Assembly (NCBI GenBank): GCA_001648575.1
Contig: LQXN01000063.1
Span: 62,001-126,000 of the forward strand
DNA: 64,000 bases
Source: Sutcliffiella horikoshii DSM 8719
GTDB taxonomy: Bacteria > Bacillota > Bacilli > Bacillales > Bacillaceae_I
Direction of reading: 5' to 3'
The notes below the pieces were generated by a model, which ran no database searches, was not told the origin of the DNA, and was given only the letters and a program-made list of their open reading frames with translations. This document shows positions 1 to 64,000 of the stretch, piece after piece; within the stretch, counting starts at the first letter, position 1, and each line of letters opens with the position of its first letter. Both the position numbers and the translations under genes were made by a program.

Positions 1-6
1 CTTCAT
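1..6 (-). CDS. atpC: ATP synthase epsilon subunit, first two codons only
   Basis: Only the start of this gene is inside the window. On the minus strand an ATG at 6-4 is followed by AAG, which gives Met-Lys, the usual N-terminus of AtpC. A strong site, AGGAGGG, lies 6-7 bases upstream. The position directly after atpD is where atpC sits in the conserved bacterial atp operon. The rest of the gene is outside, so the identity rests on context. Confidence 0.6.
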
Positions 7-31
7 TTCATTCCCTCCTAGGTCCCTTTAA

Positions 32-1531
<1,500 letters not shown>

Positions 1532-1565
1532 TTAGGGGCTGAACGAGCCGCCTCTGCTTTTCCAT

Positions 1566-2432
<867 letters not shown>

Positions 2433-2539
2433 TCACCACCTTTTTAACCCTATTCAGAGCGGTTAGACACATGGAAAGGAGGAATCGAAGGTTGGTTCGG
2501 GTTCCTCCATCGCATGGTGTAACTCACTATGTCGATCTA

Positions 2540-4066
<1,527 letters not shown>

Positions 4067-4069
4067 CTA

Positions 4070-4612
4070 CTATCTTTTCGTTGTAAGTTGACGTCCAAGA
4101 CGTTCTAATTTCCCACTGACACTTCCATCAAAAATACGGTTGCCGATGCGGATTTTCACACCGCCGATTAAGGATGGATCTACGATATTGCTGATGTTAA
4201 GTGAAGCTTTGCCAACCTTCGCTGCGAAAACAGTTGAAAGCTGCGCCTGTTCTGCATCAGATAATGCGCGAACAGAGTATACTTTCGCGTCTGCCACATT
4301 AAGGGCTTCATTGGAAAGTGCTTTGTACTCATCAATCATATCAACTACGATACCTTGACGGTGACGGTCTATTAAAAGCTGTAACGTGTTTACGATAAAA
4401 GGTGATGCAGAAGCAAATGCCTCACGGACGATTTGCTTTTTAGAGTCTTTGCGTACTTTCGGGTTGCTCAGTACAACATCAAGTTCCTTGTTGTCCATGA
4501 ACACCTTTTTCACTTCTGCAAGCTCTGCATCAAATTGTGCGTAGAGATTGTTCTCTTTCGCCAGTTCGAAAAGAGCCAGTGCATAACGCTTTGCTACTCC
4601 GCTTTTGCTCAT
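4070..4612 (-). CDS. atpH: F1Fo ATP synthase subunit delta
   Basis: Peripheral stalk subunit that holds the alpha3beta3 ring to the b subunits. The 180-residue product begins [18 protein letters not shown], the conserved N-terminal signature of the OSCP/delta family, and ends with the typical [16 protein letters not shown] segment. Its ATG overlaps the TGA stop of atpF in an ATGA arrangement (4609-4612), which indicates translational coupling of delta to b. Confidence 0.97.
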
Positions 4613-5127
4613 CGCACTTCGCCTACCTGTTTCACGTAATCATCGATAAGCTTTTGCTGATCATTTTCGTTTAGTTCTTTTTCAATCACTTTAGAAGCGA
4701 TCAATACGGACAAGGATGCAACCTGTTCACGCAAAGCAACAACTGCTTGCTCTTTTTCCTGAACGATTTCTTTTCTTGCCGCTTCTTTCAAACGTGCAGA
4801 CTCTTCTTGAGCAGCTCTTACGATATCTGCTTTTTGATCTTCTGCTATCTTTTTCGCGCTTTCCACTAAAGCTTGAGCTTCAGTACGAGCTTCTTTCAAA
4901 AGAGCTTTTTGCTCTTCTACAAGAGACTTAGCTTCTACATTGCTTTGTTCAGCCGCTGTAATTTCGTTTGCAATGTGACTTTCACGTTGCTTCATCATTC
5001 CAACTAGCTTATCCCAAGCAACTTTTCTAAGGAAATATAGTAAGATTAAAAACGTAATTAACTGGAATAGTGCATCTCCTAAAGTTAGGGATCCTGCACC
5101 AAGCACTAAGTGATCTAAGCTATACAA
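4609..5127 (-). CDS. atpF: F1Fo ATP synthase subunit b
   Basis: Membrane-anchored peripheral stalk. One transmembrane helix near the N-terminus ([14 protein letters not shown]) is followed by a long charged coiled coil (residues about 35-150). I place the start at the TTG 5125-5127, giving [10 protein letters not shown] and 172 residues, the family length. GAAGGGAGTG lies seven bases upstream of it, while the in-frame ATG at 5154 has no ribosome binding site. It is separated from atpE by an unusually long gap of 343 bp that contains a hairpin and a dispersed repeat. Confidence 0.95.
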
Positions 5128-5215
5128 TGCTTTCACTCCCTTCGAGGAATACATAAGAAAAGCACAAGCACCTAAAGGGCACCTTGGCTAGACATTTTTG
5201 TTTACTTACAAGGCG

Positions 5216-5240
5216 AAATACTTGGAAGGCCCAAGTATTT
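5216..5240. other. 10-bp perfect hairpin in the atpE-atpF gap
   Basis: AAATACTTGG, a five-base loop AAGGC, then CCAAGTATTT. On the plus strand a run of seven T follows, which gives a canonical terminator for leftover antisense transcription. On the minus strand, the direction of the operon, only TTT follows the stem. It may shield the operon from antisense reads or act as an mRNA end or stability element between atpE and atpF. Function is inferred. Confidence 0.6.
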
Positions 5241-5254
5241 TTTTCGTTAACGGC

Positions 5255-5380
5255 GCTGGTTATTTCCGCACTGGGCTTCGCTTTCCTCGGGGCGCTGCTT
5301 GAGCCTCCTCACTTCATCGCGGGGTCTCAACCAAGCACCATCTCCCGAAGGAGTCTTCGCCCTGTGCTCCAATAATCAGC
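5255..5380 (+). repeat. Dispersed repeat family A, copy 1
   Basis: About 126 bp starting GCTGGTTATTTCCGC and ending CTCCAATAATCAGC; the ends are imperfect inverted repeats. Internal blocks CTTCGCTTTCC, CTTGAGCCTCCTC, GGGGTCTCAA and GGAGTCTTCGCC are shared with the copies near 29.7, 47.3, 49.6, 52.2 and 59.7 kb. It sits inside the atp operon, between atpE and atpF, with no coding capacity. Confidence 0.85.
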
Positions 5381-5470
5381 TGGAAATTGTTCATACTAAA
5401 GGAAAGGCGAAGGTTCTCGTGTGAGACGTACTTCGCCAGTATTGAATCTAAGAATTATTCGGGCAGTTAA

Positions 5471-5734
<264 letters not shown>

Positions 5735-5741
5735 TTATAAA

Positions 5742-6883
<1,142 letters not shown>

Positions 6884-6885
6884 AT

Positions 6886-7107
6886 TTACGACTCTCCTGA
6901 GAAGAATTTTTGGACAAGGAATAATACTCCAGCAACACCAGATGCCAGTCCTAAAAGAAGTCCGATAATAAGGAACAATGGTTCTGTACCAATCTTTCCA
7001 TCCAGCCATCTCCCTGCAAATAATCCGACTAAGGTGGGACCAACTAAGTAGGAAAGGATTCCGGACATCAAAGCCATTGCTTGGAATGGGCGGCGTTTAT
7101 CTTCCAT
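6886..7107 (-). CDS. atpZ: AtpZ-like ATP synthase accessory protein
   Basis: First gene of the operon; 73 residues starting MEDKRRPFQAMALMS, with two transmembrane helices and a GRWLDGKIG loop typical of the ATPase_gene1/AtpZ family. In alkaliphilic Bacillus AtpZ and AtpI have been described as working together. A GTG three codons upstream is possible, but GGGGTG is spaced correctly for the ATG at 7107. B. subtilis lacks an obvious counterpart at this position, so its presence is a small difference from that reference (from memory). Confidence 0.85.
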   Translation of the reverse strand: MEDKRRPFQAMALMSGILSYLVGPTLVGLFAGRWLDGKIGTEPLFLIIGLLLGLASGVAGVLFLVQKFFSGES

Positions 7108-7228
7108 AGAAAACACCCCGTTTTACATGCGGTATAAAGCTTGAGGTCTTGCTTAAAATCGATGCTAAATATGTAATAAAATGGTTGTTAGAGGTTTATG
7201 AAAACCCTGTCATTTTATACCCTTTGTA

Positions 7229-7257
7229 AGCATACAATAGCACTTTATCAATGTCAA
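7229..7257 (-). promoter_or_regulatory. Sigma-A promoter of the atp operon
   Basis: On the minus strand TTGACA (7252-7257), a 17-bp spacer, then TATGCT (7229-7234). Transcription should begin near 7222, which gives a leader of about 115 nt before atpZ. The leader has GGTATAAA at its 5' end and TTTATACC just before the ribosome binding site. Confidence 0.8.
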
Positions 7258-7361
7258 TGTGTTCAAGGGAAAAATCGACAATCTTTTCGATGGTAAGATT
7301 TCTCTCTTTTTTACTTTTTGACGCTGTACGAAACCGGCCGGATTCCGCGATGTATTTTGCC

Positions 7362-7408
7362 CAGAAAAAAACAGCCAAATGATGAACATTCTTCCTCATT
7401 CGGCTGTT
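7362..7408 (-). terminator. Rho-independent terminator before the atp promoter
   Basis: On the minus strand AACAGCCGAATGA and TCATTTGGCTGTT form a 13-bp stem with one G-U pair and a 13-base loop, followed by seven T. It closes the protease transcription unit (stop at 7594) about 105 bp ahead of the atp promoter. Confidence 0.85.
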
Positions 7409-7593
7409 GTATAACATTATTTTATCATATATGTCATAGCAATTAAGTTTGTCGATTGTGAACATTATGTGACCATTCGCACTTTTCAGGACTAGTTGCT
7501 TGACAGTGTTTTAGTAAAATGTCCAAGAGGAGCTTTGGGGAAAGGCACTGTAGCCCATCCGGCGGGCAGAGCGCCTGGCCAACTCAACCCAGT

Positions 7594-9939
7594 TCATTCA
7601 AAGTAAAGGTCCGCTTCTACGGTGTCTTCCTTGTCCAGTTTCTTGGCAAAGACGACTGCTTTCACAAGGCCTTTCACCTTCAGTCGATCTGCGGGGATTT
7701 GCTTTTTGAACAGGCCGCGCGGAATGTCCCGCTCCCAGTCAAGGTAATCGATGAAATGGAGGGTATCCACTTCGTACAATGCGATCCCAAGTTCCTCCGC
7801 ACCTTCAGGCAAGTAGACCTCATATTGATATTCCCCTTCCCTATCACCATAGCCGAACTGGAATCCCATGATCCGTGGATAATCGGGTTCTTCTATTATA
7901 TAGAGGTAAGGCAGCCGGATTTTCTGGCTGTCGGCGCTTACGACGACCTCCCCTTCATGCATACCGGTTTCCTGTTGGTTTGGTGTGATGTCGAGGATGA
8001 TGATGGTTTCACGCTTTTCCTTTGGTTCCAATGTAAAGGTAATCGGCGTTTTCCACTGGACGCCTTTTTGTTGTTTGGGCGTTTCAATTGAATAGGTGAC
8101 CTCTTTATCCGAAACATTTTCGATGGTGATCGGAACTTCTTTTTGTGTTCGGGTCTCCTTTTTTTGTAGCATCCCGAAATTGAGGGAGCCTGGGTAGACG
8201 AGGCTGTTAGTCTTGAGTGCCTCCTCTAGCTGGATGCGTCCTGATCCCTGTTCGAGGACGGAATAGTCACTGCCGTCTTCTTTTATTAGCCGCTTGGTGG
8301 TGTTCATCAGGGCAGCCTTTACCTGAGCCGGCGTCCACTCAGGATGGGCCTGCTTGATGAGTGCGCTCGCTCCTGCCACATGCGGCGCTGCCATGCTTGT
8401 GCCTTGAAGCGCAAGATATCCGTTTGGAATCGTGCTGTCTATCGCTACACCAGGTGCGACGACATCCGGCTTGATCTCCCATGTGTGCGTCACCGGCCCG
8501 CGGGAACTGAAGCCCGCAATATCATCCTTATGCCATTTGAAGGTCGTTTTCACCATCGAAAAGCTCAATTTCAAATGCTTTTTCAAAAATTCCCCGTCTT
8601 CTTTTGAAATCGATACAACCGGCATATCCATTTCCACTTCAAGCGTCCCTGTAAAATTGCCTTCCAGATTGTTAAAGATGACCACGCCGGCAGCACCTCG
8701 CAGCTTGGCTTGATGTGCTTTTTCAGAAAAAGGGATCTTGCCTCGCTCGAGCAGTACTATTTTCCCCTCCACCTTCTTGCCTTCCCAATCATCCTCCTCA
8801 CCAAGACCGGCATCCACCATCCCCATCGGTTTCGTTGGAAAATCCCATGGAAGCGAGCCTTGCAATGGAAGCATCTCGATTTCTCTTTTGGAAAAAATCG
8901 GGGAGAGATGCGGAATATGCAGGGGCGGTGTGGATGCACCGACCGAAATCGCCTCTGAGGACGTTCCAGGCGACCCGACTGTCCAAAGATTCGGTCCGGA
9001 ATTGCCGCTTGACGTCACTGCGACCACTCCATGTTCCACCGCTTTGTTCAAGGCAAGACTTGTCGGCCAATCCGGCCCGTTGATGGTGTTGCCAAGGGAG
9101 AGATTGAGCACGTCCACCTTGTCGTGAATGGCCATCTCGATCGCCGCGATCACATGCTCACTTGAACCTTGTCCGCCCGGTCCAAGCACCCTGTATGCAA
9201 TGAGTTCCGCATCCGGGGCCACACCATGAAGGTGACCATTTGCTCCGATGATGCCGGCAACATGCGTGCCATGAAGAGTCGGCATCCCCTGCGACCGCTT
9301 CGTTTCCATCGGATCCTCATCTTCATCGACAAAATCGTAGCCACCAGCATAGTTGTTGCGGAGATCCGGGTGGGTATAATCGATTCCCGTATCGATGATG
9401 CCTACTTTCACCCCTTTGCCTGTCAGGCGTTCTCCGTCCTCGTCATAAAGTCGGTGCATCTTCTCCCCACCGATAAATGGCACACTTTCATCAATGGTCG
9501 GAGAGTAATTTGTGACAGGGGAAACCTCCAGGATGCCCGGCTCCTTTTGAAGCTGTTCCAGATCTTTAAGCGGCCCGTGGATGGCAAATCCCTTAAATAC
9601 GGCGGTATATGTCCGCTTTATCGTTAGATTGGGGTATTTCTGCCGGATTATTTTTTGGACTTTTTCTTGGCTGTTGTCTTCGACGATTAATATGACTGTC
9701 TGTTCCTCTTTGAGCCCGTCGCCCGTTTTGGTGACGGGAAGCGGTGGTCTTTTCGGATATCTGGTTGTGTCTTGTGTATGTAATGAGTCGATGGTTCTTG
9801 CATTCGACATTGCGATGGTGGCTTCGGCGGTATTATTTGCGGACAGTTGAATTCCTGTTTCTAAAATCCGTCCTGGTAACTGAGCTGTTATCAGCAGGGT
9901 TGTAAGTCCCATGCAAATTAAAATCTTCCCTTTTCTCAC
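7594..9939 (-). CDS. Vpr-like secreted subtilisin-family serine protease
   Basis: Large extracellular S8 peptidase, close in architecture to B. subtilis Vpr. In numbering from a GTG at 9946-9948 (784 residues): signal peptide in the first 30, inhibitor I9-type propeptide about 84-150, catalytic Asp186 (GIIDTG), His226 (HGTHVAG), oxyanion Asn316 and Ser518 (GTSMAAPHVAG). A protease-associated domain is inserted at about 385-465, and a beta-sandwich tail follows from about 590. I prefer the GTG three codons in (9937-9939), which has AGAGGTGA five bases upstream and leaves RKGK ahead of the hydrophobic core. Monocistronic, with terminator 7362-7408. It probably scavenges peptides or processes surface proteins. 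Confidence 0.92.
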   Translation of the reverse strand: MRKGKILICMGLTTLLITAQLPGRILETGIQLSANNTAEATIAMSNARTIDSLHTQDTTRYPKRPPLPVTKTGDGLKEEQTVILIVEDNSQEKVQKIIRQKYPNLTIKRTYTAVFKGFAIHGPLKDLEQLQKEPGILEVSPVTNYSPTIDESVPFIGGEKMHRLYDEDGERLTGKGVKVGIIDTGIDYTHPDLRNNYAGGYDFVDEDEDPMETKRSQGMPTLHGTHVAGIIGANGHLHGVAPDAELIAYRVLGPGGQGSSEHVIAAIEMAIHDKVDVLNLSLGNTINGPDWPTSLALNKAVEHGVVAVTSSGNSGPNLWTVGSPGTSSEAISVGASTPPLHIPHLSPIFSKREIEMLPLQGSLPWDFPTKPMGMVDAGLGEEDDWEGKKVEGKIVLLERGKIPFSEKAHQAKLRGAAGVVIFNNLEGNFTGTLEVEMDMPVVSISKEDGEFLKKHLKLSFSMVKTTFKWHKDDIAGFSSRGPVTHTWEIKPDVVAPGVAIDSTIPNGYLALQGTSMAAPHVAGASALIKQAHPEWTPAQVKAALMNTTKRLIKEDGSDYSVLEQGSGRIQLEEALKTNSLVYPGSLNFGMLQKKETRTQKEVPITIENVSDKEVTYSIETPKQQKGVQWKTPITFTLEPKEKRETIIILDITPNQQETGMHEGEVVVSADSQKIRLPYLYIIEEPDYPRIMGFQFGYGDREGEYQYEVYLPEGAEELGIALYEVDTLHFIDYLDWERDIPRGLFKKQIPADRLKVKGLVKAVVFAKKLDKEDTVEADLYFE

Positions 9940-10095
9940 GTCCTTCACCTCTGCTAAGTAGCATTTGTCATTGAGTTGGGATTATGCATGCGAGTTGGGG
10001 AAGTAGTGGTGATTTTTGCGGGATGTGGATTTATATAATAAATGAGGCGATAAGGGAGGGTTTTTATACAAAAATGATTAGCCTTATGGGTGCAA

Positions 10096-10143
10096 AAAAA
10101 CTGCCCGAAGATCGATGCTTCTCTCCCGATCTTTGGACAGTTG
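10096..10143 (-). terminator. Terminator of upp
   Basis: On the minus strand a 16-bp stem, AACTGTCCAAAGATCG with CGATCTTCGGGCAGTT, including two G-U pairs, followed by seven T. It begins six bases after the upp stop codon. Confidence 0.9.
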
Positions 10144-10148
10144 TAAGA

Positions 10149-10778
10149 TTATTTTGTTCCGTATAGTCTGTCGCCAGCGTCGCCTAGGCCTGGGACGATG
10201 TAGCCTTTTTCGTTCAGCTTTTCGTCAAGCGCCGCGATGTAGATGTCTACGTCCGGGTGCGCTTCTTTAAGTAATTCCACACCTTCTGGGGCAGCGATAA
10301 GGCACATGAACTTGATGTTTTTCGCGCCGCGTTTTTTCAGGGAGTGAATCGCTTCAATTGCAGATCCGCCTGTTGCAAGCATTGGATCGACAACGATGAA
10401 ATCGCGTTCTTCGACGTCGGAGGGTAATTTAACGTAATATTCAACAGGTTGAAGCGTTTCTGGGTCACGGTATAAGCCGACATGCCCAACCTTTGCCGCA
10501 GGGATCAACTTCAGCATCCCTTCCACCATGCCAAGACCGGCACGAAGGATTGGAACGATTCCTAACTTTTTACCTGCCAATACATTTGATTTTGAAACGG
10601 AAACAGGTGTTTCCACATCCACTTCTTCAAGCGGTAGGTCACGGGTAATCTCGAATGCCATCAAGCTTGCCACTTCATCCACTAGTTCGCGGAATTCTTT
10701 TGTACCTGTATTTACATCGCGGATATATGTAAGTTTGTGCTGAATTAACGGGTGATCAAATACGTACACTTTTGCCAT
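10149..10778 (-). CDS. upp: Uracil phosphoribosyltransferase
   Basis: Salvages uracil to UMP using PRPP. The 209-residue protein starts [15 protein letters not shown], has the PRPP-binding loop [11 protein letters not shown] near 129-139, and ends [11 protein letters not shown], all diagnostic. AAAGGAGAGATTTCG precedes the ATG. It has its own promoter at 10852-10880 and its own terminator. The position between atp and glyA is conserved in Bacillus. Confidence 0.98.
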
Positions 10779-10851
10779 TCGAAATCTCTCCTTTTATCAT
10801 GTCATAGCCGTTTTTTAATGCTTGTCCGGCTCTCAAATCACACTTCCATTG

Positions 10852-10880
10852 ATTCTACATAAAAAGCTATCTTGATTCAA
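10852..10880 (-). promoter_or_regulatory. Putative sigma-A promoter of upp
   Basis: On the minus strand TTGAAT (10875-10880), 17-bp spacer, TAGAAT (10852-10857). It lies between the glyA terminator and upp, 74 bp upstream of the start codon. No PyrR-type attenuator is obvious. Confidence 0.6.
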
Positions 10881-10892
10881 GTTATTTTGCAC

Positions 10893-10922
10893 AAAAAAGA
10901 GAGGTCTAACCTCAGACCTCTC
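10893..10922 (-). terminator. Terminator of glyA
   Basis: On the minus strand GAGAGGTCT-gaggtt-AGACCTCTC, a perfect 9-bp stem followed by six T, 13 bp after the glyA stop. Confidence 0.9.
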
Positions 10923-10934
10923 CAATGGAAACCA

Positions 10935-12176
10935 TTATCCTAAAGAAGGATATAATTCATATTTTCCAGAAACTGCTTCTACACGAGCTTTTGCTTCTTC
11001 CAGCTTTGCCTCATCTTCATGATTTTTCAATGTGAATGCAATGATGGATGCAATCTCATCCATGTCTTCAAGTGTGAATCCGCGGCTTGTAACTGCTGCA
11101 GTACCGATACGGATACCGCTTGTGACAAACGGGCTTTCAGGATCAAATGGAATGGTATTTTTGTTTACCGTAATACCCACCTCGTCCAACACTTTCTCAG
11201 CAATTTTACCGGTGATTGATAATGTGCGTACATCCACAAGCAACAGGTGGTTGTCCGTTCCGTCTGAAACAAGGGATAGCCCTTCCCCTTTTAAAGCTTC
11301 TGCCAAACGCTTGGCATTATCGATGATTTTTTGTGCATAATCCTTGAAGGATGGTTGCAACGCTTCACCGAACGCAACCGCTTTAGCCGCAATGACATGC
11401 ATCAATGGGCCGCCTTGAAGTCCAGGGAAAATGGACTTGTCGATTTTCTTTGCCCATTCTTCCTTACAAAGGATCATCCCGCCACGAGGTCCGCGCAATG
11501 TTTTGTGCGTTGTCGTTGTCACAAAGTCGGCGTAAGGAACCGGGTTCTGGTGCAAACCAGCCGCAACAAGTCCTGCGATATGCGCCATATCCACCATCAG
11601 GTATGCTCCCACTTCGTCCGCAATTTCACGGAATTTAGCGAAGTCGATTTCGCGGGGATACGCACTTGCGCCTGCAACGATAAGCTTCGGCTTATGCAGT
11701 CTTGCTTTTTCCGCTACATCTTCATAGTTAATCGTATGAGAGTCGTTGTCCACTCCATACTCCACAAAATTATATTGAATACCACTGAAGTTAACCGGGC
11801 TGCCGTGTGTCAAATGGCCGCCATGGGAAAGGTTCATCCCAAGGACGGTGTCGCCCTGTTCTAAAATGGTGAAGTAAACAGCCATGTTCGCTTGGGCGCC
11901 AGAGTGCGGCTGAACATTTGCATGCTCGGCTCCGAAAATTTCCTTCGCACGGTCACGGGCAATGTTTTCTGCTACGTCTACGTGTTCACAACCACCGTAA
12001 TAACGACGGCCTGGATATCCCTCAGCATATTTATTCGTCAGTACAGATCCTTGAGCTTCCATCACAGCTTCGCTCACGAAGTTTTCAGAAGCAATCAACT
12101 CGATTTTCGAGCGTTGTCTTCCCAATTCATCCTGGATTGATTGAAACACTTGTTGATCCTGTTGCGCTAATTTCAC
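10935..12176 (-). CDS. glyA: Serine hydroxymethyltransferase
   Basis: Pyridoxal-phosphate enzyme that converts serine and tetrahydrofolate to glycine and 5,10-methylene-THF, the main source of one-carbon units. The 413-residue protein has the PLP lysine at Lys225 in [14 protein letters not shown] and the substrate motif YGGCEHVD near 60-67. The start is GTG (12174-12176) with AAAGGGGGATT upstream. Upstream DNA is unusual: a strong G-tract and a family B palindrome separate it from ywlG. Confidence 0.98.
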
Positions 12177-12349
12177 TTTCGGAATCCCCCTTTAAGTAAG
12201 AACATCAAATTTGAAATTTTCCACAAAAACCAATACATTCGGCTTTTGAACCATTACCTCCTCCATTTTATCACGCAACCAAAAAGATAGAAACAGAAAA
12301 GGAAGATTGATAGCGCTTACCTTAAAAAACTTTCGTGAATTTTTTAGTT

Positions 12350-12378
12350 GGTGGGGGGTGGGGGTGGGGGTGGGGGTG
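12350..12378 (+). other. G-quadruplex-forming tract
   Basis: The plus strand reads one run of six and three runs of five G, each separated by a single T, after an initial GG. Four G-runs with one-base loops satisfy a strict quadruplex rule. It lies about 175 bp upstream of glyA on the template strand for glyA transcription; the transcript would carry C-runs. Confidence 0.7.
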
Positions 12379-12383
12379 AATAA

Positions 12384-12436
12384 AAATTCCTGCGGAGGGG
12401 TCAGACCCCCGCAGGAATTTAGCCCTCCATGTCGAA
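12384..12436. repeat. Family B palindrome serving as ywlG terminator
   Basis: AAATTCCTGCGG, then GGGGTCAGACCCC, then CGCAGGAATTT form one long palindrome (12384-12420), continuing to CCCTCCATGTCGAA, the tail shared by other family B sites. On the minus strand the stem is followed by TTTTTATTC, so it can end the ywlG transcript, whose stop is at 12451. Confidence 0.8.
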
Positions 12437-12450
12437 GGGCCATTCACATT

Positions 12451-13020
12451 CTATTTTTTTGCGTCTTCAAGGGTTACGGTTTCGTAGATCGCTCTTGCTC
12501 CGCCGATGAGTTTGGGGCGGGTGCGGGCGATGGTGATGTGGGCGTTGCCTACGGATTTGACGGTGCTTCGCACTGGGACTGCGACGTGCTTGATATGCAT
12601 GCCGATCAATGTGTCCCCAATGTCGATTCCAGCATCCGCTTTGATATGCTCCACCATCACCGCGTCCTCTAATTGATGGTAGGCATAGGAGGCCATCGCC
12701 CCGCCTGCATGACGTACAGGCACGACTGTCACCTCATCCAAACCGCGGCGTTCCGCTGTTCCCCGTTCTACAACCAATGAACGGTTCAAATGCTCACAAC
12801 ATTGAAAGGCAAGCTCGACACCAGTCTGCTCACGGAAGTCATCCAGCACTTCAAAAAGCGTTTCTGCAACGTTTTCTGTTCCTGCTGTACCGATTCTTTC
12901 CCCGATCACTTCACTTGTACTGCAACCCACAACCAGGACCTGTCCCTTCTTCAACTGCGCCTGTTCCTGTAAGTCGGCCAATACTTGATGCAACTGTCCT
13001 CTCCATTCATTATGCATCAT
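12451..13020 (-). CDS. ywlG: UPF0340 family protein YwlG
   Basis: Conserved Bacillus protein of 189 residues, TIGR01440 family, function unknown. Recognisable segments are [16 protein letters not shown] near 29-44, [19 protein letters not shown], the glycine-rich [12 protein letters not shown] and [14 protein letters not shown]. Two ATGs are adjacent at the start, with AAGGGGTAATGAA upstream. It belongs to the conserved glyA-ywlG-rpiB-ywlE series. No catalytic assignment is possible from sequence alone. Confidence 0.9.
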
Positions 13021-13138
13021 TTCATTACCCCTTTTTCAAAAAACGCCCATGAACAAAGGATCTTTAAACTCTCCCAAATTCACAGGCATCTTGTTATTTT
13101 TATGGCTTTACGACTAAGTTTACATACACTTTAAGGCA

Positions 13139-13576
13139 CTAGTTCTCCAATTGATGAATCTTGTTCACTCGGTTTTCATGACGTCCGCCTTCAAATTCTG
13201 TTGTCAGCCAGATTTTTGCGATTTCACGGGCCAGCCCTGGACCAATGACGCGTTCTCCCATCGCCAGCACATTGCTGTCATTATGCTCACGGGTCGCTTT
13301 GGCACTGAACATATCATGCACAAGCGCACAACGGATCCCCTTCACTTTATTGGCTGCAATGGACATGCCAATGCCCGTCCCACAAACCAAGATGCCGCGG
13401 TCAAATTCACCTTCCGCAACTTTTTTAGCTACAGGCTGTGCATAATCCGGATAGTCAACGGAAGTTTCACATTCACACCCGAAGTCTTCAAACTCTATAT
13501 TTAATTCTTTTAATAAATTTTTAATTTCTTCACGGATCTTGATTCCTCCGTGATCTGAGGCGATTGCCACTCTCAT
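13139..13576 (-). CDS. rpiB: Ribose-5-phosphate isomerase B
   Basis: Interconverts ribose-5-phosphate and ribulose-5-phosphate in the pentose phosphate pathway. 145 residues from the ATG at 13576 (MRVAIASDHGG), where AGGGGATG lies upstream; the longer open frame to 13657 adds an unrelated N-terminus and is not used. Catalytic Cys65 in GILVCGTGIGMSIAANK and His98 in TREHND are present. B. subtilis calls this gene ywlF. A LacAB-type function is less likely because the gene is alone in a housekeeping context. Confidence 0.95.
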   Translation of the reverse strand: MRVAIASDHGGIKIREEIKNLLKELNIEFEDFGCECETSVDYPDYAQPVAKKVAEGEFDRGILVCGTGIGMSIAANKVKGIRCALVHDMFSAKATREHNDSNVLAMGERVIGPGLAREIAKIWLTTEFEGGRHENRVNKIHQLEN

Positions 13577-13668
13577 GTTTACATCCCCTGTCTGTTTGAG
13601 GTTATATCTACATCTTACCCCCCGGGAGGGAAAAAATCCATTGTTCTGTTTGACCATTCATTAAAAAT

Positions 13669-13702
13669 CAAAAAGCCCAGGCACCATCTTTCGCCCGGGC
13701 TT
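13669..13702 (-). terminator. Terminator of the chemotaxis receptor gene
   Basis: On the minus strand AAGCCCGGGC and GCCTGGGCTT pair over 10 bp with a 10-base loop, followed by TTTTG, 19 bp after the stop codon. Confidence 0.75.
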
Positions 13703-13720
13703 GTATTTTAATTATTGAAA

Positions 13721-15010
13721 CTAGACTCTGAACTTCGCGATCATGCGCTTGAGGTTGCTTGCTTGTCCTGCAAGCTCTTGGGAGATCTTCTCCACATCTG
13801 CTATCATGTTTGCTTGTTCTTGGGTCGTCGCGGTGACTTCTTCAGCACCTGCGGAGGTTTCTTCGGCAATCGCCGCGACCTCTTGCGACTGGCGGGCTGT
13901 CGTTTGGATGCTGTCCATCTGACGGTCCACTAATTCCGCAATCTGTTTGACGGAAGCCGCGACCTCAAGTACGGAGTTTGTCATTTCCGCTATCACTTCG
14001 TTGGTTGCCGTCCCTTTTTCCGCTTCGAGATTGGCCGCTTTTACCTGGCCCGTGATTTGCGTGACGACATTTTTCACTTCTTCTTGGATGTTTTTGATAA
14101 GCTCAGAAATTCCTTGTACCGCCTTGGCGCTCTCATCGGCAAGTGAGCGGACCTCCTCAGCAACCACGGCAAAGCCGCGACCATGTTCCCCGGCACGCGC
14201 AGCTTCGATGGAAGCATTCAATGCCAAGAGGTTTGTTTGACCGGCAATATCTCCGACAAGTGAGATGATGTTTTCAACTTCTTTTGCATTTTTTTCAAGA
14301 CGTTCAACCGCCTTCAAGGACGTTTGGTTTTCTCCTGCAAGCTTGTGGATGCCGGATACCAGGGAATGGATGACTTCTTTGCTTTCATCCAGATCCTTGA
14401 CCATTTCTTCTGATAACTGTTGGGACGAGGTCGCTTTTTCATGGACCTCATCAGCGATTTTAATGACTTCTTCCACTGATTCTGCTGTGTCCTGGATGGA
14501 AGAGGCAGAGCTCTCGGCACCCTTGGCAATCTCCTCTATCGTCAGGGAGATGCTTTCTGCCTGTTCAGATGCCTGCATCGAGACTTCGCTGATTTCTTCC
14601 ACCTTTTCATTCGTTTTCTCAAACGTCTGATTAATCGTTTTTACCATGTCTCGCAAATTATGTAGCATTAGATTGAACGCAGTCCCGACCGCATTGATCT
14701 CATCATGTGAGTTGGAGACCGGCACGTCTTCGGATAGATCTCCGTTGGCAGCTTTCTGAGCCACTGCCTCTAACTGTTGCAAAGGCTTCGTGATGTAGCC
14801 TGCTGCAAAAAACGCCAGAATACCGGACCAAGCAATCCCAAGAACCAATGTCAGCACTGTAAAAACATTCGTACTCATGATCCCATCGACATAATCGACT
14901 AAAAAATAGATGAAAAATCCACTCACCGTGTAGGTGATGACCGCTAAAATCGTAGTGAACAACACAAGCTTGTAACGTAACCCAAACTTAAATTTCCCTT
15001 TTTCCCCCAT
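13721..15010 (-). CDS. Methyl-accepting chemotaxis protein without an extracellular sensor
   Basis: 429 residues. Two transmembrane helices lie close together near the N-terminus, separated by only a few residues (around [14 protein letters not shown]), so there is no extracellular ligand domain. A HAMP-like linker ([19 protein letters not shown]) and the full cytoplasmic signalling domain follow, with the hairpin tip [20 protein letters not shown] that contacts CheA and CheW. AAGGAGGAAGTATG precedes tandem ATGs at 15013 and 15010; spacing favours 15010. It interrupts the rpiB-ywlE order known from B. subtilis. It may sense membrane or cytoplasmic state rather than an external ligand (inference). 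Confidence 0.9.
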
Positions 15011-15067
15011 CATACTTCCTCCTTCATGCATGGACGAAAAGGAAAGTTCCCGCGACCTGCATGAGTG

Positions 15068-15496
15068 CTAGTTTAATTTTTTCACAACAAACTCAATTAA
15101 CTCTTGAAGCTCTTCAAATGTCCCGCGATATGTGGCCACAGAACCTCCGAACGGATCTGATACTTCCCCCGTCTGTTCCACGAACCCTTTAAGCGTATAA
15201 GTTTTCCCCACACTGCCGGGATAACTGTTTTCCAATAGCATTTTATGCTGGGTGGTCATGGTGAAAATATAGTCCGCCCATTCCACTAGCTCATCTGATA
15301 CCTGGGCCGAACTATGCTCAACAGGCAGGCCTTTCTCCTTCAAAACTTCCTGGGCCTGGCTTGATGCCGAACTTCCCGGCATCGCAAACACACCAGCCGA
15401 CTTTACCTCCACACCCTGCATTTCACGTCCGGCCATGATAGCAGCCGCCATCGGACTACGACACGTATTCCCTGTGCACACAAACAATATATTCAT
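15068..15496 (-). CDS. ywlE: Protein-arginine phosphatase YwlE
   Basis: Low-molecular-weight phosphatase fold, 142 residues. The P-loop is CTGNTCRS with nucleophile Cys7 and Arg13; Thr11 is the residue that makes YwlE select phospho-arginine over phospho-tyrosine. The general acid is Asp114 in VSDPFGG. In Firmicutes it opposes the McsB arginine kinase in protein quality control and the CtsR stress response. AAGGAGGAG lies upstream of the ATG. Confidence 0.95.
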   Translation of the reverse strand: MNILFVCTGNTCRSPMAAAIMAGREMQGVEVKSAGVFAMPGSSASSQAQEVLKEKGLPVEHSSAQVSDELVEWADYIFTMTTQHKMLLENSYPGSVGKTYTLKGFVEQTGEVSDPFGGSVATYRGTFEELQELIEFVVKKLN

Positions 15497-15611
15497 ATCC
15501 TGACTCCTCCTTTTTTCCTTATTATAGACAAAAAGAAAGAAGAAGAAATAGTCATAAAGACACTCTCCCTTCTTATTTCGGCAATATATAAGAAAATTTT
15601 AGCTTGAAATG

Positions 15612-15639
15612 AAAAAAAGACCTCCCCAAGGTCCTCTTT
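15612..15639 (-). terminator. Terminator overlapping the stop of the 92-codon membrane gene
   Basis: On the minus strand AGGACCT-tgggg-AGGTCTTTTTTT; the stem is short, the T-run is long, and the upstream arm starts at the stop codon. Confidence 0.65.
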
Positions 15640-15916
15640 AAGTTCCAAATAATAAAAAAGGGAAAACAAGGTATACGACAGTGGTCGAAAACTTGAAGAT
15701 GTAGGCCGATCTCTGCCTCTTCAACTGCATATCTTCCATCGCCAAGGCGAAACTGATCACTGCAAGCAGCCAAAAAACAATTTTAAATTGCAATATATTG
15801 AATTCCACCAAGAAATTCATTGCCAGCAAACCGAAGATCACCGCACTCCCAAGTACTTGAATGTACAACACCGGCTTTACCCTCTTCGCATAAGCCTCTC
15901 TCCAATTGTTGACCAA
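15638..15916 (-). CDS. Small membrane protein, unknown function
   Basis: 92 residues with three hydrophobic segments (LYIQVLGSAVIFGLLAMNFL, VFWLLAVISFALAM, VVYLVFPFLLFG) and short basic loops. The start is TTG (15914-15916) behind GCGGGTGAG. I do not recognise the family. It sits alone between ywlE and mntP with its own terminator. It is a plausible gene by codon pattern and signals, but no role can be given. Confidence 0.65.
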   Translation of the reverse strand: MVNNWREAYAKRVKPVLYIQVLGSAVIFGLLAMNFLVEFNILQFKIVFWLLAVISFALAMEDMQLKRQRSAYIFKFSTTVVYLVFPFLLFGT

Positions 15917-16009
15917 GGACTCACCCGCTTTCTTTTTCTATACATTATTTTCTACACGCATAACAAATATTCCTTCTAGTAGAAAAGTCCTGTTCAAGAA
16001 ATTTTTGAT

Positions 16010-16564
16010 TCAGGTGAAAAACAACAGCTTAATCCCAAACCCAAGCAGGATACTCCCTCCAAGCGCTTCACTGTAAGAGCCAAGCCAGCCTTGTAGCTTC
16101 CTGCCAAAAATCAATCCCAGCCATGTCAACAGCATGCTTACCGCACCAAACAAAAGAATTGCCAGCATCGTCTTTGCTCCGTATATGCCAAGGCTCAATC
16201 CCACCGAAAAACTGTCCAAGCTCACACTGAGCGCAAAAATAAACAACCCAGCCCCTACCGGCGTGATCATCGGCCCATCGTCCTTTTTAAACGAAGAAAA
16301 CATCATTTGCAATCCAAGCATCAAAAGCAGCAAACCGCCGATAATCGTTGCGATTGAACCAAACTCCTTCGACAGAACCTTGCCAATCGCCATCCCCCCA
16401 AGCGGCATGAATATATGAAAAATACCGATCGTCACTCCTATGTAAAAGATCTGCTTGAGCCTGAGCTTGATCATGCCCATGCCAAGTCCCACTGAAAAAG
16501 CGTCCATCCCAAGTGCAATCGCCATCAACATTAGAGTCATGAATTCCCCAACCAAAGTCGTCAT
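16010..16564 (-). CDS. mntP: Manganese efflux pump MntP
   Basis: Six-helix membrane protein of 184 residues, UPF0059 family. The two inverted halves each carry the acidic signature: [12 protein letters not shown] near 19-30 and [12 protein letters not shown] near 115-126. It exports Mn(II) when manganese is in excess. GGGAGGGCGGAGA precedes the ATG. Only about 125 bp separate it from tsaC, mostly a terminator, and I see no yybP-ykoY manganese riboswitch in front. It corresponds to ywlD in the B. subtilis order. Confidence 0.92.
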
Positions 16565-16654
16565 TCTCCGCCCTCCCTTGGACTTGTCTCTTTCAAGATA
16601 TGCACAAGCTTTCGGGAATAGAAGAAAAATGGTACAAGTTGGGGTTTTCAGATG

Positions 16655-16686
16655 AAAAAAGGGCCTCCAGTGTGCGAGGCCCTTTC
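16655..16686 (-). terminator. Terminator of tsaC
   Basis: On the minus strand AAAGGGCCTC-gcacactg-GAGGCCCTTTTTT, a perfect 10-bp stem with six T, immediately after the stop codon at 16689. Confidence 0.9.
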
Positions 16687-16688
16687 GT

Positions 16689-17744
16689 TTATTCTTTTAT
16701 AATCCTATGTCCAGCCGCCTTTTCCAGCCGGTTCATGATGGCGACTCCGACTCCCTGTTCAGGGTAAACTTCACTATAAATAATATCCACATCTGTTGCA
16801 TTGAACGCCCGGAGCGCATCATACAATTGGGTTGCGACAGTGGAAAGATCAGTTTTCGTTCCGCATGCAATGGCCGTGATACCCGTTGTGTTCATTGCGG
16901 AAATGGTTTCTTCTGTGGCTAAAAGCCCGACTTTCTTGCCTTCTGAGAGCGAAACGGAAATCGTCCTTTGCAGGAACTCCTTGCTTCCATCGATCAAATA
17001 CACTGGTGCCACCGGAGCATAGTGTGTGTACTTCATACCTGGTGACTTTGGTTTATGCTGTTCCTCCTGATGGATAAGCGCAGGGTCCACCTCAACATCG
17101 CCCACCACTTCCTCCAGCTGCTCTTTTGTTACGCCGCCCGGACGTAAAATAAGGGGAACATCTGCCGTACAATCAACTACCGTGGATTCCAAACCGACAC
17201 CAGTTGCCCCGCCATCCACAATTCCGGATATTTTGTGGATTAAATCCTCTTCCACGTGCATGGCAGTTGTCGGACTTGGCTTGCCGGACAAATTGGCACT
17301 CGGTGCTGCTAGCGGCAGTCCGGAAATCTCCATTAAAGCCTGTGCCACCGGGTGATCAGGCATCCTTACAGCAATCGTATCAAGTCCTGCCGTCACATAT
17401 TGCGAGACTCCTTCTTTCTTGGGAAGGACAAGCGTAAGCGGCCCCGGCCAGAATGCATCCATCAGCTTTCGAGCCGTTTCATTCAGGTTATCCACAAGGA
17501 CTGTGAGCTGCTCTTTTTTAGAAATATGCACAATCAAAGGGTTGTCGCTCGGACGTCCCTTTGCTTCAAAAATCTTTAATACGGCCTGATCTGACAAGGC
17601 ATTTGCACCAAGTCCATACACCGTCTCCGTCGGAAAGGCGACCACTTCCCCCTCTATTAAAAGGTCAGAAGCCTCCTTAATCTGTGGATAACTATATTTA
17701 ATTGGATCCTGCTTATCCACAGTCCATAATTTCGTATTCATCAT
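16689..17744 (-). CDS. tsaC: Threonylcarbamoyl-AMP synthase (Sua5/YwlC type)
   Basis: Makes L-threonylcarbamoyl-AMP from threonine, bicarbonate and ATP, the first step of t6A modification at position 37 of ANN-decoding tRNAs. The 351-residue length shows the long Sua5 form: a YrdC domain in about 1-230 with the signature [15 protein letters not shown] (about 35-49) and SGKPSPTTA, joined through [12 protein letters not shown] to a Rossmann-like Sua5 domain. GAGGGATTA precedes two adjacent ATGs. The first 60 bp of the gene carry two perfect DnaA boxes. Confidence 0.95.
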
Positions 17745-18125
17745 TAATCCCTCATTCTACAATCTATTAACATGTGAATATGTAAGGTTTTTCAACTGAA
17801 AGTATAAAGAACTTCCCCAAATAACACAAGCCTTATCCACAAACTGTGGATAAAGCCTCACCAAACCGTGGATAACTATGTGAATAATGTGGAAATCCCC
17901 GTTTAAAAGGGGAATTGCAAAGGATTTCCATTGTGCGTTAATGCGTTAACTGACTGATAAGGGGTCTGACCCGCTATGCGTTAATGCGTTAACATACCGC
18001 AAAGGGGTCTGACCCCTTTCTATAGTTCGCACACCATGAGAGTGCAGTCGGCTTGTTGGGTGATTTCATGGAAGAAGGGGGATGCGAGCATGGTTTGTGG
18101 TGCTGTGTGTATAGGTTGTGGATAA
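17683..18125. promoter_or_regulatory. Cluster of DnaA boxes at the ywlC-ywlB junction
   Basis: Exact matches to TTATNCACA on either strand: 17683-17691, 17713-17721, 17833-17841, 17845-17853, 17879-17887 (TTATTCACA) and 18117-18125. One-mismatch sites lie at 17867-17875 and 17773-17781. Chance expectation in about 440 bp is well under one. From memory, the ywlC-ywlB region of B. subtilis is one of the known DnaA-box clusters outside oriC, so this is probably a conserved initiator-titration or regulatory site. Confidence 0.75.
17934..18019. repeat. Family B repeat with doubled 17-bp word
   Basis: The 17-mer TGCGTTAATGCGTTAAC occurs at 17934-17950 and again at 17977-17993, and is itself a near-tandem pair of GCGTTAA. 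Between and after lie GGGGTCTGACCC and, at 18001-18019, the perfect palindrome AAAGGGGTCTGACCCCTTT. The last abuts the ywlB stop codon and can act as a weak terminator. Confidence 0.7.
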
Positions 18126-18460
18126 AAGTTGAGCAGTTCGAAAAATTGGATGAAGTTGTTTTTGTTGGTAACTAGGTAGAGCTGCTCAAGCCCTTTCTTT
18201 TTCGCATGTTGCTGGGTATGCTCGAACATCTGTAAGAGTTGAAACTGTTTAACAGATGGTCCGATGACAAGCGATCTCAACAAACCTGCATTTCCATACG
18301 ATTCTATCCCGATTGTCCCGCAGATGCCTTCATTCTCTTCCTCGAGAATGATGAAGTCCTCTATCTTTTCTTCCAAATTCGTCACATGGATATTTGCTTT
18401 ACGTAAAAACACCTGCAATGCCCAAAGGTCTTCTTGTGTTGCAGATCGCAATACTTTCAT
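18020..18460 (-). CDS. ywlB: GNAT-family acetyltransferase YwlB
   Basis: 146 residues. GNAT features are the N-terminal RSATQEDLWALQVFLRKA, the beta-strand pair around GICGTIGIESYGNAGLLRSLVIGP (acetyl-CoA side) and FFELLNFYPQP near the C-terminus. B. subtilis YwlB has been annotated as an arginine-biosynthesis-type acetyltransferase, but the substrate cannot be read from sequence. GAGGTGAAAGAGT precedes the ATG. One DnaA box lies inside the 3' part of the gene. Confidence 0.8.
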   Translation of the reverse strand: MKVLRSATQEDLWALQVFLRKANIHVTNLEEKIEDFIILEEENEGICGTIGIESYGNAGLLRSLVIGPSVKQFQLLQMFEHTQQHAKKKGLEQLYLVTNKNNFIQFFELLNFYPQPIHTAPQTMLASPFFHEITQQADCTLMVCEL

Positions 18461-18526
18461 ACTCTTTCACCTCATCTAGTAATTTTTCTATTACTACTCT
18501 ATTGAGATGGGTGAAAAAGTAGAACC

Positions 18527-19222
18527 TTATCCAGCAATTTTGTCCCATAGAGAAGATAGAAGTTCTACTAGGAAGAACTGTACTTCCACTTCTGCCGGTT
18601 CCTCATCAACCACAAAATCTTCCGTTTTTGCAGATGCGTTGTCCACTTTGGCTGTCGTGGATGTTGCTGTTGCTGTTGTTGTTTCCTCTTCTTCAAAAGG
18701 AGTTGCGGTTGCTTCCCCATTCGAAAAGTCCAAGAAGCATAAAGGCGGGAATAAAACGCACCACCAATTGGCACCGGTACCTTTTCCAAGTGTGATCAGG
18801 ATTGCTTCATAATCCCCTGCAGGGTAAATGAATTTACCGTACATCTTAGTCGGAAAGTCCACTCTGCCAAAATCGACATTATAAGTTTGGACAAGCCCCT
18901 CTTCAGCCATAACCTCTTCCACGATCTGTTCGATTTCATCCATGTTTCCTGTGATCACTTCGCGGGCATTCTCCATCGAAGTCAAGCCTTCCACCCAAAC
19001 AGTGATTTCCTCGTTCACACGGTCACGGATTTTCCTTTTTAACTCCTGGTCCTGCTCACTATCACTATTGGCCAAGATGCGAAGCCTGATCGCCTCATCC
19101 GGAATCACCATCGCACCATTCTTCACATTTGCCCCTGCTGTTGCCTGCTCCCCCAAAAGTGAAAGGTAAGCCCCCACAAAAAGTAAAACTATATATAAAG
19201 TGATTTTATTTTTCTTCAACAT
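18527..19222 (-). CDS. spoIIR: Stage II sporulation protein R
   Basis: Forespore-made secreted signal that switches on SpoIIGA in the mother cell membrane and so the cleavage of pro-sigma-E. 231 residues from MLKKNKITLYIVL, with a signal-anchor helix, the conserved AIRLRILANSDSEQDQELKR segment and WWCVLFPPLCFLD. The start at 19222 has GGGGGAT upstream; a longer frame to 19258 lacks one. A Thr/Ala-rich low-complexity stretch, TTTATATSTT, follows the conserved core and is encoded by an imperfect triplet repeat. No clear sigma-F promoter was identified. Confidence 0.93.
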   Translation of the reverse strand: MLKKNKITLYIVLLFVGAYLSLLGEQATAGANVKNGAMVIPDEAIRLRILANSDSEQDQELKRKIRDRVNEEITVWVEGLTSMENAREVITGNMDEIEQIVEEVMAEEGLVQTYNVDFGRVDFPTKMYGKFIYPAGDYEAILITLGKGTGANWWCVLFPPLCFLDFSNGEATATPFEEEETTTATATSTTAKVDNASAKTEDFVVDEEPAEVEVQFFLVELLSSLWDKIAG

Positions 19223-19310
19223 ATCCCCCAACTCCCCTCTAGCAAACAGTCTAGGCAAAAACCAAAAATCCTAAACTACTAAAATGCAAAAAGCAGAGGA
19301 AAAAATTTAA

Positions 19311-19450
19311 TAAAGGGGTCAGACCCCTAAAGGAATTCCTTCCCTCATGTCGAACGCGATTCCAAACGAGCAATCAGTGGTTGCCGGGATTGTCATTGTC
19401 GAAAAATATGGGGACAGACCCCCAAAGGGTTTTCTCCCTCCACGTCGAAC
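19311..19450 (+). repeat. Two family B repeats in tandem upstream of spoIIR
   Basis: Copy one, 19311-19353: AAAGGGGTCAGACCCC, then AAAGGAATTCCTTCCCTC, then ATGTCGAAC. Copy two, 19407-19450: GGGGACAGACCCCC, AAAGGGTTTTCTCCCTCC, ACGTCGAAC. The three-part structure is the clearest definition of family B in the window. No gene overlaps; the rest of 19223-19590 shows nothing else I can name. Confidence 0.8.
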
Positions 19451-19590
19451 CCCCCACCTCTCTTTCCAGCAACTTTTTCTTGTTACAGGTTTTTTTTGGT
19501 AGTTTGGTAGTTTTGGTGGTTTTAGGGGGGAGGTTAGGGGGTATATGAATAGAACGTGTTACTTTATTTTTTGAAAGGGAGAATTGCTTT

Positions 19591-19908
19591 ATGAGATCGT
19601 TTACTTGCAACATTGAGTCGTTTCGCATCGGAGAGATGAAGGGTGCGTTCAACCACATCAGCATTCCCATTGTTTTTGAAATTTTAGTCGGAGGGAGATG
19701 GATGACGGGTAAGGCATTTTACCACCATTATCACCGCAGCATTTCCTATGATTCGAATCTTTCTCAACTGATCAACTTGTGCACTGCGGAAAAGAAGGAA
19801 GAAATCCGCCAAGCGTTTGTCAAACACGTTGAAGAACAAACAAATAGAGGCCTGACAATTGCCAGACCTCAATTGGGAAACGGAAACGGAACCATACTGG
19901 AAGCATAA
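19591..19908 (+). CDS. Conserved-looking 105-residue protein, unknown function
   Basis: One of the few plus-strand genes, convergent with prmC and divergent from spoIIR. AGGGAG lies ten bases upstream of the ATG. The protein MRSFTCNIESFRIGEMKG... has no signal peptide or membrane segment, and a helical, charged C-terminal half (AEKKEEIRQAFVKHVEEQT). A gene of similar size and place is known between spoIIR and prmC in B. subtilis (from memory, ywkF). No function is inferred. Confidence 0.65.
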   Translation: MRSFTCNIESFRIGEMKGAFNHISIPIVFEILVGGRWMTGKAFYHHYHRSISYDSNLSQLINLCTAEKKEEIRQAFVKHVEEQTNRGLTIARPQLGNGNGTILEA

Positions 19909-19970
19909 ACCCATATACCGGTGGCGAGACATCAGTCCATCAGCCTATTTCGTATATCGAAAGCGAGACA

Positions 19971-20840
19971 TCAGCCTATCTCGGCAAATACCATCCGGTC
20001 TTTTCCATTGATGTCGAGTACAACCTCTACCTTCGCACCCGGGAATGTTTTTTCAAGCAACGCTTTCACAGCTTCCCCTTGTCCCATTCCTACTTCAAAC
20101 GCCACGATTGCACGTTCCTTCAGCACTTTTGGAAGCTCGTCCATGAAACGCTCATAGAACTCCAGGCCGGATATCCCGCCAACCAATGCGCGGTACGGCT
20201 CAAAATCCTTCACGACCGTTGACAGCCCTTCGTATTCCTTTTGCGGGATATACGGCGGATTGGAGACGACCACATCCACTTTGATATCCTGTTCGATGAA
20301 TGGAAGCAGCAAGTCGCCCTGCAGGAATTCCACTTCTGCAGCAAGTGCTTCTGCATTATCCATCGCAACTTCCAGGGATTCTCCGGCGATATCTGTCGCC
20401 TTCACATCAAGGCGGGTGTTTTCAAGCGCCAATGTGATTGCAATCGCGCCGCTGCCTGTCCCGACATCTACGACACTTAATTTTTCAGAACCGGAACCAA
20501 AGTGCTTTTTCACGCGATCCAGTACTCCTACCACCAATTCTTCCGTCTCCGGCCTTGGGATAAGCACCTCTTCACTGACAAAAAAGCTTCGGCCGTAAAA
20601 TTCTTCTTTTCCCATCAAATACTGGACAGGAATTCCGGCAACATGTTTATGCACGTTGAAAATGAACGAGCTTTGCATCTCCATCGGCATCATTTCTTGC
20701 ATTCTACTAAAAAGCTGTGACCGATCCAATTTCATATGGTGCCGCAACAATAATTCTCCCGCATTTTCGTCGCGATCGTTCTTTTTTAAAAAAGAAGAAG
20801 CCCAGTTCAGGGCTTCGTACACCTTCATGGCCTTCATCAT
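19971..20840 (-). CDS. prmC: Release factor glutamine methyltransferase
   Basis: N5-methylates the glutamine of the GGQ motif in release factors 1 and 2, which raises termination efficiency. 289 residues; SAM-binding [13 protein letters not shown] at 123-135 and the catalytic NPPY at 194-197, with an N-terminal helical domain that grips the release factor. The ATG overlaps the prfA stop codon (ATGA-type), so substrate and modifying enzyme are translationally coupled. Its last codons form part of an imperfect direct repeat that runs into the 3' flank. Confidence 0.97.
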
Positions 20841-21907
20841 TTCTCCATCTGTTCCATTCTTAGCGCTTGGTCTTCCATGATCAGGGCGTCAATGACTTCT
20901 TGAAGCTTTCCTTGAAGGATCTGATCAAGCTTTTGAATGGTCAGGCCGATACGGTGATCGGTTACACGATTTTGCGGGAAGTTGTACGTACGAATACGCT
21001 CGGAGCGGTCACCAGTACCTACCGCTTGCTTACGGTTCGCATCATATTCAGCTTGTACTTCACGTTGGAACTTATCGTACACTCGGGCACGAAGGACTTT
21101 CATCGCTTTTTCTTTATTCTTGATCTGTGATTTTTCATCCTGACAGGAAACCACCGTGTTAGTCGGGATATGTGTCAGACGAACAGCAGACATCGTCGTA
21201 TTAACGGATTGTCCGCCAGGTCCACTTGATGCAAAGGTATCCACACGGATATCCTTGTCATGAATCTCGATTTCCACTTCTTCCGCCTCAGGCAATACAG
21301 CAACCGTTGCCGTCGAAGTATGGATGCGTCCGCCGGATTCCGTCTCCGGGACACGCTGCACGCGGTGGGCACCATTTTCAAATTTAAGCTTGGAGTATGC
21401 CCCTTTACCTGTGATCATGAAAATGATTTCCTTGTAGCCGCCAACACCTGTGGACGCCGCTTCCATCACTTCTGTCTTCCAGCCCTGGGCTTCGGCATAT
21501 CGGCTGTACATGCGGTATAGATCGCCTGCAAACAGCGCCGCCTCATCTCCACCCGCTGCTCCGCGGATTTCCATGATTACGTTCTTGTCATCGTTCGGGT
21601 CTTTTGGCAAAAGAAGAATATGTAGGCGCTCTGCCAAGCTTTCCTGTTGCTCCTCAAGCTCTGAGATCTCCTCTTTCACCATCTCGCGCATATCAGAATC
21701 CAACTTATCTTCAAGCATCGCCTTCGCATCGTCCAGCTGCTCTTTTACCGCCTTGTATTCACGGTAAGCTTCCACCGTCTCATGAATATCGGATTGCTCT
21801 TTTGAGTACTCGCGCAGCTTTTTCGTATCGCTGATGACTTCCGGATCACTCAAAAGCTCCGTCAACTTCTCGTAACGCATCTCTACTGCCTGCAAACGAT
21901 CAAACAC
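20837..21907 (-). CDS. prfA: Peptide chain release factor 1
   Basis: Recognises UAA and UAG and releases the finished peptide. I use the GTG at 21905-21907, six bases after GAGGTGA, giving [15 protein letters not shown] and 356 residues, as in B. subtilis; the ATG two codons upstream sits directly on the ribosome binding site. GGQ is at about 231-233 in [12 protein letters not shown], and the codon-reading tripeptide is PET in [12 protein letters not shown]. Promoter at 21972-22000; operon partner prmC. Confidence 0.97.
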
Positions 21908-21971
21908 GTGCATTCACCTCTATAATATATACAGACAAAATCTGCAATTATTTAATACCTACAACATTCTA

Positions 21972-22000
21972 ATTATAGTATAGGTTAGATGGCGCGTCAA
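21972..22000 (-). promoter_or_regulatory. Sigma-A promoter of prfA-prmC
   Basis: On the minus strand TTGACG (21995-22000), 17-bp spacer, TATAAT (21972-21977). Start of transcription is expected near 21965, about 58 nt before the GTG of prfA. Confidence 0.8.
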
Positions 22001-22049
22001 AACCATCATGGAAATACACCTACTTGCCTTAACCTTTTTTTGACATCAT

Positions 22050-23882
22050 TCACTTGACAGGCTCAAGCTCCACCTTATCTTCCTTATAAGTGACCCGGTA
22101 GACACCTGAAGTACTTTTTTCCGCTCTAAAGCCTTCAAGCAATGATTCGGAGCGTTCATCTTCCCCTACCAACACAAAATACTCCGATGATTCTATTCTA
22201 TTTATGAAGGTAGCTTCCTCTTCGTCGGTTTCTATATTTCTAAGTACTGTGAATTTATGGTTGGTTTGTTCAAATCGCAGGACATAGTCAAGGAAGCCCC
22301 TGTCATCAAAGCTTTTAGGGCTATAATAAAAAACTTGCGGAGCTGTTTGAGCATCAGTAATTATCCGTTGATACTGATCCTTGATTCCCATACGGATGGA
22401 ATCTGAAGCATCCGGCTTGTTTGAAGCAACCGACTTCATATTCTCCCATTGCGGGTATAAAAATGCCATCACGAGCACAATGACCGCCCCTATTCTAATA
22501 GCATGTTTCCTTTCATTGATCCATGAAAGCCATACTTGTGAGATTGCAACCATCAAAATGCCTATACAAAATATCACTATCGTCAACAAATATCGATTGA
22601 AGCCGGCAAGTCTTACTGCTTCCCCTTCAGGCATCAAGAATAAGTACATCAAATATAAAGTGAATATATAGAACAGATAGGCGCTGTTTACAAAAAGAGT
22701 CACTCCAATCAACCTTCTGGCCAATTCTCTGTGCATGATTGAATAGATTAAGATCGTTGCCAGTGCAAGACCATTCAAGATCAACATGAGTTGGATCCCG
22801 CTATTGTCCATATCGGTTGCAGCACGGAAAATCATTGGGGCCAGGTTTTCCTTGAATTCTTCGGTCTTATCGTTATTGAGGATCTTCCCCCTGTTGACGG
22901 TGAATTTATTGTGATGGTCATCTTGATAGACTTTATCTACATATTGCCCCCACAGGAAATCCAAAGAAAGTGGCAGCAATGCCGAAAACACAAGCACCCA
23001 CAAGGCTATACGGATGTTTTTCTTATTAAGGATTTTTCCTTTCAAGGAATATGAGTATACAAACCAAAAGATTATCACCAAATTGAACAGGAAGAAAACC
23101 TTTCCGCTGTCTTTTATGAGCAGAAGCATTATCAGGATCGGAGTAGTGGCAAGCAATCCTTTTTTCCAATCTTTCCGGTAATAAAATGCAATGACCGAAA
23201 TGGCAAGTGCCACCATTCCGAGCAGGCCGTCCACTAACAGCGTATAAATGTAGTTGCCGTTTATACTGAACAGAGCCAATGAGGCAGCTGCGGCCGTCAC
23301 GATGAGGCCAGGTCTTTTCAAGCTGGTGAAAATAAAAAGGACCGTAAGACATGCTACAATCAGAAAGCCTTGGGCCATGAAGGCATAACTCTCGGAGTAA
23401 CCTGTTATCGACAATACATAATAAATGAATGTCGCGCTACCCGGGGGATAATTAGTGAAACTTATAATCGTCCGGCCATCCGGAAGTCCATTGACCTGGA
23501 ACATTTCTTTAACAATAAGCCCCCAATGACTGAAATCATCGTAATGATTATGAATGACCCCATTCAAGAATACAATCATGATAATAATTCCCATCATGAA
23601 GAAAATGGTTGAAGGGTTGATTCTCAATCCCGCAATTCCTTTTTTGATCATGAACAGATAGAGATAATAAAGGAATAAACCAATTCCACCAATAAAAAGA
23701 ATCATGACCATGTACGGCATAACATTCAGCAATCCGGCAACAAACAAGATGGCCGTTATTCCGGAAAAAACAAAAATCGGAATAACAGCCTGATGAAGTT
23801 TTAATTTAAGGGATGCAAAGAGTCCCCAGCCGATAAATGATAAGAATAGAACCGAAAAATAAAATAAAGAGATATTCAACAT
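22050..23882 (-). CDS. Multi-spanning GT-C-like membrane glycosyltransferase, putative
   Basis: 610 residues with about a dozen hydrophobic helices and a soluble C-terminal domain from about residue 480. The first large outside loop carries DDFSHWGLIVKEM, an acidic pair next to His-Trp like the catalytic loop of GT-C transferases, which use polyprenyl-phosphate sugars. A second loop has FTNYPPGSATFIYY. The ATG overlaps the stop of the GT2-GtrA gene (TAATG), so the two are coupled. That partner would make and flip an undecaprenyl-phosphate sugar that this enzyme could transfer to a wall polymer or protein. Acceptor unknown. A polymer ligase or plain transporter is a less likely alternative. 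Confidence 0.65.
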   Translation of the reverse strand: MLNISLFYFSVLFLSFIGWGLFASLKLKLHQAVIPIFVFSGITAILFVAGLLNVMPYMVMILFIGGIGLFLYYLYLFMIKKGIAGLRINPSTIFFMMGIIIMIVFLNGVIHNHYDDFSHWGLIVKEMFQVNGLPDGRTIISFTNYPPGSATFIYYVLSITGYSESYAFMAQGFLIVACLTVLFIFTSLKRPGLIVTAAAASLALFSINGNYIYTLLVDGLLGMVALAISVIAFYYRKDWKKGLLATTPILIMLLLIKDSGKVFFLFNLVIIFWFVYSYSLKGKILNKKNIRIALWVLVFSALLPLSLDFLWGQYVDKVYQDDHHNKFTVNRGKILNNDKTEEFKENLAPMIFRAATDMDNSGIQLMLILNGLALATILIYSIMHRELARRLIGVTLFVNSAYLFYIFTLYLMYLFLMPEGEAVRLAGFNRYLLTIVIFCIGILMVAISQVWLSWINERKHAIRIGAVIVLVMAFLYPQWENMKSVASNKPDASDSIRMGIKDQYQRIITDAQTAPQVFYYSPKSFDDRGFLDYVLRFEQTNHKFTVLRNIETDEEEATFINRIESSEYFVLVGEDERSESLLEGFRAEKSTSGVYRVTYKEDKVELEPVK

Positions 23883-24952
23883 TAACTTGCCCCTAATTCA
23901 TATTTTCGCTTAAATACCCATTCTCTTTGGATAAAATAACTGATTAAAAATAGAATACCATCCACGACGACCTTAATTCCAACTTCCCCAAAGCCGATAG
24001 CGGCATAGATTAAATACACCCCGCCCGCAGAAGCAAGCATTTGTGCCACTGCGAGAATGAAATACTTTACAAGCGCATTGGAGCTTGTAGATTTGAATAC
24101 CACTTTCCTGTTAACGGTATAATTGAACAGTCCCGAAAGGACTCGGGCGAGTATTGTTGCTATTATTATGTATGACTCTATGAAAATACCATTTAAAATC
24201 ATGACAAAAAGAGCAAATAATGCAATGTCCAATATAAACGAAAGAGCTGAGGAGAATGCAAATTTTAAAAACACTGCATAGATCCTAATCGAATCTTTAA
24301 TGGGATTAAAGTGGGAAGATTCATTTTCCTCAATATAGATGGTTTGAATTTTCACTTCTTCTATTGTCACGTTGTTGGGTTTGCATTCCACTAACATATT
24401 CATCTCAAACTCATAGCGTTGACCGGCAACAGAAAGCAGCTTTCTGACAAAATGAGCGGGAATTCCCCGCAAGCCTGTCTGGGTATCCGATATTTTCATT
24501 CCGCAAGCAAGACGCGCAACCCCTTTAGTCAACTCGTTTCCAAACCTGCTCCTTAATGGAATATCCCGCCCAGAGAAATCCCTTACTCCAAGCACAAGAC
24601 TCTGTGGACATTCACAAAGCCTTTGCGAAACTTTTTCCACATCTTCCACCGCATGCTGACCATCGGCATCTACCGTGACCAACCCGAGATTATTTGGGTA
24701 TTTATCCAAGAAATAAGAAAAAGCCGTTTTCAAGGCCTGACCTTTCCCATAATTCACATCATGCTCCAACACCGTGCACTGTTGTATCTTTTTTAATTGC
24801 TCGAAGATTGGTGCACACTCTTTTTCACTTCCATCATTCACAATCAAAATTTGTTGAAACCCTTTTTTCACGATTCTTGTCACTAGTTCCATAAGTTTAT
24901 TATCCGGATTGTAGGCCGGAATCAATACAGTGACCCTGTTATCACTTATCAA
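23882..24952 (-). CDS. GT2 glycosyltransferase fused to a GtrA-type flippase domain
   Basis: 356 residues. Residues 1-225 are a DPM1-like GT2 domain: VLIPAYNPD at the nucleotide site, DADGQH (95-100) as the metal-binding acidic motif, and DTQTGLRGIP as the acceptor loop. Residues about 230-350 hold four transmembrane helices ending YFIQREWVFKRK, the pattern of GtrA domains (FNYTVNRKVVF earlier). Such proteins charge undecaprenyl phosphate with a hexose and move it across the membrane. It is the first gene of a two-gene operon with the GT-C-like protein. The pair is not part of the B. subtilis order at this place, which suggests an insertion. Confidence 0.85.
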   Translation of the reverse strand: MISDNRVTVLIPAYNPDNKLMELVTRIVKKGFQQILIVNDGSEKECAPIFEQLKKIQQCTVLEHDVNYGKGQALKTAFSYFLDKYPNNLGLVTVDADGQHAVEDVEKVSQRLCECPQSLVLGVRDFSGRDIPLRSRFGNELTKGVARLACGMKISDTQTGLRGIPAHFVRKLLSVAGQRYEFEMNMLVECKPNNVTIEEVKIQTIYIEENESSHFNPIKDSIRIYAVFLKFAFSSALSFILDIALFALFVMILNGIFIESYIIIATILARVLSGLFNYTVNRKVVFKSTSSNALVKYFILAVAQMLASAGGVYLIYAAIGFGEVGIKVVVDGILFLISYFIQREWVFKRKYELGAS

Positions 24953-25084
24953 CGTAATTCCTCCAATGGTATTGATATTAAGCTCAAAGACATAAATCTA
25001 GATTATTTTTACAAATTCCCTTTATGGACGAAAAAGAAACGTAAAGCGTTCTAATTTTAAATGGAAAAATTTCTGGCACAAAAA

Positions 25085-25113
25085 GAAAAACCCGTCCTGA
25101 AAATTCAGAACGA
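25085..25113 (-). terminator. Terminator of the lipoprotein gene
   Basis: On the minus strand CTCGTTCTGA-attt-TCAGGACGGG, ten pairs with two wobbles, followed by TTTTTC. Confidence 0.75.
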
Positions 25114-25120
25114 GCCTATC

Positions 25121-25558
25121 TTATCTTTCTTTAATGGTGAGTTTCACATGATAGCGGGGCGTGACTTCAAGGAATTTCTCTTTGAGTTCTTTATGCACGC
25201 GCTTCTTTTCTTTTTTTGATATTCCGCTTGGCGCATAGGCAGTGACCCTTGCCGTATCCCCTGTTATGTAGACTGGGCCCGGTTCAAGGTCGCTGTTCAA
25301 CTCAATCACTTCGACAAATTTATTTTGGTCATCCCCATAGTCGAGACGGTCTTCTGAGAGATCAAGGAAGTTCGGGTTTTGGTTGGTGTTGTAATCTTCT
25401 GTATCAAGGTCCCTTTTATAAAAGCCCTCTTGATCATCATTCTTTACACCAATCAATCGCTCCCCATCGAAATCCTCCCTTGCACCAAAGCGCTGCTCTT
25501 GGCTGCAACCACTAATAAAAAAAGAGCATACAACAAGTAACAGGATTGCATGTTTCAT
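25121..25558 (-). CDS. Putative lipoprotein, YhcN/YlaJ-like
   Basis: 145 residues with a lipoprotein signal peptide: hydrophobic MKHAILLLVVCSFF then ISGC with Cys18. The mature part is acidic and Asn/Asp-rich, then ends in VYITGDTARVTAYAPSGIS and a basic helical tail, which resembles spore-associated YhcN/YlaJ lipoproteins. AGGAGGTG precedes the ATG. Single gene with its own terminator. If the family call is right it is a spore membrane component; otherwise it is simply an exported lipoprotein. Confidence 0.6.
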   Translation of the reverse strand: MKHAILLLVVCSFFISGCSQEQRFGAREDFDGERLIGVKNDDQEGFYKRDLDTEDYNTNQNPNFLDLSEDRLDYGDDQNKFVEVIELNSDLEPGPVYITGDTARVTAYAPSGISKKEKKRVHKELKEKFLEVTPRYHVKLTIKER

Positions 25559-25630
25559 GCAAACACCTCCTGTTTCTTAGCGTATCCTCTTCTTTCTATT
25601 TCTTACGGAGTAAATTTAGGAAATAATATT

Positions 25631-25812
25631 GGTTGTTTTCGCAAACATGCTTGCTAATACGTATGTTAGTATCATCCGTTGACTAAGTTACTGTCGTGCT
25701 CTTTTCCTGCTTATTTAAACTAGAACACTTGCATATTGGATGAACTAAAGCGGTAAAAAGTCCAAAACCCGACTTTTTACTTGATGATAGCTACAATACT
25801 TGAGAAAAGAGC
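25631..25812 (-). repeat. Dispersed repeat family C, copy 1
   Basis: About 180 bp, inverted relative to the copies at 31.1 and 39.1 kb. Read on the minus strand it begins GCTCTTTTCTCAAGTATTGT, contains AAAAAGTCGG...GGACTTTTT and GAAAAGAGCACGACAGTAA, and ends TGTTTGCGAAAACAACC. It fills the gap between the lipoprotein gene and tdk. No coding capacity. Confidence 0.8.
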
Positions 25813-25816
25813 TTAA

Positions 25817-26422
25817 TTACTTTTTCATTCCTTGCAGTACGGACACTTTGTGAGGAACTTCATGATGATGGCGACAGCGAGGTTCGTATGATTCCGAAGC
25901 GCCTACCAATATGATTGGGTCATCGTAATAAGCCGGTTTTCCATCAATCAATCGTTGTGTACGGCTTGCAGGGGATCCGCATACAGCACATACTGCTTGC
26001 AGCTTGGTAACAGACTCAGCGATTGCCAACAGCTCCGGCATTTTACCGAACGGTTCGCCGCGGAAGTCCTGATCGAGCCCGGCTACAATGACACAGTAAC
26101 CTCTATTGGCCAACTCTTGAACCACTTCCACAATCTGATCATCAAAGAACTGCACTTCATCAATGCCGACGACATCCGTCTCTGCTTGCAACTTCTCCAG
26201 AATCGATTGCGAAGTCGGAACTGGCAAGGCGATGATGGAAGTCCCATTATGGGAAACAACAGCCTCATCACTATAACGATTATCTATGGCTGGCTTAAAT
26301 ACTTGAATTTCCTGCTTGGCAAATTGGGAACGTCTCATGCGGCGGATCAGTTCTTCTGATTTACCCGAAAACATGCTGCCACAAATCGCTTCCACCCAAC
26401 CGGAATGCTTCATTACATACAT
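25817..26422 (-). CDS. tdk: Thymidine kinase
   Basis: Phosphorylates thymidine with ATP (type II, tetrameric). 201 residues; P-loop [10 protein letters not shown] at 15-24, the DEVQFFD segment, the lasso region [13 protein letters not shown], and zinc ligands in [12 protein letters not shown] plus a C-terminal CRHHH. Begins [18 protein letters not shown], as in B. subtilis. AAGGAGAGG is upstream. It lies between rpmE and spoIIR as usual, but is flanked here on both sides by family C repeats. Confidence 0.97.
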
Positions 26423-26497
26423 AAACGGCCTCTCCTTTTTAAGAATTTTACGTATAAAAAGTGCTTAACGGCCTGAACCTAAGCACTGAATTATGTA

Positions 26498-26650
26498 GAG
26501 GATATTTTCGCATACTTTGCTGGTTGCTTCGTAAAAAGAAATCAACCGTAATATACGTTTCTTTCGTACTCTTTTCGCTATAAGTAAATTAAATATTTTT
26601 ATTAGAGTAAGCAAGACGGCAAAAGTCCAAATGCCGACTTTTTGCAATTT
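26498..26650 (-). repeat. Dispersed repeat family C, copy 2 (degenerate)
   Basis: Same orientation as copy 1. On the minus strand it keeps AAAAAGTCGGCATTTGGACTTTT, GCGAAAAGAGTACGAAAG and an end TATGCGAAAATATCC, but one terminal block is missing. It lies between tdk and rpmE. Confidence 0.65.
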
Positions 26651-26664
26651 TTTAAAAATAGAAG

Positions 26665-26703
26665 AAAAAAAACAGGCAAGATATAGGATAACCTGCCTGT
26701 TTT
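26665..26703 (-). terminator. Terminator of rpmE
   Basis: On the minus strand AAAACAGGCA, 15-base loop, TGCCTGTTTT, then four more T; perfect 10-bp stem just after the stop codon. Confidence 0.85.
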
Positions 26704-26709
26704 ACTTTA

Positions 26710-26955
26710 TTACTTAAGGCCGTATTTTTTGTTGAAACGCTCAACACGTCCATCAGCAGCAGCATGCTTCTGACGTCCAGTGTAGAATGGGTGAGAATCA
26801 GAAGAGATCTCAACTTTGATTAGAGGGTAAGTAGTACCGTCTTCCCATTCAATAGTTTCGTTTGTTTTCATCGTAGAACCAGTGATGAATTTGAAACTAG
26901 TGTTGATGTCCATGAATACAACTTTACGATAATCCGGATGAATTCCAGCTTTCAT
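26710..26955 (-). CDS. rpmE: Ribosomal protein bL31, type B (zinc-free)
   Basis: Ribosomal large-subunit protein of 81 residues from [28 protein letters not shown] sets this start over the ATG three codons upstream. It has the type B insert [13 protein letters not shown] and ends [19 protein letters not shown]...FNKKYGLK. There is no Cys at all, so the CxxC zinc site of type A L31 is absent. In B. subtilis the gene at this place is the zinc-binding type A, and type B (ytiA) is elsewhere under Zur control. I see no Zur box here. Confidence 0.95.
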
Positions 26956-27201
26956 TCTTGTCATCTCCTTTTCCGCCCTGAGTCTTTCGAAACAGAGTTA
27001 TCATTGAAATGATACCAATCCTGTTTGCCAGGTCGACATCATTTATCTTAAAAACACACTGATGAAATTATATCAACTTATGTGTGGTTTTGCAAGATTA
27101 CTTTTGGAGTAATATGAAGATAGTGGATAGGGAATGTTTTCCTTGTCGGGGAACATCGATAGTGATAACTGGGATACTTGCATATGAACAGGATTGCGGG
27201 C

Positions 27202-27719
27202 GATGAAGACACTTTTGCCGTGTTTTTCCTGCTGACTTTGTCTTCATACTACTGATGAAGACACTTTTGCCGTGTTTTTCGCGCTGACATTGTCTTCATA
27301 CTACTGATGAAGACACTTTTGCCGTGTTTTTCCTGCTGACATTGTCTTCAGACCACTGATGAAGACACTTTTGCCGTGTTTTTCCTGCTGACATTGTCTT
27401 CAGACCACTGATGAAGACACTTTTGCCCTGTTTTTCCTGCTGACATTGTCTTCAGACCACTGATGAAGACACTTTTGCCCTGTCGTGTTTTTCCTGCTGA
27501 CATTGTCTTCATACCACTGATGAAGACACTTTTGCCCTGTTTTTCCTGCTGACATTGTCTTCAGACCACTGATAAAGACACTTTTGCCGTGTTTTTCTGC
27601 TGACTTTGTCTTCATACTACTGATGAAGACACTTTTGCGTGTTTTTCCTGCTGACTTTGTCTTCATACCACCGATAAAGACACTTTCTCTGTATTTTTCG
27701 CTCTGATATTGTCTTCATA
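27202..27719. repeat. Ten tandem copies of a 52-bp unit
   Basis: Units begin at 27202, 27254, 27306, 27358, 27410, 27462, 27519, 27571, 27622 and 27673. Seven of the nine spacings are exactly 52; one is 57 through a small duplication and two are 51. Each unit runs from GATGAAGACACTTTTGCC to GACATTGTCTTCA plus about seven bases. TGAAGACA and TGTCTTCA are inverted repeats, so adjacent units can form hairpins with a nine-base loop. The unit length is not a multiple of three, so it does not encode a repeated peptide. It lies between the rho terminator and rpmE; the rest of 26956-27201 shows no further signal. Confidence 0.95.
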
Positions 27720-27769
27720 GAGTCAGTCCGCCTTACCTCTTGCTTTCCTCCATAAGAATATTTAATAAT

Positions 27770-27800
27770 ACAAAACGCACCCCTCAGAAGCAGGGTGCGC
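27770..27800 (-). terminator. Terminator of rho
   Basis: On the minus strand GCGCACCCT-gcttctg-AGGGGTGCG followed by TTTTG, 22 bp after the stop codon. The tandem array begins about 50 bp beyond it. Confidence 0.8.
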
Positions 27801-27821
27801 ATATGGTCACACATTATATGG

Positions 27822-29093
27822 TCAGCGTTTTGCCGTTCCAGCCTTTTGGTCCTCTTCCAGGATCTCGAAAAATTCCTGGTTTGTTTTGGACTGGCGAAGT
27901 CTACGCAGTAGTTTTTCTGCAAAATCTGGAGAATCGGACATCGTTTTGCGGATGGCCCATAGCTTGTCCAGATGGTCTTTCGGGATAAGCAGCTCTTCTT
28001 TACGCGTTCCGGAGCGACGGATGTCGATGGCCGGGAAGATACGGCGTTCTGCAAGCTGACGGTCAAGATGAAGTTCCATGTTACCTGTACCCTTGAACTC
28101 CTCATAGATGACATCATCCATACGGGATCCTGTATCAACTAGCGCGGTAGCAAGGATCGTCAAGCTTCCACCCTCTTCAATGTTACGCGCAGCACCGAAG
28201 AAACGCTTCGGACGGTGGAATGCCGCAGGGTCGATACCACCGGAAAGAGTACGTCCGCTTGGCGGGATGACAAGGTTATAAGCACGAGCCAAACGTGTGA
28301 TGCTGTCCATCAGGATGATAACATCACGTTTGTGCTCCACAAGGCGCAAGGCACGCTCCAATACAAGCTCAGCCACCTTGATGTGGTTCTCAGGCACTTC
28401 ATCAAATGTGGAGCTTACAACGTCTCCTGCAACAGAGCGTTCAATGTCTGTCACTTCCTCGGGACGTTCGTCAATCAGAAGGACAATCAGTTCCGCTTCC
28501 GGGTGGTTCGTCGTGATGCTGTCTGCAATTTCCTTGATCAACATCGTTTTACCCGCTTTAGGAGGGGCAACGATAAGACCACGCTGGCCAAAACCGACCG
28601 GTGCAATCAAATCCATGATACGTGTGGAAAGACTTTTCGGCTTAGTTTCCAACACAATTTTGCGATCTGGATATAAAGGCGTGAGCGCAGGGAAATGCAC
28701 ACGCTCTTTAGCAGTTTCCGGGTCATCCCCATTCACCGCTTCTACATGTAAAAGTCCATAATAACGCTCATTTTCTTTTGGAGGACGAACCTTACCGGAT
28801 ACCTTGTCCCCGTTTCTCAGGTCAAAACGGCGGATTTGGGATGCGGAAATATAGATATCCTCAGAACTTGGAGAATAGTTGATCGGACGCAAGAAACCAA
28901 AGCCTTCCGACTGGATGACTTCCAATACCCCTTCCATGAAAAGAAGACCGTCTTTTTCAGCCTGAGCTTTTAAAATAGCAAAAATAAGTTCTTTTTTCGT
29001 CAGTTTACTGTAATAAGAAACTTTGTGCTGACGGGCAAACTCGTATAATTCTTTCAGTTTTAAATTTTCTAAGTGAGAAATAGTTAAATCCAT
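27822..29093 (-). CDS. rho: Transcription termination factor Rho
   Basis: Hexameric RNA-dependent ATPase that ends untranslated transcripts. 423 residues: N-terminal Rho_N helix bundle ([18 protein letters not shown]), cold-shock-like RNA-binding domain about 50-120 with GFGFLRP, Walker A APPKAGKT at 176-183, Walker [15 protein letters not shown], and the arginine finger region [14 protein letters not shown]. The start is ATG with a weak site (GTGGTG), and the leader before it is over 400 nt if transcription starts near the hairpins at 29.5 kb. No insertion domain. Confidence 0.98.
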
Positions 29094-29497
29094 AAAAAGA
29101 AAACACCACTCTATTCGTTTTTATTAGTAATAATGTTGATATCCAATGAGAAAAATCCTGTTAGTCTTCCAACACTGATCCAAGCTGAATTTTAAGTTCG
29201 AAGGATGGGAAATATCAAGCGGCAAAAAACCGGCCATGAAGAGTCTCTGCACTTTTTCGGAAATGAATTTTTGATGCAAGTGAGGACTTGTTCCCTCGTG
29301 TTTGTGGGATAAACTCTCCTTATGAAGAAAATGTAGAAGAATCGCTAGGAAGATATAAGGTAGATTATTGCATAATTACTCGTAGTATTGTTTATTTTAC
29401 CCACAAAATGCACTTTTAAGCAACTATTTTCTATAGACATGCTTTGAGAATTTTAATTATTTTCTGGGGAATATTCTGGTATCTCCCCTATTTTTGT

Positions 29498-29529
29498 CGA
29501 ATGTAATGTGTTGTCCATTACAATATTCG
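29498..29529. other. Hairpin upstream of rho with overlapping 0A box
   Basis: CGAATGTAATG and CATTACAATATTCG pair with small bulges. The plus strand immediately before reads TTTTTGTCGAAT (29491-29502), a close match to the Spo0A box TTTTGTCGAA. This and the next hairpin are the only structures I see in 29094-29633. Functions unproven. Confidence 0.4.
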
Positions 29530-29563
29530 GAAGGTGTCTGGGTTTTTTGTCGTGGTTATTTAA

Positions 29564-29600
29564 GAAAACCGTAAATGGGAAGGTTCCATTTACGGTTTTC
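29564..29600. terminator. Perfect 15-bp hairpin between glpX and rho
   Basis: GAAAACCGTAAATGG-gaaggtt-CCATTTACGGTTTTC. It can terminate on either strand; on the minus strand it would separate glpX from rho. Confidence 0.75.
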
Positions 29601-29633
29601 TACTTTTTGGCTATGAATGTGTTTCTGTCAACT

Positions 29634-29765
29634 CCCTGTTGATTTCCGTTCCAGGTGTTCGCTATCCTAGGGGCGGTGCTTGAGCCTTCTCACAACGCTT
29701 CAGGGGGCTCAAGCTACCGCTATTGCCCTGAGGGAGTCTCACACCTTTCCCTACAATCAACAGGG
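29634..29765 (+). repeat. Dispersed repeat family A, copy 2
   Basis: 132 bp bounded by a perfect 11-bp inverted repeat, CCCTGTTGATT and AATCAACAGGG. Internal blocks GGTGTTCGCT, GGTGCTTGAGCCTTCTC, GGGGGCTCAAG and GGGAGTCTCACACC match other copies. It lies just downstream of glpX. Confidence 0.9.
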
Positions 29766-29815
29766 AAAACTATATAAATTTTAGAGCTTACTCTTGCACT
29801 ATAAAAACCTTAACT

Positions 29816-30784
29816 TTAAGGCTTGAATACCAAATTAGGTTTTTTCTTGATGTTGTGTTGGCCGTCGATGAAGCGGACTGTCCCCGATTTTGCCCGCATG
29901 ACCACAGAGTGGGTGGTTGCATTGGTCCCTTTGAACTGGACTCCACGCAGGAGCTCTCCGTCGGTTACGCCTGTTGCGGCAAAGATGGCATCATCCCCGC
30001 GGACAAGGTCTTCCATTCTTAGAACTGCATCGATATCCTCGATTCCCATCTTGCGGCAGCGGATTAGTTCTTCTTCGTTTTGCGGAAGTAGCTTCCCTTG
30101 GATTTCGCCTCCGAGGCATTTCAATGCGACAGCAGCGATTACGCCTTCTGGTGCACCGCCGGAACCGAACAAGATGTCGACGCCAGTGTGATCAAAGGCC
30201 GTGTTGATGGCAGCGGCGACGTCTCCGTCATCAATCAGCTTTATGCGTGCGCCTGCCTCCCGAAGTTCCGCAATGATCTTTTCATGGCGTGGTCTGTTCA
30301 AAATAACCGCCACTACGTCTTCGATTTCCTTATTTTTTGCTTCTGCCACCGCTCTCAAGTTGTCAGTGACAGACGCATTGATGTCAATTTTCCCGACCGC
30401 TGCAGGTCCCACTGCTATTTTATCCATGTACATATCCGGTGCATGAAGAAGGTTGCCATGATCGGCAATCGCAAGTACCGCTAGCGCGTTCCAGCCCCCT
30501 GATGCCACGATGCTTGTCCCTTCAAGCGGGTCGACGGCAACATCCACGCGAGGGCCATAGCCTGTTCCAAGCTTTTCCCCGATATAAAGCATTGGCGCTT
30601 CGTCCATTTCCCCTTCTCCGATGACGACCGTCCCTTTCATCGGCACCGTGTCGAATACATCGCGCATGGCGGAAGTTGCAGCACCGTCCGCGCTATCTTT
30701 ATCTCCGCGCCCCATCCATCTTGCAGATGATAATGCCGCCGCTTCTGTCACTCGAATCAATTCCATGGATAAACTTCTTTCCAT
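29816..30784 (-). CDS. glpX: Class II fructose-1,6-bisphosphatase
   Basis: Gluconeogenic phosphatase of the GlpX type, 322 residues from [16 protein letters not shown]. Metal and phosphate motifs [18 protein letters not shown] and the C-terminal [11 protein letters not shown] are intact. The start at 30784 is eight bases after AAAGGAG; an in-frame GTG three codons upstream is too close. Transcribed from a probable promoter at 30825-30852. In B. subtilis this is ywjI, between murAB and rho. Confidence 0.96.
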
Positions 30785-30824
30785 ATATCCCACTCCTTTT
30801 GTCTTCTATGAATCTATTATTTGT

Positions 30825-30852
30825 ATGATAGGCCCTCAGGTTGTCTGTGCAA
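30825..30852 (-). promoter_or_regulatory. Putative sigma-A promoter of glpX
   Basis: On the minus strand TTGCAC (30847-30852), 16-bp spacer, TATCAT (30825-30830), 41 bp upstream of the start codon. Confidence 0.5.
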
Positions 30853-30862
30853 CCAAAGGAAA

Positions 30863-30894
30863 TGTGCTATACTTTTCGTTAATAGTATATCACA
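30863..30894. promoter_or_regulatory. Inverted repeat upstream of the glpX promoter
   Basis: TGTGCTATAC and GTATATCACA, ten-base arms with one mismatch, 12 bp apart. It is placed about ten bases upstream of the -35 element, where an activator or repressor could bind. The binding protein is unknown. Confidence 0.45.
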
Positions 30895-30965
30895 TTAGAT
30901 GAATTTTGAAAGAGCTATTGTGAAAAATGAGTGGGACTACTTGAGTCCAGCGGAGATTTTAAACA

Positions 30966-31036
30966 AAAAAAAGAAGCCCGCTCTAATTGCAGGCCACTGA
31001 AAAACTCAATAACTTACCTTTGCCCAGCGGACTTCC
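30966..31036 (-). terminator. Terminator of murAB, separated from the gene by a repeat
   Basis: On the minus strand GAAGTCCGCT and AGCGGGCTTC pair over ten positions with one mismatch across a long loop, followed by eight T. It is about 200 bp from the murAB stop; family C copy 3 occupies the interval. Confidence 0.7.
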
Positions 31037-31049
31037 TCTTTTATTTACG

Positions 31050-31229
31050 CTCTTTTCTCAAAGATTGTTGCTATTTACGATGAAAAGTCGGCATTTGGAC
31101 TTTTCATTGCTTAAATAGTCATGAATTCGCAAGCAGCTTTCATAGCACAACAGGGAAAAGAGCACGATAGTAAGTAAAATAACGGCTGATTGGAAAATAC
31201 GAAAAGCAACAAAGTTTACGAAAACAGCC
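31050..31229 (+). repeat. Dispersed repeat family C, copy 3
   Basis: About 180 bp beginning GCTCTTTTCTCAAAGATTGT and ending ACAAAGTTTACGAAAACAGC; the ends are an imperfect inverted repeat of about 21 bp. Inside are AAAAGTCGG...GGACTTTTC and GAAAAGAGCACGATAGTAA. It separates murAB from its terminator. Confidence 0.85.
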
Positions 31230-31234
31230 TTTAT

Positions 31235-32527
31235 TTATGAATTTTGCATATGTTCGATTTCTTCTTCTGTCAGCTTTTCGCGCCAGATGGTCGCTCCAAG
31301 TCCTTCAAGTTTTTCTTCCAGATGGCTGTAGCCGCGGTCGATATGCTCAAGACCTGTGACTTCCGTCAAGCCGTCTGCAAGGAGGCCTGCGATTACAAGC
31401 GCTGCTCCTGCTCTCAGGTCACTTGCCTTCACTTTGGCGCCTTGTAGTTGGACAGGGCCATTGATGATGGCGGAGCGTCCTTCCACTTTGATCTGGGCAT
31501 TCATGCGGCGCAGTTCATCCACATGCTTGAAGCGTGCCGAATAGATGGTATCTGTGACGATGCTTGTCCCTTCTGCTTTTGTCAAAAGGGTGGTCATCGG
31601 TTGTTGCAGATCTGTCGGGAAACCTGGATGCACGAGTGTTTTCACGTCGACCGCTTTCAGTTTTTCGCCTGGAACGACTAGTACCTGATCCTGATCGTTG
31701 TTGATGTCGATGCGCACGTCCATTTCACGAAGCTTGGCAATCAGGGGCTCCAAGTGAGTCGGGATGACATTATCAATGATCATTTCGCCGCCAGTTGCAG
31801 CAGCCATGATCATGTATGTACCAGCTTCGATACGGTCAGGAATGATTGTGTGCTTGCAACCTTGCAGGTTTTCCACGCCATCGATACGGATGACATCTGT
31901 ACCCGCACCCTTGATTTTTGCACCCATGCTGCTTAGAAGTGTTGCCACATCAATGATTTCCGGTTCTTTTGCGGCATTTTCTATAATTGTTCTGCCTGTC
32001 GCCTTAACGGCAGCAAGCATGATATTGATGGTTGCACCGACACTTACCACGTCCAGGTAAATGCGTGCACCCTTCAGTTCTTTAGCACGAAGGTAGATGG
32101 CACCTTGTTCGTTTGTTACTTCTGCACCTAGGGCTTCAAAGCCTTTGATGTGCTGATCGATCGGTCTCGGGCCTAAATGACAACCACCAGGCAGGCCGAC
32201 TACAGCTTTTTTGAAACGGCCTAGCATCGCACCCATCAAGTAGTAGGATGCGCGAAGTTTTTTCACTTTTCCACTTGGTAAAGGCATCGCAATCATTTTA
32301 GATGGGTCGACTGTAAGGTCTTCCCCTTCCAACGAAACGCTTCCGCCGATTTCCTCGAGCAGGCTGCTTAAGATTTCTACATCTGATATTTGCGGTAACC
32401 CTTCGATCGTAACGGGTGAGTCAGCCAGGATGGTCGCAGGGATCAATGCCACTGCACTATTTTTCGCTCCACTAACACGTACGGTTCCATTTAACTTGTT
32501 ACCACCAAGAATTTTTAACTTTTCCAT
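31235..32527 (-). CDS. murAB: UDP-N-acetylglucosamine 1-carboxyvinyltransferase (second MurA)
   Basis: First committed step of peptidoglycan precursor synthesis: adds enolpyruvate from PEP to UDP-GlcNAc. 430 residues; Lys22 in SGAKNS and catalytic Cys116 in [13 protein letters not shown], the site that fosfomycin alkylates. The [15 protein letters not shown] variant and its place between glpX and transaldolase identify the MurAB/MurZ paralogue. Sigma-A promoter at 32576-32604; a perfect palindrome and two 0A boxes lie further upstream. Confidence 0.95.
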
Positions 32528-32575
32528 ATAGTTCTCCCTTCAAGGCGAGGTTATTTTCCAAAAGTACTATTGTCT

Positions 32576-32604
32576 ATTATACACAATTATTACCAATCGT
32601 AAAA
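32576..32604 (-). promoter_or_regulatory. Putative sigma-A promoter of murAB
   Basis: On the minus strand TTTTAC (32599-32604), 17-bp spacer, a consensus TATAAT (32576-32581). The -35 is poor, which fits an activated promoter. Confidence 0.6.
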
Positions 32605-32639
32605 ATTTACGTTACCTATTAGTTTACACTATATGCTTC

Positions 32640-32655
32640 TTTTCATATATGAAAA
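32640..32655. promoter_or_regulatory. 16-bp perfect palindrome upstream of murAB promoter
   Basis: TTTTCATATATGAAAA, centred about 45 bp upstream of the -35 element. Operator-like; its ligand is unknown. Confidence 0.4.
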
Positions 32656-32700
32656 TACATGATTCTTTATCAAATCGTAACATTTGATACTTTCCGCCTA

Positions 32701-32726
32701 TATTCGACATGTCCTTTTTGTCGAAA
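32701..32726. promoter_or_regulatory. Two opposed Spo0A-like boxes upstream of murAB
   Basis: TATTCGACA (reverse of TGTCGAATA) at 32701-32709 and TTTTTGTCGAAA at 32715-32726. The second contains the 0A consensus TTTTGTCGAA in full. Both lie about 100 bp upstream of the murAB -35. Confidence 0.5.
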
Positions 32727-32741
32727 TTTAACGAGAAATAA

Positions 32742-32777
32742 CAAAAACCCCCTGTTGAATGAACAACAGGAGGTTCG
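32742..32777 (-). terminator. Terminator of the transaldolase gene
   Basis: On the minus strand AACCTCCTGTTG-ttcatt-CAACAGGGGGTTTTTG, a 12-bp stem with one wobble and five T. Confidence 0.9.
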
Positions 32778-32785
32778 TGAAATTA

Positions 32786-33430
32786 TTACTGTTGGCGGTT
32801 ATTCCAATCTGCCAGGAATTTTTCGATTCCTTGGTCTGTTAACGGGTGGCCGAATAGCTGCATCAGCACTTTGTAAGGAACCGTCGCAATGTGTGCACCT
32901 TTTAGTGCAGCTTCAGTTATATGCATCGGGTGACGGATGGATGCTGCGATGATTTCTGTCGGGATATCATGAACAGCGAAAATATCTGCAATCGTAGAAA
33001 CAAGGTCCATTCCATTTTGACCGATGTCATCAAGGCGTCCAAGGAACGGAGAAACGTAGGTAGCTCCCGCTCTTGCTGCCATCAGCGCTTGATTCGCATT
33101 GAAAATAAGGGTGACATTCGTTTTGATGTTCAGGTCACTGAACGCTTTTACCGCTTTCAATCCATCTGGAGTCATCGGCACTTTCACCGTGATATTAGGC
33201 GCGATTGCCGCAAGGGTTTTCCCTTCTTCAATCATCCCTTCTGCATCAAGGGCAATGACTTCCGCACTGACAGACCCTTCAACGAATTCCGTGATTTCGC
33301 GAAGGCGATCTTCGAATGAGATGTTTTCTTTTGCCACAAGACTCGGGTTTGTCGTAACTCCCGCAAGTAGCCCCAGTGCGTGTGCCTCTTTAATTTCTTC
33401 CAGGTTCGCTGTGTCGATAAAAAATTTCAT
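32786..33430 (-). CDS. tal: Transaldolase, small TalC/FSA-like type
   Basis: Transfers a dihydroxyacetone unit in the non-oxidative pentose phosphate pathway (or acts as fructose-6-phosphate aldolase). 214 residues; Schiff-base Lys83 in [12 protein letters not shown], substrate loops [33 protein letters not shown]. Its neighbours fbaA and glpX fit central sugar-phosphate flow; B. subtilis ywjH is the counterpart. A cre-like site is just upstream of the ribosome binding site. Confidence 0.95.
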
Positions 33431-33455
33431 GTTTGTCTCTCCCTTTTGTTGTATT

Positions 33456-33469
33456 TGTTTACGCTTTCA
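33456..33469 (-). promoter_or_regulatory. Putative CcpA cre site before transaldolase
   Basis: On the minus strand TGAAAGCGTAAACA differs from TGWAANCGNTNWCA at one position. It lies 26-39 bp upstream of the start codon, where CcpA binding would repress. Confidence 0.5.
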
Positions 33470-33480
33470 TCGATAAATAG

Positions 33481-33505
33481 AACAAAACCGCCTGGTGTGG
33501 CGGTT
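33481..33505 (-). terminator. Terminator of fbaA
   Basis: On the minus strand AACCGCC-acacca-GGCGGTTTTGTT, a perfect 7-bp stem about 55 bp after the stop codon. Confidence 0.75.
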
Positions 33506-33559
33506 CTGTGCTGTTAGCCTTGTTGTTGGTTGAAATATCTTGTTGGTTGAAACGATTTA

Positions 33560-34417
33560 TTACGCTTTGTTGGAAGATCCAAATTCGCGCATTTTGCCTT
33601 TTACTGTATCTTTGATTGCGTCACGAGCAGGTCCTAGGTATTTACGAGGATCGTACTCTTCTGTTTTGGCAGCAAGTGTTTCACGAACTGCTTTTGCAGA
33701 TGCAATTTGGTTTTCTGTGTTTACGTTGATTTTCGCTGTTCCAAAAGAGATCGCTTTTTGGATGTCATGCGTAGGGATACCAGTTCCGCCGTGTAATACA
33801 AGAGGAACACCTGCACGGTTGTTGATGTCTTCCATCTCTTTGAAGCCAAGGTTCGGTTCGCCTTTGTAAGGACCGTGTACGGAACCTAGAGCTGGAGCTA
33901 GACAGTCAATACCTGTGCGCTTAACAAGCTCTTCACACTCTTGTGGATCAGCATAGATTACGCCATCAGCGATAACGTCATCTTCTTGTCCGCCGACTAC
34001 CCCAAGCTCTGCCTCAACAGAAACTCCGTGGAAGTGCGCTAATTCTACAACTTTGGAAGTTGTTTCAATGTTCTCCTCAAATGGATGGTGAGAAGCATCG
34101 ATCATTACAGAAGTAAATCCAGCGTGGATCGCTTTTGCACAAGACTCATAGCTTGAACCGTGGTCTAAGTGAATCGCTACAGGTACAGTTACACCGTACT
34201 CTTCCATTAACGCTTTAACTAATGCTACGATAGTTTTGAAGCCGCCCATATAACGCGCCGCACCTTCGGATACACCAAGGATAACTGGTGAATTCTCCTC
34301 CTGTGCCGCTTGTAGAATCGCTTGTGTGAACTCTAGGTTGTTCAAGTTGAACTGACCTACTGCATAGCCTTCTGCATTTGCTTTTTTCAGCATTTCTGTC
34401 ATGGAAACTAAAGGCAT
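33560..34417 (-). CDS. fbaA: Class II fructose-bisphosphate aldolase
   Basis: Zinc-dependent cleavage of fructose-1,6-bisphosphate to DHAP and glyceraldehyde-3-phosphate. 285 residues from [17 protein letters not shown], with AAGGAGGATGTTATC upstream; the open frame to 34507 is not coding sequence. HLDHGSS at 83-89 supplies the metal and catalytic ligands, and VLHGGTGIP is the phosphate loop. A perfect cre lies about 215 bp upstream. Confidence 0.97.
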
Positions 34418-34593
34418 GATAACATCCTCCTTCGTATTATATTCACTCCGAAAAGTTTTTCCCGTTCTAACATGTCGGTAAACCCATATCAAAACTAGCT
34501 TGACCAAATGGAAAACCAGTTATGTATAGGCAAGGAACAAAGTGCAAAACTTGTCGGTTGATTTTTATCCAACACCTAGCATATCAACTATGA

Positions 34594-34627
34594 AGAAAAA
34601 CGGCAACTGTTGAAGCATGCCGTTTTC
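34594..34627 (-). terminator. Terminator of spo0F
   Basis: On the minus strand AAACGGCA, 12-base loop, TGCCGTTT then TTC; about 55 bp after the stop codon. Confidence 0.75.
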
Positions 34628-34630
34628 CCA

Positions 34631-34644
34631 TGTAAGCGATAACA
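34631..34644. promoter_or_regulatory. Perfect CcpA cre site between spo0F and fbaA
   Basis: TGTAAGCGATAACA matches TGWAANCGNTNWCA at every fixed position. It sits between the spo0F stop codon and its terminator, upstream of fbaA. Confidence 0.6.
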
Positions 34645-34682
34645 CCTTAAATGTTTTAATATTCAGTTAGAAAATCGGTGCT

Positions 34683-35057
34683 CTAGAGCGATTGCTGCGG
34701 CATGTTTTTACGGACCGCATCCCGTATTTCATCAATATCGAATGGTTTGGCAAAGTGCGTGATTGCTCCAAGGTCTTTGGATTCTTGTATCATATCCAGT
34801 TCCCCATAAGCGGTCATAATAATGACTTGGATATCAGAATTGATTGCTTTTAGTCTTTTCAAAATTTCAATTCCGTCCATACCGGGGATCTTCATGTCTA
34901 ACAATACCAAGTCTGGTGAATGCTTCTCTACAATATCTAATGCCTGGTACCCGTTCGCTGCCTGAAACGTTTGATAACCTTCCTTCTGAAACACTTCATT
35001 CAACAGAATCCGTATCCCATACTGGTCATCCACAATCAGTAATTTCTGACCCACCAT
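34683..35057 (-). CDS. spo0F: Sporulation phosphorelay response regulator Spo0F
   Basis: Single-domain receiver of 124 residues that passes phosphate from the sporulation kinases to Spo0B and on to Spo0A. Asp54 in [10 protein letters not shown] is the phosphorylated residue, the acidic pocket is VDDQ near 9-12, and Lys104 is in HFAKPFD. No output domain, as expected. GGGGTG lies close to the ATG. The promoter resembles sigma-H and carries a 0A box. Confidence 0.97.
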
Positions 35058-35105
35058 AACACCCCATCTCTAAAAATAATCAATCCGTTTCCATCCACCC
35101 ACCTA

Positions 35106-35143
35106 ATTCTACTATAATAGTCTTATTTCCTCCTTTTTCGACC
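35106..35143 (-). promoter_or_regulatory. Sigma-H-like promoter and 0A box of spo0F
   Basis: On the minus strand GGAGGAAAT (35125-35133), exactly 14 bp, then AGAAT (35106-35110), against RWAGGAnnT-N14-HGAAT. GGTCGAAAAA at 35134-35143 directly upstream is a 0A-box-like word. In B. subtilis spo0F is controlled by sigma-H and Spo0A-P, which agrees. Confidence 0.6.
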
Positions 35144-35174
35144 GGAAATTTTTCTAGAGAAGGGGAAAATTTTC

Positions 35175-35312
35175 AAAAGGGGTCAGACCCCGGCAGGACT
35201 TTTCCCCTTGACCTAGAAGGCTCCGGCCGTCGTGGTTGGTGTCGAAATTTGTTAGAATAAAGCGAACGAAAAGGGGTCAGACCCCCCAAGGGTTTTTCGC
35301 CTTCATGTCGTA
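35175..35312 (+). repeat. Two family B repeats between spo0F and ywjG
   Basis: Copy one at 35175-35220: AAAAGGGGTCAGACCCC then GGCAGGACTTTTCCCC. Copy two at 35269-35311: AAAAGGGGTCAGACCCCCC, AAGGGTTTTTCGCC, then TTCATGTCGTAC. The pair resembles the tandem pair near 19.3 kb in spacing and order. Nothing else is evident between 35144 and 35398. Confidence 0.75.
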
Positions 35313-35398
35313 CTGCCTTGGTTTTTGCGGGTTTTTGGGTATGTTAGTAGGTGGGTATGGTGTGGAGGTCATTTTGGTATTGGAGTGTGATGAGTGGT

Positions 35399-35956
35399 AT
35401 GTTGAAGATTTTTACGACGCAGTTGCAGGGTGTGTTTAATAGGATTGCCGGCAGTGAGGAGTTTGCGTTTGAGGATGGTGCGCGGCTTTTGGCGCAGGCG
35501 GCTGTCGGGGACGGACGGATATATGTGCATGGAGTGAAGGAAATGAAGGCGATCGAGGCGGAGGCGACGGATGGAGCGGAGCCGCTTGGCAGTGCTAAAC
35601 TTTTATCCGATTTGGACAGCTATCATGATCTCACCGATACGGATCGTGCTTTGATCGTTTCCCGTTTTTCAACGGATGAGGAAGCGGTCAAGACGGCAAA
35701 GGCTCTGAAGGAGCTTGGGATTGAGGTTGTCGGTATTTCAACAGTAATTGCTCCAGTGGATGGGACGGAGCCTGGCACAGGAGTAGTGGAGTCCCTTGAG
35801 AACTTGGTCGATGTGCACATTGACATGAAATTGAAAAAGCCCCTGATACCCGGGGATGACGGCGAACGGTTCGGCTTTCCTTCGAGCATGACTGCTTTAT
35901 ATGTTTATTATGGACTGGCATTCACTTTGAGAGAGATGCTGGAGGAGCAGGAATAG
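35399..35956 (+). CDS. ywjG: DUF2529 family protein YwjG
   Basis: 185 residues from MLKIFTTQLQGVFNRI, function unknown. The fold is probably SIS-like: ARLLAQAAVGDGRIYVHG at the first strand-helix and LIVSRFSTDEEAVKTAKAL at the second. It sits between spo0F and pyrG on the opposite strand, as in B. subtilis. A reading frame extends to 35351, but the alignment of the family N-terminus favours 35399; the ribosome binding site is weak (GAGTGGT). Confidence 0.85.
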   Translation: MLKIFTTQLQGVFNRIAGSEEFAFEDGARLLAQAAVGDGRIYVHGVKEMKAIEAEATDGAEPLGSAKLLSDLDSYHDLTDTDRALIVSRFSTDEEAVKTAKALKELGIEVVGISTVIAPVDGTEPGTGVVESLENLVDVHIDMKLKKPLIPGDDGERFGFPSSMTALYVYYGLAFTLREMLEEQE

Positions 35957-36169
35957 GGATGGGTTTCCAGGAAGCTTGAACAGGGATCGGCTCGGCTTTT
36001 CTGACCATGCCCGCCTCCTCTGTTCGACGAACGGAAACAAAGATACCTAACATCTTCTCGCCCCTCCCCTTACAAGGGAAAAAATAAAAAACATTCCTCC
36101 ACCAAGAGGGTTTTACTTATTTTTATCGAATCAAACCTCAATCACATAAAATTATGGAGGTTTTGATAA

Positions 36170-36703
36170 GTGTCTCAGCAAACATTTAAACTTGATCAAT
36201 TAGAAATTGGGAAAGCCTCAATCGAATCAGGTCCAGACATATTAGATTTATTAAAAAGCCGGGCACTGGATTTAAGGGACAAGGGGTCCCAACAGTGGAG
36301 CTTTTTGCTTACCGGGCAGGAAGATGCCGAACTATTGGACCTTGTTTCAAGGGGTTATTTTTACAAGGTGTCTCAAACCACGCCACCAAAAATCGCAGCC
36401 ACCTTTATGCTTTCCGACACGCAGGAAGAATGGGACATTCACCTTTGGGGACGTGAGGATACCATTGGCACTATTTATTTACATAAGCTTGCTGTGGCAC
36501 TCGAATATAAGGGTGAGGGGCTTGGCGACCTCCTGATGGACTGGATCAAGCAACATGTCCGAGAGCTTGGCTATACCAAGATCCGCTTGGACTGTGTTGC
36601 GGACAGTGAAAAGCTCAGGGATTTTTATGAGAAGCATGGGTTCATGTTAGTAAAAATAGCAGATGAACACGGGTTATATGAATGGGAACCTGTAATTACT
36701 TGA
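36170..36703 (+). CDS. GNAT-family N-acetyltransferase
   Basis: 177 residues; starts GTG behind TATGGAGG. GNAT core: TIYLHKLAVALEYKGEGLGDLLMDW (strand beta4 and pyrophosphate loop, of which VALEYKGEGLG is the acetyl-CoA motif) and LRDFYEKHGFM near the end. The substrate is unknown; the split layout resembles small-molecule acetyltransferases. The next gene starts 15 bp downstream, so the pair is probably an operon. Confidence 0.8.
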   Translation: MSQQTFKLDQLEIGKASIESGPDILDLLKSRALDLRDKGSQQWSFLLTGQEDAELLDLVSRGYFYKVSQTTPPKIAATFMLSDTQEEWDIHLWGREDTIGTIYLHKLAVALEYKGEGLGDLLMDWIKQHVRELGYTKIRLDCVADSEKLRDFYEKHGFMLVKIADEHGLYEWEPVIT

Positions 36704-36717
36704 AACGGGGGTTCATG

Positions 36718-36996
36718 ATGGAAAAGGAAAAATGTGATATTAATTCTAAAGATGGTGTGAAGCAAAAGCCATTTGACGTGATTGACGGGTACACGATTAA
36801 GTACCATGCAAACGGTAAGACCATTTGGTCGAAAGGAAAAATGGCCGGGGATCAGCCTGAGGGCTATTGGGAATGGTATCGTGCCGATGGGACCATCAAG
36901 CGGTCCGGTTATTTTGAGATGGGAGAGCCTGTTGGTGAATGGATCACCTATGATGGCAAAGGGGAAAAATACAAAATCACGAATCGTGATAAATAA
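36718..36996 (+). CDS. MORN-variant repeat protein
   Basis: 92 residues starting MEKEKCDINSKDG; a second ATG directly upstream (36715) is also possible, both behind GGGG. The middle has three imperfect repeats of the type GKTIWSKGKMAG, PEGYWEWYRADG, PVGEWITYDGKG, as in MORN_2/YwqK-like proteins. Such repeats are found in some antitoxins and in metabolic accessory proteins; nothing here selects one. It follows the GNAT gene closely. Confidence 0.65.
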   Translation: MEKEKCDINSKDGVKQKPFDVIDGYTIKYHANGKTIWSKGKMAGDQPEGYWEWYRADGTIKRSGYFEMGEPVGEWITYDGKGEKYKITNRDK

Positions 36997-37003
36997 AGTG
37001 AAA

Positions 37004-37033
37004 AAAGCTCAGAGCATAGAGACTCTGAGCTTT
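37004..37033. terminator. Hairpin after the MORN-like gene, outer arm of a nested palindrome
   Basis: AAAGCTCAGAG-catagaga-CTCTGAGCTTT, perfect 11-bp stem. A six-A run precedes it, so it terminates best on the minus strand. It is nearly identical to 37244-37273. Confidence 0.75.
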
Positions 37034-37068
37034 CAGTGTGTAGACAAAGCTTAAAATAATGAAATTCC

Positions 37069-37199
37069 CTAGTTGATCGCAGTGGAAGGAGAGAAGACTC
37101 CCGCGGGAGGAAGGGACATGTAAGACCCCGCAGGCGTAGCCGAGGAGGCTTACGGACCGCCCGCAGGAAAGCGTAGCTCCTGCAACGGAGATCAACTGT
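37069..37199 (-). repeat. Dispersed repeat family A, copy 7 (inverted)
   Basis: Bounded by AGTTGATC and GATCAACT; inside, GACTCCCGCGGGAGG, AGACCCCGCAGGCG, CGAGGAGGCTTA and CCGCCCGCAGGAAAGCG are the reverse of blocks in copy 6. It lies between the two hairpins that end the convergent MORN-like and pyrG genes. Confidence 0.85.
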
Positions 37200-37243
37200 T
37201 CCAACCAATAACCTTATCTGCTAGATAGTTTGTCAACAGTCTG

Positions 37244-37273
37244 AAAGCTCAGAGCATAGAAACTCTGAGCTTT
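37244..37273. terminator. Terminator of pyrG, second arm of the nested palindrome
   Basis: AAAGCTCAGAG-catagaaa-CTCTGAGCTTTTTT; differs from the hairpin at 37004 by one base in the loop. The T-run favours the plus strand, but the stem also lies 18 bp after the pyrG stop. Confidence 0.75.
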
Positions 37274-37290
37274 TTTACATGTCTATAAAA

Positions 37291-38931
<1,641 letters not shown>

Positions 38932-39023
38932 TTAAAAATAGTAATAAGTAACGAACATGCTTCTTCTAGAGGCAATTAACATTTTTATCATTAGTCAAAA
39001 ACACGAAATTCATTTATTAAAAA

Positions 39024-39195
39024 GGTCCTTTTCTCAAAGATTGTTGCTACTCACTAGTAAAAGGTCGCCAATTGGACTTTTTCCAGTTGGATACTCTCGT
39101 TATGCATGAAATATAATCAGCGTTTCATCGAAAAGAGCGCGAGAGTAAGTATGCTTGAAAAATACGTAATAGCAACAAAGTTTACGAAAACAGCC
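39024..39195 (+). repeat. Dispersed repeat family C, copy 4
   Basis: About 172 bp from CCTTTTCTCAAAGATTGTTG to ACAAAGTTTACGAAAACAGC; ends match copy 3 almost exactly, while the middle is more diverged (AAAAGGTCG...GGACTTTTT, GAAAAGAGCGCGAGAGTAA). It lies upstream of pyrG, so any pyrG promoter must be inside it or in the 120 bp beyond. Confidence 0.85.
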
Positions 39196-39265
39196 ATTAA
39201 AAAATGAAGCTGCCCCCAATTTCTCAGGTACAGCATATGGATGTTTATTCACTAAAAAATAAAAA

Positions 39266-39302
39266 ACGCCCCACTTGCCGCCATTCACAGCAAGGGGAGC
39301 GT
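39266..39302 (-). terminator. Terminator of the 68-codon membrane gene
   Basis: On the minus strand ACGCTCCCCTTGC and GCAAGTGGGGCGT pair with one mismatch, followed by six T. Between it and pyrG lie family C copy 4 and nothing else recognised. Confidence 0.8.
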
Positions 39303-39395
39303 GTATATATACAACAAATTATACGTGTCCTTTTTTAAGGAGCCCAAAAAAGATTCTACCTAGTTGGGGATGAAAAGTCAAGGGTCGAGTTCAAC

Positions 39396-39602
39396 TTACG
39401 AATTTTCACTTTTCTTCTTTTTTATCATGAAGTTTGACGACAAAAGCAGCGAGATCCCAATAAAAATATAGGCAGTCGCAATCGAATCACTTGGCACCAA
39501 CACAAAATAATCCAACACATCGAACCTGATAAAAATCCCAAAAACAAAAAAGAGAAAACCAATCCAGTACGTCACTTTCCCTAAAGCACTATGTTTTTTC
39601 AC
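39396..39602 (-). CDS. Small membrane protein, unknown function
   Basis: 68 residues with two hydrophobic helices (TYWIGFLFFVFGIFI and SIATAYIFIGISLLL) and a basic tail KKKKSENS. The start codon is GTG; AAGGGGGAT is about 13 bases upstream, which is long. A good terminator follows. No family recognised. Probably expressed, but the call rests on composition and flanking signals only. Confidence 0.5.
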   Translation of the reverse strand: MKKHSALGKVTYWIGFLFFVFGIFIRFDVLDYFVLVPSDSIATAYIFIGISLLLSSNFMIKKKKSENS

Positions 39603-39681
39603 TTCACCATAATCCCCCTTAGATTGCTTTTTCTTTTCTACGTGTTAAAAGTGAAAATGTTTCTTTTTTTGAGAATGAAAA

Positions 39682-39714
39682 AAACACCCCCCGTTTACGT
39701 TCTGGGGAGTGTTT
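39682..39714 (-). terminator. Terminator of rpoE
   Basis: On the minus strand AAACACTCCCC and GGGGGGTGTTT pair (one mismatch), then TTTTTTC. Confidence 0.85.
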
Positions 39715-39736
39715 CTGTTAGAACAACTGGTGAAGC

Positions 39737-40294
39737 TTAGAGGTCTTCTTCCTCATCCTCTTCCAATTCTTCCTCTTCCTCATCGTCCTCGAGCTCATAC
39801 TCCTCGTCTTCGACTAGGTCTTCTTCAAACTCTTCGTCATCGTCGTCTGCATCATCATCGGCATCGTCAAAGTCTTCCTCTTCAACTTCTTCCTCTTCAT
39901 AATCATCCAGATCGTCGAATTCCAATTCTTCTTCATCCAACTCATCGAATTCGTCTGCGTCGATATCGTCCTCATCCACAGCCTTTTTCTTCTTCTTAGT
40001 CTTTGCCTTAACCTGAGGAGTTGTTTCTTCTTCTATTTGATCATAAGGATACCATGCACGAAGTCCCCATTGGTTTTCTCCAATACAAATGAAACGGCCG
40101 TCAATGTTTAAGTCCGTATAAAACTGAGACAATTTGCCTTTAAGGTCTGCATCTTTGAAACCGGTGATTTTCTTGATCTCCGTAATTAATTCACCAAAAG
40201 TCACAGACTGCTTCTTTTCATGAAATAAAGCAGTAGCGATTTCGATCAATGACATCTCTTGTACTTCTTCTGCCGTTAAATGGTTTAATGCCAA
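39737..40294 (-). CDS. rpoE: RNA polymerase delta subunit
   Basis: Firmicute-specific subunit that speeds polymerase recycling and tunes sensitivity to the initiating nucleotide. 185 residues; a globular N-terminal HARE-HTH domain (to about 90, with FYTDLNIDGRFICIGENQWGLR) then a Lys patch KAKTKKKKKA and a tail of almost only Asp and Glu. The start is TTG at 40292-40294 behind AAAGGATG; this aligns with the B. subtilis N-terminus, unlike the in-frame ATG at 40330. Confidence 0.95.
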   Translation of the reverse strand: MALNHLTAEEVQEMSLIEIATALFHEKKQSVTFGELITEIKKITGFKDADLKGKLSQFYTDLNIDGRFICIGENQWGLRAWYPYDQIEEETTPQVKAKTKKKKKAVDEDDIDADEFDELDEEELEFDDLDDYEEEEVEEEDFDDADDDADDDDEEFEEDLVEDEEYELEDDEEEEELEEDEEEDL

Positions 40295-40467
40295 TGTCTG
40301 CACATCCTTTCTATATATGTAAAAAGACAATATTCATAGCAATTCCTAGAAAAATCCATACCACTCATTATAAACAAAATACCAATGTTTAATCCAGCAT
40401 AAAATAAATCTTTCCCGCAAAAAAATGAAAAACGGGTGAAAAGGTGAAAAAAAACAAAAAATTAAAA

Positions 40468-40512
40468 AAAGGGGGTCAGACCCCCAAAGGTATTTCCCTC
40501 TCCGCGTCGAAC
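40468..40512 (+). repeat. Family B repeat between icmF and rpoE
   Basis: AAAGGGGGTCAGACCCCC, AAAGGTATTTCCCTCTCC, GCGTCGAAC: the same three-part layout as at 19.3 and 35.2 kb. The remaining gap 40295-40590 has poly-A and poly-T tracts but no clear terminator for icmF. Confidence 0.75.
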
Positions 40513-40590
40513 ACTATAAAGTTGGCCAGGAAGCCTGTTTTTGATTCTTTTTTTTTCACTTTACAGCTTCCCGGGTCCGCTTTTTTTTTG

Positions 40591-43500
40591 TTACATGTTG
40601 CGTCTGAATTGGCCGCCGACTTCGTAGAGGGCTGTGGTGATTTGGCCGAGGCTTGCGATGCGGACGGTTTCCATCAGTTCTTCGAAGATGTTGCCGCCGC
40701 TGATCGCCACTTGCTTCAGCCTATCCAGCGCCTCTTCCACTTCGCCTGCATTGCGCTCTTGGAACGCCGCAAGGTTTTGGATCTGCGTTTGCTTCTCCTC
40801 TTCTGTGGAGCGGGCAAGCTCGATGTCATTCAGGTCGTCCTCAGAAGGAGGGTTAGGATTTTTGTAGGTGTTCACCCCGATGATCGGAAGCTCCCCTGTA
40901 TGTTTTTTCATCTCATAATACATGGACTCATCCTGGATCTTCCCGCGCTGATACTGTGTTTCCATCGCACCAAGCACACCTCCGCGGTCGTTCAGGCGTT
41001 CAAACTCCTGCAGCACCATTTCTTCCACAAGGTCTGTCAGCTCCTCCACTACAAAAGCCCCTTGCAATGGATTTTCATTTTTCGCCAAGCCGTGCTCTTT
41101 TGTGATGATCATCTGAATCGCCATCGCACGGCGCACAGATTCTTCTGTAGGCGTCGTAATTGCCTCATCATATGCATTTGTATGCAACGAGTTACAGTTG
41201 TCCTGAAGCGCCATCAAGGCCTGCAGCGTCGTACGGATATCGTTGAAGTCGATTTCCTGGGCGTGCAAGGAACGTCCGGACGTCTGGATGTGATACTTCA
41301 GCTTTTGGCTACGTTCATTCGCATTATATTTATTTTTCATAACCGTCGCCCAGATACGGCGTGCCACGCGACCGATCACCGTGTACTCTGCATCCAGTCC
41401 GTTACTGAAGAAGAACGAAAGGTTTGGAGCAAAATCATCGATCTTCATGCCGCGGCTCAAATAATACTCGACATAGGTGAATCCATTAGCCAATGTGAAC
41501 GCCAATTGCGTGATCGGATTCGCGCCTGCCTCGGCAATATGGTACCCAGAAATCGAAACCGAATAGTAATTGCGCACTTTTTTATCGATGAAGTACTGCT
41601 GAATGTCCCCCATCACCCGAAGAGCAAACTCAGTCGAGAAAATGCACGTATTCTGGCCTTGATCTTCTTTTAAAATATCCGCCTGCACAGTTCCGCGCAC
41701 CGTCTGCATCGTCACAGCACGAACCTCGGCAAACTCTTCTACCGATAACACCCGGCCAAGCTCCTCTTCGCGCTTTTGCACCTGCTGATCGATGGCCGTG
41801 TTCATGAACATCGCCAAAATAACTGGCGCCGGACCGTTAATCGTCATGGATACAGACGTGCTTGGAGCACACAAGTCAAAGCCTGCATACAACTTTTTCA
41901 TGTCATCTAGGGTACAGATGCTCACACCGCTGTTCCCCACTTTTCCATAGATGTCCGGACGCTCAGCTGGATCTTCCCCATACAATGTAACTGAATCAAA
42001 CGCCGTACTCAGTCGCTTTGCATCATCATCCTTACTCAAATAGTGGAAGCGGCGGTTTGTACGCTCAGGCGTCCCTTCCCCAGCGAATTGACGCTTCGGA
42101 TCTTCCCCTTCACGCTTGAAAGGGAACACACCGGCCGTATAAGGGAATTCCCCTGGCACGTTTTCGCGGTACACCCACTTCAAAATCTCCCCATAGTCCA
42201 CATATTTCGGGAGGACCACTTTCGGTATTTTCAAGCCGGACAAGGTTTTCGTCGTAAGCTTTGTGATGATTTCCTTGTCGCGGATCTTTGTGACAAACTG
42301 GTCTCCGGAGTATTTCTCCTTCTTCTCTTCCCAGCCTGCCAAAATTTTGCGGGAATCACTTGTCAGTTTTTCCTCGTATTCACGGCGCAGCTCGGCAAGT
42401 GCCGCTACTAGTTCCTCGTTTGAAGCAGCACCACTTGAAGCTCCAGCAGCCTCCATCGCCCCATCCAATTGGAACAATTTCCGCGCCAACTCGACCTGTT
42501 CTGCAGCCATTTTATGATAATTACGGACCGTCTCACTGATCTCACGCAAGTAGTAGCGGCGATCATTCGGGATAATCACATTCTGCTTTTCCACATCCTT
42601 GGACGTTGGCAGGCTAGACGCATACGATGAACCTGTTCTCTCATTCATCAACTCAAGCAACGCAGTAAAAAGCGTGTTTGTCCCGAGGTCATTGAACTGA
42701 CTTGCAATCGTGCCGTACACCGGCATTTCATCCAATTCCTTATCCCATAAAAGACGGCTTCGCTGGTATTGCTTTTGCACCTGGCGCTTCGCATCCTCTG
42801 AGCCTTTACGCTCGTATTTGTTAATAACAATCAAATCCGCGTAATCAATCATATCGATTTTTTCGAGCTGGGAAGGCGCCCCGAATTCGCTTGTCATCAC
42901 ATACATCGAGATATCACAGATCTCCGTGATCCCGGCATCCCCCTGCCCGATCCCGCTCGTCTCGACGATGATCAAGTCAAAACCGGCCGCCTTAGTAACC
43001 GCAATCGCATCCTGGATCGCCAAGGAAAGCTCGGAACGGGAGCCACGGGTCGCCAAGGAACGCATATACACGCGCGGGTTGAAAATCGCATTCATGCGGA
43101 TTCTGTCCCCAAGCAATGCGCCGCCCGTTTTCTGTTTCGTCGGATCGATGGACAGAATCGCCACCTTCTTGTCCGGCACTTCGTTTATAAACCTGCGGAT
43201 CAGCTCATCCGTCAGTGAACTTTTCCCCGCTCCACCTGTCCCCGTAATCCCAAGGACCGGCACGGTTTTCTGCTTTTCTTTTACCTTAGCCAAGGCAGTT
43301 TGAGCGGTCGCCGCCACTTCTTCGTCCGAAGTCACCTGCAGCTCGGATAATGTAATCAATTTGGCAATCGCCTGATGATTATCGGCAGCAAGACGCTCTA
43401 CTTCATCGCCAAGGGATTTGACCGTCACAAAGTCACATTCCTTCAGCATCGAGTTGATCATGCCTTGCAGCCCGTGTTCGCGACCGTCTTCCGGCGAAAA

Positions 43501-43854
43501 GATCCGGGCGATCCCGTATGCATGCAGTTCTTTTATCTCACTAGGAATGATGACCCCGCCGCCACCGCCGTAAATGCGGATGTGTGAGGCACCTTTTTCC
43601 TTCAGCAAATCATACATATATTTAAAATATTCGACATGTCCACCTTGGTAGGAGGAAATCGCGATCCCCTGCACATCCTCCTGGATCGCCGCGTTCACGA
43701 TCTCTTCCACGGAGCGGTTATGGCCTAGGTGGATGACCTCGGCACCGCTCGCCTGGATGATGCGGCGCATGATGTTGATCGAGGCGTCATGCCCGTCAAA
43801 AAGACTTGAAGCTGTCACAAAACGAATATGGTTAGTTGGACGATATACTTCCAT
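40591..43854 (-). CDS. icmF: Fused isobutyryl-CoA mutase (IcmF)
   Basis: Adenosylcobalamin enzyme that interconverts isobutyryl-CoA and n-butyryl-CoA, with its G-protein chaperone built in. 1087 residues: B12-binding domain about 10-140 ([13 protein letters not shown] with the cobalt-ligating His22), a MeaI-type GTPase from about 195 with P-loop GTGGAGKSS (205-213), then the large mutase barrel from about 520 ([36 protein letters not shown]). It overlaps the end of the TetR gene by 23 bp; GGGGGAGAG is inside that gene. Likely links valine catabolism to beta-oxidation. Confidence 0.95.
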
Positions 43855-44491
43855 GTTTCACACTCTCCCCCTTTGTTAGTCCGTGCACTAAAAGTTCAAT
43901 CTGGCCCTCGATATAGGCATCCAGCTCAAAGTGCCTGTGCAGCACCCAGCGCCGGAAGCCCCACATCTGACCTTGAACAAAAATATTGTGGGCAATCAAT
44001 TGGATCTGCTGTTCTCTCATTTCGATGTCCTCTGCTGTCATGCAGTTCCTTATGACCTGCTCAAACATGGCCACCATCGCAAGCTCCTTGTTCAGCACAT
44101 AAGGAAGCGCATCTTTTGATAAAGACTTTGCCTCCTGATACATGACAAGGACCTCATCCTGCATTTCATCCATGACCCGAAAATAGTACCGGATCGCGGA
44201 TTTCAAGCTCTCCAGATTCCCCCGCTTCATGTCGAGTTCCTGCTGGAGGCGCTCGCCCACCTGATCATAAATCCGGTCACAGACAAGGTAGAGGACATCT
44301 TCCTTCGTTCTGATATATTCATAGAGCGTGCCGATGCTGAAACCGGCCTCTTTGGCAATTTCCCTTGTTGTCGTGCGGTGGAAACCCTTCACTTTGAAAA
44401 GGCTCACCGCCCCTTTGATCATCTGGTCGCGGCGCTTCTCGATCAGCCGCTCGTCTTTTACGGATGCATGTATTTGGCGTTTTTTCATCAT
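43832..44491 (-). CDS. TetR-family regulator of acyl-CoA metabolism
   Basis: 219 residues; N-terminal helix-turn-helix [24 protein letters not shown] at about 45-68, then a helical ligand domain. It lies between an acyl-CoA dehydrogenase gene (16 bp upstream) and icmF (overlapping), so it is in the operon it probably controls. FadR-like regulators of this kind release DNA on binding long-chain acyl-CoA. Candidate operators are at 49728-49751 and 52055-52072. Assignment of those sites to this protein is inference. Confidence 0.85.
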
Positions 44492-44507
44492 CCTGTCTGC
44501 CCCCTAC

Positions 44508-45647
44508 TTACTTAGTAAGCATTCTGGAGATTACGAGACGTTGAATTTCTTGGGTTCCTTCATAGATTTGCGTGATTTTCGCATCCCTCATGTAACGTTC
44601 AACCGGATAGTCCTTCGTGTAGCCGTAGCCACCGAACACTTGAACTGCTTCCGTTGTCACCTTCATCGCCGTGTCGCCAGCGAAAAGTTTGGACATTGCA
44701 GACTCCAAGCCATAGCTCAAGCCCTCTGACTCTCTCCATGCAGCCTGATACGTTAATAGTCTGGAAGCTTCCACCGTTGTCGCCATGTCTGCCAGTTTAA
44801 AAGAAACACCCTGCTGCGCCGCGATCGGCTTCCCGAACTGTACGCGTTCTTTCGCATAAGCAACAGCCGCATCAAGTGCACCTTGCGCAATCCCGACAGC
44901 CTGTGCGGCAATCCCGTTACGTCCGCCGTCAAGCGTCGTCATCGCCACTTTGAAGCCTTCACCCTCTGCGCCAAGCATGTTTTCCACCGGCACGCGGCAA
45001 TCTTCAAAAATGATTTCTGTTGTTGGTGAAGAACGGATACCTAATTTCTTCTCTTTTTTCCCGACGCTGAAGCCCGGGAAGTCTGCTTCGACGATGAACG
45101 CGCTTGTTCCTTTATGCTTGCTGGTTGCATCAGTCACCGCGAATACCACATAGATGTCAGCGATACCGCCATTTGTGATGAAAATTTTCGAACCGTTCAG
45201 GACGTAATGGTCGCCGTCCAATTTCGCCGTCGTACGCATGCCGCCCGCATCAGACCCGGAACCTGGTTCTGTCAGGCCATATCCGCCGATGCTCGTTCCT
45301 TGTGCAAGGGGCACCAAGTATTTCTGCTTCTGCTCTTCTGTTCCGTATTTGTAGATCGGCCAGCTGGCTAAGGACGTGTGGGCGGAAAGTGTTACCCCAG
45401 TGGACGCACATACACGTGAAAGTTCCTCGACTGCGATGCAATACGCCAGGTAGTCACTGCCGATCCCGCCGTACTCTTCCGGAAACGGGATGCCCGTAAG
45501 TCCCAGGTCCGCCATCTTTTTAAAAATATTCATATCAAAGCGCTCTTCCTCGTCGCGCTCGGCTGCTGTGGGCTCCACTTCTTTCTTGGCGAAATCGCGC
45601 ACCATTTTGCGGATCATTTCATGTTCTTCAGATAGTTGGAAATTCAT
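44508..45647 (-). CDS. acdA: Acyl-CoA dehydrogenase, first copy (AcdA-like)
   Basis: FAD enzyme that oxidises acyl-CoA to trans-2-enoyl-CoA. 379 residues from [28 protein letters not shown] sets this ATG over one three codons upstream. FAD and substrate signatures [19 protein letters not shown] and [21 protein letters not shown], and the catalytic Glu in [11 protein letters not shown]. First gene of acdA-tetR-icmF. The 21-bp repeat array begins 90 bp upstream of the start codon. Which of the two copies equals B. subtilis AcdA is not certain. Confidence 0.93.
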
Positions 45648-45736
45648 ATTTTTCATCCCCCGATGATTTAGTTTTTGGTGTTTCTCATGTCGCTTTTGTT
45701 ATGGTGTTTAAGCAAGAGATTAGTCAGTTTTCCGTT

Positions 45737-45946
45737 GTGAAGGGATTTTTGTCAGTTATGACGGAATCATTCATCTTCGTGACGGGATTTTAATGACTTA
45801 TGACTGGATTATGGAACGTTATGAAGGGATTCTCCATGTGCTCTCTCTTTATTTAGTCTCTTGGTGGTGAAACCATCGTATATGTGACGGGATTATAACT
45901 GGAAGTGACGGGATTCCCTGTTCTTGTGACGGGATAATTACTTAAG
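45737..45946. repeat. 21-bp repeat array 1 (5 + gap + 3 units)
   Basis: Units with core RTGAMGGGATT start at 45737, 45758, 45779, 45800 and 45821, all 21 apart; then after 63 bp (three periods) at 45884, 45905 and 45926. About ten bases of each unit are variable. It lies in the 373-bp gap upstream of the acyl-CoA dehydrogenase gene. No other gene or hairpin is apparent there. Confidence 0.9.
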
Positions 45947-46020
45947 TGAATTTTTTATATAAAATTCCATTAAAAAACCTGTCACATCTCCCCAAAATCC
46001 CACCGCCTACCATCCCCCAA

Positions 46021-47157
46021 TCAATTCATCAAATGCTTCCCGATCACCATTCTCTGAATCTCACTTGTTCCCTCGTAAATCTCACATACCTTCGCGTCGC
46101 GGAAGTAGCGCTCGACCGGATAGTCTTTCGTATAGCCGTAGCCTCCGAATACCTGGACCGCCTCTATTGCCACATTCATCGCCGTTTGAGATGCGAAAAG
46201 TTTTGCCATGGAGGCTTCTTTTCCGCATGGCTTGCCCAACGCACGCAGGTTGGCCGCGCGGTAGGTTAACAACCTTGCACTTTCCACTGCCGTAGCCATG
46301 TCTGCCAGTTTAAAAGAAACACCCTGCTGTGCGGCGATCGGCTTGCCGAACTGGACACGCTCTTTTGCATAAGCGGTAGCCGCCTGCACTGCCGCCTCTG
46401 CAATACCAAGGGATTGTGCCGCGATGCCGATCCGGCCGACATCAAGGTTCGCCATTGCGATTTTGAACCCTTCCCCTTCCGCTCCTAGCAGGTTTTCCAC
46501 AGGGACCTTCGCATCTTCAAACGTCAATTGGACCGTTTTAGATCCGTGCAGGCCCATTTTGTGCTCGTCTTTTCCGATGATGAATCCTGGTGTATCCTTA
46601 TCCACGATGAAGGCCGAAACTCCCTTAGATCCAAGCTCCGAATTAGTGGATGCGAAAACGATATATGTGTCCGCTTCCCCGCCGTTTGTGATGAAAACTT
46701 TCGCACCGTTCAGCACATAATGGTCACCCTGTTTCACTGCGCGTGTCTTCAGGCTTCCCGCATCAGATCCCGCACTCGGCTCCGTCAGGCAGAATGCGCC
46801 AAGAAACTCACCAGTTGCAAGCTTTGTGACGTACTTCTGCTTCTGTTCCTCTGTGCCAAAATAAAGAATCGGATTCGTCCCGACGGATGTATGGACAGAA
46901 AGGATGACTCCGATTGTCGCACTTACGCGGGATAGCTCATTGATCGCGATGATGTAGGAAGGAAAGTCCATCCCAGCGCCACCGTATTCTTCAGGGATTG
47001 TCATCCCCATTAAGCCAAGGTCCGCCATCTTCCTCAAAATCTCACGAGGGAACTCGCCCTCTTCCATTTTTTCCACGAAAGGTGCGATTTCTGTTTCTGC
47101 AAAATCGCGCACCATTTTCCGGACCATTTCCTGCTCTTCTGTAAAACGTAAGTTCAT
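46021..47157 (-). CDS. Acyl-CoA dehydrogenase, second copy
   Basis: 378 residues from [20 protein letters not shown], with GAGAGGGG upstream; the open frame extends to 47310, but that part lies over a family A repeat and is not coding. [40 protein letters not shown] and the catalytic Glu in [11 protein letters not shown] are present. Close paralogue of the first copy; substrate lengths probably differ (short-chain or branched). In line with the thiolase and hydroxyacyl-CoA dehydrogenase genes, though a 278-bp gap intervenes. Confidence 0.92.
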
Positions 47158-47248
47158 GCTAATTGACCCCTCTCCTGCTGTCTTGAAAAAATACCCCTCT
47201 AACTTTGAGGCCACTAAGAAATTTGATAATTTTGGTATACAGAATGCC

Positions 47249-47375
47249 GCTGTTGATTTCCGCAAATAGCTTTGCTTTTCGCGGGGCGACCTTGAGCCTC
47301 CTCGTTTCACTGCGGGGCCTCAACATTGTCGCTACTCCCCCGCTGGAGTCTTCGCATTTGCTCCAATCCACAGCT
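47249..47375 (+). repeat. Dispersed repeat family A, copy 3
   Basis: GCTGTTGATTTCCGC at the left and CTCCAATCCACAGC at the right, imperfect inverted ends. Contains GCTTTTCGCGGGGCG, CCTTGAGCCTCCTC, GGGGCCTCAAC and CTGGAGTCTTCGC. It separates mmgB from the second acyl-CoA dehydrogenase gene. Confidence 0.85.
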
Positions 47376-47435
47376 AAAAATTATCAATTGCTAAAGTTTT
47401 ACCGTTTTCAGTGCCCCCTTGCCATCAAGCCACCC

Positions 47436-48290
47436 TTACGTCTCGTATGTGTAAAATCCGCGACCCGTTTTGCGGCCCAGCCAACCTGCTTTTACATATT
47501 TTCGAAGAAGCGGACACGGACGGTATTTGTCATCGCCGAAGCCTTCATGCAATGTTTCCATGATGTAGAGGCATGTATCAAGCCCGATAAAATCGGCAAG
47601 TGTCAGCGGCCCCATCGGGTGGTTCATACCAAGCTTCATGACCTCATCGATCGCTTCAGGCGTTGCCACACCTTCGTAAACGGTGAAAATCGCTTCGTTG
47701 ATCATCGGCATCAACACGCGGTTGGATACGAATCCCGGGAAGTCATTCACTTCCACCGGAACCTTGGAAAGCTTTTTCGTCATATCTTCAATCGCACCGT
47801 ACACTTCATCTGCCGTTTGCAATCCGCGAATGATTTCAACAAGCTTCATGACAGGGACAGGATTCATGAAGTGCATCCCGATTACCTTTTCAGGCCTCCC
47901 TGTTGCTGCAGCAATCTCTGTGATAGGCAGTGAAGATGTATTTGTTGCTAGTATGGTGTGTGCCGGAGCGTGCTGATCAAGCTCGGCGAAAATCTTCTTT
48001 TTGATGTCCATGTTTTCGACTGCCGCTTCAATGACGATGTCGACATGTTTCGCATCTTCTAATGTGGTCGTTGTTTGCAGGCGACCCAGAACAGCAGCTT
48101 TTTCGTCCTCTGTCATGCGGCCTTTGTCAACGGATCTGCCTAAATTTTTTGTAATGCCAGAAAGCCCGCGGTCTAGAAATTCCTGTTTCAAATCGTTCAT
48201 ATATACGTCATAGCCGGCCATCGCACAAACCTGCGCGATACCTGAGCCCATCTGTCCTGCGCCAATCACCATTACTTTTTGAATTGTCAT
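47436..48290 (-). CDS. mmgB: 3-hydroxybutyryl-CoA dehydrogenase
   Basis: NAD-dependent oxidation of 3-hydroxyacyl-CoA to 3-ketoacyl-CoA. 284 residues; Rossmann motif [19 protein letters not shown] at the N-terminus, catalytic His in [17 protein letters not shown], and the helical dimer domain with [31 protein letters not shown] precedes the ATG. 27 bp after thiolase; the two form an operon like mmgAB of B. subtilis. Confidence 0.95.
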
Positions 48291-48317
48291 GTTCTGCTTC
48301 CTCCTAAAAGTTCTTGC

Positions 48318-49496
48318 TTATACTTGGATCAAAATTGCATCGCCCTGTCCGCCTCCTGAGCAGATGGACGCAATCCCAAGACCGCCGCCGCGACGCTTCA
48401 GCTCATGAATCAGGGATACGATGATACGCGCCCCACTTGCCCCGATCGGATGACCAAGTGCCACTGCACCGCCGTTTACATTCACTTTCTCCAAATCAAG
48501 CCCTGCCAGATTTGAAGATGCCAAGGCTACCGCCGCAAATGCTTCATTTATTTCAAAAAGATCAATATCTTCAAGCTTCGTTCCTGTTTTCTTTAAAAGT
48601 TCCGTGATGACAAGGCCCGGTGTTTTCGGGAAATCCTTCGCTTCCACTGCTATCGACGTGTGGCCGATAATGGTTGCCAGCACTTCTTTCCCTTCTTTTT
48701 CCGCACGGTCTTCACTCATTAAAACTAGCGCACTAGCTCCATCATTCACGCCTGGTGCATTCCCCGCTGTGATGGTCCCGTCATGGTCGAAAGCCGGTCT
48801 TAGGGATGAAAGCTTCTCGATGGATGTGTCTTTACGTGGAGATTCATCCTTGCTCACGACAATCGGATCGCCCTTACGCTGAGGGACGGAAACCGGGACG
48901 ATTTCTGCATCAAATGTGCCGTTTTCTGTTGCTTCGATTGCACGCTGATGACTTCTGTATGCCCATGCATCTTGATCTTCACGGCTGATTTCCATTTCTT
49001 TGGCAACGCTGTTTCCATATGTGCCCATGTGAACACCTGTGAATGTACAAGTAAGGCCGTCATGTACCATCAAGTCCTGCACGGTGCTGTCGCCCATGCG
49101 AAGGCCCCATCTTGCTTTTGGAAGCATGTACGGTGCGTTGCTCATGGATTCCATGCCGCCAGCTACGATGACTTCTTCTTCACCAGAGCGAATGAGGATG
49201 TCGCCGAGTGTGACGCTGCGCATGCCGGATGCACACACCTTGTTGATGGTTTCAGTGCGCACTTCCCATGGCAGGCCGGCTTTTTGGGATGCTTGGCGGG
49301 AAGGAAGCTGGCCTTGGCCGCCTTGAAGGACGGTGCCCATGATGACTTCGCCTACTTGGTTTCCTGATAGGTTTGCACGTTGCAGTGCTTCTTTGATGGC
49401 TGTTGCCCCTAAGTCTGATGCGGTCAGGGTGCTAAGTCCTCCTGCGAAACGGCCGATTGGTGTGCGGACTGCGCTGACGATTACTGTTTTTCCCAT
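48318..49496 (-). CDS. mmgA: Acetyl-CoA acetyltransferase (thiolase)
   Basis: Cleaves 3-ketoacyl-CoA with CoA, or condenses two acetyl-CoA. 392 residues from MGKTVIVSAVRTPIG with AAGGAGGAAATCAACC upstream; a longer frame to 49610 runs into a family A repeat and is not used. Nucleophile Cys88 in NKVCASGMRS, His in GHPIGASGAR, and second Cys in SICSGGGQG. Heads the mmgA-mmgB unit. A cre-like site and a TetR-type operator lie upstream. Confidence 0.95.
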   Translation of the reverse strand: MGKTVIVSAVRTPIGRFAGGLSTLTASDLGATAIKEALQRANLSGNQVGEVIMGTVLQGGQGQLPSRQASQKAGLPWEVRTETINKVCASGMRSVTLGDILIRSGEEEVIVAGGMESMSNAPYMLPKARWGLRMGDSTVQDLMVHDGLTCTFTGVHMGTYGNSVAKEMEISREDQDAWAYRSHQRAIEATENGTFDAEIVPVSVPQRKGDPIVVSKDESPRKDTSIEKLSSLRPAFDHDGTITAGNAPGVNDGASALVLMSEDRAEKEGKEVLATIIGHTSIAVEAKDFPKTPGLVITELLKKTGTKLEDIDLFEINEAFAAVALASSNLAGLDLEKVNVNGGAVALGHPIGASGARIIVSLIHELKRRGGGLGIASICSGGGQGDAILIQV

Positions 49497-49549
49497 GGTT
49501 GATTTCCTCCTTTTTGTTTGAAAAGAATATTTAGGTTTTCCGGTTAACT

Positions 49550-49682
49550 CCCAGTTTGCTTTGCGTTTCAGGTGTTCGCTTTCCGCGGGAAGGTGCTTGA
49601 GCCTCCTCACAACGCTTCAGGGGTCTCAACCAACCTTTTCTCCCCCGCTGGAGTCTCACACCTTGCACTCCAAGCAACTGGG
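49550..49682 (+). repeat. Dispersed repeat family A, copy 4
   Basis: Bounded by CCCAGTTTGCT and AGCAACTGGG. Contains GGTGTTCGCTTTCCGCGGG, GGTGCTTGAGCCTCCTCACA, GGGGTCTCAACC and CTGGAGTCTCACACC. It lies directly upstream of the thiolase ribosome binding site, so it is in the leader if the promoter is near the operator at 49728. Confidence 0.9.
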
Positions 49683-49700
49683 GATATTGCGCATACAATT

Positions 49701-49714
49701 TGTTACCGCTTACA
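49701..49714. promoter_or_regulatory. CcpA cre-like site upstream of thiolase
   Basis: TGTTACCGCTTACA matches TGWAANCGNTNWCA at all but one position. Catabolite repression of the mmg genes is known in B. subtilis, which fits. Confidence 0.45.
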
Positions 49715-49727
49715 ATTCTTTGTTTTA

Positions 49728-49751
49728 AAAACTGAACGGGCGCTCAGTTTT
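49728..49751. promoter_or_regulatory. TetR-type operator upstream of thiolase
   Basis: AAAACTGAACGG then GCGCTCAGTTTT, a 24-bp palindrome with one mismatched pair. The core TGAACG-GG-CGCTCA has the same 6-2-6 layout as the site before fadF. Confidence 0.6.
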
Positions 49752-49815
49752 GGTGAAAAGCATATGGTGCACGCAGTTAACTGCGCACACCTGGTATGCT
49801 GGATCCATTATTCTA

Positions 49816-51930
49816 TTAGGATACCAATTCCTGTTTTTCCCCGATGACGGAGCGCTCAAGTAATTCTGCTACGTCATATGTGCCGACGTTTTCTTCTACT
49901 TCCTTCGCTTTCGTTCCGTCTGAAAGCATGGTCAGGCAGTATGGACAGCCGGAGCTGATGACGCTTGGTGCGACTTCGAGTGCTTGTTCGGTACGGGCGA
50001 CGTTGACGCGTGTGCCTGTGTCTTCTTCCATCCACATGAGTCCTCCACCTGCTCCACAGCACATACCATTTTCGCGGCTGCGGTTCATTTCGACCACTTT
50101 GACGCCTGGGATGGCTTTTAGGATGTCACGAGGCGGCTCGTATACTTCGTTGTATCTTCCGAGGTAGCAAGAGTCGTGATACGTGATGGTTTCTTTTACC
50201 TCATGTACTGGTGTGAGTTTTCCTTGTTTCACAAGCTCTGCCAACACTTCTGTATGGTGGTAAACTTCGGCTTCGAGTCCGAAATCAGGGTACTCGTTTT
50301 TGAAAATGTTATAGGCATGCGGGTCGATTGTGACGATTTTTTTGACTTCGTTTTTCTCGAATTCTGCGATGTTGCTTGTTGCAAGCTCCTGGAAGAGGAA
50401 TTCGTTTCCTAGACGGCGCGGCGTATCTCCGGAGTTTTTCTCCTTGTTGCCGAGAATCGCAAATTTCACACCGGCTTCATTCAGTAATTTTGCGAAAGAG
50501 ATGGCGATCTTCTGGGAGCGATTGTCGAAAGATCCCATGGACCCTACCCAGAACAGGTACTCGAACTCTTCGCCTGCTTTTTTCATTTCTTTTACGGTTG
50601 GAATGCTTACTTCCGGTGCCGCTTCGCGCCAGTTTTCGCGCTCTTTGCGGTTCAGCCCCCAAGGATTTCCTTGGCGTTCGATGTTGGTCATCGCGCGCTG
50701 TGCATCGGCATCCATTTTTCCTTCTGTAAGGACCAGGTAACGGCGTAGGTCGATGATTTTATCGACATGTTCATTCATTACCGGACATTGGTCCTCACAG
50801 TTACGACAGGTCGTACATGCCCAGATCTCTTCTTCTGTGATGACATCGCCAATCAGGCTCGGGCTGTATTCGATCGTTGCCGCGCTTTCTTGTGCCCCTT
50901 TTCCGGCAGAAGCCATGGCAAGCTGATTTCCTTGTGTGTTATTGAACGCATAAGTCGGTACCCAAGGGGATTTGGACGTGATGGCCGCTCCCTTGTCCGT
51001 CAGATGATCACGGATCTTAATGATCAAATCCATCGGTGAAAGCATTTTTCCTGTGCCAGTAGCCGGACACATGTTGGTACAGCGTCCACATTCAACACAT
51101 GCGTACATATCGATCAATTGGTATTGGGTGAAGTCTTCCACTTTCCCGACACCGAATGTTTCTTGTGTTTCGTCTTCAAAATCGATCTTTTCCAATTTCC
51201 CAGCGTTGGTTGTACGGTGGAAAAATACATTCGCAGGCCCTGCAATTAAATGCGCATGCTTGGATTGCGGCACGTAGACCAGGAATGTTAATAGGAATAA
51301 CAGATGGATCCACCAGCCGACATAGAATAATGCGATGGCTGCCGTTTCGTTGATCCAGCTGAACATAAGTGCGAATAAGGATGCCACCGGCTCACTCCAT
51401 GTCAACCCATGGTCATGCCAGATAAGTCCCATTCCGTTTGAGAATAATACAGAAAGCATCAGTCCGCCGATGAACAATAGGACAAGACCGGCCTTGAAGC
51501 CTCTTTTTAAGCGAACTAATTTTTCAATGTAGCGGCGGTAGAAGGCCCAAACGACCGCAACTAGGATCATCAGCGTTACAAGCTCTTGGAAAAATGTAAA
51601 GATTGGATACAATGGTCCAAGCGGCAAATGCGCATTTGGAGCAAGCCCCTTGATGATCAGGTCAAGCGCCCCAAGCTGGACCATGATGAATCCGTAGAAG
51701 AACATGACGTGGATGATTCCACTTTTCTTATCCTTCAATAATTTTTTCTGGCCGAAAACATTGACCCAGACTTTTTCCAGTCGTTCTTTTAATTTGTTGT
51801 CGAACTCGACTTTCTTCCCTAGCTTGATAAATTGGATCCTTGTTCTGATCAAGTAAACAAATAGCGATACTGCGTAAGCGGTTACAATTATCGTTAAAAT
51901 CCAATTGGCGATTAACAAACCGTTACTCAC
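49816..51930 (-). CDS. fadF: FadF-type Fe-S oxidoreductase for acyl-CoA oxidation
   Basis: Membrane protein proposed to take electrons from acyl-CoA dehydrogenases through ETF to the quinone pool. 704 residues from the GTG at 51928-51930, eight bases after AAAGGAG. About six N-terminal helices resemble the NarI/HdrE cytochrome domain. Two 4Fe-4S clusters follow: CVECGRCTNMCP (Cys 278, 281, 284, 288) and CTTCRNCEDQCP (372, 375, 378, 382). The tail has two CCG-type motifs (CYLGRYN, CCGAGGG). A palindromic operator lies at 52055. It matches B. subtilis ywjF in place and size. Confidence 0.93.
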   Translation of the reverse strand: MSNGLLIANWILTIIVTAYAVSLFVYLIRTRIQFIKLGKKVEFDNKLKERLEKVWVNVFGQKKLLKDKKSGIIHVMFFYGFIMVQLGALDLIIKGLAPNAHLPLGPLYPIFTFFQELVTLMILVAVVWAFYRRYIEKLVRLKRGFKAGLVLLFIGGLMLSVLFSNGMGLIWHDHGLTWSEPVASLFALMFSWINETAAIALFYVGWWIHLLFLLTFLVYVPQSKHAHLIAGPANVFFHRTTNAGKLEKIDFEDETQETFGVGKVEDFTQYQLIDMYACVECGRCTNMCPATGTGKMLSPMDLIIKIRDHLTDKGAAITSKSPWVPTYAFNNTQGNQLAMASAGKGAQESAATIEYSPSLIGDVITEEEIWACTTCRNCEDQCPVMNEHVDKIIDLRRYLVLTEGKMDADAQRAMTNIERQGNPWGLNRKERENWREAAPEVSIPTVKEMKKAGEEFEYLFWVGSMGSFDNRSQKIAISFAKLLNEAGVKFAILGNKEKNSGDTPRRLGNEFLFQELATSNIAEFEKNEVKKIVTIDPHAYNIFKNEYPDFGLEAEVYHHTEVLAELVKQGKLTPVHEVKETITYHDSCYLGRYNEVYEPPRDILKAIPGVKVVEMNRSRENGMCCGAGGGLMWMEEDTGTRVNVARTEQALEVAPSVISSGCPYCLTMLSDGTKAKEVEENVGTYDVAELLERSVIGEKQELVS

Positions 51931-52054
51931 ATCTCCCACTCCTTTCGTGTCCCCTTTAAATGTCGGCCGTTTACGTGTTATTTGTAACGAAAGAGCCTCA
52001 ATGTTTGGAAAGAATATAATTTTCAGAACTTTAGTAATTTATCTTTATCTTATA

Positions 52055-52072
52055 ACTGAATGAGCATTCAGT
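52055..52072. promoter_or_regulatory. FadR-like palindrome upstream of fadF
   Basis: ACTGAATG-AG-CATTCAGT, a perfect 18-bp palindrome, 125 bp upstream of the fadF start. It resembles the TGAATGA...TCATTCA box of B. subtilis FadR, but with closer half-sites. Confidence 0.65.
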
Positions 52073-52168
52073 CAACACATTTAGTTGAATTCTTGCGGCT
52101 TATTTTAAAGGAATCTGGGTATAGGTAATTAGTTATAGGAGAAGAAAGTGCATTGAGAAATTCAGTGT

Positions 52169-52258
52169 GCTGTTGATTCCGCATTGGTCTGCGCTTTCCG
52201 CGGGGTGGCGCTAAGTAACAACACCCCTTCTGGAGACTTCGCTTCAATTAACAACCAG
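52169..52258 (+). repeat. Dispersed repeat family A, copy 5 (short)
   Basis: 90 bp from GCTGTTGATTCCGC to CAATTAACAACCAG; keeps TGCGCTTTCCGCGGGG and TCTGGAGACTTCGC but lacks the middle block. Located between the divergent fadF and clsB genes. Confidence 0.75.
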
Positions 52259-52347
52259 AGATTAAGTATTCGGTTTTTCAGTGGCCACAGGATAAGATTG
52301 CCGGGTTCCGTAAAAACTAAATGGACGTGTATGCGGGAGGGAAAAAC

Positions 52348-53553
52348 ATGGAAGCAGTAATGTATTTTTTATTGGGGATAGCCTTATTTATTATCTGGCT
52401 CGCATTGGATCTACATCTGGGAAGAAAGAAGCACTTGAAAGAGGCAAAAAGGCTGAAATTCCCAAAGAGGCAGGGTGATATTCAACTCTACTCCGACGGG
52501 AACCTTCTGTATAAGGATTTGTTTGATGATATGCGCAATGCAACCCATCATATCCACTCCCTTTTTTACATGGTCCGCAATGACCATGCGAGTAAAGAGT
52601 TTTTGTCCATTTTGAAGGAAAAGGCGGATCAAGGCCTTGAAGTGCGGCTCCTCCTTGATTATTTCGGTTCTTTTGATGTAAAAAAAGATACAGTGAAAGA
52701 GTTGAAATCCCATGGCATCGAAGTGGAATTCTATCATAAGCCGGCATTTCCGTTTTTCTTTTTCAGCATCAATCAACGGAACCATCGGAAGATTACGGTG
52801 GTGGATGGAAAGATTGGGTATGTTGGCGGTTTTAATATCGGAAAAGAGTATTTGGGACAGGATTCTGAGTTTGGTGTTTGGCGGGATTATCATTTGAGAC
52901 TTATAGGTGAAGGTGTCCAGGACCTGCAATCACAGTTCTTCCAAAACTGGGAGCAGGCCGGGGACTTCCCTTCTAAGGAGTGGGGAGAAGCTTATTATCC
53001 TGCTGCGGCGTCTGGGCCGATTACCCATGAGCTTGTACCGACAAATGGCGGTCACTTAACAAAGACATTTCTCTCACTTATGGAGCGTGCGGAGAAATCC
53101 ATCATCATCGGTACGCCTTATTTCATTCCAAGTGAGCCGTTATTGAAGGAAATATTGAGTGCGTTGAAACGAGGAGTGAAAGTGACGGTCCTTGTTCCTG
53201 CCAAAGCGGATCATCCTTTAGTCATGGACGCCGCCTTCCCATATTTTAAAGCGATCATTCCTGCCGGGGCTGAAGTGTATCGATTTTATCTTGGCTTTTA
53301 TCATGCCAAGGTGATGGTGATAGATGATCATACCTGTGATATTGGAACGGCGAATTTTGATAATCGCAGCTTGTTTTTGAACAATGAAATAAATTGTTTG
53401 ATTTATGATAAGGAGTTTGTACAGCGGACGGTCGAGGAGATTCACAAAGATATCCACAACTCGGAAAAGTTAACGTTGGAGTTTATTGAGAAGCGCTCCT
53501 TGATCGCCAAGGGCAGAGAACTGCTTTCTAAGTTTTTTGCGCCGCTGATGTGA
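52348..53553 (+). CDS. clsB: Cardiolipin synthase, ClsB/YwjE type
   Basis: Phospholipase D superfamily enzyme that joins two phosphatidylglycerols to cardiolipin. 401 residues from MEAVMYFLLGIALF with GGGAGGGAAAAAC upstream; one N-terminal transmembrane helix, shorter than the two-helix ClsA form. HKD motifs: His146-Lys148-Asp153 (NHRKITVVDG) and His319-Lys321-Asp326 (YHAKVMVIDD). Plus strand, divergent from fadF, followed 24 bp later by uvsE; same arrangement as B. subtilis ywjE-ywjD. Confidence 0.93.
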   Translation: MEAVMYFLLGIALFIIWLALDLHLGRKKHLKEAKRLKFPKRQGDIQLYSDGNLLYKDLFDDMRNATHHIHSLFYMVRNDHASKEFLSILKEKADQGLEVRLLLDYFGSFDVKKDTVKELKSHGIEVEFYHKPAFPFFFFSINQRNHRKITVVDGKIGYVGGFNIGKEYLGQDSEFGVWRDYHLRLIGEGVQDLQSQFFQNWEQAGDFPSKEWGEAYYPAAASGPITHELVPTNGGHLTKTFLSLMERAEKSIIIGTPYFIPSEPLLKEILSALKRGVKVTVLVPAKADHPLVMDAAFPYFKAIIPAGAEVYRFYLGFYHAKVMVIDDHTCDIGTANFDNRSLFLNNEINCLIYDKEFVQRTVEEIHKDIHNSEKLTLEFIEKRSLIAKGRELLSKFFAPLM

Positions 53554-53577
53554 TTTTTGAAAGGAGAAGGTTGTTGC

Positions 53578-54531
53578 ATGAGGATTCGTTTCGGCTTTGT
53601 ATCGCAGTCATGGACACTTTGGGAAGCCTCCCCTGCCAGAGCACTGACCTATACACGGTATAAACAGATGTCTCCTGATGAGGGAAGGGAAAAACTGCTT
53701 TCGGTGACCAGGGAGAATTTAAGAAATACGCTGAGGACCATCTACTACTGCATCGCTCATGAGATTCAAGTGTTCCGCTTCTCTTCTTCCATCGTCCCGC
53801 TTGCTACCCATCCTCATGTGAAGTGGGATTTTGTAAAGGAATTTGAGGCTGAATTCAGGGAGATCGGGGATCTGGTGAAGGAATATGGGATGCGTTCGAG
53901 CTTTCATCCCAATCAATTTACTCTTTTCACGAGTGATAAGCCGCATATTACAGAGAATGCGGTGATTGATATGGTCTATCATTATGAGATGCTGAAGGCG
54001 ATGGGGCTTGAAGATGAGGGTACCATCAATATACATGTTGGTGGGGCGTATGGGAACAAAGAGCTTGCTTTGGAGCGGTTCAGGGAAAATATTGTTTCGC
54101 TTCCTGATGAGGTGCGGGCGAGAATGACGCTTGAGAATGATGATAAGACCTATACGACGGAGGAAACCTTGGTGCTGTGCGAGGAGCTTGGGATCCCGCT
54201 TGCATTTGATTACCATCATGAGTACGCCAATCCAAGTTCGGTGTCGTGGGAGGAACTGCTGCCGCGGGTGTATGCGACGTGGAAGGATATCGGGATCATT
54301 CCAAAGATACATATCTCCTCCCCTATTTCGGAAAAGAAATTGAGGCACCATGCGGATTTTGTGGATGTACAATTTGTGATGGAGTTTTTGAAAGTAGTGG
54401 TTGGGCTGGACCAAGATGTCGATTTCATGGTGGAAGCAAAAAGAAAAGACGAAGCCGCACTGCAGCTCTGCGAAGAAATCGGGCAAATCCGTGGGGTGAA
54501 GAGGATTAGCGGTGGTGCGGTGGAGTGGTGA
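53578..54531 (+). CDS. uvsE: UV damage endonuclease UvsE
   Basis: TIM-barrel endonuclease that nicks 5' of cyclobutane dimers and 6-4 photoproducts. 317 residues from MRIRFGFVSQSW. Metal-ligand segments SFHPNQFTLF, INIHVGGAYGNKE, LENDDKTYT, FDYHHEYANP and PKIHISSP are all present. AAAGGAG is 11 bases upstream. In B. subtilis ywjD it protects spores and cells from UV. Ends in a strong inverted repeat shared with the opposing XapX gene. Confidence 0.92.
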   Translation: MRIRFGFVSQSWTLWEASPARALTYTRYKQMSPDEGREKLLSVTRENLRNTLRTIYYCIAHEIQVFRFSSSIVPLATHPHVKWDFVKEFEAEFREIGDLVKEYGMRSSFHPNQFTLFTSDKPHITENAVIDMVYHYEMLKAMGLEDEGTINIHVGGAYGNKELALERFRENIVSLPDEVRARMTLENDDKTYTTEETLVLCEELGIPLAFDYHHEYANPSSVSWEELLPRVYATWKDIGIIPKIHISSPISEKKLRHHADFVDVQFVMEFLKVVVGLDQDVDFMVEAKRKDEAALQLCEEIGQIRGVKRISGGAVEW

Positions 54532-54583
54532 AGAGGTAAAGAGGGGTCTGACCCGCTGTGCGGTGATGAGGTGGAGTGATAAA

Positions 54584-54632
54584 GAGGGGTCTGACCCTCA
54601 CCGCTCTAATGCGGTGAAGGGCCAGACCCCTC
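54584..54632. terminator. Family B hairpin between uvsE and the XapX gene
   Basis: GAGGGGTCTGACCCT, CACCGC, loop TCTAAT, GCGGTG, AGGGCCAGACCCCTC: about 21 pairs. A second half-copy, GAGGGGTCTGACCCGC, precedes it at 54541. It can end both convergent transcripts. Confidence 0.8.
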
Positions 54633-54663
54633 TTCTTGTGCTTTTATGTTGATTGACGGTTTT

Positions 54664-54840
54664 TTAGTTGCTTGATTGGAAGATCGGGGCTATCCAGGTG
54701 AAGAGGCGATAGCCTAGGTAGATGCCGACGATTCCTACGATGCCGGAGAATACGGGTGGTGCTGGGATTGGCAGGCGGAATAGAGCGAAGAGGAATCCTA
54801 CGACCATGCCGGTTGCTAGTGCGAGTATGCTTTCTTTCAT
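54664..54840 (-). CDS. XapX domain protein
   Basis: Small gene of 58 codons; translation begins MKESILALATGMVVGFLFAL and continues FRLPIPAPPVFSGIVG, then IVGIYLGYRLFTW. The PxPAPPxxxGxxGIxGIxxG pattern across two membrane helices is the XapX (DUF1427) signature. AAGGGAG lies eight bases before the ATG. Function is unknown; XapX proteins are small membrane proteins. Convergent with uvsE. Confidence 0.85.
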   Translation of the reverse strand: MKESILALATGMVVGFLFALFRLPIPAPPVFSGIVGIVGIYLGYRLFTWIAPIFQSSN

Positions 54841-54884
54841 TGTTAAAACTCCCTTGTTGTTTTTGTCTTTGTTGTTATTTTGGC

Positions 54885-54928
54885 CAAAAGAAAGCTCTCT
54901 ACTCTAATTTCAGGGTAGAGAGCTTTCT
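54885..54928 (-). terminator. Terminator of argS
   Basis: On the minus strand AGAAAGCTCTCTAC and GTAGAGAGCTTTCT, a perfect 14-bp stem with a 12-base loop, then TTTT; five bases after the stop codon. Confidence 0.92.
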
Positions 54929-54932
54929 GGCA

Positions 54933-56603
54933 TTACATCTTCTCTGGTGCTGAAACCCCGATGAGCTTAAGTGCATCCTCTAACGTGGTTTGCACTGCTT
55001 TCATCAACCCAAGTCGTGCTTTGGATTTTTCCTGGTTGTCTGCATCCAGAACTTTTTCCGCATTGTAGAAGCTGTGAAGCGCGGAGGCAAGTTCAAATGT
55101 GTAATTTGTGATACGGTGCGGGATGCGTTTTTCTGCCGCTTCCGCAACCGCAAGCGGGTATTCACCTAGCTTTTTCAAAAGGTCGATCTCTTTTTCAGAA
55201 GAGATGTGTTCAAGCGCGAGGTCCCCATCCAGGCTTAAGCCTTGCTCTTCCCCTTGGCGAAGCATGCTGCAAATACGTGCGTGCGCGTATTGTGCATAGA
55301 ATACCGGGTTTTCGTTGGACTGGGAGACTGCCAGGTCCATGTCAAAGTCTAGATGCGTGTCACCTGAACGCATCGCGAAGAAGTAACGTACTGCATCAAG
55401 CCCCACTTCTTCCATCAAGTCGCGCATCGTCACCGCTTTACCTGTACGCTTGCTCATTTTCATCTTTTCGCCGTTTTGGAAAAGGTGGACAAGCTGGATG
55501 ATTTCCACTTCCAGTGCGTCTTTTCCGTAACCAAGTGCTTCAATGGCTGCTTTCATACGAGGGATGTAACCGTGGTGGTCTGCTCCCCAGATGTTGATCA
55601 GCTTGTCATGGCCGCGCTTCAACTTGTCCTGGTGGTACGCGATGTCAGGCGTCAAATATGTGTAAGAACCGTCATTTTTAATCAGAACACGGTTTTTGTC
55701 ATCGCCGAATTCAGTGGAGCGGAACCATGTCGCTCCCTCTTCTTCATATATGTGGCCCTGTTCGCGAAGGGTCGATAGTGCCTCGTCGATTTTCCCGTTG
55801 TTGTAAAGGGATGTCTCGGAGTACCAAACATCAAAACGGACACGGAATTCTTCTAGGTCCTGTTGCAGTTTTTTCATTTCGTATTTCAAGCCGTATTCAC
55901 GGAAAAAGCTACGGCGGTCCTCTTCTGATTCGTTGACGAAACGGTCGCCGAACTCATCTGCGATTGCCTGGCCGATCCCGATGATGTCTTTTCCATGATA
56001 GCCGTCTTCCGGCATTTCCATCTCTTGTCCAAGCGCCTGGAAGTAACGGGCCTCAACGGAAAGCGCCAAGTTGTTGATCTGGTTACCTGCGTCGTTGATG
56101 TAATATTCGCGGGTTACTTCATATCCAGCCTTATCAAGTACATTACAGAGGGAATCCCCCACTGCCGCACCACGGGCATGTCCAAGGTGAAGGTCGCCTG
56201 TAGGGTTTGCTGAAACAAACTCGACATTTATCTTTTCGCCTTTACCGACATTTGAACTTCCGTAGTTGGAACCTTCTTTAAGGATTGTCGGAATCAAGTC
56301 CGTAAGATAAGCATTGTCCATGTAAAAGTTGATGAAGCCAGGTCCTGCGATATCGATTTTTTTGATGGATGCTTTGGATTGATCGAAGTTTTTCACGATT
56401 TCTTCTGCAATCATGCGAGGCGCTTTTTTCGCAACGCGTGCAAGCTGCATTGCCATATTGGTGGAGTAGTCTCCATTTGCTTTGTCCTTCGGTGTTTCCA
56501 AGACAACCGCCGGGATCTGCTCCTCTGTTGCCAAGCCTGCTTTAAGAACGGAAGCTTTTATCTCTTCTTTCAGGCGTTCTTGTACTTGTTCTACAATATT
56601 CAT
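54933..56603 (-). CDS. argS: Arginyl-tRNA synthetase
   Basis: Class I synthetase of 556 residues that charges tRNA-Arg. N-terminal tRNA D-loop-binding domain (1-115), HIGH-type motif HLGHARGA at 139-146, a KMSKR motif in [18 protein letters not shown], and the C-terminal anticodon-binding DALR domain ending [11 protein letters not shown]. The start overlaps the ywiB stop by four bases, so the pair is coupled. No T-box is visible in the leader of the pair. Confidence 0.98.
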
Positions 56604-57055
56604 CTTGCCTGTTCCTCCTCGTAGTTGATTGTTATCAAGTATTGACCGGTTATTTGGTCTTGAACCTTCAATTTATAGTCGAGCTGCAAACAGCCTCTTT
56701 TCTTATCGGAATCCTTCATCATGACCACTTTTTCGGTTTCGGTTTCAAACTGGAATCCTGCACCAGCGCCCTGGTAGCTTCCTTCTGTCGTTTCACCGGC
56801 ACGGAAGGATTGCAGCATATTGATGTCCCCTGAGCGTTTCAGGCGTACTTCTTTGTCTGTAATTTTATAAAAACAATCGACCTTCTCCTTCCCTTCGAGT
56901 TCCTCCGAGAAGACGATGTATTCTGATTCACCTTTTATGTAGTATTGACCATCTGCTCCAAACACAACAAATTCCCTGTCATTATCCGCATGTATTATTT
57001 CCGACTGGAACGTCACCTTTATCGGCATTTTTAAGTGATTTTGATTGTCTGCCAT
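56600..57055 (-). CDS. ywiB: DUF1934 family protein YwiB
   Basis: 151 residues from [28 protein letters not shown] is better placed for this ATG than for the GTG three codons up. DUF1934 members form a lipocalin-like beta barrel; here [21 protein letters not shown] and [20 protein letters not shown] are the recognisable strands. The role is unknown, but the family is tied to argS in Bacillaceae, as here by an ATGA overlap. A 21-bp repeat array lies 200 bp upstream. Confidence 0.88.
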
Positions 57056-57260
57056 CTGGCCCACATCCTTTTATCTTTAACGCTTATTGGTTCGCGTCGA
57101 TTTATCTATAACCTTCATAGTATAAAACAACTAGTGGTGGGAGTTCAATAGAGGATATGGTTTAGGGAGGGGGAAATTGATGGAATATGGCGGTGGAATT
57201 GGTTGGTTCGGCCGGGTTTGGGTGAATGATTTTGGGTTTGTACACGGGGCAATTTGGCTT

Positions 57261-57469
57261 GTGACGGGATTTTTAGTGGTTGTGAAGGGATTCTAAGGAG
57301 TAATGATGGGATTTTGTTGAATTGTGACGGGATTTTAGTCCGTTATGACGGGATTCCAATTTTCTACACTTCTTTCTTCTCTAAAAATAAGTGAGGTAGT
57401 AGGATTGTGACGGGATTATCGCTTGTTATGACGGGATTCCACACTTTTGTGAAGGGATTAGATTGGACA
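57261..57469. repeat. 21-bp repeat array 2 (5 + gap + 3 units)
   Basis: Cores RTGANGGGATT start at 57261, 57282, 57303, 57324 and 57345, each 21 apart; then 62 bp later at 57407, 57428 and 57449. The layout is the same as array 1 to within one base. It occupies the gap between the speB terminator and ywiB; the rest of 57056-57575 shows no other signal. Confidence 0.92.
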
Positions 57470-57514
57470 CATAATCATTCGTGGTATTTTCTTCGCATAT
57501 TAAAACAAATCTTT

Positions 57515-57562
57515 TTAAAAAACCCGTCCCCCGAGCACTCACGTAAGCGCTCAGAAAACGGG
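57515..57562 (-). terminator. Terminator of speB
   Basis: On the minus strand CCCGTTTTCTGAGCGC pairs in two blocks (CCCGT/ACGGG and GAGCGC/GTGCTC) around TTACGTGA, followed by six T. Confidence 0.75.
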
Positions 57563-57575
57563 ATAGCCAGATAAT

Positions 57576-58448
57576 TTATTTCACCCAACCTAAAATCATT
57601 TCACGAATCAGCTTGCTCGCTGTGTTGGCAGTCTGCTCGGAAGTGTCATAGATTGGTGCTACTTCCACAAGATCCGCTCCGACAACGTTTACTTCAGAGC
57701 CTGCAATAGCGTGGATGGATGCAAGCAGTTCACGGGATGTGATGCCGCCGCAATCCACCGTTCCAGTTCCTGGTGCGTGGGCAGGGTCAAGGACGTCGAT
57801 GTCGATCGTTACATAAACCGGTCTGCCGACAAGTGTCGGAAGGATTTCCTTCAATGGCTCAAGCACCTCGAATTTGGAGATGTGCATGCCGACTTCCTTT
57901 GCCCATTGGAACTCTTCCTTCATGCCGGAACGGATTCCGAATGAGTACACATTTGTCGGTCCGATCAGATTTGCTGCTTTCTTGATCGGTGTGGAGTGGG
58001 AAAGCGGCTCGCCTTCGTAGTCGTCACGAAGATCTGTGTGAGCATCCATGTGGATGATGGCAAGGTCCGGATACTTTTTGTACATCGCCTTGATGACAGG
58101 CCATGATACAAGGTGCTCTCCGCCCATTCCAAGAGGGAACTTGTCTTTTTCTAAAAGGCTGTCGATGTATTCTTCAATCATTTCGATGCTTTTTTGCGGA
58201 TTGCCGAATGGCAAAGGGATGTCGCCTGCATCAAAGTATTTCACTTCTTCCAGTTCGCGGTCAAGATACGGACTGTACTCTTCAAGTCCGATGGATACTT
58301 CGCGGATACGGGCAGGGCCGAAACGGGATCCCGGACGGTAACTCACTGTCCAGTCCATCGGCATGCCGTAAATCACTGCCTGGCTATCTTCAAAGCTTGG
58401 GTGGCTCTTAATAAACACGTTGCCTGAATATGCTTCATCAAAACGCAT
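57576..58448 (-). CDS. speB: Agmatinase
   Basis: Ureohydrolase that makes putrescine and urea from agmatine. 290 residues; manganese ligands in GGEH (109-112), DAHTD (135-139) and DIDVLDP (216-222), with AHAPGTGT as the substrate loop. AAAGGAGGAAACC is upstream. Follows speE by 78 bp; together they give putrescine then spermidine, so arginine decarboxylase must be encoded elsewhere. Confidence 0.96.
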   Translation of the reverse strand: MRFDEAYSGNVFIKSHPSFEDSQAVIYGMPMDWTVSYRPGSRFGPARIREVSIGLEEYSPYLDRELEEVKYFDAGDIPLPFGNPQKSIEMIEEYIDSLLEKDKFPLGMGGEHLVSWPVIKAMYKKYPDLAIIHMDAHTDLRDDYEGEPLSHSTPIKKAANLIGPTNVYSFGIRSGMKEEFQWAKEVGMHISKFEVLEPLKEILPTLVGRPVYVTIDIDVLDPAHAPGTGTVDCGGITSRELLASIHAIAGSEVNVVGADLVEVAPIYDTSEQTANTASKLIREMILGWVK

Positions 58449-58470
58449 GGGCGGTTTCCTCCTTTAATTA

Positions 58471-58514
58471 AGGGGTCTGACCCTTAGCGCTTTAACGCGC
58501 TGAGGGTCAGACCC
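58471..58514. repeat. Family B hairpin in the speE-speB gap
   Basis: AGGGGTCTGACCCT, TAGCGC, loop TTTAAC, GCGCTG, AGGGTCAGACCCCT: a stem of about 20 pairs. Same outer arms as the site at 54.6 kb, with a different inner stem. It lies within the speE-speB transcript, so it could attenuate speB. Confidence 0.8.
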
Positions 58515-58526
58515 CTCTTTACCTCT

Positions 58527-59354
58527 TTACTTCACTAAATCAGCAACAAATTTAGGTAGGGCGAATGCTGCTTTGTGCAGGTCTTTTGTGTAGTATTTTG
58601 TTTCGATTTCGTGGAAGCGGTCTTCGCTTACTTCCAGTGGGTCGTGTTTTTTGGATCCGATGGTGAATGTCCACATGCCGCTTGGGTATGTTGGGATGTT
58701 TGCGATGTATAGGCGTGTAATCGGGAAGATTTCACGTACGTCGCGTTGTACATTTGTGATCAGTTCCGGTGTGAACCATGGGTTGTCCGTTTGTGCCACG
58801 AATACGCCGTCTTCTTTTAACGCTCTGGAGATTCCTGCGTAGAAGCCTTTTGTGAACAGGTTTACAGCGGGTCCAACTGGCTCCGTGGAGTCTACCATGA
58901 TGACGTCATACTCGTTTTCGCTTTCTGCGATATGCATGAAGCCGTCGCCGACCTTCACTTCAACGCGCTCATTTTCAAGCTCGCCTGCAATTTCAGGAAG
59001 ATACTTTTTGGAGTACTCGATTACTTTTCCGTCGATTTCTACGAGTGTCGCTTTTTTAACGCTTGGGTGCTTCAGGACTTCGCGAATTACGCCGCCGTCT
59101 CCTCCGCCTACTACCAATACGTTCTCAGGGTTCGGGTGTGTGAACAATGGAACGTGTGCCACCATTTCGTGGTATACGAACTCGTCTTTTTGCGTTGTCA
59201 TGACCATGCCGTCCAATACAAGCATGTTGCCGAACTCTTCTGTTTCTACCATATCAAGCTTTTGGAATTCCGTCTGCTCTGTATGTAAAGTGCGTTTGAT
59301 TTTCGCTGTGATCCCGAAGTTTTTTGTCTGATATTCTGTGTACCATAATTCCAT
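58527..59354 (-). CDS. speE: Spermidine synthase
   Basis: Aminopropyltransferase that makes spermidine from putrescine and decarboxylated SAM. 275 residues from [15 protein letters not shown]; a TTG four codons upstream is an alternative start nearer the ribosome binding site GGAAGGGA. SAM site [14 protein letters not shown], catalytic Asp in [11 protein letters not shown], putrescine loop [10 protein letters not shown]. Pairs with speB. Confidence 0.96.
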
Positions 59355-59671
59355 TTTGTACAACATTCCCTTCCAAAATAAAATGATCTATCTGATTTAT
59401 TGCCAAAAGCGTTAGTTTCTATCGTTAAATGCTCGTTTTTATCGTTCCCTATCGATAAAAATTGAAACATTGAGTTCACGGGATTATATGCTTTGGCGAC
59501 CGACAAACAACCGTCTCCGCTTTTCTAATCACCAAGAAAAAAGTATAGATGAATCTAGCGAAAATTCAAGTGTTAATTTTATTTTTTCATAAATGTTTAA
59601 AAAGGTTCAAAGAATTTCATACTAGGAAATAAAAACTTCTTATGTACTATATTATTTTGATCCTATATATA

Positions 59672-59858
59672 GCTGCTGATTTCCATTCCAGGGGCTTCGC
59701 TTTCCGCGGGCGGTCATTAAGCCTCTTCGGCTACTCCGGCATGGTACATGTCCCTTCCTCCCGCAGGACAAGGACGGCTACGTGAGCAATTCATTGTACG
59801 AAAAAAATGCGTTAACATTTTCGAGGAGTCTGCGCCCCTTCCACTGCAATCAACAAGG
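59672..59858 (+). repeat. Dispersed repeat family A, copy 6 (long form)
   Basis: 187 bp from GCTGCTGATTTCC to GCAATCAACAAGGG. It has the usual GGGGCTTCGCTTTCCGCGGG and AGGAGTCTGCGCCCC, but the middle holds a different block (GGTACATGTCCCTTCCTCCCG). It ends 56 bp before the pbpG start codon, so the pbpG promoter is inside it or between. Nothing else is seen in 59355-59671. Confidence 0.85.
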
Positions 59859-59914
59859 GTTTGCAATTATTTATATTACTATATTCACGCTATCAGACAG
59901 GGGGTTTGAGAAAA

Positions 59915-61987
59915 GTGGAGTTAATCACTAATGATCGGTTTCAGCAAGTAATTAAATATGTTCGCGCTTTGTTTTTCATCGGGATTATCCTATCAATCTC
60001 TTTCTTCCTGCTTGTTGGCGGTGTGTGGATTTATGCAAAATCCAAGGGTGCCCCTCCTCTTTCTGTGACGCAGTCGTCGATCATCTACAGTAAGGATGGA
60101 TCGATCATCGGTGAGGCCCATAGCGGGGAGAAGCGGTATTGGGTTTCGCTTGATGAGATTTCCCCTTTTTTGATTGATGCCACGATTGCAGTTGAGGACC
60201 GGCGCTTTTTCAGTCATCATGGTTTTGATCCTAAGCGGATTGGCGGTGCGATCCTTGCTGATATCAAGGCGCGTGCGAAGGTTCAGGGTGCGAGCACGAT
60301 CTCCCAACAGTATGCACGTAATCTTTTCCTCGTTCACGATAAGACGTGGAAACGGAAAATGGATGAGGCACTTTATACGATCAGAATTGAAGCGAACTAT
60401 TCGAAGGAAGAGATCCTCGAGGGTTATTTAAATACTATTTACTATGGTCATGGCGCTTATGGGATTGAATCTGCGTCTTATTATTACTTCAACAAGCCGG
60501 CAAAAGAATTGACGTTGTCAGAAGCTAGCATGCTTGCCGGGATCCCAAAAGGTCCAGGGGTATTTTCCCCTTATGTGGACAGCGAACGGGCCAGCCAAAG
60601 ACAGCAAGTGGTCCTGAATTCGATGGTGGAAAACGGCTCCCTTACGAAAGAGGAAGCCGAAGCAGCTTTGGCACAACCGCTGTCATATGGAAACCGTGAA
60701 CATTTGCCGAAAGAATTCATGGCACCTTATTTTCAAGATGCGGTAAGGGCTGTCATCAGAAATGAGCTGAATCTGCAAGAGGAGTTGGAGATGGGAGGAC
60801 TTCATATCTATACCACCTTGGATCCCAAACTCCAAGCCATCGCTGAGGAAGAAGTCGAGAAAACGTTCAGCCCGGAATCTGCGATGCAGGTTGGATTTGT
60901 TTCGATGGATCCGAAAACAGGCAGGGTCCTGGCACTTGTCGGCGGAAGGGATTATGATGAGAGTCCCTATAACCGCGTGACACAGGCGGAAAGACAACCA
61001 GGGTCTACTTTTAAGCCTTTGTTGTATTACCGTGCTTTAGAGCAGGGGTTCACCCCGTCGACTGGATTCCGCAGTGAGGTGACGACATTCCAGGTGGATG
61101 AGGGGCGTTCGACATATACGCCGCATAATTTTAATAACTATTATGCCAATGACACGTTGACGATGATGCAGGCTTTGCCTCTGTCCGATAATATTTATGC
61201 TGTGAAAACGCATCTTTTGCTTGGGGAAGATGAACTGACCAAACAGGCAAAAGCGCTGGGAATCACCTCGCAGATCAAGGACGTCCCGTCACTTGCACTT
61301 GGGACTTCCCCTGTCAGGGTGCTTGATATGGCGAATGCGTACAGTGTGTTTGCAAATGGTGGAAAAGCGGTCAAGCCCGTGTTTATTGAAAAAGTGGTGA
61401 ATTACCGCGGGGAGGTTCTTTTTGAGCGGGAAAAAGAAACGAAGCAGCTGTTGGATCCAGATGTGACATTCGTTTTGAATCATATGATGACAGGTATTTT
61501 CGACCCTGCATTGAATGGTTATATGGCCGTTACCGGCAATGCCATCCGTGATCAACTGACAAGGCCTTATGCCGGTAAATCCGGATCAACGGAGGCCGAC
61601 AGCTGGATGATCGGGTATACGCCACAACTGGTGAGTGCGGTCTGGACGGGTTATGACCGCGACCAATCGATTACACTTTGGGCAGAAAAGCAATATGCAA
61701 AAAATCTGTGGGCTGGTTTCATGGAGCGTGCCCTCGACAACAAATCTGTCATGGCGTTCGCACCGACAGAGGGTGTTGTAGGTGTACAGGTCAATCCACA
61801 AAGCGGACTCTTAGCGACAAGCGACTGCCCTGTTTCCCGTTTGAGCTACTATATAAAAGGAACGGAGCCGACGGAATACTGCATGGCCCACTTGAATGAC
61901 GGATCGGCAGAAGAAGCCGCGCCAGAGGAAAGTCCGAAAGAGGAAGCACCGAAGAAGTGGTGGAAGAAGCTTGTGCCTTGGATGTAA
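59915..61987 (+). CDS. pbpG: Class A penicillin-binding protein PbpG (PBP2d)
   Basis: Bifunctional peptidoglycan synthase. 690 residues from the GTG at 59915, ten bases after AGGGGG, giving the length of the B. subtilis protein. One N-terminal transmembrane anchor, then the GT51 glycosyltransferase with Glu94 in AVEDRRFF, then the transpeptidase with Ser364 in STFK, SDN (424-426) and KSGS (555-558). The C-terminus is acidic then WWKKLVPW. In B. subtilis it is made in the forespore under sigma-F for germ-cell-wall synthesis; no clear sigma-F promoter is seen here. Confidence 0.95.
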   Translation: MELITNDRFQQVIKYVRALFFIGIILSISFFLLVGGVWIYAKSKGAPPLSVTQSSIIYSKDGSIIGEAHSGEKRYWVSLDEISPFLIDATIAVEDRRFFSHHGFDPKRIGGAILADIKARAKVQGASTISQQYARNLFLVHDKTWKRKMDEALYTIRIEANYSKEEILEGYLNTIYYGHGAYGIESASYYYFNKPAKELTLSEASMLAGIPKGPGVFSPYVDSERASQRQQVVLNSMVENGSLTKEEAEAALAQPLSYGNREHLPKEFMAPYFQDAVRAVIRNELNLQEELEMGGLHIYTTLDPKLQAIAEEEVEKTFSPESAMQVGFVSMDPKTGRVLALVGGRDYDESPYNRVTQAERQPGSTFKPLLYYRALEQGFTPSTGFRSEVTTFQVDEGRSTYTPHNFNNYYANDTLTMMQALPLSDNIYAVKTHLLLGEDELTKQAKALGITSQIKDVPSLALGTSPVRVLDMANAYSVFANGGKAVKPVFIEKVVNYRGEVLFEREKETKQLLDPDVTFVLNHMMTGIFDPALNGYMAVTGNAIRDQLTRPYAGKSGSTEADSWMIGYTPQLVSAVWTGYDRDQSITLWAEKQYAKNLWAGFMERALDNKSVMAFAPTEGVVGVQVNPQSGLLATSDCPVSRLSYYIKGTEPTEYCMAHLNDGSAEEAAPEESPKEEAPKKWWKKLVPWM

Positions 61988-61989
61988 AT

Positions 61990-62027
61990 AAAGGCAGTTT
62001 TCCGAAGATTTGTTGCTTTTTCGTATT
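61990..62027 (-). repeat. Fragment of repeat family C
   Basis: GGCAGTTTTCCGAAGATTTG then TTGCTTTTTCGTATTT resembles the reverse of the right end of copies 3 and 4. Only one end is present. Confidence 0.55.
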
Positions 62028-62096
62028 TATCTACCAACCGTACTTTTCCAGCTGTGCAAAAAAGTTAGACTAAATAAATAATATCCTGAAAAAATT

Positions 62097-62126
62097 AAAA
62101 CCCCCGGGATGTCTCCCGGGGGTTTT
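62097..62126. terminator. Bidirectional terminator between pbpG and ywhD
   Basis: AAAACCCCCGGGA-tgtc-TCCCGGGGGTTTT, a perfect 13-bp stem with A and T runs outside, between convergent genes. Confidence 0.92.
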
Positions 62127-62257
62127 AGGTGTCCTAGCTTTCCATGTGTTCTACACATGTAGATTTAGTTTACTTTTTTTGTCGTAATAACTCAAGTGGG
62201 TAGAGTCGAACATTCAAAAAAATGTCACAACTTTATTTTCGGTAAGCTATTGACAAA

Positions 62258-62773
62258 TCAACTGGTTGCCAATCCTTTTTTCAATTCGTCAGTAGAACGG
62301 TCCCACATTCCTTTGTCATGTGTCTCCAGATAGTTTTGCAGGATAGCTTTGGAACGGTCATCCATATGGTCCACCATGATATGGCGTTTCATCGATTTAT
62401 CCATTTTATTGACATGCTCCGGAAGCGATTTGTAGCCTCTGCGGATTTCCCTGTCAACGGACATCTCACATGCTGTCACACCAGCATAATACGGCCCCTC
62501 TAACTTGCGGTCGATTGTTACCCATACAAGCCAGTAAGGTTTTCCGTTCGGCACATCCTCCTTGTTCGGAAGGAACTTGATGCCGCGCTCCACCGTGCTT
62601 CGTGCATGCATCGCGCCAATGTCCACAAACGCGTCCCCGCCATCGACATCCACAAACACAGGTGAAACATTATCGAGACTCAATGCCCCGATGCCGAATC
62701 CCCCATGCCCGTCTGTCGGGTCATTTTTTATAATATTAAAGCCAATAGGTTTCTTTTTCTTTTCCTGATCCAT
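62258..62773 (-). CDS. ywhD: YwhD family protein
   Basis: 171 residues, conserved in Bacillaceae next to pbpG, function unknown. KKKPIGFNIIKNDPTDGHGG at the start, then FVDVDGGDAFVDIGAMHARS and a Lys-rich helical C-terminus. No signal peptide, so cytoplasmic. A GC-balanced gene with AAGGGGGCAAGTAAAAC upstream of the ATG. No metal or nucleotide motif is obvious beyond the Asp-rich middle. Confidence 0.88.
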   Translation of the reverse strand: MDQEKKKKPIGFNIIKNDPTDGHGGFGIGALSLDNVSPVFVDVDGGDAFVDIGAMHARSTVERGIKFLPNKEDVPNGKPYWLVWVTIDRKLEGPYYAGVTACEMSVDREIRRGYKSLPEHVNKMDKSMKRHIMVDHMDDRSKAILQNYLETHDKGMWDRSTDELKKGLATS

Positions 62774-62909
62774 GTTTTACTTGCCCCCTTACCATTTATG
62801 TATCTGCTCTAGTAGCCGATGCAATCCTGCCGCTTGCGCTTTTTCTTTCATTATACAATAATTTATGAGAGATGGAAAAACAATAGATGCTTAAAGGAGC
62901 GTGTATGTG

Positions 62910-63095
62910 ATGCCATACGTAACAGTGAAAATGCTAGAAGGACGCAGTGAGGAACAGAAAAAGGCATTGGTGGAAAAAGTGACAACGGCTGTCAGCGAGA
63001 CAACCGGTGCCCCGGAAGAAAAGATCGTAGTATTTATTGAAGAGATGACAAAAGGACATTATGCAGTCGGCGGAAAGCGTTTAAGCGATCAATAA
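62910..63095 (+). CDS. ywhB: 4-oxalocrotonate tautomerase family enzyme YwhB
   Basis: Small hexameric tautomerase of 61 residues. Translation gives MPYVTVKMLEGRS; after Met removal Pro1 is the catalytic base. Arg11 region and the C-terminal GGKRLSDQ are conserved. The ATG at 62910 is used because Pro must follow Met; a GTG three codons upstream is also in frame. The cellular substrate in Bacillus is not known. Ends in a hairpin with T-run. Confidence 0.92.
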   Translation: MPYVTVKMLEGRSEEQKKALVEKVTTAVSETTGAPEEKIVVFIEEMTKGHYAVGGKRLSDQ

Positions 63096-63108
63096 GCTGC
63101 CTGGATTT

Positions 63109-63142
63109 AAGGGATTCGGACTTGGGTTCGAATCCCTTTTCA
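63109..63142 (+). terminator. Terminator of ywhB
   Basis: AAGGGATTCG, ten-base loop, CGAATCCCTT then TTC; perfect 10-bp stem 13 bp after the stop codon. Confidence 0.8.
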
Positions 63143-63201
63143 TTCAGCGGATGGGAAATCACTCGACTTAAGCGAAAAGGAACGGTCAAACTATTTAGCT
63201 G

Positions 63202-64000
63202 TTATTTTAATAACTCTTCCAAAACCGCCTTCTTTTCTTCGATCTTTTTTATATCAAGAGGCTCGAAATATTGCTCCTTGATGCTTCCCACCAGAAATTC
63301 ATACATATCCTTTATGTTGTTGCGGACTACCTTTTCACTTCCTTCTGCGGTCAGGATCAGGCATTCCAACATCGTAAGGACCACAGAAATGTCCTTTTCC
63401 CCGTAAATGCGGATCTGATAAAAGGCTGTATAGAGAATCTCTTGAAAAGTGCGCTGCGGTAGCGTGATGCGCTGTTCTTTTGTGTCATCCAGATAAGAGA
63501 CAGCCTCTGCTTCCACTTCACCGAACTCTATCAGCAGCCTGCTCATATAGCGGATGCAGTTGTTGGCGGTGTTGGGGTCATTGATCCCGGGGGAAATCGC
63601 GCGCAACGCCACTTCCGCAAGCTTTTGAAGGGCAAATTCCGCATCCTGCAACGGTGTCCGCTCCTCCCCTATTTCGATGTAGGCTGTCACATCAAGGTCC
63701 TTCGGCGGCTTTTTGTTAAAATAAACCTCGGCAATCGTGCTGCGTTCGGTCACAAAGTCACCCATTCGTTTTGTGAATAAGAGATAAAATCCATGCTCTT
63801 TCGCCTTTTTGGTCAGGCCATCCATATCTATGACCTGTATGTAGCCAGTGGCTTTTGGCTGAAGTTCTTTCTTTTCGGTGTAGCCAGATGGTGCTTGCAA
63901 TGTTTCGAATGTGAGCTTTTCTTCTTTATAAAGGAGCTTTTTCTTTTTTAGTGAAATCAAGCCTTCTTTCATGAGCCGCTCGATCAGCTTTGAGACCTGG
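63202..64000 (-). CDS. DUF2254 membrane protein, C-terminal part
   Basis: The reading frame stays open to the end of the window, so the gene is cut and its N-terminal half (with the membrane helices of DUF2254 proteins) is outside. The visible soluble part includes GYIQVIDMDGLTKKAKEHG, FVTERSTIAEVY and the signature AEVALRAISPGINDPNTANN, and ends in a Lys/Glu-rich helix. Function unknown. The Met at 63972 is internal (frame upstream reads ..SKLIERLM) and should not be taken as the start. Confidence 0.8.
   Translation of the reverse strand, partial: QVSKLIERLMKEGLISLKKKKLLYKEEKLTFETLQAPSGYTEKKELQPKATGYIQVIDMDGLTKKAKEHGFYLLFTKRMGDFVTERSTIAEVYFNKKPPKDLDVTAYIEIGEERTPLQDAEFALQKLAEVALRAISPGINDPNTANNCIRYMSRLLIEFGEVEAEAVSYLDDTKEQRITLPQRTFQEILYTAFYQIRIYGEKDISVVLTMLECLILTAEGSEKVVRNNIKDMYEFLVGSIKEQYFEPLDIKKIEEKKAVLEELLK

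Follow-up and report, generated by a model that had tools for sequence, protein, structure and literature searches.

The 64-kb stretch of DNA analysed here (the window) contains, between a gene for a YwiB-like protein, which is followed by argS, and a gene presumably coding for agmatinase (speB), an array of eight short repeats, all of them on the plus strand (array B; Table 1). The names ywiB-argS for the left neighbours are adopted from a preliminary description of this DNA, which had also reported five units spaced 21 bp apart, a break of 62 bp and three further units, an arrangement that is confirmed for array B when measured between unit starts. The units of array B were scored as TGACGGGATT-type with at most one mismatch, while the second copy in the window, array A at a distance of 11.5 kb, includes one unit with two mismatches (45759). 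Both arrays stand out in the lag-21 score, with values of 10.4 at 57254 (array B) and 8.9 at 45756 (array A) compared to a maximum of 6.5 over 100 dinucleotide shuffles, and the sole further peak above that value (9.4, position 39743) falls on repeats of short period recorded by TRF at 39744-39869. Cores with at most one mismatch occur 22 times in the window versus 4.6 expected, a number reached in none of 100 shuffles. The gap is pyrimidine-rich in both arrays, as had been claimed, but no common gap sequence extends across the family, and neither gap nor flanks contain any sequence common to the paralogs among 29 aligned elements. The view that the two arrays are not recent copies of each other is upheld. 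The window also harbors 43-bp two-copy repeats at 17934-18015 and 54515-54597 with GGGGTCTGACCC in common, perhaps representing a further dispersed family.

Table 1. Features of the window and the NERD-A gene. Core starts of array B refer to the T of TGA.
Feature	Position	Strand	Core start	Basis
52-bp palindromic tandem array	27202..27719	.		unit match to type II NERD-adjacent units
Array A, second family copy, eight units with a step of 63 bp from unit 5 to unit 6	45735..45936	+	45738, 45759, 45780, 45801, 45822 / 45885, 45906, 45927	
argS, after YwiB-like gene	54933-56603	-		
YwiB-like protein gene, left neighbour of array B	56600..57064	-		
Array B, eight TTRTGAMGGGATT-like units arranged 5 + 3	57259..57459	+		lag-21 and core matching
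Array B unit 1	57259..57271	+	57262	
Array B unit 2	57280..57292	+	57283	
Array B unit 3	57301..57313	+	57304	
Array B unit 4	57322..57334	+	57325	
Array B unit 5	57343..57355	+	57346	
Array B gap, units 5-6, 62 bp core to core, unconserved among paralogous elements	57356..57404	.		
Array B unit 6	57405..57417	+	57408	
Array B unit 7	57426..57438	+	57429	
Array B unit 8	57447..57459	+	57450	
speB-like gene (agmatinase, presumed), right neighbour of array B	57576..58448	-		
NERD-A gene, 327 aa, adjoins accB, outside the window	G000:C59:128082-129062			

As judged from a search with a two-unit pattern, which weaker elements may escape, arrays A and B belong to a family of dispersed elements, referred to here as TGAC arrays. 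With up to three mismatches the pattern matches 80 places in the genome of the window (G000), 62 forward and 18 reverse, and a reversed control pattern gives no match in the same genome at the same tolerance. With up to two mismatches, TGAC arrays are found in four of 61 genomes, namely in four of the 16 from the genus Sutcliffiella and in none of the 45 others. An exact scan of a named genome collection, in which the window's own record was possibly left out, yielded 23 stretches, 13 of them in Bacillus/Sutcliffiella horikoshii and 10 being single pairs in unrelated taxa that look like chance matches. The fetched loci and the window together contain 32 elements (14 in G000, 8 in G002, 6 in G012, and 4 in G015), and 28 of these show all eight slots with at most three mismatches, steps of 21 bp (two of 22 bp) and a gap of 61-63 bp, the four exceptional ones retaining five to seven units. 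The layout assumed to be conserved in the preliminary description thus does recur, and its "defined element" of about 210 bp turns out to be a family with a fixed 5 + 3 arrangement, for which no name was found in the literature searched. The units are asymmetric direct repeats, and because steps of 21 bp and gaps of 62 or 63 bp correspond to two and six helical turns (at 10.4-10.5 bp per turn), all eight sites would be located on one face of the helix.

Unit cores diverge between related elements by 9.9%, compared to 25.2% for the spacers (eight loci, 24 elements; p = 5e-34 for non-independent pairs), although this comparison is biased toward core conservation, because the elements were found by core matching, and one of its eight groups is a within-genome duplicate. 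The cores are the less divergent part at seven of the eight loci, and the contrast is nearly gone in the mutS2 group (11.2% versus 12.5%). Within the core, the T and G of TGA are changed in 0-1% of the cases, whereas the degenerate positions R (23%) and M (32%) vary most. Plain slippage, named in the preliminary description as an observation that would speak against a defined element, or functionless decaying copies of a miniature transposon would be in line with the varying copy number, with the TTCGG-type arrays treated below exceeding 200 unit pairs in three genomes, and with one TGAC element being a segmental duplicate beside prfB fragments. This explanation appears most improbable, since the spacers within one array are mutually unrelated while the cores are constrained, the layout is fixed, and the alignment reveals no common sequence outside the units. 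With regard to the terminal inverted repeats and target duplication of MITEs, no similarity between paralogs was seen outside the units, and filled and empty groES sites showed no obvious duplication by eye.

The elements of G000 are associated with unrelated core genes, most of whose names we presume from their sequences: they are found at two acyl-CoA dehydrogenase genes, ywiB/speB, purH/purD, prfB and a YitT-like gene, groES and a CAAX-protease gene, convergent genes for a MutS-like and an S8-peptidase-like protein, accB and a NERD gene, a cydCD-like ABC exporter, glmS/glmM (two elements), and an ABC sugar importer. One further array (L062, G000:C5:403975-404173) adjoins decayed prfB fragments and originates from segmental duplication of the element linked to prfB. 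The position upstream of minus-strand genes pointed out in the preliminary description is correct within the window, but elsewhere codirectional, divergent, and convergent intergenic regions are occupied as well, and a role tied to the position upstream of ywiB-argS finds no support, as neighbours and orientations vary among the copies. An operator controlling transcription of the flanking genes (ywiB-argS or speB), in line with the regulatory role suggested in the preliminary description, would agree with the window copies and with those at groES, accB, and the cydCD-like genes, which stand between divergent genes. We consider it very unlikely, because the arrays adjoin housekeeping genes with no relation to each other, G000 has at least one convergent site (mutS2-like/S8-peptidase-like), and sister species lack the TGAC array at argS, groES, accB, and prfB. 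An element functioning at the RNA level, as a sponge or leader with eight repeats of GUGACGGGAUU, is scarcely conceivable: the asymmetric motif is indeed repeated on one strand, but its spacing is rigid in helical turns, its orientation to the neighbouring genes varies, and Rfam returned no match at the gathering threshold for seven sources.

Comparison of the sites where the TGAC family occurs, a choice that provides no background rate, indicates that several of them are shared with other repeat families. The groES intergenic region measures 315 bp in G000, 363 bp in G002, and 300 bp in G012, all with the array, and 22 bp in G015, G001, and G013 or 11 bp in five other sisters, all without it; no clear array of any kind was found at groES in species lacking the TGAC element there. 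The sequence of G015 at this site resembles those of G001 and G013, and a small tree of two genes places G015 as sister of G012 (support 1.0), with G000 poorly placed. At ywiB/speB, the place of the TGAC array is taken by a 52-bp tandem array in seven sister species and by another kind of 52-bp array in G009. The accB site is occupied in five sisters by a second 21-bp family (CTTCGGWCA, with steps of 21, 32, 22, and then 21 bp), and neither an array nor a NERD gene was found there in G001, G006, and G009. After prfB, 21-bp arrays with different motifs are present in G005 and G014, and a 52-bp array in G013; G002 contains a TTCGG array in the intergenic site of the acyl-CoA dehydrogenase genes where the window carries array A. 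The occurrence of different families at identical intergenic sites suggests that these are preferred sites.

The eight TGAC elements found in G002 span 0.17-2.26 Mb of a 4.25-Mb contig with dnaA at 0.55 Mb. They show no polarity with respect to the replicating strand, three being oriented with the fork and five against it, as worked out by hand with the origin set at dnaA and the terminus taken to lie opposite. This is of relevance for the idea, also raised in the preliminary description, of a chromosome-organising element, in which NERD-A (see below) or another architectural protein would bridge the dozen or so arrays, whose sites would be kept for nucleoid structure without any copying. Such an element, which we regard as unlikely but still to be reckoned with, would agree with the helically phased and constrained units, the conservation at loci of core genes, and the presence in both convergent and divergent intergenic DNA. 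Against it, besides the lacking fork polarity in G002, matching arrays are missing from 12 of the 16 genomes of the genus, and at groES three species possess the array but G015 does not, rather loose behavior for an essential organiser.

The check proposed in the preliminary description for a DNA-binding gene with an array in its own promoter led to the NERD gene adjoining accB, whose product (NERD-A) is a putative DNA-binding protein. It matches PF08378 (NERD) with an E-value of 5e-16 and 59.6 bits, compared to a curated cut-off of 22.1, as its sole Pfam match. NERD-A is present in all four species with TGAC arrays (84-100% identity), and an array is located upstream of its gene in all four genomes; in G000 there are even three tandem elements (L066 9545-10478) with a period of 362 bp, the third of which keeps seven of the eight units. 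A scan of the same upstream region for promoters was uninformative (5 promoter-like sites versus 3.1 expected). The five species with TTCGG arrays at accB encode a related protein, NERD-B, which is 46-48% identical to NERD-A (55-58% over the N-terminal stretches covered).

All 24 aligned rows of the NERD subtype to which these proteins belong (type I) keep E48, D83, (E/D)96, and K98, which we take to be the E...D...(E/D)xK residues of the PD-(D/E)XK nuclease motif, as well as Cys 245, 248, 262, and 265. These residues fit an intact PD-(D/E)XK-like site combined with a zinc ribbon, making NERD-A a predicted nuclease, and the C-terminus may be read as a ribbon/HTH-like, putatively DNA-binding part. 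An AlphaFold2 model from a two-sequence alignment reached a pLDDT of 37, so this DNA-binding part is read from the sequence only, and comparison with solved structures returned nothing beyond weak similarities to zinc ribbons and chance matches (best E 0.086). With regard to defence systems, NERD-A received no PADLOC match, and two other NERD proteins scanned gave weak matches to PglW and PDC-M16A, with MAD6 and PglW staying below the NCBIfam cut-offs. An origin from phages or plasmids was also considered and dropped, because no relatives were detected in viral contigs (with the type I profile, A2) or in plasmids and phages (by tblastn with NERD-A).

The association of NERD genes with arrays extends beyond NERD-A. 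Genomes of the genus contain 5-14 NERD matches each, compared to any match at all in three of 14 control genomes. Subtypes were assigned with profiles from alignments A2 (type I) and A3 (type II, about 305 amino acids), and a gene was counted as paired if an array scoring at least 7 lay within 700 bp. The count comprises 80 of the 167 NERD matches of the genus (10/14 in G000, 10/13 in G002, 8/11 in G013, 10/11 in G009, 2/9 in G005, 9/12 in G012, 11/13 in G006, 10/14 in G007, 5/10 in G015, 3/6 in G014, and 2/10 in G004) plus L066 and L075, together with 30 loci from a survey of 150 genomes and 11 of 30 loci from a further search; it omits L359 because of its short frame, and three duplicate genes were merged. 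Some NERD frames (L314, L323, L337, L339) are of reduced length or end prematurely in one species, their relatives in other species being full length.

Type I genes are preceded by an array with a period of 20 or 21 bp in 53 of 62 cases (55 of 65 rows) within the genus, where they come from 14 Sutcliffiella genomes, and in 14 of 23 cases outside it; downstream, such arrays accompany two of 62 genes in the genus and six of 23 outside, two of the latter having them downstream only. Type II genes, on the other side, are followed by a 52-bp array in 23 of 25 cases and preceded by one in five of 25. Among the control ORFs, whose larger sets include loci chosen for their arrays and ORFs that are possibly not genes, 20/21-bp arrays stand upstream of 42 of 455 (12 of 146 with NERD loci alone) and downstream of 68 of 474, and 52-bp arrays downstream of 27 of 474. 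The other NERD subtypes have arrays in one of nine cases upstream and in one of nine downstream, and several of the type I misses display a period of 41 bp (L276, L286, L369).

The array motifs differ between NERD paralogs, and orthologs share their motif where compared. Among 61 type I arrays, motif similarity amounts to 0.57 for proteins of more than 75% identity versus 0.24 for the reverse complement, the same strand being higher in 62 of 62 pairs; at 60-75% identity the values are 0.33 versus 0.15 (34 of 34 pairs), and below 50% there is little signal. Four NERD proteins from outside the genus (G040, G044, G077, G083), with identities of 43-48% in the pairs listed, have a TTGGACAGTAAAA-like motif in common on the same strand. 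This correlation between motif and protein can be put down in part to common descent of the upstream DNA.

Copies of several NERD-adjacent families are also found dispersed in the genomes. A profile of the NERD-A array recovers other TGAC arrays in the DNA examined, and the families of L282 and L312 also have copies elsewhere, whereas no dispersed copies of three other NERD families of G000 were seen in the 295 kb examined. The 52-bp array of the window is interpreted as such a copy, belonging to a type II family, because its unit scores 38 (G012), 31 (G007), and 29 (L272 of its own genome), compared to a shuffle maximum of 17. Altogether, eight of nine dispersed 52-bp arrays match units adjacent to type II genes, with top scores of 31-43 versus maxima of 17-22 for the shuffles of each array. 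Matches to NERD units of the same genome exceed the shuffles in G000 (29), G007 (36), G009 (29), and G013 (43); in G006 they fail to do so for the units examined (19 versus 20), and for G001, G003, and G008 the comparison included no type II unit of their own genome. The ninth array, located at prfB in G013, matches no NERD-adjacent unit.

TTCGGWCA arrays are located upstream of NERD-B in all five genomes encoding this protein, but pairs of TTCGG units (at most two mismatches) are also abundant in genomes without it, namely 170 in G012, 139 in G006, 126 in G015, and 44 in G002. A strict one-to-one pairing of NERD proteins and arrays is therefore rejected: the pairing may be looser, the arrays may persist after loss of their partner, or they may have a different reader. 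At five of the ten fetched loci in G002 (L409, L411, L413, L415, L416), one and the same IS3-like element is inserted between TTCGG units, with about 1.44-1.47 kb between the flanking units and an rve domain in the L411 copy. Such interrupted arrays are as expected of relics; the other loci are uninterrupted.

The persistence of TTCGG arrays without NERD-B could also mean that the binder is some protein other than the putative DNA-binding protein NERD-A, with the NERD-adjacent arrays being incidental or serving another factor. This alternative seems decidedly unlikely in view of an association that depends on the subtype of the NERD gene, on its upstream or downstream side, and on the repeat period, and that is seen upstream of only one of nine genes for other subtypes in the same genomes. 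The likely explanation, in our opinion, is that the array represents the cognate multi-site DNA target of NERD-A, maintained by selection and spread in a manner similar to RAYT-REPIN systems. The observations behind it are the family with its fixed 5 + 3 layout, the constraint on the units in place, the co-occurrence with NERD-A within the genus, and the general association of two NERD subtypes with arrays of differing motif beside their genes; a point against it is that nine of the 23 type I genes outside the genus lack a clear 20/21-bp array upstream. NERD-A would then bind all eight units next to one another along one face of the helix via its C-terminal ribbon/HTH-like part, and the array upstream of its own gene would be the master copy and probably an autoregulatory operator. 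Dispersed copies may arise in intergenic DNA through NERD-dependent nicking or recombination, and would thereafter be retained as bound sites.

Among known systems, the closest way of working is that of RAYT and REP/REPIN sequences, for which the accessible part of the literature describes a single-copy chromosomal enzyme gene beside its own repeats, several such pairs per genome, and extragenic dispersal (PMC3116915). The NERD genes are likewise flanked by their own repeat family, which is also found dispersed, albeit not for every family. The insertion of ISPpu9 in REPs, as described in the available part of the respective paper (PMC8450116), parallels that of the IS3-like element inside the TTCGG arrays. 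Unlike RAYT, the enzyme is a member of the NERD-domain proteins (PF08378) with a PD-(D/E)XK-like site and no Y1 (IS200-like) transposase, the neighbour on the accB side matching only PF08378. Instead of inverted palindromic pairs as in REPs, the arrays, with a putative mobilisation, consist of 52-bp tandem units or of 8-10 direct repeats in helical phase; the 52-bp type II unit of the window does contain a palindrome.

Plasmid iterons and partition centromeres consist of direct repeats about two helical turns apart that are bound cooperatively by one protein. The TGAC arrays differ from these in being chromosomal with about a dozen copies, and NERD-A has no plasmid relative by tblastn. A protein gene beside conserved repeats with variable spacers is further reminiscent of CRISPR loci, but the units of about 13 bp, the spacers of 8 bp, the dispersed copies, and the conserved positions are not. 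The putative CRISPR auxiliary genes named in a legend of one paper include NERD, and the accessible part of that paper describes no such pairing of NERD and arrays. More generally, no published link between NERD proteins and repeat arrays was found in the accessible parts of the openly available literature (including PMC9040797, PMC10910872, and PMC12802215), subscription papers being outside its scope.

On balance, we lean toward regarding these pairs as an undescribed two-part class of chromosomal systems extending across the order, which would consist of predicted PD-(D/E)XK NERD paralogs, each with its own phased array that the protein would read, use for autoregulation, and spread, with motif and protein co-evolving. 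Of the 150 genomes sampled from the order, 113 contain matches to the type I NERD profile (E up to 1e-20), and the role of the NERD domain in bacteria is unstudied according to the part of a recent paper available to us (PMC9040797). The private gene-adjacent arrays provide ready candidate substrates for these proteins, and the presence of several pairs of paralog and motif per genome would offer a natural series for the evolution of DNA specificity. If true, the NERD proteins and their arrays would represent an additional, independent version of the way in which RAYT-REPIN systems live in the bacterial chromosome.
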